Below, piece after piece: positions 1 to 32,536 of a stretch of 32,536 nucleotides of DNA. Where the stretch lies: assembly GCA_026392275.1 (NCBI GenBank), contig JAPLCM010000102.1, positions 1 through 32,536 on the forward strand, written 5' to 3'. Under the pieces are notes generated by a model. The model made no database searches and had not been told where the DNA came from. It saw only the letters and a list, made by a program, of their open reading frames with translations. The position numbers and the translations under genes were made by a program. The stretch is from Actinomycetota bacterium (GTDB lineage: Bacteria > Actinomycetota > Thermoleophilia > UBA2241). Each line of letters starts with the position of its first letter. Within the stretch, counting starts at the first letter, position 1.

Positions 1-258
1 CGCGCCGGCGCGCGCCACGGCCTCGCCGACGGCCGGGATGTCGGCGCCCGGATCGATGACGAGGTGCACCTCGAGCACCGGCCCGGCAGCGTCCTCGCCG
101 AGGCGCACCGGGCGGTGGCGCTCCATGTGCACGCGCTCGCCCAGGCTCTGCAGAGGGTTGCGGTAGAGGTCCGCCACGCCGGGGATGCCCTTGATGGCGT
201 CCCACACGGTGCTGGTGATGACTTCGGCCGAGAAGCTGGGCCCGGGTCGTTCGCGCAC
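1..258 (-). CDS. Asp23/Gls24-family protein, partial (3' end beyond window)
   Basis: Reverse-strand open frame from GTG at 258 to the window edge: VRERPGPSFSAEVITSTVWDAIKGIPGVADLYRNPLQSLGERVHMERHRPVRLGEDAAGPVLEVHLVIDPGADIPAVGEAVARAGA; pattern resembles Asp23/Gls24 domains. Not in the ORF track because it is open-ended. Confidence 0.55.
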   Translation of the reverse strand, partial: MRERPGPSFSAEVITSTVWDAIKGIPGVADLYRNPLQSLGERVHMERHRPVRLGEDAAGPVLEVHLVIDPGADIPAVGEAVARAGA

Positions 259-456
259 GCCGCCCCTTCCGTCGCTTGTGGCGCGAGTATACCGTCCGCA
301 CGAAGTGGACGGGGCGCCGCTGTTTGCCACCGTGCGAGGCGCTCGCCTATACTCCTTGCGCACGAACGGGGCCAGACCCTGTGTCCCGGCGTGCCCTGAG
401 CGACGACCGAGGCGGTCATCACGAGCGACGACATCACCATCTACAGTGCGGACTGG

Positions 457-1863
457 GTGCTGCCCGTGGCGGGGCCGGCGCTCGCTGACGGCGGGCTCGC
501 CGTGCGCGGCGAGCGCATCGTCGGCGTGAGCCCGGCGTCCGACCTCATAGCCGCTCATCCGCAGGCGCAGGTGGTCGATCTCGGGCGCTCCGTGATCATG
601 CCGGGGTTCGTCAACTGCCACAGTCATATCGAATACACGTCTTTCCGCGGCATCCTCGACGACTCCGAGTTCGGCGACTGGATCATCAGCCTCGTGGACG
701 TGAAGGCAGCGCTGACCCCCGAGGAGTACCTGGCCAGCGCGAAGCTCGGCGCTCTCGAGGCCATCTCGTCGGGCATCACCACCATCGCCGACACGAGCTA
801 CGGCGCCGTCACGCTCGAGGCGGCCGCCGAGGCCGGCCTGCGCGGCCGCCTGTATCTGGAGGTCTTCGGGGTCGACGACAAGCGGCTCGACGAGACCATG
901 GCGGACGTCGAGCGGCGTCTCGACGAGGCGCAGGCGTCCGCGCCGCCGCGCTTCGACGTCGGGCTGGCGCCCCACGCGCCCTACACCGTCTCCAGCCGCC
1001 TCTATCAGGCCATCTCGGGGCTGGCCCGCGAGCGCGGCCTCAAGGTCATGAGCCACGTCGCGGAGAGCAAAGAGGAGCTCACGTACATCCGCTCCGGCTC
1101 GGGCAAGTTCGCCCACGACTATCGCGAGAAGATGGGCTGGGAGCGCATGCTCGTGCAGCCCTTCGGCGTGAGCCCCATCAAGTACCTGCAGCAGTGGCAC
1201 GTCTTTGACGCGGATTTCCTTGCTGTGCACTGCGTGCATGTAAGCCGCGACGACATCCGCATCCTCAAGGCCAAAGACGTCGCCGTCGCTCACTGCCCCA
1301 AGAGTAACGCGAAGCTGGGCTGCGGCGTCATGCCCCTGGCCGACCTGTTGCACGAGGGCGTGCGCGTCGGTCTGGGCACCGACAGCCCAGCCTCCAGCAA
1401 TATCATGGACATGTTCGACGAGATGCGCACGATGCTCTTTCTGCACCGCGCCGTCGAGCGCGACGTCGCGGTGCTCGACGCGCCGAAATGCGTGCGCATC
1501 GCCACGCTGGGCGGCGCCGAGGCGCTGGGTATGCAGGACGACATCGGCAGTCTCGAACCTGGAAAGTGCGCCGATTTCATTGCCGTCGACATCTCCACGT
1601 CGCACTTCGCGCCCATCGACGAGCCGTATTCGGCGCTCGTCTACGGCGCCAATCAGGACGACGTGCTGCTCACGGTCGTCGGCGGCGACGTGTTGTTCCA
1701 CGAGCGCAGCTGCACGGGCCTCGACGCGGAGGCCATCAGGCGCGCCGCCGTCGGGGTGCGCGCGAAGCTGCGCGACCGCGTTCGTGCCGGAGGCGTCCAG
1801 GTGGGCGCCGCCGAATCAGGCTGGTGGCAGACCGCCGCCGCTCCGGGAGAGGGGACCCCCTAA
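457..1863 (+). CDS. Amidohydrolase (TRZ/ATZ/SsnA-like, cytosine/aminofutalosine deaminase superfamily); true start probably upstream of 457
   Basis: MPGFVNCHSHIEYTSFRG, HAPYTVS, MSHVAES, AVHCVHVS, HCPKSNAKLGCG, GLGTDSPASSN metal-binding motifs of the amidohydrolase superfamily. Confidence 0.85.
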   Translation: MLPVAGPALADGGLAVRGERIVGVSPASDLIAAHPQAQVVDLGRSVIMPGFVNCHSHIEYTSFRGILDDSEFGDWIISLVDVKAALTPEEYLASAKLGALEAISSGITTIADTSYGAVTLEAAAEAGLRGRLYLEVFGVDDKRLDETMADVERRLDEAQASAPPRFDVGLAPHAPYTVSSRLYQAISGLARERGLKVMSHVAESKEELTYIRSGSGKFAHDYREKMGWERMLVQPFGVSPIKYLQQWHVFDADFLAVHCVHVSRDDIRILKAKDVAVAHCPKSNAKLGCGVMPLADLLHEGVRVGLGTDSPASSNIMDMFDEMRTMLFLHRAVERDVAVLDAPKCVRIATLGGAEALGMQDDIGSLEPGKCADFIAVDISTSHFAPIDEPYSALVYGANQDDVLLTVVGGDVLFHERSCTGLDAEAIRRAAVGVRAKLRDRVRAGGVQVGAAESGWWQTAAAPGEGTP

Positions 1864-2523
1864 GTGCTGCTCGACCGCCAACGTGTCAAGTTCTGGCAGA
1901 AGTGGGTGTTTGCGATCATGGCCCTCATCATGGCCGGGTTCCTGGTCATGATCCCGCTGACCAACCTCAAGGCTTGCAGCGGCGGCAGCACTGCCTCCGT
2001 CACCGAACAGCTCAACAAGGACATCGCCAAGTACCAGGCGGCCGTCCAGGCCGACCCCAAAGACGTCGCGTCCTGGCGCAGCTTGGCCGAGAACTATGCG
2101 CTGCGCGCCAACGCCCAGCAGGTGGGCTCCGCCGCTGAGCAGGCCGATCTGCGTGCCGCGGCGCAGTACTACGGGCGCGCCGCCAAGCTGCTCAGCAAGC
2201 AGAAGGGCGCGGCGGCCAAGCAGCTCCGTCTCGACACGCTCCAGCAGCTGGTGAGCGTGTACGTGTCATTGAAGGACAACCAGTCGGCGACCAGCGTCTA
2301 CGGGCAGATCACGGCGCTCACGCCGAACAACGCCCAGGCGTTCGCCGAAATGGCCACCGTGGCCATGAACGCCGGCGATACCAATACGGCGCTGCTCGCC
2401 TGGACGAAGTACCTCAAGCTTGACCCAAACGCGCCCGATGCCCAGGCGGTCAAGGACTGGATCGCCGCCAATTCGGGCACGCCCACGCCGTCGCCGTCAT
2501 CCAGCGCGGGAGGCAGCCAATGA
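1864..2523 (+). CDS. Membrane-anchored TPR-type protein
   Basis: GTG start; N-terminal TM segment (WVFAIMALIMAGFLVMIPL) followed by TPR-like helices (YGQITALTPNNAQAFAEMATVAMNAGDTNTALLAWTKYLKLDPNAPDA). Confidence 0.65.
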   Translation: MLLDRQRVKFWQKWVFAIMALIMAGFLVMIPLTNLKACSGGSTASVTEQLNKDIAKYQAAVQADPKDVASWRSLAENYALRANAQQVGSAAEQADLRAAAQYYGRAAKLLSKQKGAAAKQLRLDTLQQLVSVYVSLKDNQSATSVYGQITALTPNNAQAFAEMATVAMNAGDTNTALLAWTKYLKLDPNAPDAQAVKDWIAANSGTPTPSPSSSAGGSQ

Positions 2524-2870
2524 GCGAGCTGTTCAGCGTCTCCGCCGAGCGCGCCGGCGACGGACTCGGTGTCGTCGTGCTGTCCGGCGAAGTCGATATC
2601 TACACGGCTCCGCGGTTCAAGGAGTGCATGCTCGAGCTCCTCGAGGCCGGCGTCGACAGGCTGGTCGTCGACCTCAGCGGCGTCACGTTCATCGACTCCA
2701 CGGCGCTCGGCGTGCTCATCGGCGGCGTGCGCCGCGTGCGCACCGGCGGCGGGGCCATGGCTCTTGTGGTCACCAACCGTGCCGTGGAGCGCGTGCTCTC
2801 CATCACCGGTCTGGACCGCGTGTTCACGATCCATGCCACCCGCGAGGCCGCGCTCGAGTCGCTGGCCTGA
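2520..2870 (+). CDS. STAS-domain anti-sigma factor antagonist
   Basis: ATGA overlap with the upstream gene; VVVLSGEVDIYTAPRFKE...LVVDLSGVTFIDSTALGVLIGG is a classic SpoIIAA/STAS signature with the phosphorylatable Ser in DST. Confidence 0.9.
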   Translation: MSELFSVSAERAGDGLGVVVLSGEVDIYTAPRFKECMLELLEAGVDRLVVDLSGVTFIDSTALGVLIGGVRRVRTGGGAMALVVTNRAVERVLSITGLDRVFTIHATREAALESLA

Positions 2871-2966
2871 GCGCGCTCCCATCGTCAATCTCGACACCGC
2901 GGTCCGCGCGGTGGTATTAACTGCCATCGTCCGGGGCTGCCCGGTCACTCCGTCTGAGGTAGGTCC

Positions 2967-5237
2967 GTGAGGCTCATCGTCACAGAGAAGGATTCCGCCG
3001 CCCGTAAGATCGCCGACATCCTCGGCGGCAAGGTCACGGTCAAAGAGCACGGCCGCGGGCGCCAGAAGGTCAGGTCGTATCACTTCGGCTACAAGGACGA
3101 CGACGCGGTCGCCATCGGCCTGCGTGGGCACGTCATGGAGACGGTCTTTCCCAACACGTACCGGCGCTGGAGCCTCAAGTACCTCGGCGACATGATCGCG
3201 ACCCCCGACCTGGCGTGGGTGGTCGACGGCGGCGCCGCCGGCACGCTCGCGGCGCTGCGCAGCGTGGCCAAAGGCGCCACCGAGGTCGTGATCGCCACCG
3301 ACTTCGATCGCGAGGGTGAGCTCATCGGCCACGAGGCTCTCGAGATCCTCCGCGGCGATGCGCTCAAGCGCCATCCGCACGACAAGCCCGAGAAGAAGAA
3401 GGCCGGCGCCGCCGGCCGCGGCAAGGCCGCGGCCGCCCCTCCGCCCCAGCCGCCCCCGGACAACGGCGACCCACACGTCAAGCCCATGCTGCCGCCCGCC
3501 GCCGTCGACCGCCACATCCGCGTGCGCTACTCGGCGCTCACCCGCGAGGAGGTCGAGGCGGCGTTCGCCAAGCCGTCCACCGTCGATTTCAACCTCGCCG
3601 AGGCGGCGCATTCGCGCCAGGACATCGATCTCATCTGGGGGGCCGTGCTCACGCGCTTCATGTCGCTGGCTTCGTACCGCTACGGCTCCGACTATCTCTC
3701 GGTCGGTCGCGTGCAGTCGCCCACGCTGCGCCTGGTCGTCGATCGCGAGCTCGAGCGGCGCGCCTTCGTGCCGGTCCCTTACTGGGAGATCAAGGCTACT
3801 CTGACGCACGGCGACGACACCCTCGAAGTGGCGCACGCCAAGGGCCGCTTCGACTCCCTCACGGCCATGGAGACCGCTCTCGGGCGCGCCCAGGCGGACA
3901 CCGCCGAGGTCACCGCCTACAAGGCCGAGCCGCGCAAGGTCGCGCCGCCGGCGCCGTTCAACACGACGGCGCTCATGAGCGCCGCCTCGAGCAGCGGCGC
4001 GTCGCCGGCGCGCGCCATGCGCGCCGCCGAGTCGCTGTACCTCGACGGCCTCATCAGTTATCCGCGCACCGACAACACCGTGTACCCGCCGTCGCTCGAT
4101 CTGCGCGGCAGCCTCGAGGCCCTTGTCGGCTGGCAGCCGGTGGCCACCACCGCCGCGCGCCTGGCCAAGCAGGGCAAGTACACGCCCACCCGGGGCAAGA
4201 AGCGCACCACCGATCACCCGCCCATCTACCCCGTAGGGGTTCCCAAGAAGGAGCTCAGCGGCGACCAGGCCAAGGTTTACGACCTCGTCGTGCGCCGCTT
4301 CATCGCCACGCTGCTTCCGGCCGCGGTGGTCGAAAGCCAGCGCGTCGACATCCGTATCGGCCAGGAGCCGTTTCTCGCGCGCGGCAGCCGCGTGGCCTCG
4401 CCGGGTTTCCTCGAGGTCTACGAGAAGTTCGCCGCCAAGCGCGAACGGCCGCTACCCGCGCTGCAGCCCGGCGACGTGCTCGAGGTGCGCGAGCTGCGCA
4501 GCGAGAGCAAGGAGACGCAGCCTCCGTCGCGCTACGGTCAGGGTCCGCTCATCGAGAAGATGGAGGAGCTCAGCCTGGGCACCAAAGCCACCCGCGCCGA
4601 CATCATCCAGCACCTGTACGACCGCAACTACGTGCGCGACAATCCCGTCGAACCCACCGAGCTCGGAGTCGCGCTCATCACGGCGTTCGATGCCGCCATG
4701 AAGAAGGCGCCCGTCGACATCTCGTCGTGGCAGATGACGGCCAAGCTCGACGAGGAGATGGACCGCATCAGCGAGGGCGAACTGCGGCGCGACCAGGTGG
4801 TGGCCGAGAGCCAGGAGATGCTCGACCAGGCCTGGAAGCTCCTCGACGGCCATATCGACGACATCCGCGCGCTCATCAAGAGTGGTGTGCGCGAGGATCT
4901 CACGCTGGGCGAGTGCAAGAACTGCGGCGGCCAGTTGCGTGTGCTGCGCGGCAAGACCGGCAAGCGCTTCGCCGCCTGCGTGGGCAAAGAGGGCGACGCG
5001 CCGCAGCCTGCGGCCGAGGGCGAGCGCCCGCGGCGTGGCTGCGGTCAGACTTTCCCGCTGCCGCAGCGCGGCACCATCACGCCCACGGGCAAGTCGTGCG
5101 CTGAGTGTGGCTGGCCAGAGATCAAGGTCGTGGGCGCCGGCGGCCGCGGGCGCCCGTGGGTGTTGTGCGTCGACATCGACTGCCCGAGCAAAGAGAAGTA
5201 CCGCGCTCGCGCCGGTGCCAGGAAGAAGGATGCCTGA
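2967..5237 (+). CDS. topA: DNA topoisomerase I, type IA, archaeal-like
   Basis: TOPRIM VIATDFDREGELIGHEAL; LISYPRTDNTVYPPSL active-site region; SVGRVQSPTLRLVVDRE; C-terminal Zn ribbons CKNCGG...RGCGQTFPLPQRGTITPTGKSCAECGWPEIKV. Confidence 0.9.
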   Translation: MRLIVTEKDSAARKIADILGGKVTVKEHGRGRQKVRSYHFGYKDDDAVAIGLRGHVMETVFPNTYRRWSLKYLGDMIATPDLAWVVDGGAAGTLAALRSVAKGATEVVIATDFDREGELIGHEALEILRGDALKRHPHDKPEKKKAGAAGRGKAAAAPPPQPPPDNGDPHVKPMLPPAAVDRHIRVRYSALTREEVEAAFAKPSTVDFNLAEAAHSRQDIDLIWGAVLTRFMSLASYRYGSDYLSVGRVQSPTLRLVVDRELERRAFVPVPYWEIKATLTHGDDTLEVAHAKGRFDSLTAMETALGRAQADTAEVTAYKAEPRKVAPPAPFNTTALMSAASSSGASPARAMRAAESLYLDGLISYPRTDNTVYPPSLDLRGSLEALVGWQPVATTAARLAKQGKYTPTRGKKRTTDHPPIYPVGVPKKELSGDQAKVYDLVVRRFIATLLPAAVVESQRVDIRIGQEPFLARGSRVASPGFLEVYEKFAAKRERPLPALQPGDVLEVRELRSESKETQPPSRYGQGPLIEKMEELSLGTKATRADIIQHLYDRNYVRDNPVEPTELGVALITAFDAAMKKAPVDISSWQMTAKLDEEMDRISEGELRRDQVVAESQEMLDQAWKLLDGHIDDIRALIKSGVREDLTLGECKNCGGQLRVLRGKTGKRFAACVGKEGDAPQPAAEGERPRRGCGQTFPLPQRGTITPTGKSCAECGWPEIKVVGAGGRGRPWVLCVDIDCPSKEKYRARAGARKKDA

Positions 5238-5277
5238 GCGCGAGCGGTCCCCCAGGCACGCGACCACGGAGACCGGT

Positions 5278-5943
5278 GTGAGCGAGCGGAGCGGCGTGCT
5301 GATCACTCTCGAGGGCTGCGACGGCTGTGGCAAGAGCACGCAGGCCGCCCTGCTCTGCGAGCGCCTGGCCGCCTGCGGGCTGCCCGTCGGTCCGGCGTCG
5401 GCGCCGGGCACCGTGCTCCGCGAACCCGGCGGCACGGCGGCCGGCGAGGCCGTCCGCGATGTGCTGCTTCACGGTCCTCAGGCGCTGGCGCCCTGGACCG
5501 AGGCCTTGCTCTACGCCGCGGCCCGCGCCGAGCTCGTCGAACGCGTGCTGTCGCCGCAGCTCGCCGCCGGCCGCGTGCTCGTCCTCGACCGCTTCATCGA
5601 TTCGTCTCTCGCCTATCAGGGCTTTGCCCGCGGGCTCGGCGTCGACGCGGTGCTGGCCGTCAACGCCCCTGGCCTTCGCGGCCTGCTGCCGGACGTCACG
5701 ATCGTCATCGACGTCGATCCGCTCGTGGGGCTGGCGCGCGCCGGCGGCGCGCCCGATCGCATCGAAGCCGAAGGCCTCGATCTCCAGCACCGTGTCGCCG
5801 CCGGCTTCGCCGTGCTGGCGCGGCGCTTTCCGGAGCGCGTGCGCCTGATCGACGGCTTCCGCGACGTCGGCCTCGTCGCCGCCGACGTGGAGGCAGCGGC
5901 CCTCGAGGCGATCGCCGACGCCGGTCTGCGGCTCGGCGGCTGA
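5278..5943 (+). CDS. tmk: Thymidylate kinase
   Basis: GTG start at 5278 in frame with ORF 4882..5943; LITLEGCDGCGKSTQ P-loop; VLDRFIDSSLAYQGFARGLG DR motif. Confidence 0.9.
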   Translation: MSERSGVLITLEGCDGCGKSTQAALLCERLAACGLPVGPASAPGTVLREPGGTAAGEAVRDVLLHGPQALAPWTEALLYAAARAELVERVLSPQLAAGRVLVLDRFIDSSLAYQGFARGLGVDAVLAVNAPGLRGLLPDVTIVIDVDPLVGLARAGGAPDRIEAEGLDLQHRVAAGFAVLARRFPERVRLIDGFRDVGLVAADVEAAALEAIADAGLRLGG

Positions 5944-5952
5944 GGGCGCCTC

Positions 5953-7086
5953 GTGTTCGGCAGCATCCTCGGCCAGGAGAGAGCCAAAGAGATGTTTGCG
6001 CGTGCCCTGCGCGAACAGACTCTCAGCCATGCCTACCTGCTGAGCGGCCCCGAGGGCCTGGCCAAGACGGCCTTCGCGCGCGAGCTCGCCGTGACGCTGG
6101 TAAGCGCCTGCGGCGGCTGCGGCGTCTGCCCCGAGTGCGAGCGTGCGCGCCGCGGCATCCACCCCGATCTGCACGTGCTCGAACGCGAGGGCGACCTCAT
6201 TCGCGTCGCGCAGGTAGAGCCCGTGATCGCCGATCTGCGCCTCAAGCCGTTCGCCGCGGGACGCCGCGTCTGGGTCATCCCCGAGGTCGAGTACCTTCAC
6301 CAGGCGGCGGCCAACAAGCTGCTCAGGAGCATCGAAGAGCCACCGGATCTCGTCTGCTTCCTGCTGGTCACCGACCGTCTGGAGCGTGTGCTGCCCACGA
6401 TCGTGTCGCGCTGCCAGCTCGTCGAGTTTCGGCCACTCAGCGACGAGGTGGTCGCGGGGTACCTGCGCGAGAGCCACGGCTTCGACGGCGTCGCCGCCGA
6501 GGCGCTCGCGCGACTAGCGACGGGCTCGGTGGAACGCGCCGCGCGGCTCGCCGCCGACGCTCGCGGCGCCGACCGCCGGGCCGGTTACCTCAAGCAGGCC
6601 GTCGCGCTGCTCGCCGGAGGTAGTGGCGAGAGGGCCGCCGACGCGCGGCGGGCCTTCATCAACGTGCTCGAGCAGCAGCAGGCAGAGATCGCTACTCGAG
6701 TCCAGGCCGACCTCGACGAGCGGCTCGCTGCACTGACTCGGCAGTTTCAGGACAAGCGCGATCTCACCTGGTACGCGAAGCAAGCCGAGGAGCGCGCCAA
6801 ACGCGAGCAGGCGCGCCTGCGGCGCATCGCGGCTCAGGACGCGGTGGACCTCCTCGGCGCCTGGGTACGCGACCTCTGGGTGGTCGCCTGTGGGGCATCC
6901 GATGTACTCTGGAACTGCGACCGCGCCGGCGATCTCGCCGTGGCGGCCGTGGCGACACCGGAGTATTACGCGCGTCTGCTGGCCGTCGTGGCCCGGACGC
7001 GCAAGGATCTGTATCTCAGCATCGACCATAGGCTCGCGTTGCAGGCGTTGTTCGCGCGCTTCGAGGAGGTCGCAGAAAGTGCCTAG
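5953..7086 (+). CDS. holB: DNA polymerase III delta' subunit
   Basis: GTG start; FGSILGQERAKEMFARALREQTLSHAYLLSGPEGLAKTAFA, Zn-cluster CGGCGVCPECERARRGIHPDL, LRSIEEPP, TIVSRCQLVEF. Confidence 0.9.
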   Translation: MFGSILGQERAKEMFARALREQTLSHAYLLSGPEGLAKTAFARELAVTLVSACGGCGVCPECERARRGIHPDLHVLEREGDLIRVAQVEPVIADLRLKPFAAGRRVWVIPEVEYLHQAAANKLLRSIEEPPDLVCFLLVTDRLERVLPTIVSRCQLVEFRPLSDEVVAGYLRESHGFDGVAAEALARLATGSVERAARLAADARGADRRAGYLKQAVALLAGGSGERAADARRAFINVLEQQQAEIATRVQADLDERLAALTRQFQDKRDLTWYAKQAEERAKREQARLRRIAAQDAVDLLGAWVRDLWVVACGASDVLWNCDRAGDLAVAAVATPEYYARLLAVVARTRKDLYLSIDHRLALQALFARFEEVAESA

Positions 7087-7897
7087 AATCGCCAGCGTCG
7101 TGTTTCGCGGCGGCGGCAAGGTCTACCAGTTCGACGCCGGCTCTCTCGAGGTCGAGCCGGGCGATCGCGTTGTCGTCGACACGACCCGGGGCGCCGATTT
7201 CGGACGGCTTGTCAAAGGGCCCGACGAGGTGCCGGTCGAGCAGGCGCCTCGCGGCCTCAAGCGCATCCGCCGCAAGGCCACGCAAGGCGACCTCGACGCC
7301 GTCGCCTCCCACCGCGACGACGAGTTCGAGGCCAAGCGCGTCTGCCGGCAACTCGTCGCCGAATTCGGCCTCGACATGAAGGTCGTCGAGGCGCGCCAGG
7401 CTTTCGAGGGCGGCAAGCTGCTGATCACCTTCTTCTCCGAGGAGCGCGTCGACTTTCGCGAGCTCGTCGGCAAGCTCAACGAGCGCCTGCAGCGGCGCGT
7501 CGAGCTCAAGCAGGTGAGCGCCCGCGACGAGTCGCGCATCGTCGGCGGCTATGGTCCCTGCGGCCGCAGCCTCTGCTGCGCTACCTTCGCCGGCGACCAG
7601 GAGCCTGTGTCCATCCGTATGGCCAAGGACCAGAACCTGCCGCTCAACCCCTCCAAGATCTCCGGCTGCTGCGGTCGCCTCATGTGCTGTCTCAAGTACG
7701 AGCACTTGGTCTACGTGTCGTTTCGCAAACGGGCGCCCAAGCGCGGGGCCATCATCACGACGCCCGGCGGCGAAGGCAAGGTCGTCGAGCTTCTCGCGCC
7801 GGTCGACAGTGTCACGGTCGACCATGGGGACGGGCGCACGGCCACCTACAAACTGGCAGAGCTCGGCGCACCCGCCGATGGGGAGGAACGATCATGA
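7079..7897 (+). CDS. ricT: PSP1-domain protein (YaaT/RicT family)
   Basis: GTG start at 7079 overlapping the holB stop; GPCGRSLCCATF and KISGCCGRLMCCLKYE cysteine clusters typical of PSP1/RicT. Confidence 0.85.
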   Translation: MPRIASVVFRGGGKVYQFDAGSLEVEPGDRVVVDTTRGADFGRLVKGPDEVPVEQAPRGLKRIRRKATQGDLDAVASHRDDEFEAKRVCRQLVAEFGLDMKVVEARQAFEGGKLLITFFSEERVDFRELVGKLNERLQRRVELKQVSARDESRIVGGYGPCGRSLCCATFAGDQEPVSIRMAKDQNLPLNPSKISGCCGRLMCCLKYEHLVYVSFRKRAPKRGAIITTPGGEGKVVELLAPVDSVTVDHGDGRTATYKLAELGAPADGEERS

Positions 7898-8127
7898 GCG
7901 AGACACATGCACTGCTCAACGTCCCGAGCATCTCGTGCAATCACTGCAAGATGGCGATCGAAGGCGCAGTGGGCGCCTTGACGGGTGTGCGCGCGGTGGC
8001 GGTCGACGTGGACGCCAAGAGCGTGGCCATCGATTTCGAGACCGGCGACGTGACGCTCGAGACCATCGAGGCGACCGTCCGGGACGAAGGCTACGAGGTC
8101 GCCGGCCGCCACGTATTCGACAGCTGA
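7894..8127 (+). CDS. Heavy-metal-associated (HMA) domain protein, CopZ-like
   Basis: ATG at 7894 in frame with ORF 7684..8127: MSETHALLNVPSISCNHCKMAIEGAVGALTGVRAVAVDVDAKSVAIDFE (CxxC HMA motif). Confidence 0.85.
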   Translation: MSETHALLNVPSISCNHCKMAIEGAVGALTGVRAVAVDVDAKSVAIDFETGDVTLETIEATVRDEGYEVAGRHVFDS

Positions 8128-8191
8128 CCGGCGCCTCCGGCTGGTTTGGCAAGACTCCAGACGGCTGGTACCATATCGCCTCGTCACCCGT

Positions 8192-8267
8192 GGGCCGTTA
8201 GCTTAGTTGGTAGAGCAGGGGACTCTTAATCCCAAGGTCGAAGGTTCGAATCCTTCACGGCCCACCA
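8192..8267 (+). tRNA. tRNA-Lys (anticodon CTT), CCA encoded
   Basis: GGGCCGTTAGCTTAGTTGGTAGAGCAGGGGACTCTTAATCCCAAGGTCGAAGGTTCGAATCCTTCACGGCCCACCA; folds as a cloverleaf with anticodon loop CTCTTAA and 7-bp acceptor stem GGGCCGT/ACGGCCC. Confidence 0.95.
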
Positions 8268-8268
8268 C
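8223..8268 (+). repeat. attL-like direct repeat (3' half of tRNA-Lys)
   Basis: 46-bp sequence CTCTTAATCCCAAGGTCGAAGGTTCGAATCCTTCACGGCCCACCAC, identical to 15405-15450. Confidence 0.9.
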
Positions 8269-8318
8269 ACCGAGTCATGCGCCTTCTCTATGCTTGCCCG
8301 GGGTGATAGCCTCGCCGC

Positions 8319-8450
8319 GTGGCCACCTCCATCCTCTACTTCGGCGGGAATCTCGACATCCTCAGGCGCTACGTTGCTGACGAGTCTGTCGACCCAGTCC
8401 CACAGAACCCGCGCCTCCGAGGCCACGTCAGCCGCCGAGAGGCGCCCTGA
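8319..8450 (+). pseudogene. Truncated N-terminus of an N6/N4 site-specific DNA methyltransferase
   Basis: GTG ORF of 43 aa: VATSILYFGGNLDILRRYVADESVDPVPQNPRLRGHVSRREAP*. First ~25 residues match the LYFGDNLDILRRY..DESVDL pattern preceding DPPFNS in these methyltransferases; homology stops at ESVD. Confidence 0.6.
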
Positions 8451-8455
8451 GGCCC

Positions 8456-11239
8456 GTGAGCGGCCAACTCTCGCCCGCCTCGTTCGCCGGCAAGTGGGAC
8501 GGCAACTCGCGCAGCGAAAGCGCCGCCTCCCAAGAGCACTTCATCGACCTCTGTCGCATGCTCGGCGTGCCGACTCCCAACGAAGCCGACCCCACCGGCG
8601 ATGAGTACGCCTTCGAGAAGGGCGCTGAGAAGATCGATGGCAGAGACGGCTTCGCCGACGTCTGGAAGCGAGGCCACTTCGCCTGGGAGTACAAGGGCAA
8701 GCACAAGGACCTGAAGGCCGCCTACGCACAGCTGCTGCAGTACCGCGAGGCGCTCGACAACCCGCCTCTACTGGTCGTCTGTGATCTCGACCGCTTCGAG
8801 GTCCACACGAACTTCACGAATACCCCGGCGATTGTCCACGCCTTCGACCTCGAACGTCTACGCTCCGACCCTGAGGAGCCGTTGCGCCTCATGCGCGCCG
8901 TGATGCAGCATCCTGAGGAGTTGAGACCCGGGACGACACGCGATGAGCTCACGGCCGAGGCGGCGAACCAATTCGCCTCTCTCGCCGAGCGCCTGCGGGC
9001 CCGCGGGCACGAGCCCCACGAGGTAGCCCACTTTCTCAACAAGCTGCTCTTTTGCATGTTTGCCGAGGATGCGGGCCTGCTGCCGGCCGAGCTTCTCGAA
9101 CGGCTCGCCGCAGCGGCACGAAGTGACCCCTCCGTGTTCAGCGAAGGCCTCGCTGAGCTGTTCGCGACGATGTCCGGCCAGGGTGGCCGCTTCGGCTTCG
9201 AACATATTGACTGGTTCAACGGCGGCCTCTTCGACGGCGGCGCCGTACTGCCGCTCGGCGGCGACGAGATCGCCCTCGTCGAGCGGGTCTCGCGGCTCGA
9301 CTGGTCGCAGGTCGAGCCGGCCATCTTCGGCACCCTCTTCGAGCGTGGCCTCGACCCCAGCAAGCGCAGTCAGCTCGGCGCCCACTACACCGACCGCGCT
9401 TCAATCATGCGGCTGATCGAGCCGGTGCTGCTCGCGCCCCTGCGCCGCGACCTCGAGGAGACCAAGGCACAAGTCGAGACGTTGCTCGCGGAGGATAGGA
9501 AGATCACTGTCCGTACGCCTGTGGAGAGGAACCCACTGGGGGTCTATGGCGGATTCCTCGAGCGCCTCCGAGGGGTGCGCGTGCTTGACCCCGCCTGCGG
9601 CTCGGGCAACTTCCTCTACCTGGCGCTGCTGGCGCTCAAGGACCTCGAGCATGAGGCCAACCTCTGGGCGTCCACAGCGTTGAAGATCCCGATCAAGTTC
9701 CCTGAGGTCGGTCCACAGGCGGTGCTCGGCATCGAGACAAACGCCTACGCCGCCGAGCTTGCCCGCGTCGTCATCTGGATCGGCGAGATCCAGTGGATGC
9801 TCGCCCACGGCTTCGCCTACCAGCGTGACCCCATTCTCAAGCCCCTCGAGACCATCGAGCAGCGCGACGCGCTCCTCGACCTGAGCGCTGCCGTGCAACC
9901 CATCGAGTCGCTCTGGCCGAGTGCGACCGTGATCATCGGTAACCCGCCGTTCATCGGCGGTAAGTTGCTGCGCGCCAACCTCGGCGACGACTACGTCGAG
10001 GCGCTGTTCGCCGTCTATGATGGCCGCGTGCCGCGCGAGGCCGACTTCGTCTGCTACTGGCACGAGAAGGCGCGCGCCATGGTCGAGGCGGGCCAGGTCT
10101 CACGGGTGGGGCTCCTCGCCACGCAGGGCATCCGCGGCGGCGCCAACCGCCGCATCCTCGAACGGATCAAGAAGAGCGGCGACATCTTCCTGGCTTGGGC
10201 CGATGAGCCCTGGGTGCTCGATGGTGCCGCCGTGCACATCTCGTTCGTTGGCTTCGATGACGGCACCGAGCGGGAGCGCTATCTCGACGGTGAGCGCGTC
10301 ACTTCAATCAACGCCAACCTCACGACCGGCATCGACCTGACGGTGGTCAAGCGCTTGCCCGAGAACCGCGGCATCGCCTTCATGGGCGATACGAAGGGCG
10401 GCGCCTTCGACGTCTCGGCCGAGATCGCCGAGCAACTGCTGGCCATGCCCAACCCGGACGGGCGCAGCAACGCCGACGTTGTGCGTCCCTGGGTCAACGG
10501 ACTCGACGTGACCCGCCGTCCGCGCGGCGTGTGGATCATCGACTTCGGCACCGACATGTCGATGCACGAGGCGGCGCTCTACGAGGGCCCCTTCGAGTAC
10601 GTGCGCGAACATGTGATGCCGACCAGGATCACGAACAAGCGTGCCGCGTACGCGGAGCGCTGGTGGCTGCACGTCGAGCCGCGAACGGAGATGCGCAAGG
10701 CCCTCGCTGGCCTCGACCGGTTCGTCGGCACGCCCCGCGTCACCAAGCACCGATTGTTCGCCTGGCTGCCGCTGGCGACCCTGCCGGATAGTCAGATCAT
10801 CGTCTTCGCTCGGGACGATGAATACTTCTTCGGGCTGCTGCATTCGCGTCCACACGAGCTGTGGGCGAGGGGCCTCGGCACCCAGTTGCGCGAGGTCGAA
10901 TCCGGTTTCCGCTATACGCCGACCTCGACCTTCGAGACGTTCCCGTTTCCCGCCGATCCGCCGGCCGACGCCGTTCGCGAGGTGGAGGAGGCAGCCCAGC
11001 AGCTCAACGCTCTGCGCGTTGGCTGGCAGGATCCGCCCGGAGCGTCACCCGGCGAGCTTGCGAAACGCACGCTCACCAACCTCTACAACTCGCCGCCCAC
11101 CTGGCTCTTGCAGGCGCATGAGCGGCTCGACGGCGCTGTCCACGCTGCCTACGGCTGGCCGTACCCCCTGGATGATGACGATGTCATTGCCCGCCTACTC
11201 GAGATCAACCTCACGCGAGGCATGCTTACCGAAGGCTGA
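8456..11239 (+). CDS. MmeI-like type IIL restriction-modification enzyme (fused endonuclease, adenine methyltransferase and target recognition domain)
   Basis: GTG start; N-terminal D-x9-E-x-K nuclease motif (ADVWKRGHFAWEYK), MTase motif I VLDPACGSGNFLY, motif IV GNPPFIGG, LGAHYTD; 927 aa with C-terminal TRD-like region. Confidence 0.85.
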   Translation: MSGQLSPASFAGKWDGNSRSESAASQEHFIDLCRMLGVPTPNEADPTGDEYAFEKGAEKIDGRDGFADVWKRGHFAWEYKGKHKDLKAAYAQLLQYREALDNPPLLVVCDLDRFEVHTNFTNTPAIVHAFDLERLRSDPEEPLRLMRAVMQHPEELRPGTTRDELTAEAANQFASLAERLRARGHEPHEVAHFLNKLLFCMFAEDAGLLPAELLERLAAAARSDPSVFSEGLAELFATMSGQGGRFGFEHIDWFNGGLFDGGAVLPLGGDEIALVERVSRLDWSQVEPAIFGTLFERGLDPSKRSQLGAHYTDRASIMRLIEPVLLAPLRRDLEETKAQVETLLAEDRKITVRTPVERNPLGVYGGFLERLRGVRVLDPACGSGNFLYLALLALKDLEHEANLWASTALKIPIKFPEVGPQAVLGIETNAYAAELARVVIWIGEIQWMLAHGFAYQRDPILKPLETIEQRDALLDLSAAVQPIESLWPSATVIIGNPPFIGGKLLRANLGDDYVEALFAVYDGRVPREADFVCYWHEKARAMVEAGQVSRVGLLATQGIRGGANRRILERIKKSGDIFLAWADEPWVLDGAAVHISFVGFDDGTERERYLDGERVTSINANLTTGIDLTVVKRLPENRGIAFMGDTKGGAFDVSAEIAEQLLAMPNPDGRSNADVVRPWVNGLDVTRRPRGVWIIDFGTDMSMHEAALYEGPFEYVREHVMPTRITNKRAAYAERWWLHVEPRTEMRKALAGLDRFVGTPRVTKHRLFAWLPLATLPDSQIIVFARDDEYFFGLLHSRPHELWARGLGTQLREVESGFRYTPTSTFETFPFPADPPADAVREVEEAAQQLNALRVGWQDPPGASPGELAKRTLTNLYNSPPTWLLQAHERLDGAVHAAYGWPYPLDDDDVIARLLEINLTRGMLTEG

Positions 11240-11451
11240 ATGCGGACATCGCGGGTTTGGTGCGCGTTGGCTCCGCGGTCGTTCAGTCTCGATTCGGGGG
11301 CGGCGCATGATTGGCTGTCATCCTATGGGTGGCAAGATCCAGCAGCAGTTGGGAGCTGCCATGGTGGTAGCATCCGGACGATGACCGCCGAAGGCCCCGA
11401 GGCTGCCTTGGCGATTGACACCGGGGCTGACGTCTGGAAGGATGGTGGCTG

Positions 11452-11469
11452 GTTAACGCTCGAGTTAAC
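11452..11469. promoter_or_regulatory. Inverted repeat GTTAAC-N6-GTTAAC at the start of the TA operon, candidate operator
   Basis: GTTAACGCTCGAGTTAAC read directly; lies 6 bp before the TTG at 11476. Confidence 0.45.
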
Positions 11470-11475
11470 TACCGG

Positions 11476-11859
11476 TTGTACCGACTCAGTCAGGGAGAGT
11501 GGCCCGTCCTCGCCATCAGAGATGACCGTGGCCAGTGTCCGGTGCTGCAGGTTCTTCAGGGCGTGGATGGAGCCGAGGAAGAGAAGATGTGGGCGCGTTT
11601 CGACTTGACGGCGGAAAACGGCACTCGCACCAACCCGGAGCACTTCAAGCCCATCCACCGCAAGCGGGGTGCCTACGAGTTCAAGACCAAGCACCTGCGT
11701 GTGTTCTGCTTCAAGGATGGGAAGACCGTCGTCTGCACCCACGCAATGATGAAGAGCCAAGTGAAGAACTACGCACAAGAAGAGAGAAGAGTGCTGGCTG
11801 CAAGAGATGCGTACAGAGCCAGCCCACAGAAGGAAATCGTCGACTACGAGGAGATGTGA
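11476..11859 (+). CDS. RelE/HigB-like toxin (start codon uncertain)
   Basis: HFKPIHRKRGAYEFKTKHLRVFCFKDGKTVVCTHAMMKSQVKNYAQEERRVLAARDAYRAS resembles the RelE/ParE (Gp49-like) core; TGATG junction with a downstream HTH gene. Confidence 0.7.
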   Translation: MYRLSQGEWPVLAIRDDRGQCPVLQVLQGVDGAEEEKMWARFDLTAENGTRTNPEHFKPIHRKRGAYEFKTKHLRVFCFKDGKTVVCTHAMMKSQVKNYAQEERRVLAARDAYRASPQKEIVDYEEM

Positions 11860-12356
11860 TGTCGACACGAGCGATCGCTCGCTATTCGGACGATCCCCTT
11901 GCTCATCAGACCTACTGGCACGAACGCGCGATGCTGCAGTTCACAGAGGAACTGCACCACATGATGAGCGACCGCGGCATGACGCGAAAGCAGCTTGCCG
12001 ACACCCTCGGCACTTCGAAGGCCTATGTCACTCGCGTGCTGCGGGGTGACGCCAACTTCACCCTCGCCACCATGGTCCGGCTGGCCAGCGCGCTGGGCGC
12101 AGAGTTGCGAACGCACATGGCCCCGACTGGGACCATCACGACCTGGTACGACGCTCCGACGCTGCGGACTTGGTCCTCGGAGGGAGGGCAGCGTGTGACC
12201 GGTGCGACGCTCCAGGTCAGTGTCCATCAGCCCACGCTGCAGGTCTGCGAACCGTTTGGCGCCGGCTCTCATGGGCGTGAGTACGAAAGGGAATTCGATG
12301 TCCGACGTGGAGCGGGATCAGAAGGCGACGTTCATGCAACCTCCACTGCAGCTTGA
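11859..12356 (+). CDS. XRE/HigA-type HTH antitoxin with ~80-aa C-terminal extension
   Basis: ATG at 11859 in frame with ORF 11535..12356; MTRKQLADTLGTSKAYVTRVLRGDANFTLATMVRLASALGAEL is a clear HTH_XRE; extension follows residue ~85. Confidence 0.8.
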   Translation: MSTRAIARYSDDPLAHQTYWHERAMLQFTEELHHMMSDRGMTRKQLADTLGTSKAYVTRVLRGDANFTLATMVRLASALGAELRTHMAPTGTITTWYDAPTLRTWSSEGGQRVTGATLQVSVHQPTLQVCEPFGAGSHGREYEREFDVRRGAGSEGDVHATSTAA

Positions 12357-12792
12357 GGAATCCTTCTACGATCGCGTAGAGATCGAGGCGCTCAAGGACT
12401 ATCAGCGACAGGAATACGAGTCCGAGAAGCCCGAGCTGCTCGAAGTCGAGGTTAACCTTGCCAGTCTTGAAGCGGGTCCCGACAAGTGGGAAGTGCGGCT
12501 GGACGTGCGTCTCGAGCCCGACGAGGGCATGCCTCTGCCCCCGTACAGGGTTGAGCTGCGGGCATTCGGCCACTTCCGCGTTCCCGATGGCAGCGAAGAC
12601 GCGGACACGGCGAGAATGGTGGCTGTGAATGGAGCTTCCATTCTCTTTTCATCTATGCGTGAGTACCTGATGCTGGTTACCAGCCGAGGGCCATGGGGGC
12701 CCGTGACGCTGCCCACAATCTCGTTCGCCGGCCTTGAAGTTGAGGAACGCAACATCGAGCCTGCTGCTGTCCAAGAAGGCGAGGGCGACTAG
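12298..12792 (+). CDS. SecB-like chaperone (TAC module third component)
   Basis: ATG at 12298 with GAAAGGG upstream, in frame with ORF 12202..12792; PPYRVELRAFGHFRV...VNGASILFSSMREYLMLVTSRGPWGPVTLPTISFAGL matches the SecB fold pattern. Confidence 0.8.
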   Translation: MSDVERDQKATFMQPPLQLEESFYDRVEIEALKDYQRQEYESEKPELLEVEVNLASLEAGPDKWEVRLDVRLEPDEGMPLPPYRVELRAFGHFRVPDGSEDADTARMVAVNGASILFSSMREYLMLVTSRGPWGPVTLPTISFAGLEVEERNIEPAAVQEGEGD

Positions 12793-12827
12793 CGGGGTCG
12801 TCAGGATCCAGACCTGACCCTGCGTTG

Positions 12828-12868
12828 CCGAGAGGGCCCCGGCAGAAACCGGGCCCCTCTCGGGTTTT
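12828..12868 (+). terminator. Rho-independent terminator downstream of the TAC operon
   Basis: ccgagagggccccgg-cagaaa-ccgggcccctctcgg-gtttt hairpin (one mismatch) plus T-run. Confidence 0.8.
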
Positions 12869-13068
12869 CGTCTGCCTGGACTGTGTCCAGAGCCGCCCGC
12901 GGGTGTCGATCAGAGGCGCAGCACGTGGGGGACGAGCTTGGGACTGCCGATCATGCGCGGCCTCAGGATTGAGGCTGAACAGGGCACGTGGCCAACGTGC
13001 CACCAAATAGTGACGGTGCCCCGACGGGCGTCGTCGACGCCGACAGTCACCTGGAGTAGGCTTCAAGC

Positions 13069-13605
13069 ATGGAGGAGAAGCCGCCCACTGGCGCCAATCC
13101 ACCAGGCGCAGATGAGACAGAATTCTTCGTCGGCACACCGCTCGAGATCGTGGGCCTGGAGTCCGCGCTCTCAATGGAGCCGAGGAAGGGTGTGGCAATC
13201 CTCCACTCCTCAATCTCTCCGCCACGTCGCAAAGTGGCCTCCGCGCGGTGGCTTCTTCGACAACTCCAGGAGCACAAGTCCAGCGAGGCGCCGGCTCTGA
13301 TGTTCCTGGAGTGCTTTGTCACCACCCTCCGTTCGGCGACGTTTGCCTTGCAGAAGATGGGGTCAACGACCAAGGGCTTTCGCGCCTGGTACGAAGTGAA
13401 GCGGAAGGAAATGCAGGCGGATCCTAAGTTGCGGTGGCTGGTCAAAATGAGAAACGCCGCGGAGAAGGAGGGCCTCGTCCTGGCTGAGTACGGTCCTGTT
13501 GTGGTCGTCCGTCTGCACAGGAATGGGATGCGCGACGCGGTGGCCCAGGACCCAACTTTCAAGATTGCCGGAGGCCGCGCCCCGTCAAGTGGTGTACGAG
13601 TTTGA
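13069..13605 (+). pseudogene. Hypothetical protein, 5' part; apparently interrupted by the IS256-family element
   Basis: 178-aa ORF (FLECFVTTLRSATFALQKMG...FRAWYEVKRKEMQADPKLRWLVKMRNAAEKEG) whose last codons run into the IS terminus; plausible C-terminal part at 15036-15260. Confidence 0.5.
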
Positions 13606-13634
13606 CCGCAGGGTCATCCTCGCTGCGTGACGCT

Positions 13635-14861
13635 CTACGCTGCGATCATCGCCACCTCCAGGACGGGCTCTGCGGCGCCCGGGGTGAGCGTCTTGGCGAT
13701 GGCCTCGAGGCTCATGTAGCGCCTTCCTGAGTCGGCCCACTCGTCATTCTGCTCGGCCAGCACGGCGCCCACGAGGCGCAGGGCCGCGGCGCGGTTGGGG
13801 AAGATGCCGACCACGTCCGTGCGCCGGCGGATCTCGCGGTTCAGGCGCTCCAGGGGGTTGTTGCTCCAGACCTGACGCCAGACCTCCTTGGGCACCGCCG
13901 TGAAGGCGAGCACGTCGGGGCCCGCCTCCTCGAGCAGTTCGGCGGCGGCTGCGAAGCGCTCCTCGAGCTGGGCGACGACGCGTCCGTGCTGCTCGTGCAC
14001 CTGCGCGGCCTCGGGCTGCGCGAAGATCGAGCGCACCAGGGTGGCGACGAACGGCTGCGCGCTCCGCGGCACGCGGGTCAGCAGGTTGCGCATGAAGTGC
14101 GTGCGGCATCTCTGCCAGCTCGTCCCGGGCAGGGTCGCGGCGATGGCGTCGGTGAGGCCCTGATGGGCGTCGCTGGTCACGAGCACGACCCCCGAGAGGC
14201 CGCGCGCCACGAGGCCGCGCAGGAAGGCCGTCCAGCCGGCGCCGTCCTCGCTGGTGATCAGCTCGAGGCCGAGGCTCTCACGGCGCCCATCGGCGGTGAC
14301 GCCCACGGCGTGCACGCAGGCGACGGAAGCGATGCGCCCGCCTTCTCTGGCCTTGACCACGAGGGCGTCGAGGGCAAGGAACGGGTAGGCGCCCGAGAGC
14401 GGCCGGCTGCGGTAGGCCGCCACGACCTCGTCGAGCGAAGCGACGAGGCGGCTGACCTCGCTCTTGGAGATGCCCTCGATGCCCAGGGTGCGCACCAGCT
14501 TGTCGACGCGCCGCGTACTGACCCCCGCCAGGTAGGCGTCGGCGATCGCCGCCACGAGGGCCTGCTCTGAGCGCTTGCGCGGCGCCAGCAGCCAGTCGGG
14601 GAAGTAGGAGCCGCTGCGCAGCTTGGGCAGGGCCAGATCGATCGTCCCGGTGCGCGTGTCCCAGGCGCGCTCGCGGTAGCCGTTGCGGCGGTTGACGCGC
14701 TGCGGGTGGCGTTCGCCGTGGGCGGCGCCGCAGAGGGCGTCGACCTCGGCGTCCATGAGCGCCTCGGCCATGCGCTTCACCATCGTGCGCAGCAGATCCA
14801 CGTCGCCCTCTTCGATGAGCTTGCGCATCTCTTCCAGACCGTTCATCGTGACCTCGACCAT
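13635..14861 (-). CDS. IS256-family (Mutator type) transposase
   Basis: YPFLALDALVVKAREGGRI, VLVTSDAHQGLTDAIAATLPGTSWQRCRTHFMRNLL, WSNNPLERLNREIRRRTDVVGIFPN: DDE catalytic blocks of IS256 transposases. Confidence 0.95.
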   Translation of the reverse strand: MVEVTMNGLEEMRKLIEEGDVDLLRTMVKRMAEALMDAEVDALCGAAHGERHPQRVNRRNGYRERAWDTRTGTIDLALPKLRSGSYFPDWLLAPRKRSEQALVAAIADAYLAGVSTRRVDKLVRTLGIEGISKSEVSRLVASLDEVVAAYRSRPLSGAYPFLALDALVVKAREGGRIASVACVHAVGVTADGRRESLGLELITSEDGAGWTAFLRGLVARGLSGVVLVTSDAHQGLTDAIAATLPGTSWQRCRTHFMRNLLTRVPRSAQPFVATLVRSIFAQPEAAQVHEQHGRVVAQLEERFAAAAELLEEAGPDVLAFTAVPKEVWRQVWSNNPLERLNREIRRRTDVVGIFPNRAAALRLVGAVLAEQNDEWADSGRRYMSLEAIAKTLTPGAAEPVLEVAMIAA

Positions 14862-14940
14862 CGGGTGTCTCCCTTCAATGTCTTTGGACGGACTTGAAGA
14901 GGATGACCCCGGTGGTCGCTTGCTGCCAACCGGGCCGCCG

Positions 14941-14991
14941 CGCCGGCGCTTGGGGCTGCTCGCCTACGGCTCGCAGCCCCAAGCGCCGGCG
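14941..14991. repeat. Perfect 18-bp inverted repeat hairpin within the IS, upstream of the transposase
   Basis: cgccggcgcttggggctg-ctcgcctacggctcg-cagccccaagcgccggcg. Confidence 0.9.
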
Positions 14992-15035
14992 ACCCCACTC
15001 TCAACTCACTCGTACACCACGTGCTGGGACGCTAA

Positions 15036-15260
15036 CTTGCCGGATACGACTCCTCCAACCTTCTCGGTGACTTGGAGTCTGGATTGGCGAAAGTGTCTGA
15101 AGTCGTGGAGGAGGCTCACGCCACATTCTTCGAAGGCTGCAGGCCCAAGAACGTTCAGCCCTCTATGGCGTACATGCGGGAGAAGGCAGATGGCTCTTGG
15201 GAGCCCATCCAAATAGAAGTGGACTGGAGGCTCGTCCCCTTTGCTGACGGCGACCAGTAG
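15036..15260 (+). pseudogene. 3' remnant of the IS-interrupted hypothetical gene
   Basis: Frame reads *LAGYDSSNLLGDLESGLAKVSEVVEEAHATFFEGCRPKNVQPSMAYMREKADGSWEPIQIEVDWRLVPFADGDQ*; no good start/RBS and an in-frame TAA at 15033. Confidence 0.4.
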
Positions 15261-15404
15261 GCGGGCATCCTGGTAGGCTGGCCGAGCGTCGAGGCCAACT
15301 CTCGCCCATCGCCAGGGCGGGCCGCACGGCTACTGCGGGGGATACAGCCTCAGACGTGCGCGGAATGCAGACAGGGCAGGAGCTGATAGAATGACCTTGC
15401 ATCG

Positions 15405-15450
15405 CTCTTAATCCCAAGGTCGAAGGTTCGAATCCTTCACGGCCCACCAC
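15405..15450 (+). repeat. attR-like direct repeat (tRNA-Lys 3' fragment)
   Basis: Identical 46 bp to 8223-8268; lacks the 5' half of the tRNA. Confidence 0.9.
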
Positions 15451-15567
15451 GCTTTCGCGGCAGCGCGCGCCGTACCCAGGACAGTTGCCCAGGCGCGCGC
15501 CGCTCTGCTATCGTTCTCGGGATATGGGCCGCTGTGATGCACTTCACCTGACGGGAGCCCCGACACT

Positions 15568-16362
15568 GTGAACGGCCGCATGAAGCCCGCCGTGGGCCGC
15601 CTCTTGGACGATGCCCGCTTCTCGCTCGCCCCCCGCGGCGGCGAGGACGTCTTGCGCCAAGGCCTCATCATGCTCGCCTGCTACGCGGCCTATGACGTCT
15701 CTCGCGCGGTCGTCGTCGGGCGGGAGGCGGTCGCCATGGCCAACGGTCTCTTCTTCATGAATCTCGAGAAAGCCTTGGGCATCTTCTGGGAGCCGTGGGT
15801 CCAGGGCCGCGTCAGCGCGTTCCCACCCCTCATGGACTTCCTCGTGTGGTCGTATGGCGCCCTCCATCTGCCGCTCATCATGGCAACCATGGTGTGGGTC
15901 TTCACGCAGCGCCGCAGCCACTGGACGAAGTTCCGCAACTGGTTCCTCGCCATGAACTTCATGGCGGTCCTGCTCTACTTTCTGCTGCCCACGGCGCCGC
16001 CGCGCATGATCTTCACCTCTGGCGTCGCCGACATCAGCTACCTGCAGGGCAAGCGGCCGGCCATCTTCGAGAACGGTCTCCTTGCCAACCCGTTCGCGGC
16101 CATGCCCAGCCTGCACTTCGCCTATGCGCTCTTCGTGGCGCTGGCCCTTTTCATGCTGGCCCGCCAGACCTGGCTGCGGTGGGGCGGCTTCGCCTACCCT
16201 GCGCTGGTACTCCTGGCGATCGTCGCCACCGGCAACCACTTCGTCGTCGACGCGGCCGGCAGCGTGCTCGTGCTGCTGGCTGCCTACGTCCTCGCCGCGA
16301 GTGTCCAGACGAGCGACGTCACAGGCACGCGCCCCATGACGGTGCGCGGGCGCGACGGCTGA
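15568..16362 (+). CDS. PAP2 superfamily (phosphatase / inositolphosphotransferase-like) membrane protein
   Basis: Multiple TM segments, AAMPSLHFAYALF and GNHFVVDAAGS PAP2 motifs; GTG start. Confidence 0.8.
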   Translation: MNGRMKPAVGRLLDDARFSLAPRGGEDVLRQGLIMLACYAAYDVSRAVVVGREAVAMANGLFFMNLEKALGIFWEPWVQGRVSAFPPLMDFLVWSYGALHLPLIMATMVWVFTQRRSHWTKFRNWFLAMNFMAVLLYFLLPTAPPRMIFTSGVADISYLQGKRPAIFENGLLANPFAAMPSLHFAYALFVALALFMLARQTWLRWGGFAYPALVLLAIVATGNHFVVDAAGSVLVLLAAYVLAASVQTSDVTGTRPMTVRGRDG

Positions 16363-16363
16363 C

Positions 16364-16978
16364 GTGGCGAATCTCAAGACCCGGTACACCGACGGAGCGC
16401 GCCGCGGCTTTTTCAAGGTCGGCGTCGTGCTTGCCCGGATCGGCGTCACCGCCGACGTGCTCACCGTCTTCGGTCTGTTGCTGCACGTCGGCCTGGTGCC
16501 GCTCGTCCTCACGGGTCACTTCGTGTGGGCCGTACCCCTGGGGATCATCGCGGGTTTCTGCGACGCTCTCGACGGCGCCGTGGCGCGCGCCGGCGCCGGC
16601 TCCACCAAGGCCGGCGCCTTTCTCGATTCGACGACCGACCGGATCTCCGAGCTGCTGGTCTCCGGGGCCCTCGTCGTCTACTTCGCGCGCGAAGCGCAAT
16701 GGTGGCCCACGGTCGGCGTCCTGGTGTTCATGGGGGCCGCGCAGATGGTCTCATACACCCGCGCCCGCGCCGAGGCGCTGGGCGTCGACTGCAAGGTCGG
16801 CTTCATGTCACGCCCCGAGCGCCTCGTCGGGCTCGGCCTGGGCTTCCTGTTCTCCGGCTGGAGCATCGGCAGCACGAGCTTCCTCGTATGGATGGTGTAT
16901 CTGCTCGCGGTGTTGACGTCGTTGACCGTCGTCCACCGCATGGTCCACGTGATGCGCAAGCTCCGCGCGACCGCGTGA
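16364..16978 (+). CDS. CDP-alcohol phosphatidyltransferase (phosphatidylinositol-phosphate synthase-like)
   Basis: DALDGAVARAGAGSTKAGAFLDSTTD fits DxxDGxxARx8GxxxDxxxD; adjacent to Ino1. Confidence 0.85.
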   Translation: MANLKTRYTDGARRGFFKVGVVLARIGVTADVLTVFGLLLHVGLVPLVLTGHFVWAVPLGIIAGFCDALDGAVARAGAGSTKAGAFLDSTTDRISELLVSGALVVYFAREAQWWPTVGVLVFMGAAQMVSYTRARAEALGVDCKVGFMSRPERLVGLGLGFLFSGWSIGSTSFLVWMVYLLAVLTSLTVVHRMVHVMRKLRATA

Positions 16979-17089
16979 TATACTCTCGCGCGTTATCGTT
17001 GAGCTCGCGGGGAGCGCTGCGCACGCCCGCGGGCGGTCCGCATCGAGGCGGCCGCGCACGCGGTCGCCGTCAGTGGAGGTAAACCGACT

Positions 17090-18193
17090 TTGGGTAATCC
17101 GGTACGCGTTGCCATCATCGGCGTCGGCAACTGCGCCTCGTCGTTCGTCCAGGGCGTGGAGTTCTACAAGAGCGCCAAGAAGTCCGATTTCGTGCCCGGC
17201 CTCATGCACCCCGTGCTCGGCGGCTACCACATCCGCGACATCGAGTTCGTGGCCGCCATCGACATCGACAAGAACAAGGTGGGCAAAGATCTCAGCGAGG
17301 CCGTCTTCACCAAACCCAACAACACGGTGAAGTTCTGCGACGTGCCCGCGAAGGGCGTCAGCGTCGCCCGCGGCATGACCCACGACGGCCTCGGCAAGTA
17401 CCTCTCGCAGATCATCCAGAAGGCTCCCGGCGCCACCGCCGACATCGTCGGCATCCTCAAAGAGACTCAGACCGACGTGGTGGTCAACTATCTGCCCGTG
17501 GGCAGCGAAGAGGCCACCAAGTGGTACACAGAGCAGATCCTCACGGCCGGCTGCGCCCTGGTCAACTGCATCCCGGTGTTCATCGCCCGCGAGCCCTACT
17601 GGCAGAAGCGCTTCGTCGAGGCCGGCGTGCCCGTCATTGGCGACGACATCAAGAGCCAGGTCGGCGCCACCATCGTGCATCGCGTGCTTACGCGCCTCAT
17701 GCGCGAGCGCGGCGTCAAGCTCGAGCGCACCAGCCAGCTCAACGTGGGCGGCAACACCGACTTTCTCAACATGCTCGAGCGCGAGCGCCTCGAGTCGAAG
17801 AAGATCAGCAAGACCAACGCTGTCACCAGCCAGCTCGACTACGACATGGGGGCCGACAACGTGCACATCGGCCCCAGCGACTACGTCAAGTGGCTCGACG
17901 ACCGCAAGTGGGCCTATATCCGCATGGAGGGACGCACCTTCGGCGACGTGCCTCTCAACATCGAGCTCAAGCTCGAGGTCGTCGACTCACCGAACTCGGC
18001 GGGCATCGTCATCGATGCCGTGCGCTGCGCCAAGATCGGCCTCGACCGTGGGCTCGCCGGTTCGCTCGAGGGCCCCAGCAGCTACTTCATGAAATCGCCG
18101 CCGGTGCAGCACCCCGACGATCAGTGCCGCCGCATGACCGAGGAATTCATCGCCGGCGACGGCATCGGCGCCACGGCCGTCTGCCAAGGCTGA
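17090..18193 (+). CDS. ino1: Inositol-3-phosphate synthase
   Basis: [75 protein letters not shown] start after GTGGAGGT. Confidence 0.93.
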
Positions 18194-18229
18194 CGCCCGC
18201 GTTCGCGGCGTTCGCCGCACCAGGTCTTC

Positions 18230-18265
18230 CAGACGGGCCGGGGCCGAAAGGCCCCGGCCCGTCTG
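18230..18265. terminator. Strong hairpin after ino1 (16-bp perfect stem, GAAA tetraloop)
   Basis: cagacgggccggggcc-gaaa-ggccccggcccgtctg; no U-tract. Confidence 0.65.
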
Positions 18266-18332
18266 TCCACCTGCGGGGCCGGTCGCGCTCCGCACTCGTT
18301 CCCTGCCCGTCCGGGTGCGGTAGCATGGGCTC

Positions 18333-20228
18333 ATGAGCCACAAGATCGGTATCCTCACGCCGTTTCTCTGGACCACGCCATCGGGCGTCAATCGTCAGGT
18401 GGAAGCACTGGTCGAGCGGCTCACGGCGCACGGTCATCGCGTCACCGTGATCGCCCCCAGCGCCGACCGGCTCGCGGTCGCCGAGGCGCGGCGCCGAGTG
18501 CAGGCGGTGCTCACCGGCGAGCGGCCGACGGTCTTCCTGCCCGACGAGCCCTACCCACGCTACTTCTTCGCCGGTGCCACCTACGCGGTGCGTGAGAGCC
18601 GCTCGCTCAAGCTCATCGCCGCTCCGGCGGATCTCATCGCCAACATCGACGTGCTGCTCGAGGCCGAGGATCTCGACGTGCTGCACCTTCACGAGCCGTT
18701 CGTCCCGGGCCTCGGATGGACGGCGCTGCGTCACGCCGGCTGTCCCCTCGTGGCGACGTTTCACGCGAACCCTGAGCGCATGGCGCCCTTCTGGGCCACG
18801 CGGCCGCAGCTACGGCGTCTGTTCGACTCGCTTGACGCCGCCATCGCTTCATCGCGCGCCACCAGGGACACGGCCGCGCTCACCTTCCCCGGCGCCTACC
18901 GCGTCATCCCGCCGGGCGTCGATCTGCAGCGGTTCCGGGCCGGCGACGGCAGAGAGCCCGGCCCGCTGCGCGTGCTGTTCGCCGGCGTGGAGTCGCGGCG
19001 CAAGGGCCTCGGCGTGCTGCTGCGTGCGCTGCGTTACCTCGACGACCGCGCCGCCGAGCTGAGCCTCGACGTATGCGGCGCCGACCGCCAGGAGCGGCGC
19101 TACGCGCGGCTGGTGCCGCCCGCCTTCGCGGGCCGGGTGCGCTTTCTCGGGCGCGTGCCCGACGCTGCCATGCCGGATCTGTACCGGCGCGCAGACGTGT
19201 TCTGCGCGCCGTCTCTGGGCCCGGAGACTGCCGGGGTGGCGCTGCTCGAGGCCATGGCCTGCGGCGCGGCCGTCGTGGCCTCGCGCTTGCCCGGCTACGA
19301 CGAGGTCGTCTACGACGGCGCCGACGGCCTGCTGGTGCCGCCGCGCCGCCCGCGGGCGCTCGCCGCCGCGCTCCGCCGCCTGCTCGACGACCCCCCGCTC
19401 GTCGGCCGCCTGGCGCACGAGGGGCTGCGCACCGTGCGCCGTTACGGCTGGGAGCGCGTGGCCGGCGAGATCGAGGGAGTCTACGAGCAGGTGGCCGGGC
19501 GGCGGCGGCAGCCGCTGCCTCGCCGCCGCCGTCAGCAGCGCGAGCTGTTCGCCGACTTCCACATCCACACGCATCACAGCAGGGATTGCGTCATGCCGGT
19601 GACCGCCATCCTCGAGAGGGCTCGCGAGGTCGGGCTCGACGTCGTCGCCATCACCGACCACGACAGCGCCGCCGGGGGTCTCGAGGCGCGGGAGATCGCC
19701 GACCGGTACGGCGTGCGGGTCATCGTCGGGGAAGAGGTCAAGAGCAGTGAAGGCGAGGTCATCGGCCTCTTCCTGGAGCGCACGATCCCCGGCGGCATGA
19801 CGTTCTCCGAGTCGATCGCCGCCATCAAGGAGCAGGGCGGGATCGTGTACGTGCCGCACCCGTTCGACCGCCTGCACGTGATCCCCGGCCCGCAGGTACT
19901 GCGCGCCAACGTCGCCGACATCGATGTGCTGGAGGTGTTCAATTCGCGCCTCGCCTTTCCCGGGTTCAACGAGCTGGCCGAGCGATTCGCGCAGCGCTAT
20001 CGCATCCCGGCGGCCGCGGGCAGCGACTCGCACGTGCTTCCCGGCATCGGCACGGCGCTGTGCGGGATCGACGACTTCTCCGGGCCGGGCGACTTCGTCG
20101 CGGCCCTCGCCGAGAGCCGCATCGTGCGCCGCCCCAGAAGCCGCATCTATCTGCAATCGCTCAAGCTCATCCAGACCACCATCGGCGGGCCTCCGCGGGG
20201 ATCTGGGCAGGATGATTCCCCTGCATAG
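18333..20228 (+). CDS. Glycosyltransferase family 4 fused to a C-terminal PHP-domain phosphoesterase
   Basis: GT4: SGVNRQVEALVERL, FAGVESRRKGLGVLLRAL, PSLGPETAGVALLEAMACGAAVVAS; PHP: DFHIHTHHSRD, AITDHDS, VPHPFDR, AAGSDSHV. Confidence 0.9.
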   Translation: MSHKIGILTPFLWTTPSGVNRQVEALVERLTAHGHRVTVIAPSADRLAVAEARRRVQAVLTGERPTVFLPDEPYPRYFFAGATYAVRESRSLKLIAAPADLIANIDVLLEAEDLDVLHLHEPFVPGLGWTALRHAGCPLVATFHANPERMAPFWATRPQLRRLFDSLDAAIASSRATRDTAALTFPGAYRVIPPGVDLQRFRAGDGREPGPLRVLFAGVESRRKGLGVLLRALRYLDDRAAELSLDVCGADRQERRYARLVPPAFAGRVRFLGRVPDAAMPDLYRRADVFCAPSLGPETAGVALLEAMACGAAVVASRLPGYDEVVYDGADGLLVPPRRPRALAAALRRLLDDPPLVGRLAHEGLRTVRRYGWERVAGEIEGVYEQVAGRRRQPLPRRRRQQRELFADFHIHTHHSRDCVMPVTAILERAREVGLDVVAITDHDSAAGGLEAREIADRYGVRVIVGEEVKSSEGEVIGLFLERTIPGGMTFSESIAAIKEQGGIVYVPHPFDRLHVIPGPQVLRANVADIDVLEVFNSRLAFPGFNELAERFAQRYRIPAAAGSDSHVLPGIGTALCGIDDFSGPGDFVAALAESRIVRRPRSRIYLQSLKLIQTTIGGPPRGSGQDDSPA

Positions 20229-20329
20229 CATGCGAATGACGTCTCCCGCTCCGGATTTGCGGGAAGCCCGCGAGGAGTTGGCCGGAGAGGCGCGAACTAC
20301 CTAGCGGAGACCCCGAACCGAGGTACCGC

Positions 20330-20932
20330 GTGGCGCAACCCAACGAAATCTACGACAAGTACCTGACCCGGGCGATCTCGGAGATCAACGAGCTCACCGG
20401 CGAGATCCTCAGGTGTTCCAGGTGTAGCCACGCGCGCACCATGCCGGTCATCGGCTCCGGCCATCCGATGGCCGACATCTTCATGCTCAAATACCAGGCG
20501 CGCCCGTCCGAGCTGCACGAAGGCGTGGCGTTCTTCGGGCGCGCCGGCACGGCTCTCATGAAGAGCTGCCAGCGGCTCAAGATCGACCCGCTCCAACTCT
20601 ACGGTACCAACGTCGTCAAGTGCGGGGAGGTGCGCGGCGGAAAGCCCGAGGCCAAGTGCCTCGAGCACCTGCGCCGCGAGCTCGCCATCGTGAGCCCCAA
20701 GCTCATCGTGGCCATGGGCGCGGAGACCGTGCAGGCGCTGGGCGCGGCCAACGTTCCGCTGGCCCGCGAGCTCGCCTATGAGCCCGGCGAGATCGGGGAG
20801 TTCACGCCGGGTACCGAGGTGCTCGTGACCCCCGACATCGACGCTTCTCTCGACGAACAGCGTCTCAAGGCCGCCTTCTGGCGCGCGTTTCGCCGGCTCG
20901 GCGAGTGGTACGACAACATCCCGCCGTACTGA
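20330..20932 (+). CDS. Uracil-DNA glycosylase superfamily protein (family 4/5-like) with degenerate catalytic motifs
   Basis: CSRC...FFGRAGTALMKSC...YGTNVVKCGEVRGGKPEAKC resembles Fe-S UDGs; GEAPG and HPS motifs absent. Confidence 0.7.
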   Translation: MAQPNEIYDKYLTRAISEINELTGEILRCSRCSHARTMPVIGSGHPMADIFMLKYQARPSELHEGVAFFGRAGTALMKSCQRLKIDPLQLYGTNVVKCGEVRGGKPEAKCLEHLRRELAIVSPKLIVAMGAETVQALGAANVPLARELAYEPGEIGEFTPGTEVLVTPDIDASLDEQRLKAAFWRAFRRLGEWYDNIPPY

Positions 20933-20936
20933 CCCC

Positions 20937-21656
20937 ATGACGCGCCTCGCGCCGGCCGTGGTCGCGGGCGCGGCGATCGTCCTCTGGGGCGCCCTCAGCA
21001 GCAGACTCCCGGCGCTGCCCGTCAGGGCCGACATCATGCTCTCCTCGGCGCTCGTGCTCGCGCTCGTCGCCGTGCTGGTATGGGGCCTTCTGCCGTTGCA
21101 CACCCTGGGCCGCCGCCTGCTCTTGGTGACGGCGGCGGCTCTGCCGCTGGCCATCCTCTTCGTCTGGCTCGGCTGGGTGCCGCTGGCCAATGTGGCCAAA
21201 GTCGTGGCCGCCGCCGCCCTGGGCATATGGATCGCCGAGGAGCTCGAGAAGCTGAGCTGGATCGTGATCGTCGCCGTGATCTCGGCGGCCGTCGATATCG
21301 TCAGTGTTGCGGCGGGCCCCACCAAGGCCATCCTCGAACAGGGACCGGTGGTGGTCGGCTATTTCACGATCGTCGTCACGTGGGCCGGCTACGCGTACAG
21401 CGAGGCCTTCACGGGGCTGGGGATCAGCGACGTCATCTTCCTGGCGCTCTATCTGGGAGCGGCGCGGCGCTTCGGGCTGCGCGTGGGATGGAGCGCCGTG
21501 GCCATGGTGGTCTCGTTCCTGGCGACGATCGCCGCGGCGATGTGGTGGACGGCGCTGCCGGCGCTACCGCTGCTCTCGGTGGCTTTCCTCGTCGTCAACG
21601 GCGACCTGCTGTGGCGGAAGCTGCGGCGCGGTGGGGAGGCGTCGGGCGCAGCCTGA
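20937..21656 (+). CDS. Polytopic membrane protein; candidate presenilin/SPP-like aspartyl protease
   Basis: Many TM helices; AAVDIVSVAAGPTKAILEQ, GLGISDVIFLALYLGAARRFGL, and ALPALPLLSVAFLVV resemble the D / GxGD / PAL motifs of presenilin-like proteases. Confidence 0.5.
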   Translation: MTRLAPAVVAGAAIVLWGALSSRLPALPVRADIMLSSALVLALVAVLVWGLLPLHTLGRRLLLVTAAALPLAILFVWLGWVPLANVAKVVAAAALGIWIAEELEKLSWIVIVAVISAAVDIVSVAAGPTKAILEQGPVVVGYFTIVVTWAGYAYSEAFTGLGISDVIFLALYLGAARRFGLRVGWSAVAMVVSFLATIAAAMWWTALPALPLLSVAFLVVNGDLLWRKLRRGGEASGAA

Positions 21657-21670
21657 GCGGTCGCGCGTCG

Positions 21671-23113
21671 TCAGGCGTTGCGCGTGAACAGGGCGACCGT
21701 CTCGATGTGGTGCGTCTGCGGGAACATGTCGACGGCCGCGACCCGGCGCAGGCTGTAGCCCAGCTCCGCGAGCTCGGCGCCGTTGCCGGCCAGCGTGGTG
21801 GGGTTGCACGACACGTAGACGAAGCGCTCCGCGCCGAGCGCCGCGGCGCGCTGCAACGCCCTGCGGGCGAGCCCGGCACGCGGCGGGTCGACCATGACCA
21901 CCAGCGGGCGCTCGGCGTCGTCGTGGCGCCCCGCGTCGAGCGTCGGGTGCGGCGGGAACTTGAGCAGGGGGCGCACGTCGCGGGCGTGGAACGCGACGTT
22001 GGCGACGCCGTTCAGCGCCGCGTTCTCGCGGGCCGCCGCGACGGCCTCCTCCTGGATCTCCACGGCCTGCACCTGCCGCGCGCCGCGCGCAAGGGGCAGG
22101 CTGAGCGAGCCGATGCCGCAGTACAGATCGACGGCGGGCTGCGTGAGGTCGGGGGCGGCGAAGGCCAGAGCCTGGGCATAGAGGGTCTCGCACATGGCGC
22201 TGTTGGTCTGCAGGAAGGCCGCGGCCGGCACTTGGAGATCGACGCCGGCGAGGCGCTCGCGGATGTGCGGCGGCCCGAGCAGCATGTGTGGGCCGTCGCC
22301 CACGGCCGCGTCGGCCGGCGTGTCGTTGACGGTGACGCCGAAGGACGTGCAGGCGCAGTCGGCGGCGACGCGCGCGACGAGCTCGGCCTCCTCGGGAAAG
22401 CGCGCCGAGACGAAGAGGTTGAGGAGGAGGTCGCCGCTCGAAAGGCCCTCGCGGACCACGAGATGGCGCAGAAGGCCGTGGTGGTGGTCGCGCCCGTACG
22501 GGCGCAGACCGAGGGCGCGCGCGGCGTCGGCCACGGCCTGCCGCGCCCGGTTGATACGCCCCGAGGCCAGGCGGCAATCCGTGGTCTCGACCACCTCGCG
22601 CCACGAGCCGCGGCGGTGCAGGCCGAGCTGCAGCTCACCGTCGTCGGCCTCCCCGAACGAGAACTCCATCTTGTTGCGATAGCGCCAGGGATCGTGCATA
22701 CCTCGAATCGGCTCGAGCTCGAAGCCGTCAAGGTGGCCGAGACGCTGCAGCGACTCCACGACTTGCTGCTGTTTGAACTCGAGTTGCGCCTCGTAAGTGA
22801 GGGTCTGCCATTCGCAGCCGCCGCAGTCGTCGGCGTGCTCGCAGACGGGGGCGATGCGGCGCGGGGAGGGGGTGAGGATCTCGATGACCCGCGCCTCCGC
22901 GTGGCTCTTCTTCCGCCGCGTGACCTTGACGCGCACGCGGTCGCCGGGCACGGCTCCGCGGACGAAGAGCACGAATTCGTCGAGGCGCGCGACTCCCTGA
23001 CCGCCGTAGGCGAGGGTGGCGATGTCGAGCTCGACGATGTCTCCGGGTCGCGGTGGCATGGGCGCCATGCTACTCGCTGCCTGCGCGCGCCGCGAACCGG
23101 CGTGATTGTCCAC
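21671..23113 (-). CDS. RlmD/TrmA-family RNA (uracil-5-)-methyltransferase with TRAM domain
   Basis: LDIATLAYGGQGVARLDEFVLFVRGAVPGDRV (TRAM), CEHADDCGGCEWQ Fe-S, DLYCGIGSLSLPLA, VDPPRAGL, YVSCNPTTLAGN. Start may be internal (~23068). Confidence 0.9.
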   Translation of the reverse strand: MDNHAGSRRAQAASSMAPMPPRPGDIVELDIATLAYGGQGVARLDEFVLFVRGAVPGDRVRVKVTRRKKSHAEARVIEILTPSPRRIAPVCEHADDCGGCEWQTLTYEAQLEFKQQQVVESLQRLGHLDGFELEPIRGMHDPWRYRNKMEFSFGEADDGELQLGLHRRGSWREVVETTDCRLASGRINRARQAVADAARALGLRPYGRDHHHGLLRHLVVREGLSSGDLLLNLFVSARFPEEAELVARVAADCACTSFGVTVNDTPADAAVGDGPHMLLGPPHIRERLAGVDLQVPAAAFLQTNSAMCETLYAQALAFAAPDLTQPAVDLYCGIGSLSLPLARGARQVQAVEIQEEAVAAARENAALNGVANVAFHARDVRPLLKFPPHPTLDAGRHDDAERPLVVMVDPPRAGLARRALQRAAALGAERFVYVSCNPTTLAGNGAELAELGYSLRRVAAVDMFPQTHHIETVALFTRNA

Positions 23114-23225
23114 CCGCAGGACCCCTCCCGGCCTGTGGACGGCGGCCGCAAGCTGGTAGAGTCGACGGCGGGTCGTCGGGGTGTGCCGCGGCCGCCGTCC
23201 TCATACGTCGTTCAAGGAGGGACAA

Positions 23226-24728
23226 GTGAGCGTGCCCGACCTCGAGACCTACCGCCGCCGCGCCGAGGAGTTCATCGGCGCCCTCGACAGCGAGTACAAC
23301 GAGCACTTCTCGGGCCGCAAGCCCGTCTGCGACACGGCGGCGGTCTACGACCGCTACCCCGAGCTGTTCACGCGCGACGCCGTCGTCGAGCTCGACGCGC
23401 TGTATCATCGCACCGTCGAAGAAGACGCCAAGAGACGCCTCGCCTACCTCAGTGCCTTCACCGTCGACGGGTTCATGGGCGAGCAGACCAAGCTTCTCGT
23501 CGACGAGATCGCCAACACCGAAGGCTCGACGACCATCGCCGTCGACGGCGAGACCATCGGCTTGCGTCAGGCCAGGGTCGTGCAGGGCAACGAGGCAGAT
23601 GCCGCTCGCCGCGCGCGCATCCAGAGCGCCCGTCTGGCCGCCACCGACGAGCATCTCAACCCTCTGTACGAACGGCACTGGCGACGCTGCCACGATCTCG
23701 CCGCAGACCTCGGGTACCCCAACTACATGGAGCTGTTCTCAGAGGTCAGGGGCCTCGACTACGGTCTGCTGCGCGCCGAGCTCGAGGGCTTCCTGCGCGA
23801 TACGGCGGGACTGTACGAGCGTGTCATGGACCGCCTGGCTCGCGAGCGCCTGGGTATCACCCTCGCCCAGCTCAGCTACGCCGACCTGCCCTACTTGTGG
23901 CGCGCCCCCGGCTTCGACGGCGTTTTCACCGCCGACGGCCTTGTGCCGACGCTCCGCCGCACCCTCGCCGGCATGCATATCGACCTCGACGCCCAGGCCA
24001 ACGTGCACCTCGACACCGAGGTCCGCGAGCTCAAGTCACCGCGGGCTTTCTGCGCGCCGGTGCGCGTGCCCGACGAGATCTATCTGGTCGTCCTGCCTCA
24101 CGGCGGCCAGGACGACTACGCCACGCTGCTGCACGAGGCGGGGCATACCGAGCATTTCGCGCACACCTCCCGGGATCTGCCCTTCGAGTACCGCCATCTC
24201 GGCGACAACGCCGTCACCGAGGCCTTCGCTTTCATCTTCGACCACCTTGTGGTCAACCGCCGCTGGCTCGAGCGCTACCTTCAGTTCACCGATGCTGACG
24301 ATTTTGTGCGCTTCGCCAGCATCAGCGATCTCTACTTCATGCGCCGCTATGCGGCCAAGCTGGCCTACGAGACCGAACTGCACACCCAGACCGGCGAGCT
24401 GCGCGGCGTGGCGGCCGAGTACAGCCGCAGGCTTGGCGAGGCCACCATGGTCGACGTGCCCGAGCAGATGTATCTGGTCGACGTGGACGACGGGTTCTAT
24501 TGCGCCAGCTACCTGCGCGCCTGGATGCTCGAAGGCGCCTTGCGCATGATGCTGCAGGACCGGCACGGCATGGACTGGTTCGCCAACGACGCCGCCGGCG
24601 CCTGGCTCAAGGAGCTGTGGTCCTACGGCCAGCATTTCACCGCCGAGAAACTGCTCCTCAAGCAAGGCGGCGGACGTCTCGACACCGACCCCCTGCGTCA
24701 CCACTTCGAGCGCGCTCTGGGCCGCTGA
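23226..24728 (+). CDS. M3-like zinc metallopeptidase
   Basis: GTG at 23226 after AAGGAGGGACAA; LLHEAGHTEHF (HExxH) with downstream TEAFAFIFDHL. Confidence 0.75.
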   Translation: MSVPDLETYRRRAEEFIGALDSEYNEHFSGRKPVCDTAAVYDRYPELFTRDAVVELDALYHRTVEEDAKRRLAYLSAFTVDGFMGEQTKLLVDEIANTEGSTTIAVDGETIGLRQARVVQGNEADAARRARIQSARLAATDEHLNPLYERHWRRCHDLAADLGYPNYMELFSEVRGLDYGLLRAELEGFLRDTAGLYERVMDRLARERLGITLAQLSYADLPYLWRAPGFDGVFTADGLVPTLRRTLAGMHIDLDAQANVHLDTEVRELKSPRAFCAPVRVPDEIYLVVLPHGGQDDYATLLHEAGHTEHFAHTSRDLPFEYRHLGDNAVTEAFAFIFDHLVVNRRWLERYLQFTDADDFVRFASISDLYFMRRYAAKLAYETELHTQTGELRGVAAEYSRRLGEATMVDVPEQMYLVDVDDGFYCASYLRAWMLEGALRMMLQDRHGMDWFANDAAGAWLKELWSYGQHFTAEKLLLKQGGGRLDTDPLRHHFERALGR

Positions 24729-24748
24729 GGCAGGGCGCGCGCCGCGTT

Positions 24749-25147
24749 TCAGCGCGCCGAGAGCACGCTCACGACCACGTGGCGGCGGCGTGGTCCGTCG
24801 AACTCCGCGAAGTACACGCCTTGCCAAATGCCGAGCAGCAGGCGGCCGTCCGCCAGCGGCACGGTGACGCTGCTGCCCATGAGGCTCGCCTTCACGTGTG
24901 CGTCGGCGTTGCCTTCGGCGTGCGTGAACATCAGGCTCTCGGGCACCAGTCGCTCGAGGGCCAGCTTCATATCGGCGCGCACCGACGGGTCGGCGTTCTC
25001 GTTGATGGTCACGCCGGCGGTGGTGTGAGGTACGTACACGACCACCACGCCGTCGGTGACGCCACTCTCGGTGGCCGCTGCCGCCACCTGCGTCGTGACG
25101 TCGACGAAGACCACGCGTTCGCGAGTCTGGATCTCGAAGCCGGGCAT
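24749..25147 (-). CDS. YjbQ / UPF0047 family protein
   Basis: VPHTTAGVTINENADPSV, HAEGNADAHVKASLMGSSVTVPL, GIWQGVYFAEFDGPRRR: signature blocks. Confidence 0.93.
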   Translation of the reverse strand: MPGFEIQTRERVVFVDVTTQVAAAATESGVTDGVVVVYVPHTTAGVTINENADPSVRADMKLALERLVPESLMFTHAEGNADAHVKASLMGSSVTVPLADGRLLLGIWQGVYFAEFDGPRRRHVVVSVLSAR

Positions 25148-25162
25148 GGTGAGACCTCCTAG

Positions 25163-25813
25163 TCAGAAGAGGCCGAAGCGGCGAGGGCGGCGCGCCTCGG
25201 CACGATGAGGGATGGTGCGCCTCTGTTTGAGCGCAGCCACCACGTCGGCCGTGGAACGCACTGGGTCGGGCAGTTCCGTGTAGCAGGCCATGAGCTGGCC
25301 GGCCACGTGCGCGTCGCTGCCGCCGGTGCGCGCGGCGCCGAGCTGGGCGGCGATCTGCTCGGCGGCGGTCACGTAGCGCTCGCCGAGCCAGTTCCCGTTG
25401 TAGACCTCCACCGCGTCGACGACCCCGGCCACCATGCGTTCGAGGCCGAGGTAGTAGGCGGATCCGCTGCGTCCGCCGCCCGCTCCCGGGTGCACCCACA
25501 CGACTGCGGCATCGGGCGGAAGCTCACCGGCGCGCGGGGCGTCCTGCACGGCCGCGAAGGTGCTCAGGAAGTCGAGGTCCGGCGAGAACACGACGAAGTC
25601 GCCGAACAGCGTGCTGATCTCGACGCCGTGGACGAGCAGTACGCCCTCGGCGGCCAGCGCCGGGGCCAGACTGCGGTTGTCCGACATGTCGCCGTGATTG
25701 GTGAGGGCCACGGCCTCGATGCCGTGCTCGACGCACCAGGCGACGTAGTCGCGGTAGCTGATATGCGAGCAGTCCGAGGCGGGATAGGTGTGCGTGTGCA
25801 GGTCGACGTTCAT
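25163..25813 (-). CDS. PHP-domain metal-dependent phosphoesterase
   Basis: VDLHTHTYPASDCS, ALTNHGD, VHGVEIST, WVHPG, GGSDAHV. Confidence 0.85.
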   Translation of the reverse strand: MNVDLHTHTYPASDCSHISYRDYVAWCVEHGIEAVALTNHGDMSDNRSLAPALAAEGVLLVHGVEISTLFGDFVVFSPDLDFLSTFAAVQDAPRAGELPPDAAVVWVHPGAGGGRSGSAYYLGLERMVAGVVDAVEVYNGNWLGERYVTAAEQIAAQLGAARTGGSDAHVAGQLMACYTELPDPVRSTADVVAALKQRRTIPHRAEARRPRRFGLF

Positions 25814-25841
25814 CGGCGTCGATTATAGACTTCCGGCCACC

Positions 25842-26648
25842 ATGCAGGGCACACTAGACTCCTTCGGGGTGGTCGAGATCCTCCAGATGCTCGGCCGCGC
25901 ACGGCGCTGCGGCACACTGCACATCGAGTGCCCCGCGCGGCTCATCGACGTCCACTTCGTGCACGGCCGCATCGCGGAGACACGCGACTCCACGCGCGTG
26001 GCCACCGACACCGTGATCGGCAGCCAGCTGCTCAAGCGCTCGCTGGTCAACGACGCGCAGCTCAGAGACGCGCTCGCGCGCCAGGAGGCCGAGCCGTGCC
26101 CGCTGGGCACGTTGCTGGTGCGGAACGGTCACGTCGGCGAGCACGACCTGCGCGAAGTGCTGTCGCGCCAGATCGCCAATACTCTGGTGGCCGCCAGGCT
26201 GGAGACCACGGGGAACTTCGTCTTCGTGGTCGACCCCGACCCCGGGCAGGTCGACTTCATCACCATCGACACGCACGCGGTGCTTCTCGACATCTCCGCA
26301 CTGGGCGGCGAGTACTGCCTGGCCGTCGAGATGCTGGGGCAGTCCAACACGGTCCTCGTGCGCAACGGCGACTACCAGACCCTGCCGCGCAACCCGCTGA
26401 CGATGGGGCGCGACGAGTTCATGGTGCTGGTGCAGGTCGACGGCCAGCGCACCGTGGCCGAGATCGGCGGCGCCAGCGGCCTCGAGGAGATCACCGTGAT
26501 CAGCATCCTCGGCAAGCTTGCCGAGGCTGGCGTGTTGCTGGTCAAGGCCGAGCGGCAGAGCCGCGCCGAAGACGATGTGGAGTTGCAGGCGCACCGTGAC
26601 AGCGTATGGGCGGAGGTCAGCCAGCTCCTCGACGACATCGCCGACTAG
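25842..26648 (+). CDS. DUF4388/PatA-like signalling protein
   Basis: MQGTLDSFGVVEILQMLGRARRCGTLHIECPARLIDVHFVHGRIAE is typical of DUF4388 N-termini. Confidence 0.75.
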   Translation: MQGTLDSFGVVEILQMLGRARRCGTLHIECPARLIDVHFVHGRIAETRDSTRVATDTVIGSQLLKRSLVNDAQLRDALARQEAEPCPLGTLLVRNGHVGEHDLREVLSRQIANTLVAARLETTGNFVFVVDPDPGQVDFITIDTHAVLLDISALGGEYCLAVEMLGQSNTVLVRNGDYQTLPRNPLTMGRDEFMVLVQVDGQRTVAEIGGASGLEEITVISILGKLAEAGVLLVKAERQSRAEDDVELQAHRDSVWAEVSQLLDDIAD

Positions 26649-26773
26649 CCGGGCGCGGCGCCCGACGCAGCGGCGCGGCCGCGCGACGGCTCGGCCGAGC
26701 CGGACTGGGGAGGTCTTTCGCGGCCGCTCGAGGGGTTGCGCGGTCGCATGGGCCTGCGCCGCCGCCACAGCGC

Positions 26774-26818
26774 CACGAAGAGGGGCGGGCGGCCCTTCCG
26801 CCCGCCCGCCCCTCGTGT
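26774..26818. terminator. Intergenic hairpin between convergent genes
   Basis: gaggggcgggcgg-cccttccgc-ccgcccgcccctc at 26780-26814, with partly complementary cacg/cgtg flanks. Confidence 0.6.
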
Positions 26819-26872
26819 GCTCGTCGCCGGTGACCCTGCGGCCGCCGGCCCACCTATGCGTCACGCTCGCCG

Positions 26873-28252
26873 TCAGGCGGTCACGTCGCTGATCAGCGCG
26901 TCAAAGGCGCCCACGTAGAGGTCGATGTCGGCATCGGTATGCGTGATCGACAGCGTCCACTCCTCTTCGCGGCCGGGGGCGATCACCACGCCGCGGTTGA
27001 AGTTGTAGAGCCAGGCGAGGGCCACGAGCTCGGGGTCCTGGTGCTTGATGAACGATTCGTAATCGGTGATCTTGCCGTCGGCGAAGTTGACGCAGCCCTT
27101 GGAAGAGATGCCGACGGTGGTGCCGGGGAAGCCGTACTTCTCGCAGACCGCGTCGCAGCCTGCGATGATGCGGTCGTTGAGGTGGTTGAGATGCGCGTAG
27201 GCGTCGTCGGTCATGACCTGCTCGAAGCTCGCGCGTGCGGCGGCCATGCTCAGCGGGTTGCCGCTGTAGGTACCGACTTGGAACACGGTGCCGTCGTTGA
27301 CCCTGGCCATGATCTCCGCGTTGCCGCCGATGGCGCCGCACGGCGTGCCGCCGGCGAGAGCCTTGCCGAGGCAGATCATGTCGGGCACGACGCCCCAGCG
27401 CTCCACGGCGCCGCCGCGGGCGGTGCAGATGCCCGTCTTGACCTCGTCGAAGATGAGCACGATGCCGTGCTTCCTGGTGATGGCGCGCACGCCCTCGAGG
27501 AAGCCGGGCTCGGGGAGCACGACGCCGAGGTTCATCATGGCGGGCTCCATGATCAGCGCCGCGGGAGCGTTACCCTCGGCGACCATGCGCTCGATGCGCT
27601 TGTTCGTATTCTCGACGTCGTTGAACGGCACCGCCACGGTGAGGTCGATGGAGCTCTGTGGGATGCCGGCGCCGTACGAGATCGATCGATAGTCGTCGCG
27701 CGGACCGACGTCCCCGAAGTCGGCGACGCCCAGCGACACCATCACGTAGTCGTGATGGCCGTGGTAAGAGCCGAACATCTTGACGATGGGCTCGCGGCCG
27801 GTGAAACCGCGGGCCACGCGGATGGCATCCATGGTGGCTTCTGAGCCCGAGTTGACGAACCGCCACTGCGGCAGCTTGAAGGCGCCGGCGAGGTGCTCGG
27901 CCATGATGATGGCGTCCTCGGTGGGCAGGCCGAACTGGGTGCCCAGCGGCGCGCGCTTCTGGATGGCCTCGACGATCAGCGGATGGGCGTGACCCTGGAC
28001 CATGCAGCCGTAGCCGTTGTGGAAGTCGGCGATCTCCTGGCCGTCGACCGTCCAGATGTGTGGGCCTTTGCCGTGCGTGTAGTAGACGGGGTACGGGTCG
28101 CGGGCGTGATACGTGGAAGCGACGCCCATCGGCATGTGCTTGATGGCCCGTTGGTACATCTCATGGGATCTCGGCGACTGGTCTTCCAGCCTCTTCTCTT
28201 CGCGAGCCGTGAGGTCGGCGATGAGCTGTCTGTCGATCTGGTTCGCTGGCAT
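26873..28252 (-). CDS. Class III PLP aminotransferase (glutamate-1-semialdehyde aminomutase-like)
   Basis: FVNSGSEATMDAIRVARGFTGREPIVKMFGSYHGHHDYVMVS, LIFDEVKTG, DMICLGKALAGGTPCGAIGG (PLP Lys). Confidence 0.88.
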   Translation of the reverse strand: MPANQIDRQLIADLTAREEKRLEDQSPRSHEMYQRAIKHMPMGVASTYHARDPYPVYYTHGKGPHIWTVDGQEIADFHNGYGCMVQGHAHPLIVEAIQKRAPLGTQFGLPTEDAIIMAEHLAGAFKLPQWRFVNSGSEATMDAIRVARGFTGREPIVKMFGSYHGHHDYVMVSLGVADFGDVGPRDDYRSISYGAGIPQSSIDLTVAVPFNDVENTNKRIERMVAEGNAPAALIMEPAMMNLGVVLPEPGFLEGVRAITRKHGIVLIFDEVKTGICTARGGAVERWGVVPDMICLGKALAGGTPCGAIGGNAEIMARVNDGTVFQVGTYSGNPLSMAAARASFEQVMTDDAYAHLNHLNDRIIAGCDAVCEKYGFPGTTVGISSKGCVNFADGKITDYESFIKHQDPELVALAWLYNFNRGVVIAPGREEEWTLSITHTDADIDLYVGAFDALISDVTA

Positions 28253-28586
28253 GCTGGGTTCTCTCCTTCAGTTCTGTCGACCAGGAAATGGCGCTGTCGG
28301 ATTCGGCCTGTGTATCACCCCACGGTAGGTGTCGCGTCCCCCCTGAGACTCGGGAGCACGTGCTTCCGAAAGACCCTGCCGCTCCTCGCGTGCGCGGGCG
28401 GACCGCTTGCGCGAGCCACAGGGGCTCGCACACGGAAGTCTATCGTGTCGGACGGCGCAAGTGTAGGGTTCGGCAGCCAGTTGGCCGTTTCGGCAGCCGA
28501 TTCGGCCAGGAATGCCGAGCGGCGGGTCGGCCTCACGGCGCCTGGGCAGGCAAGGCCGGCCGGCGCGCGGGGCGTGGTCACAGCAG

Positions 28587-28619
28587 AAGGGCGGCTCCCC
28601 GCAAGAGGGAGCCGCCCTT
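28587..28619. terminator. Terminator-like hairpin downstream of the cytochrome gene
   Basis: aagggcggctccc-cgcaaga-gggagccgccctt; short T-run on the + strand. Confidence 0.65.
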
Positions 28620-28657
28620 TCAAGCGAAACTGGCGAAGCCCGGAGGCTGCCTGAGTG

Positions 28658-30110
28658 CTACCTTCTTACCGACCTGGCCTGCTCGAGTGCCTTCAGAATG
28701 ACGGTCCTCGCGTAGTCCCAGTTGTGGATGCCCCAGCTACCTTCAGACTCGATGTACTGCTGGTTGGTGAAGGCCTTCTGGAAGGCCATCTGGCCCTTGG
28801 TCCACTTCTTCATCGGCTTCTTGTTGATGGCTGTGTTGGCCGCTTCGATGCTCTTGAAGCCGAGGCGCTTGGCTGCCCTGGTCAGTGCGGCCGTCACCTG
28901 CTCGTCCCAGGAGCCCATGGCTTCCTGGCGGTAGTCCAGCGTACTCTGCAGCCATGTGGCCTGATCGTCGCCGGGTCGGCTGTGGCAGGTGGTGCACGAC
29001 GAGTACGGCATGGGCTTGACCCCAGTCGCGGTGGTGGCCTCCTGGGAGACTGCGTCCTCCGGCGTGATGATGGCGAACACGTGGTTGCCCGCCGTAGCGG
29101 TTGCGCCATCGTACTCATAGCCCGTGGGGACCATGTGGCACTGCACGCACTTGCCCTTGTGGACGCTCGGCGAGCCCTGCGGCACGTCGATCGCGCCGGT
29201 GCCGTTCATCATCTCCTTCATCGGCTCATGAACTTCGCTGCCGGGTTTGGCGACGCCGTTCGGGCCGAGCTGGGCGTTGTGGCACTGCACGCAGAGATCC
29301 TTGCGCGGCATCGTCAGCTGTGGATTGCGATCCTTGTTCCAGACCGCAGCCTGCTCGCCCTCTTCGTGCGGATCGTGGCAGGTCACGCAGGTGATGCCGT
29401 ACTTGGCCTGCGCCGCAGTCGGCTTCGCGTCGTCGGGGGCCATACGGTAGTCCTCAGAGTGGCACTTGAGGCACTTGCCCTGGTTGATCACAGCCTCGGG
29501 GATGTACGCCTTGATCTGGTTGAGGGCGTTGGCGTGGCTACTCACTCCGACCGTGCCCAGGCCATTGGCCCACTCTCCGTACTGCACCGCTCCTTCGCCG
29601 TGTGCCTGCTTGCTCTGGCCGCCGGCCCAGAACGCGTTCCGCTGCGGCGAGGCCGGAGTCGGGACGTCGAGCACCGAGTCCAGCGCGGTGGTGAACGGGT
29701 TGTAGCCCACGGTGTACTCGGGGGCGTATGGGCTCTTGATGTAGTGTCCGACGGGCGCCAACAGAGCGTAGGAGGTCTTGTTGGTCGAGTAGCGTGCATG
29801 GCACTGACCACACATCGCGGGGTTGGCGAGCTCCGTGGGAGTCGTGCCGTGCGCGGTCGCCTGGTTGTAGTGACAGGTGGAGCAGCCGACCACGGGCTCC
29901 GAGAAGGCGTCGTTGCCGGCGTCCGTGTTCTGGTGCGGTTTCGTTCCACTCCGGGTACACAGCCGGGCCCACACCGCCGGTGTCGTGACATGTCTTGCAC
30001 ACGGTCGCGTTGTCGTAGTCGGCGCGGTAACCGCTAAAGGCCAGCGCCGGAGCCGCCACCACGAGGATGGCGGCCACAATCATCGCAACGAGAAGGACGC
30101 GCTTCACCAT
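28658..30110 (-). pseudogene. Octaheme c-type cytochrome (NrfA/HAO superfamily-like), apparent frameshift near 29937-29945
   Basis: ATG at 30110 with GGAGGTGACC RBS and signal peptide MVKRVLLVAMIVAAILVVAAPALAF; CKTCH in the first frame, then CSTCH, CGQCH, CLKCH, CVTCH, CVQCH, CVQCH, CTTCH in the other frame; C-terminal GIHNWDYARTVILKALEQA. Confidence 0.75.
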
Positions 30111-30563
30111 GGTCACCTCCTGGTAGGTAGGGGAAGAAGAATGCTTGTCCGCTTTCACAGAATCACCTCCTTCCCGCGTGCGGATCGTTGATCGAAGACG
30201 CCGCGCGAAGCCCGGGCCACGTGCGGCGGCATTCGTGATGTGAAGAACGCGCGGGGGAGGTGCGGCTGCCGCCGGCCGGGTCGCAGTGACCCGCGCCGGC
30301 ACAACGGCCGCGCCGCAGTGACGTGTCACAGCAGTGCGGCCGGACCGGATGTCTGTGATTCGCTGTCCCCATGGCGCATTCTCTCGGCGGAAGTCGGCAC
30401 ACTCGTGGGGGTATGCCAGCTACCCGGGCAGGTATACAGGATTCCGTGCGTGTTAGCAATCATAAAGAAATGTGTGGCCGCACTGCGTGACCCCTGTCCA
30501 GCACATGCGGGGCGAATGGATCGCCGGCGGCGGGACGCGGGCGGCCGGGCGGGCGCAAGGAGT

Positions 30564-31742
30564 TCAGCCGGCTGAGACGGGCCCGTCGGTCCCGGGGCTC
30601 TCGGCCGGCCCGTCGCGCGTGACCGCGTCGATGGCGCCGCCGGCCGCGGCGCACCAGCCCTCGAACTGCGTCCGCGGCCGCAGGAAGACGATCGTCTCCT
30701 TGACCAGCGGGATCAGCGGGATGGCGATGAGCATCCCGGTGATGCCGTGGATCTCGCCGCCGGCGAGGACGGCGAAGATCACGACCAGCGGGTGTACGCG
30801 GAAGCGGCTGCCCATGATCACCGGCACGAGGATGTGACCCTCGATCTCCTGGATGAGGACGAAGGTGATGATCACCCAGAGCGCCGCGAGTGGAGAGTCG
30901 AAGACGGCCACCACTGTCGGGGGCACGGCGGCGAGCACGGGGCCGAGGTAGGGGATGGCCTCCATGAATGCCGCCCAAACGCCGAAGAAGAGCGCGTAGC
31001 GGGCGCCCGACGGGAAGGCGCCGATCATGCTGAGCAACCACATCCCGAGGCCCACGCTGCCGCCAAGGGCGGCGGACAGGATCACCTGGGCCTTGACGTA
31101 GTCGACCACCGCTGTCTTCGCCCGCCGCACGTACTCCTCACCGTCGCTGACGCTGTGCGTGGGGAAGTGCTCGGCGACGAAATGCCCGAGGCGCTTGGCA
31201 TCGAGCAGCATGTAGATCGAGATCACGACGATGATGATCAGGTACGTGATCTGGCGGACCACGGTGACGCCGACGTCGACCACGTTGGAGGTGAAGGACG
31301 GCACGCGGTCGGCGATCGCGGTGAGCGACGCCCTGAGCTGCGCCTGGACGTCGATGGCGAGCCCGGCGCGGTCTGAAAGGCGCTGCAGGCGCATGATCGT
31401 GTCGCCGGCCTGGTCGGCCATACCGGGCAGGGCGGTCGTGAGGTTGCGCAGCTGCTGCACGACCGGCGGCCACACGAGCGCCGCCACGAGGACGAGCACG
31501 GCGACGAAGCCGACGTAGACCACGAACACGCCCAGATAGCGGTGCACGCGCACGCGCTCCAGCCCGTGAACGAGGGGGTTGAGCACCAGGGCGATGAGGC
31601 CGGCCACCACGAAGATGAAGATGACCTGGGCGATCGCCCCCAGGGCGAACCAGGCGACGATGAGCAGCGCGGGCAGGACCGCCAGCTGAACCCAGCGGGG
31701 GACGTAGATCCTTCCTGGAGTGCACTCGGGTCGCGTGGCCAT
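30564..31742 (-). CDS. AI-2E family transporter-like membrane protein
   Basis: Multiple TM helices; EAIPYLGPVLAAVPPTVVAVF, QEIEGHILVPVIMGSRFRVHPLVVIFAVLAGGEIHGITGMLIAIP. Confidence 0.88.
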   Translation of the reverse strand: MATRPECTPGRIYVPRWVQLAVLPALLIVAWFALGAIAQVIFIFVVAGLIALVLNPLVHGLERVRVHRYLGVFVVYVGFVAVLVLVAALVWPPVVQQLRNLTTALPGMADQAGDTIMRLQRLSDRAGLAIDVQAQLRASLTAIADRVPSFTSNVVDVGVTVVRQITYLIIIVVISIYMLLDAKRLGHFVAEHFPTHSVSDGEEYVRRAKTAVVDYVKAQVILSAALGGSVGLGMWLLSMIGAFPSGARYALFFGVWAAFMEAIPYLGPVLAAVPPTVVAVFDSPLAALWVIITFVLIQEIEGHILVPVIMGSRFRVHPLVVIFAVLAGGEIHGITGMLIAIPLIPLVKETIVFLRPRTQFEGWCAAAGGAIDAVTRDGPAESPGTDGPVSAG

Positions 31743-31850
31743 GCCGCGGCATCACCTCTGCCGTGGGGTTCGGCGCGGGCGCGCGGAAGCCTGCCCCGCG
31801 CCCGCCACCCTCCGGGGCACGGTTTTGTCTCTGCGGGGACGGGGCATAAA

Positions 31851-32536
<686 letters not shown>

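What the first reader, a model, noticed from the sequence alone, without database searches (positions are those of the whole stretch)
11452..12868. Toxin-antitoxin-chaperone (TAC) operon: RelE/HigB-like toxin, HTH antitoxin with C-terminal extension, and SecB-like chaperone
Three tightly overlapping genes (TGATG junction; the chaperone start lies ~58 nt inside the antitoxin gene) end at a strong terminator. The third encodes a SecB-fold-like protein and the antitoxin has ~80 residues beyond its HTH, where a chaperone-addiction (ChAD) region would sit. TAC systems are known (M. tuberculosis HigB1-HigA1-SecB-like Rv1955-1957), but this toxin looks quite different in sequence, and pairing with an MmeI-like RM enzyme on one island is unusual.
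Basis: partly seen in the sequence, partly recalled or inferred. Interest (0 to 1): 0.85.

Follow-up and report, generated by a model that had tools for sequence, protein, structure and literature searches.

The report
Chaperone-guarded toxin-antitoxin operon on tRNA island
This is a three-gene bacterial self-poisoning switch (an RNA-cutting toxin, its antidote, and a helper protein that keeps the antidote alive), a known kind of system carried here on a small inserted defence island; comparing it with relatives shows that the antidote's self-destruct tag and the start of the helper gene are written in the same DNA letters.

Summary
The finding is real. Window 11453-12863 is a toxin-antitoxin-chaperone (TAC) operon: a Gp49/HigB-type RelE-fold toxin, an XRE HTH antitoxin with a C-terminal extension, and a SecB-like chaperone, ending at a strong terminator. 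The genome is a Thermoleophilia MAG with no other SecB found. Two start sites need correcting: the toxin most likely starts at TTG 11476 (11452 is GTT), the chaperone at ATG 12334. It is a new member of a known kind (HigBA-SecB, as in M. tuberculosis); the toxin has the same Pfam family and fold as the tuberculosis one. Comparison with 19 further TACs added: (1) a TTAAC-N6-GTTAA operator at the toxin start in all 13 members of this HigBA subfamily; (2) the antitoxin extension is absent from close two-gene relatives; (3) 17 of 20 TAC antitoxins end in Ala-Ala or Val-Ala, a ClpX-type degron; (4) in 11 of 20, spanning three antitoxin families, the antitoxin stop falls at the same place, sharing bases with the chaperone's L-x-L-E codons, which I found nowhere reported. 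The operon sits on a 7.2-kb tRNA-Lys island (46-bp att repeats, empty site in a congener) beside an MmeI-like restriction enzyme. Chaperone dependence itself is inferred.

The parts
11453..11468 (.). Predicted operator TTAAC-GCTCGA-GTTAA for autorepression by the antitoxin
   Evidence: Only match in the window with up to 1 mismatch, 0.04 expected. Best match 8-10 of 10 at the toxin start in all 13 HigBA(C) loci of this subfamily; 10/10 in about 3e-5 of shuffled upstream regions
11476..11859 (+). Toxin, Gp49/HigB family RelE-fold mRNA endonuclease (127 aa from TTG; CTG 11449 possible)
   Evidence: PF05973 5.5e-7; AlphaFold model pLDDT 89.8, PDB matches HigB 6af4 and M. tuberculosis HigB1 7nbu; invariant E68, R75, F79, K93
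11859..12356 (+). Antitoxin, XRE helix-turn-helix (residues about 27-83) plus an extension of about 75 residues
   Evidence: HTH_31 1e-9, HTH_3 1.9e-9; extension missing in five SecB-less relatives
12138..12173 (+). Candidate chaperone-binding (ChAD) core TTWYDAPTLRTW, residues 94-105
   Evidence: Trp at this place in TACs L003, L004, L013, L029 and L080; compare W108 and Y114 of HigA1 (PMC6377645). Binding not tested
12346..12357 (+). Double-coded junction: antitoxin ...Ala-Ala-stop (GCA GCT TGA, 12348-12356) out of frame over chaperone Leu-Gln-Leu-Glu (CTG CAG CTT GAG)
   Evidence: Same stop position in 11 of 20 TACs; CTT followed by GAR/GAY or AGA in all 11; CTT is 3.7% of Leu codons in six window genes
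12334..12792 (+). SecB-like chaperone (152 aa; alternative start ATG 12298)
   Evidence: PF02556 1.4e-7; profile to E. coli SecB 2.5e-11; model matches SecB and M. tuberculosis Rv1957 5mtw, 3.2e-6; only SecB found in the genome
12828..12863 (+). Intrinsic terminator closing the operon
   Evidence: -30.2 kcal/mol, z -4.2, followed by GTTTTCGT
8223..8268 (+). attL: 3' end of tRNA-Lys (8192-8267), left end of the island
   Evidence: 46-bp exact repeat; empty site in same-genus genome G401
15405..15450 (+). attR: right end of the 7.2-kb island
8456..11239 (+). MmeI-like type IIG restriction enzyme-methyltransferase, island cargo next to the TAC
   Evidence: Pfam MmeI domains; PADLOC REase_MTase_IIG 8.8e-269

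Best explanation
This is a SecB-dependent type II toxin-antitoxin operon (HigBA-SecB TAC). Shown: the gene order, family membership of all three proteins, the conserved operator-like dyad, the antitoxin extension, its Ala-Ala end, and the island setting. Inferred: the toxin is a ribosome-dependent mRNA endonuclease; the antitoxin binds the toxin and represses the operon through TTAAC-N6-GTTAA; without chaperone its extension keeps it unfolded and exposes the Ala-Ala end to ClpXP; the SecB-like tetramer binds the extension around W96-W105 and protects it. Anything that draws the chaperone away, such as phage proteins in CmdTAC, would let ClpXP remove the antitoxin and free the toxin. The setting (a tRNA island with a restriction enzyme) makes phage defence or island maintenance the likeliest role; which of the two is not determined.
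For: Pfam hits over cut-off for toxin, antitoxin and chaperone. Model matches to HigB and to SecB, including M. tuberculosis HigB1 and Rv1957. SecB found in only 7 of 399 genomes of the class, and the only SecB found in this genome lies in this operon, so it is not a housekeeping export chaperone. Same three-gene order in a same-genus genome and in other Actinomycetota and Pseudomonadota. Extension present in TAC antitoxins and absent in five SecB-less relatives. 17 of 20 TAC antitoxins end in AA or VA. Conserved operator-like dyad, alike in sequence to HigA operator sites of M. tuberculosis HigBA3 (PMC7340258) and P. aeruginosa HigBA (PMC6987408). clpP and a contig-cut clpX lie side by side in the genome. 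Mechanism known for M. tuberculosis HigBA1-SecB (PMC5105189, PMC6377645, PMC8165232) and CmdTAC (PMC11618068).
Against: No experiment on this operon. The toxin lacks an ATG/GTG where relatives have one, so its expression may be weak or the operon may be decaying, although the reading frame and catalytic residues are intact. Beyond an aromatic/Trp pattern I see no similarity of the extension to the tuberculosis one. Three of 20 TAC antitoxins lack the AA/VA end.
Confidence: 0.88

Rival explanations
1. An ordinary two-gene HigBA module that happens to lie in front of a SecB gene; the chaperone does general work and the antitoxin does not need it.
For: HigBA-type antitoxins without SecB are common in this family of genomes (L015, L020, L021, L025, L026).
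Against: Those relatives lack the extension and the AA end; the chaperone gene overlaps the antitoxin gene and shares its transcript unit; SecB occurs in under 2% of the class; the arrangement recurs across phyla.
Confidence: 0.06
2. A decaying TAC whose toxin start codon has been lost (TAC codon where relatives have ATG), so the operon no longer works as a toxin-antitoxin system.
For: No ATG/GTG at the place where relatives start; TTG 11476 has a poor Shine-Dalgarno; an IS256-type element lies nearby on the island.
Against: The full toxin frame with conserved E, R, F and K residues, the exact operator, the terminator and both partner genes are intact; the relative L008 also seems to use a TTG just after its operator.
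Confidence: 0.12
3. A phage-sensing, CmdTAC-like defence system with the chaperone as the sensor of a phage protein (a more specific version of the best explanation).
For: The chaperone weakly matches PADLOC PD-T4-9_C, E=2.3e-5; defence-island setting; restriction genes beside relatives.
Against: The toxin is Gp49/HigB, not an ADP-ribosyltransferase; no phage trigger can be tested here.
Confidence: 0.35

Closest known systems
M. tuberculosis HigB1-HigA1-SecB-like (Rv1955-1956-1957)
   Same: Gene order, HigB toxin fold, XRE antitoxin with C-terminal extension carrying Trp/aromatic residues, hydrophobic C-terminal degron (Val-Ala there, Ala-Ala here), SecB-fold chaperone
   Different: Low identity (toxin 15-16% and chaperone 17-19% in fold alignments); here the antitoxin ends 23 nt inside the chaperone gene within L-x-L-E; different extension sequence; no SecB-binding data
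S. pneumoniae HigBA (6af3/6af4)
   Same: Closest solved toxin by profile (3.1e-9) and by fold
   Different: To my knowledge no chaperone and no antitoxin extension (not tested here)
CmdTAC / PD-T4-9 anti-phage TAC (PMC11618068)
   Same: SecB-like chaperone guards an antitoxin that ends in a ClpXP signal
   Different: The toxin there is an ADP-ribosyltransferase acting on mRNA; here a HigB-type RNase
MqsRA-SecB TACs (L005, L009, L038, L044, L067)
   Same: Chaperone third; in two of them exactly the same antitoxin-stop/chaperone junction
   Different: MqsR toxin and MqsA antitoxin; no TTAAC-N6-GTTAA operator in the three examined

Membership tests
Toxin-antitoxin-chaperone (TAC) systems | Toxin, antitoxin and SecB-like chaperone in one operon | tested here: met
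   recurs in relatives
Toxin-antitoxin-chaperone (TAC) systems | Antitoxin carries a C-terminal extension absent from two-gene homologs | tested here: met
   165 aa against 97-118 aa in five SecB-less relatives
Toxin-antitoxin-chaperone (TAC) systems | Chaperone-binding (ChAD) site with aromatic residues in the extension | tested here: inconclusive
   Trp conserved at the start of the extension in five related TACs, compare HigA1 W108/Y114 (PMC6377645); binding not testable here
Toxin-antitoxin-chaperone (TAC) systems | ClpX-type degron sequence at the antitoxin C-terminus | tested here: met
   Ends STAA; 17 of 20 TAC antitoxins end AA/VA; degradation itself not tested
Toxin-antitoxin-chaperone (TAC) systems | Antitoxin activity depends on the chaperone | not testable with these tools
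   Needs a rescue assay
HigB (Gp49/DUF891) RelE-superfamily toxins | Family profile, fold and catalytic residues | tested here: met
   PF05973 over cut-off; fold match; invariant Glu, Arg, Phe, Lys, compare E66, R77, F93, K95 of HigB1 in PMC9098466
SecB chaperones | SecB family profile and fold | tested here: met
CmdTAC / PD-T4-9 | ADP-ribosyltransferase toxin | tested here: not met
   The toxin is Gp49/HigB

The most novel reading that the evidence does not exclude
In many TACs the antitoxin's ClpX-type degron and the start of the chaperone are written in the same nucleotides, out of frame ([CT]TG-CNG-CTT-GAR = chaperone L-x-L-E = antitoxin A-A-stop). This junction is kept across HigA, HI1420-type and MqsA antitoxins, so extension, degron and secB can move onto new toxin-antitoxin pairs as one cassette, and the degron cannot readily be lost without changing the chaperone.
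Probability: 0.5. Interest if true: 0.6.

Novelty: new member of a known kind. Interest (0 to 1): 0.42.

Why it matters
It extends chaperone-addicted toxin-antitoxin systems to Thermoleophilia and places one on a demonstrable mobile defence island beside a restriction enzyme. The shared-base junction offers a concrete, testable answer to how chaperone addiction spreads between unrelated toxin-antitoxin families, a transferability shown by engineering in PMC5105189, and why the degradation tag persists.

Tried and rejected
The 11452 start was rejected: it is GTT. The first genome-contig scan with a diverse alignment (A3) found no usable pattern; a narrower alignment gave four loci. The viral-contig scan found no relative, phage records none, plasmids two remote ones. 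The idea that the AA end is only a by-product of the overlap was rejected as the whole explanation: five TACs without the deep overlap (L008, L009, L010, L033, L039) also end in AA or VA. The idea that AA/VA is universal was rejected too: L067 (NG), L080 (EA) and L081 (CG) differ, and reverse primers printed in PMC5105189 imply other ends (my reading) for the Geobacter, Vibrio and Methylomonas TACs. The chaperone tree hints at exchange between HigBA and MqsRA (94/92 and 91/90 support) but is too weakly supported to prove it. No integrase was recognised on the island.

Full report
Observation. The window holds, on the + strand, three overlapping open frames followed by a strong hairpin terminator. 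The toxin stop and antitoxin start share TGATG (11857-11861). The chaperone frame opens inside the antitoxin gene. Pfam hits are over the curated cut-offs for all three proteins: Gp49 PF05973 5.5e-7, HTH_31 1e-9, SecB PF02556 1.4e-7.

Start sites. Position 11452 is GTT. In most relatives the toxin starts 0-3 nt after a TTAAC-N6-GTTAA dyad, at an ATG or GTG aligned with window codon TAC 11470. The nearest start codon is TTG 11476; the relative L008 also appears to use a TTG just past its operator. CTG 11449 with an upstream ggaagg cannot be excluded. The chaperone's ATG 12334 (MQPPLQLEES) aligns with the start of its same-genus homolog (MAQPPLLLEES) and of other relatives, so it is preferred over 12298.

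Toxin. The AlphaFold model (pLDDT 89.8) matches S. pneumoniae HigB 6af4 (1.3e-5) and the M. tuberculosis HigB1-ribosome complex 7nbu (3.2e-4). A profile of the family finds HigB 6af3 at 3.1e-9. In a five-member alignment E68, R75, F79 and K93 are invariant; I map these to E66, R77, F93 and K95 of HigB1, named as catalytic or core residues in PMC9098466. The function as a ribosome-dependent mRNase is inferred from the family.

Chaperone. The model (pLDDT 79.5) matches SecB and Rv1957 5mtw (3.2e-6); the profile matches E. coli SecB at 2.5e-11. Only one SecB was found in the 2.9-Mb genome, and only 7 of 399 genomes of the class have any. So this is not the general export chaperone.

Host. The genome is a MAG; the same-genus genome carrying the nearest TAC (G402) is a Thermoleophilia MAG, AlinenLipids_bin-3389.

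Antitoxin. Five HigA relatives from the family or the same genome that have no SecB next to them stop at 97-118 aa shortly after the HTH; TAC relatives run to 129-165 aa. In several, the extension begins with a Trp motif (window TTWYDAPTLRTW; relatives TVWRD, TVWID, THWFD, IRWVD, VRWSE). In HigA1 of M. tuberculosis W108, R110 and Y114 of the ChAD contact the chaperone (PMC6377645). That the window extension binds in the same mode is inferred.

Degron. I collected 20 distinct TACs (near-identical pairs L005/L006 and L044/L046 counted once): window, L003, L004, L005, L007-L011, L013, L029, L032, L033, L038, L039, L044, L067, L068, L080, L081. Seventeen antitoxins end in AA or VA; the exceptions are L067 (NG), L080 (EA) and L081 (CG). 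None of the five SecB-less relatives does (AR, AR, TA, PR, PR). The C-terminal ClpX degron is already known for HigA1 (Val-Ala, PMC8165232) and stated for other TAC antitoxins including CmdA (PMC11618068), so this extends a known trend. The genome has clpP next to a clpX cut by the contig end.

Junction. In 11 of the 20 (window, L003, L004, L005, L007, L011, L013, L029, L032, L038, L080) the antitoxin stop falls at the same codon of the chaperone, within L-x-L-[E/D/R]. Ten of these encode A-A-stop there; L080 encodes E-A-stop. The second Leu is always CTT, which is 3.7% of Leu codons in six window genes, and L004 uses AGA (Arg) so that the stop is TAG. A T in that third position is of course required to make the stop, so the informative fact is the shared position, not the codon. 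These loci include XRE HigA antitoxins, an HI1420-type antidote (PF21716) and MqsA (PF15731). Five TACs without this deep overlap still end in AA or VA, so the end is not merely a by-product of the overlap. A chaperone tree groups HigBA loci L032 and L011 with MqsRA loci L038 and L005 (94/92 and 91/90), hinting at exchange of toxin-antitoxin cores, but support is moderate. My literature searches gave no paper that I saw describing this junction; the held library lacks most subscription papers.

Operator. TTAAC-N6-GTTAA occurs once in the window with up to one mismatch (0.04 expected). The best match at the toxin start is 10/10 in 7, 9/10 in 5 and 8/10 in 1 of the 13 HigBA(C) loci of this subfamily, and at most 7/10 in three MqsRA and two other HigBA loci. 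It resembles the -10 palindrome ATAACCTAGAGGTTAT of M. tuberculosis HigBA3 (PMC7340258) and the TTAAC...GTTAA sites of P. aeruginosa HigA (PMC6987408). Autorepression is therefore very likely but untested.

Island. A 46-bp exact repeat of the tRNA-Lys 3' end lies at 8223-8268 and 15405-15450. In the same-genus genome G401 the flanks are contiguous (L097 1-1491 = window 6777-8267; L097 1447-4237 = window 15405-18194; about 90% identity), which is the empty site. The island of about 7.2 kb carries the MmeI-like enzyme (PADLOC 8.8e-269), the TAC, an unknown ORF and an IS256-type transposase; no integrase was recognised. In the congener G402 the TAC lies just downstream of McrBC, L007 has an Mrr-type endonuclease downstream and L005 a Swt1-like HEPN gene. 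Restriction and defence neighbours are thus recurrent.

Verdict. A real TAC operon, a new member of a known kind, with a mechanism that follows from the studied ones. The added interest lies in the conserved double-coded junction and the demonstrated island.

Noticed in passing
8223-8268 and 15405-15450: 46-bp exact tRNA-Lys att repeats bound a 7.2-kb island with a restriction enzyme and the TAC but no recognisable integrase; a same-genus genome has the empty site.
   Followed up: yes
13069-15260: An ORF of unknown family (178 aa from 13069) seems to be interrupted by an IS256-type element (transposase 13635-14861, inverted repeats near 13590 and 15019); a possible remainder reads at about 15060-15260.
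   Followed up: partly
L005, L006, L009, L038, L044, L067: MqsRA-type TACs in Actinomycetota and Pseudomonadota; two of them share the exact antitoxin/chaperone junction of the window's HigBA TAC.
   Followed up: partly
L033:41-1854 and L039:558-1881: TAC-like operons whose toxin-position genes have no Pfam hit; L033 is preceded by a HipA-like-looking protein (by eye only), and L039 has a CmdTAC-like gene order with an antitoxin ending in KAA. Possible other TAC toxin types.
   Followed up: no
L028:3-1931: McrBC restriction genes lie directly upstream of the same-genus TAC.
   Followed up: yes

Follow-up and report, generated by a model that had tools for sequence, protein, structure and literature searches.

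The Alzheimer's amyloid peptides are made by a human enzyme whose cutting subunit is presenilin. Enzymes of the presenilin type have been described from eukaryotes and archaea (PMC2947513, PMC9282858). A review table of bacterial regulatory proteases includes presenilin, the example given being a eukaryotic protein (PMC7593790). The orientation of signal peptide peptidase (SPP) is opposite to that of presenilin and is associated with type II substrates (PMC4457840; PMC2947513). Our literature search, which left most subscription journals outside so that an earlier description is possible, found no description of a bacterial presenilin family. The window analysed here is a 32,536-nucleotide stretch of DNA from a member of the Thermoleophilia. 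This class of actinobacteria, found in soil and water, is poorly known.

The candidate gene and its neighbourhood

The candidate presenilin-like intramembrane aspartyl protease is encoded at positions 20937 to 21656 (+) of the window and comprises 239 residues with eight predicted transmembrane helices. The open reading frame is real and is encoded exactly as the first-pass annotation described. When the gene is compared with those of two relatives of the same genus, differences at first, second and third codon positions number 13, 13 and 52 in one case and 17, 13 and 48 in the other; 46 codon changes are silent, and 21 and 23 change the residue. This concentration of changes at third codon positions, together with the silent excess, identifies a genuine gene under protein-level selection. 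In this GC-rich genome, the overlapping open reading frames at 20297-21331 (-) and 21080-24298 (+) are most likely shadow frames.

A gene of the uracil-DNA glycosylase (UDG) superfamily lies directly upstream (20330 to 20932, +; PF03167, 8.9e-11); 4 bases separate its end from the start codon at 20937. Downstream, the gene is convergent with an RNA methyltransferase gene (21671-23113, -). The upstream region of the window carries, all on the (+) strand, members of a conserved cluster: a PAP2-superfamily membrane phosphatase (15568 to 16362; PF14378, 4.2e-43), a CDP-alcohol phosphatidyltransferase that is probably a phosphatidylinositol-type synthase (16364 to 16978; PF01066, 1.6e-15), a myo-inositol-1-phosphate synthase (17090 to 18193; PF01658, 1.3e-37) and a glycosyltransferase fused to a PHP domain (18333 to 20228). 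Among 39 neighbourhoods of family genes, where counts are lowered by contig ends, the UDG gene is found upstream in 37, the glycosyltransferase-PHP gene in 30, the CDP-alcohol phosphatidyltransferase gene in 29 and the inositol-1-phosphate synthase gene in 22. In the second lineage that carries the family, the phosphatidyltransferase gene is present at 5/5 loci and the order phosphatidyltransferase-UDG-protease is kept at 3/5. These conserved neighbours, including those of the second lineage, indicate that the family gene is regularly associated with a cluster that probably serves phosphatidylinositol and glycolipid synthesis. The cluster suggests a housekeeping membrane task linked to inositol-lipid and glycolipid synthesis.

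Across the class, a candidate membrane protease gene has as its near-constant upstream partner a UDG-superfamily gene, that is, an enzyme of the DNA-repair type. Two further genes of the window were classified by eye. A 408-aa open reading frame that adjoins the lipid-synthesis cluster (13635-14861, -) is IS256-type transposase-like, and a 515-aa protein (23181-24728, +) with an HExxH motif in LLHEAGHTEHF resembles an M3-type peptidase and has no Pfam match over the cut-off. Since S2P (PF02163) and rhomboid (PF01694) proteases are also encoded in the same genome, the candidate is not its sole intramembrane protease.

Sequence kinship to presenilin

The single protein has no match in Pfam, NCBIfam or the PDB. 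On the basis of single-sequence searches alone it would be called an unknown protein, and its kinship becomes visible only with a family profile. A profile of 65 members was searched against 177,635 distinct PDB sequences, among which the numerous membrane proteins of other kinds served as a built-in negative control. Eight matches were obtained at E<=10 and all are presenilins, with PSEN2 at 7.8e-12, PSEN1 from 1.4e-10 and a PSEN1 C-terminal fragment at 3.5e-6; values for full-length PSEN chains range from 7.8e-12 to 3.8e-8. The alignment spans positions 9-219 of 240 and keeps D120, D165 and PALP in register: D120 falls on the first presenilin Asp, a common GP and E follow, and LGxxD falls on LGLGD. 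A disjoint profile, built only from 11 members of the second lineage, retrieved presenilin-1 first at 0.0024 in the same register (presenilin range 0.0024-0.03). Presenilin, PF01080, is also the commonest Pfam match of the members themselves (18/65), these matches being weak (best 1.5e-4) and below the cut-off. Matches of single members to DUF4267, YwiC and SDF were dismissed as hydrophobic noise. The two profiles and the fold comparison described below bear out the presenilin/SPP kinship that had first been proposed from motif order and spacing, and we regard homology to presenilin and its clan as close to certain.

The empty single-sequence searches and the low-complexity hydrophobic composition could also be accounted for by an unrelated polytopic membrane protein in which D, D and PAL occur by chance. 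However, two disjoint profiles, the Pfam matches of the members and the fold search all lead to presenilin, and the motif residues are invariant. Unless all these results share one bias they refute such a coincidence, which we consider very improbable.

In sequence, the family lies closer to presenilin PF01080 than to archaeal PF06550. The archaeal PSH, or MCMJR1 (PF06550; 4hyg, 4y6k), is like the candidate a prokaryotic single chain and appears at ranks 13, 18, 20 and 21 of the fold search. It differs in that it keeps YD and GxGD (PMC2947513), and PF06550 was found in 0 of 99 genomes of the class, the controls being matched in two archaea. PSH shows lower activity in micelles than in bilayers (PMC9282858). 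In 99 genomes, no family protein reached the curated cut-off of PF01080 either, and an NCBIfam scan of all members gave scattered weak matches only, none above cut-off. The family is therefore invisible to the Pfam and NCBIfam annotation models.

Polytopic di-aspartyl membrane proteases are also represented by the type 4 prepilin peptidases and FlaK (A24), whose second Asp lies in a GxGD-like motif, and the candidate might be a protease of that type. However, none of the 65 members matches the corresponding Pfam family, PF01478, and the alignment to presenilin is full-length and includes the PAL motif, which to our knowledge is absent from A24 enzymes. With no A24 chain among the fold matches listed, we find this assignment scarcely credible, and the presenilin/SPP clan is retained.

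Family distribution, motifs and predicted structure

Homologues are present in 14/15 genomes of the order of the host and in 137/299 genomes of the class, the named matches being Thermoleophilia MAGs. Outside Thermoleophilia, they were detected in one other family of the phylum, in 13/40 genomes of the class concerned. The plasmid collection searched gave no family match.

In the family alignment (n=69; about 27-91% identical to the window protein), the two candidate catalytic residues are conserved in practically all orthologues, D120 (codon 21294 to 21296, +) in 69/69 and D165 in 68/69. The assignment made in the first-pass annotation thus stood on the point of conservation, and it had correctly located D120 in AAVDIVSVAAGP, D165 in GLGISDVIFLALYLG and the triplet P208-A209-L210. 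D120 lies in helix 106-126 and is aligned with D257 of PSEN1 and D263 of PSEN2. It is followed by an SVxxGP stretch, S123-P128 (21303 to 21320, +), which aligns with the presenilin stretch after the first Asp and is well conserved (S123 69/69, V124 66/69, G127 69/69, P128 65/69). The second candidate Asp belongs to LGISD, L161-D165 (21417 to 21431, +), the counterpart of presenilin LGLGD, in which G162 is found in 69/69 sequences. P211 extends the PAL triplet to PALP (208-211; 21558 to 21569, +), located where the last transmembrane helix begins and aligned with presenilin PALP (P208 64/69, A209 62/69, L210 64/69, P211 68/69). Other highly conserved residues are F168 (67 of 69), L181 (66), R182 (64) and N221 (60/67). 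In one homologue, L057, the second Asp is lost (LGAVA), but the first Asp and a PAIP motif are present; it is possibly an inactive copy.

Of the two Gly of GxGD, the first is aligned with G162 and the second with S164, so that the motif is LGxxD, here G-I-S-D. The description of this GxSD sequence as non-canonical proved to apply to the whole family: the first Gly is present in 65/65 members, and the residue before D165 is never Gly (0/65), being Ser in 29, Pro in 24 and Ala, Thr and Val in 4 each. The Tyr of YD is missing as well, residue 119 being V, I, A, T, L or M in 65/65. Because of these two features we do not file the family as a strict GxGD protease and treat it as a homologous family of the same clan. 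Presenilin is reported to lose nearly all activity when G382 or G384 is replaced by a larger residue (PMC10290658). The lack of the second Gly lowers the claim to membership and raises real doubt on activity.

The bacterial protein may share ancestry with presenilin yet lack protease activity, either from the outset or by loss, and act as a membrane chaperone, a scaffold or a small-ion or lipid conduit in which the Asp pair is used otherwise. The equivalent of Gly384, needed in presenilin (PMC10290658), is S, P, T, A or V in all members and no Tyr precedes the first Asp; moreover the constant neighbours are lipid-synthesis genes and not proteolysis genes. However, few positions are conserved as well as the Asp pair and PAL over 27-91% identity, and a scaffold would not need them. 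We judge a lack of proteolytic function unlikely. Such conservation of the catalytic parts speaks for a working active site, and the family probably consists of active intramembrane proteases. It is likely that the window protein is a member of a bacterial presenilin/SPP-homologous family working as a two-Asp intramembrane protease, proteolysis being the part that we infer.

A model computed by AlphaFold2 with the family alignment (pLDDT 94.2, pTM 0.90) contains long helices at residues 2-23, 29-50, 52-78, 81-102, 106-126 (bearing D120), 163-178 (bearing D165 at its start), 183-201 and 210-235 (after PALP). The short transmembrane architecture noted at first sight is therefore confirmed, with eight helices instead of the nine of the presenilin/SPP clan. 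On this prediction, the helices of D120 and D165 would be neighbours. Between the two Asp are short helices at 128-134 and 137-142 and two strands at 144-148 and 158-162, connected by a short turn (21366 to 21422, +). These elements correspond to TM6a, β1 (288-290) and β2 (377-381) of PSEN1, to which the unwound substrate is paired in γ-secretase (PMC10290658). Presenilin TM1 has no counterpart, as the alignment starts only at PSEN1 residue 142. A first helix overlooked upstream is unlikely, as the end of the UDG gene 4 bases away leaves no room for it.

Comparison of the model with the PDB using Foldseek gave presenilin, SPPL2a or archaeal PSH at all of ranks 1-22, and the first 11 matches have a probability of 0.99-1.00, the top ten all reaching 1.00; scores are modest, with a best E of 8.3e-4 (8oqz) and TM-scores of 0.3-0.5. 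With presenilin (PF01080, MEROPS A22A; PSEN1/PSEN2) the family thus shares its fold, the helix-strand order between the two Asp and a full-length profile alignment with D...GP...E, LGxxD and PALP in register. Unlike presenilin, it lacks the second Gly of GxGD, YD and a TM1 counterpart, stays below the Pfam cut-off and is expected to have no γ-secretase partners. The Asp spacing is 45 residues in the window protein as against 128 in presenilin, and the intervening loop is apparently outside here. SPP/SPPL proteins (SPPL2a, 9k92, at rank 2 of the fold search) resemble the family in fold, in being a single polypeptide and in the probable outside location of the Asp-Asp loop; they differ in that the profile does not match their sequences and in that the bacterial family lacks GxGD and YD and has 8 helices.

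Membrane orientation and proposed activity

Mean net loop charges over the 65 members are +1.34 for the N-terminus, -0.77 for L1-2, +1.68 for L2-3, -0.75 for L3-4, -0.35 for L4-5, +0.11 for L5-6, +2.52 for L6-7, -0.38 for L7-8 and +2.31 for the C-terminus. The value for loop 4-5 (-0.35) is of no help to the orientation argument. The positive-inside rule would place the Asp-Asp loop outside and the two termini, like the 178-182 loop, in the cytoplasm. Judged from these charges, an SPP-like orientation, opposite to that of presenilin, is likely.

Eight members of one branch (L036-L043, from genomes G113, G116, G122, G228, G212, G146, G274 and G204) carry about 105 extra residues in the Asp-Asp loop. 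The insertion falls within the two-strand segment and is modelled as a β-sandwich joined to the two strands. Fold matches of an insert-bearing model include several Fn3 domains (4m6a, probability 1.00, TMt 0.61; 3teu, 7y8i and 8ot5) and presenilin (0.99); Pfam gives a weak fn3 match, and two Cys are found in the insert of 6/8 carriers. An Fn3-like insert, usually with two Cys, fits an outside location of this loop.

The sequence resembles presenilin more closely than SPP or PSH, which would be in keeping with an intramembrane protease in the presenilin orientation, whose cytoplasmic Asp-Asp loop would go with type I or other N-out substrates. However, the loop charges alternate the opposite way, loop 6-7 and the C-terminus being the most positive, and the Asp-Asp loop accommodates an Fn3-like insert with Cys pairs. 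A presenilin orientation therefore appears improbable, and the SPP-like orientation is the one we adopt.

In this orientation the substrates are predicted to be type II (N-in), for example leftover signal peptides or signal anchors. The substrate helix would be unwound, paired to the edge of the 144-148/158-162 strands and then cut, with D120 and D165 on neighbouring helices jointly activating one water molecule. PALP may shape the cleft, as in γ-secretase, and the enzyme would act without the γ-secretase partners. To tie its role to signal peptides or to lipid synthesis is speculation. On balance we lean slightly towards a third branch of the presenilin/SPP superfamily that is bacterial: an active protease with eight helices, a presenilin-like sequence, an SPP-like orientation and GxxD for GxGD, vertically inherited in Thermoleophilia and one other actinobacterial lineage.

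If this is true, the presenilin lineage extends beyond eukaryotes and archaea, and a single N-terminal helix can separate proteins of the two opposite orientations. The absence of the first presenilin helix bears on the origin of the opposite orientations of presenilin and SPP. The second Gly of GxGD, supposed to be essential, is constantly absent, which makes a long-held active-site rule directly testable. A small single-chain relative could also provide a simple laboratory model for helix binding and cutting by γ-secretase. Thermoleophilia would gain a further kind of candidate intramembrane protease beside S2P and rhomboids.

Some relatives carry additional domains. In two of them, from one family (L047, ORF 433-2529; L048, ORF 910-2514), an in-frame C-terminal domain of about 270 residues, which Pfam does not recognize, contains a GAGNxDD...LLDVD stretch resembling a nucleotide- or SAM-binding Rossmann fold. 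The distant relatives L061 and L062 may be fusions: an in-frame preceding region resembles a GGDEF-type domain in degenerate form (VDPATGLLPRSALRVRL...).
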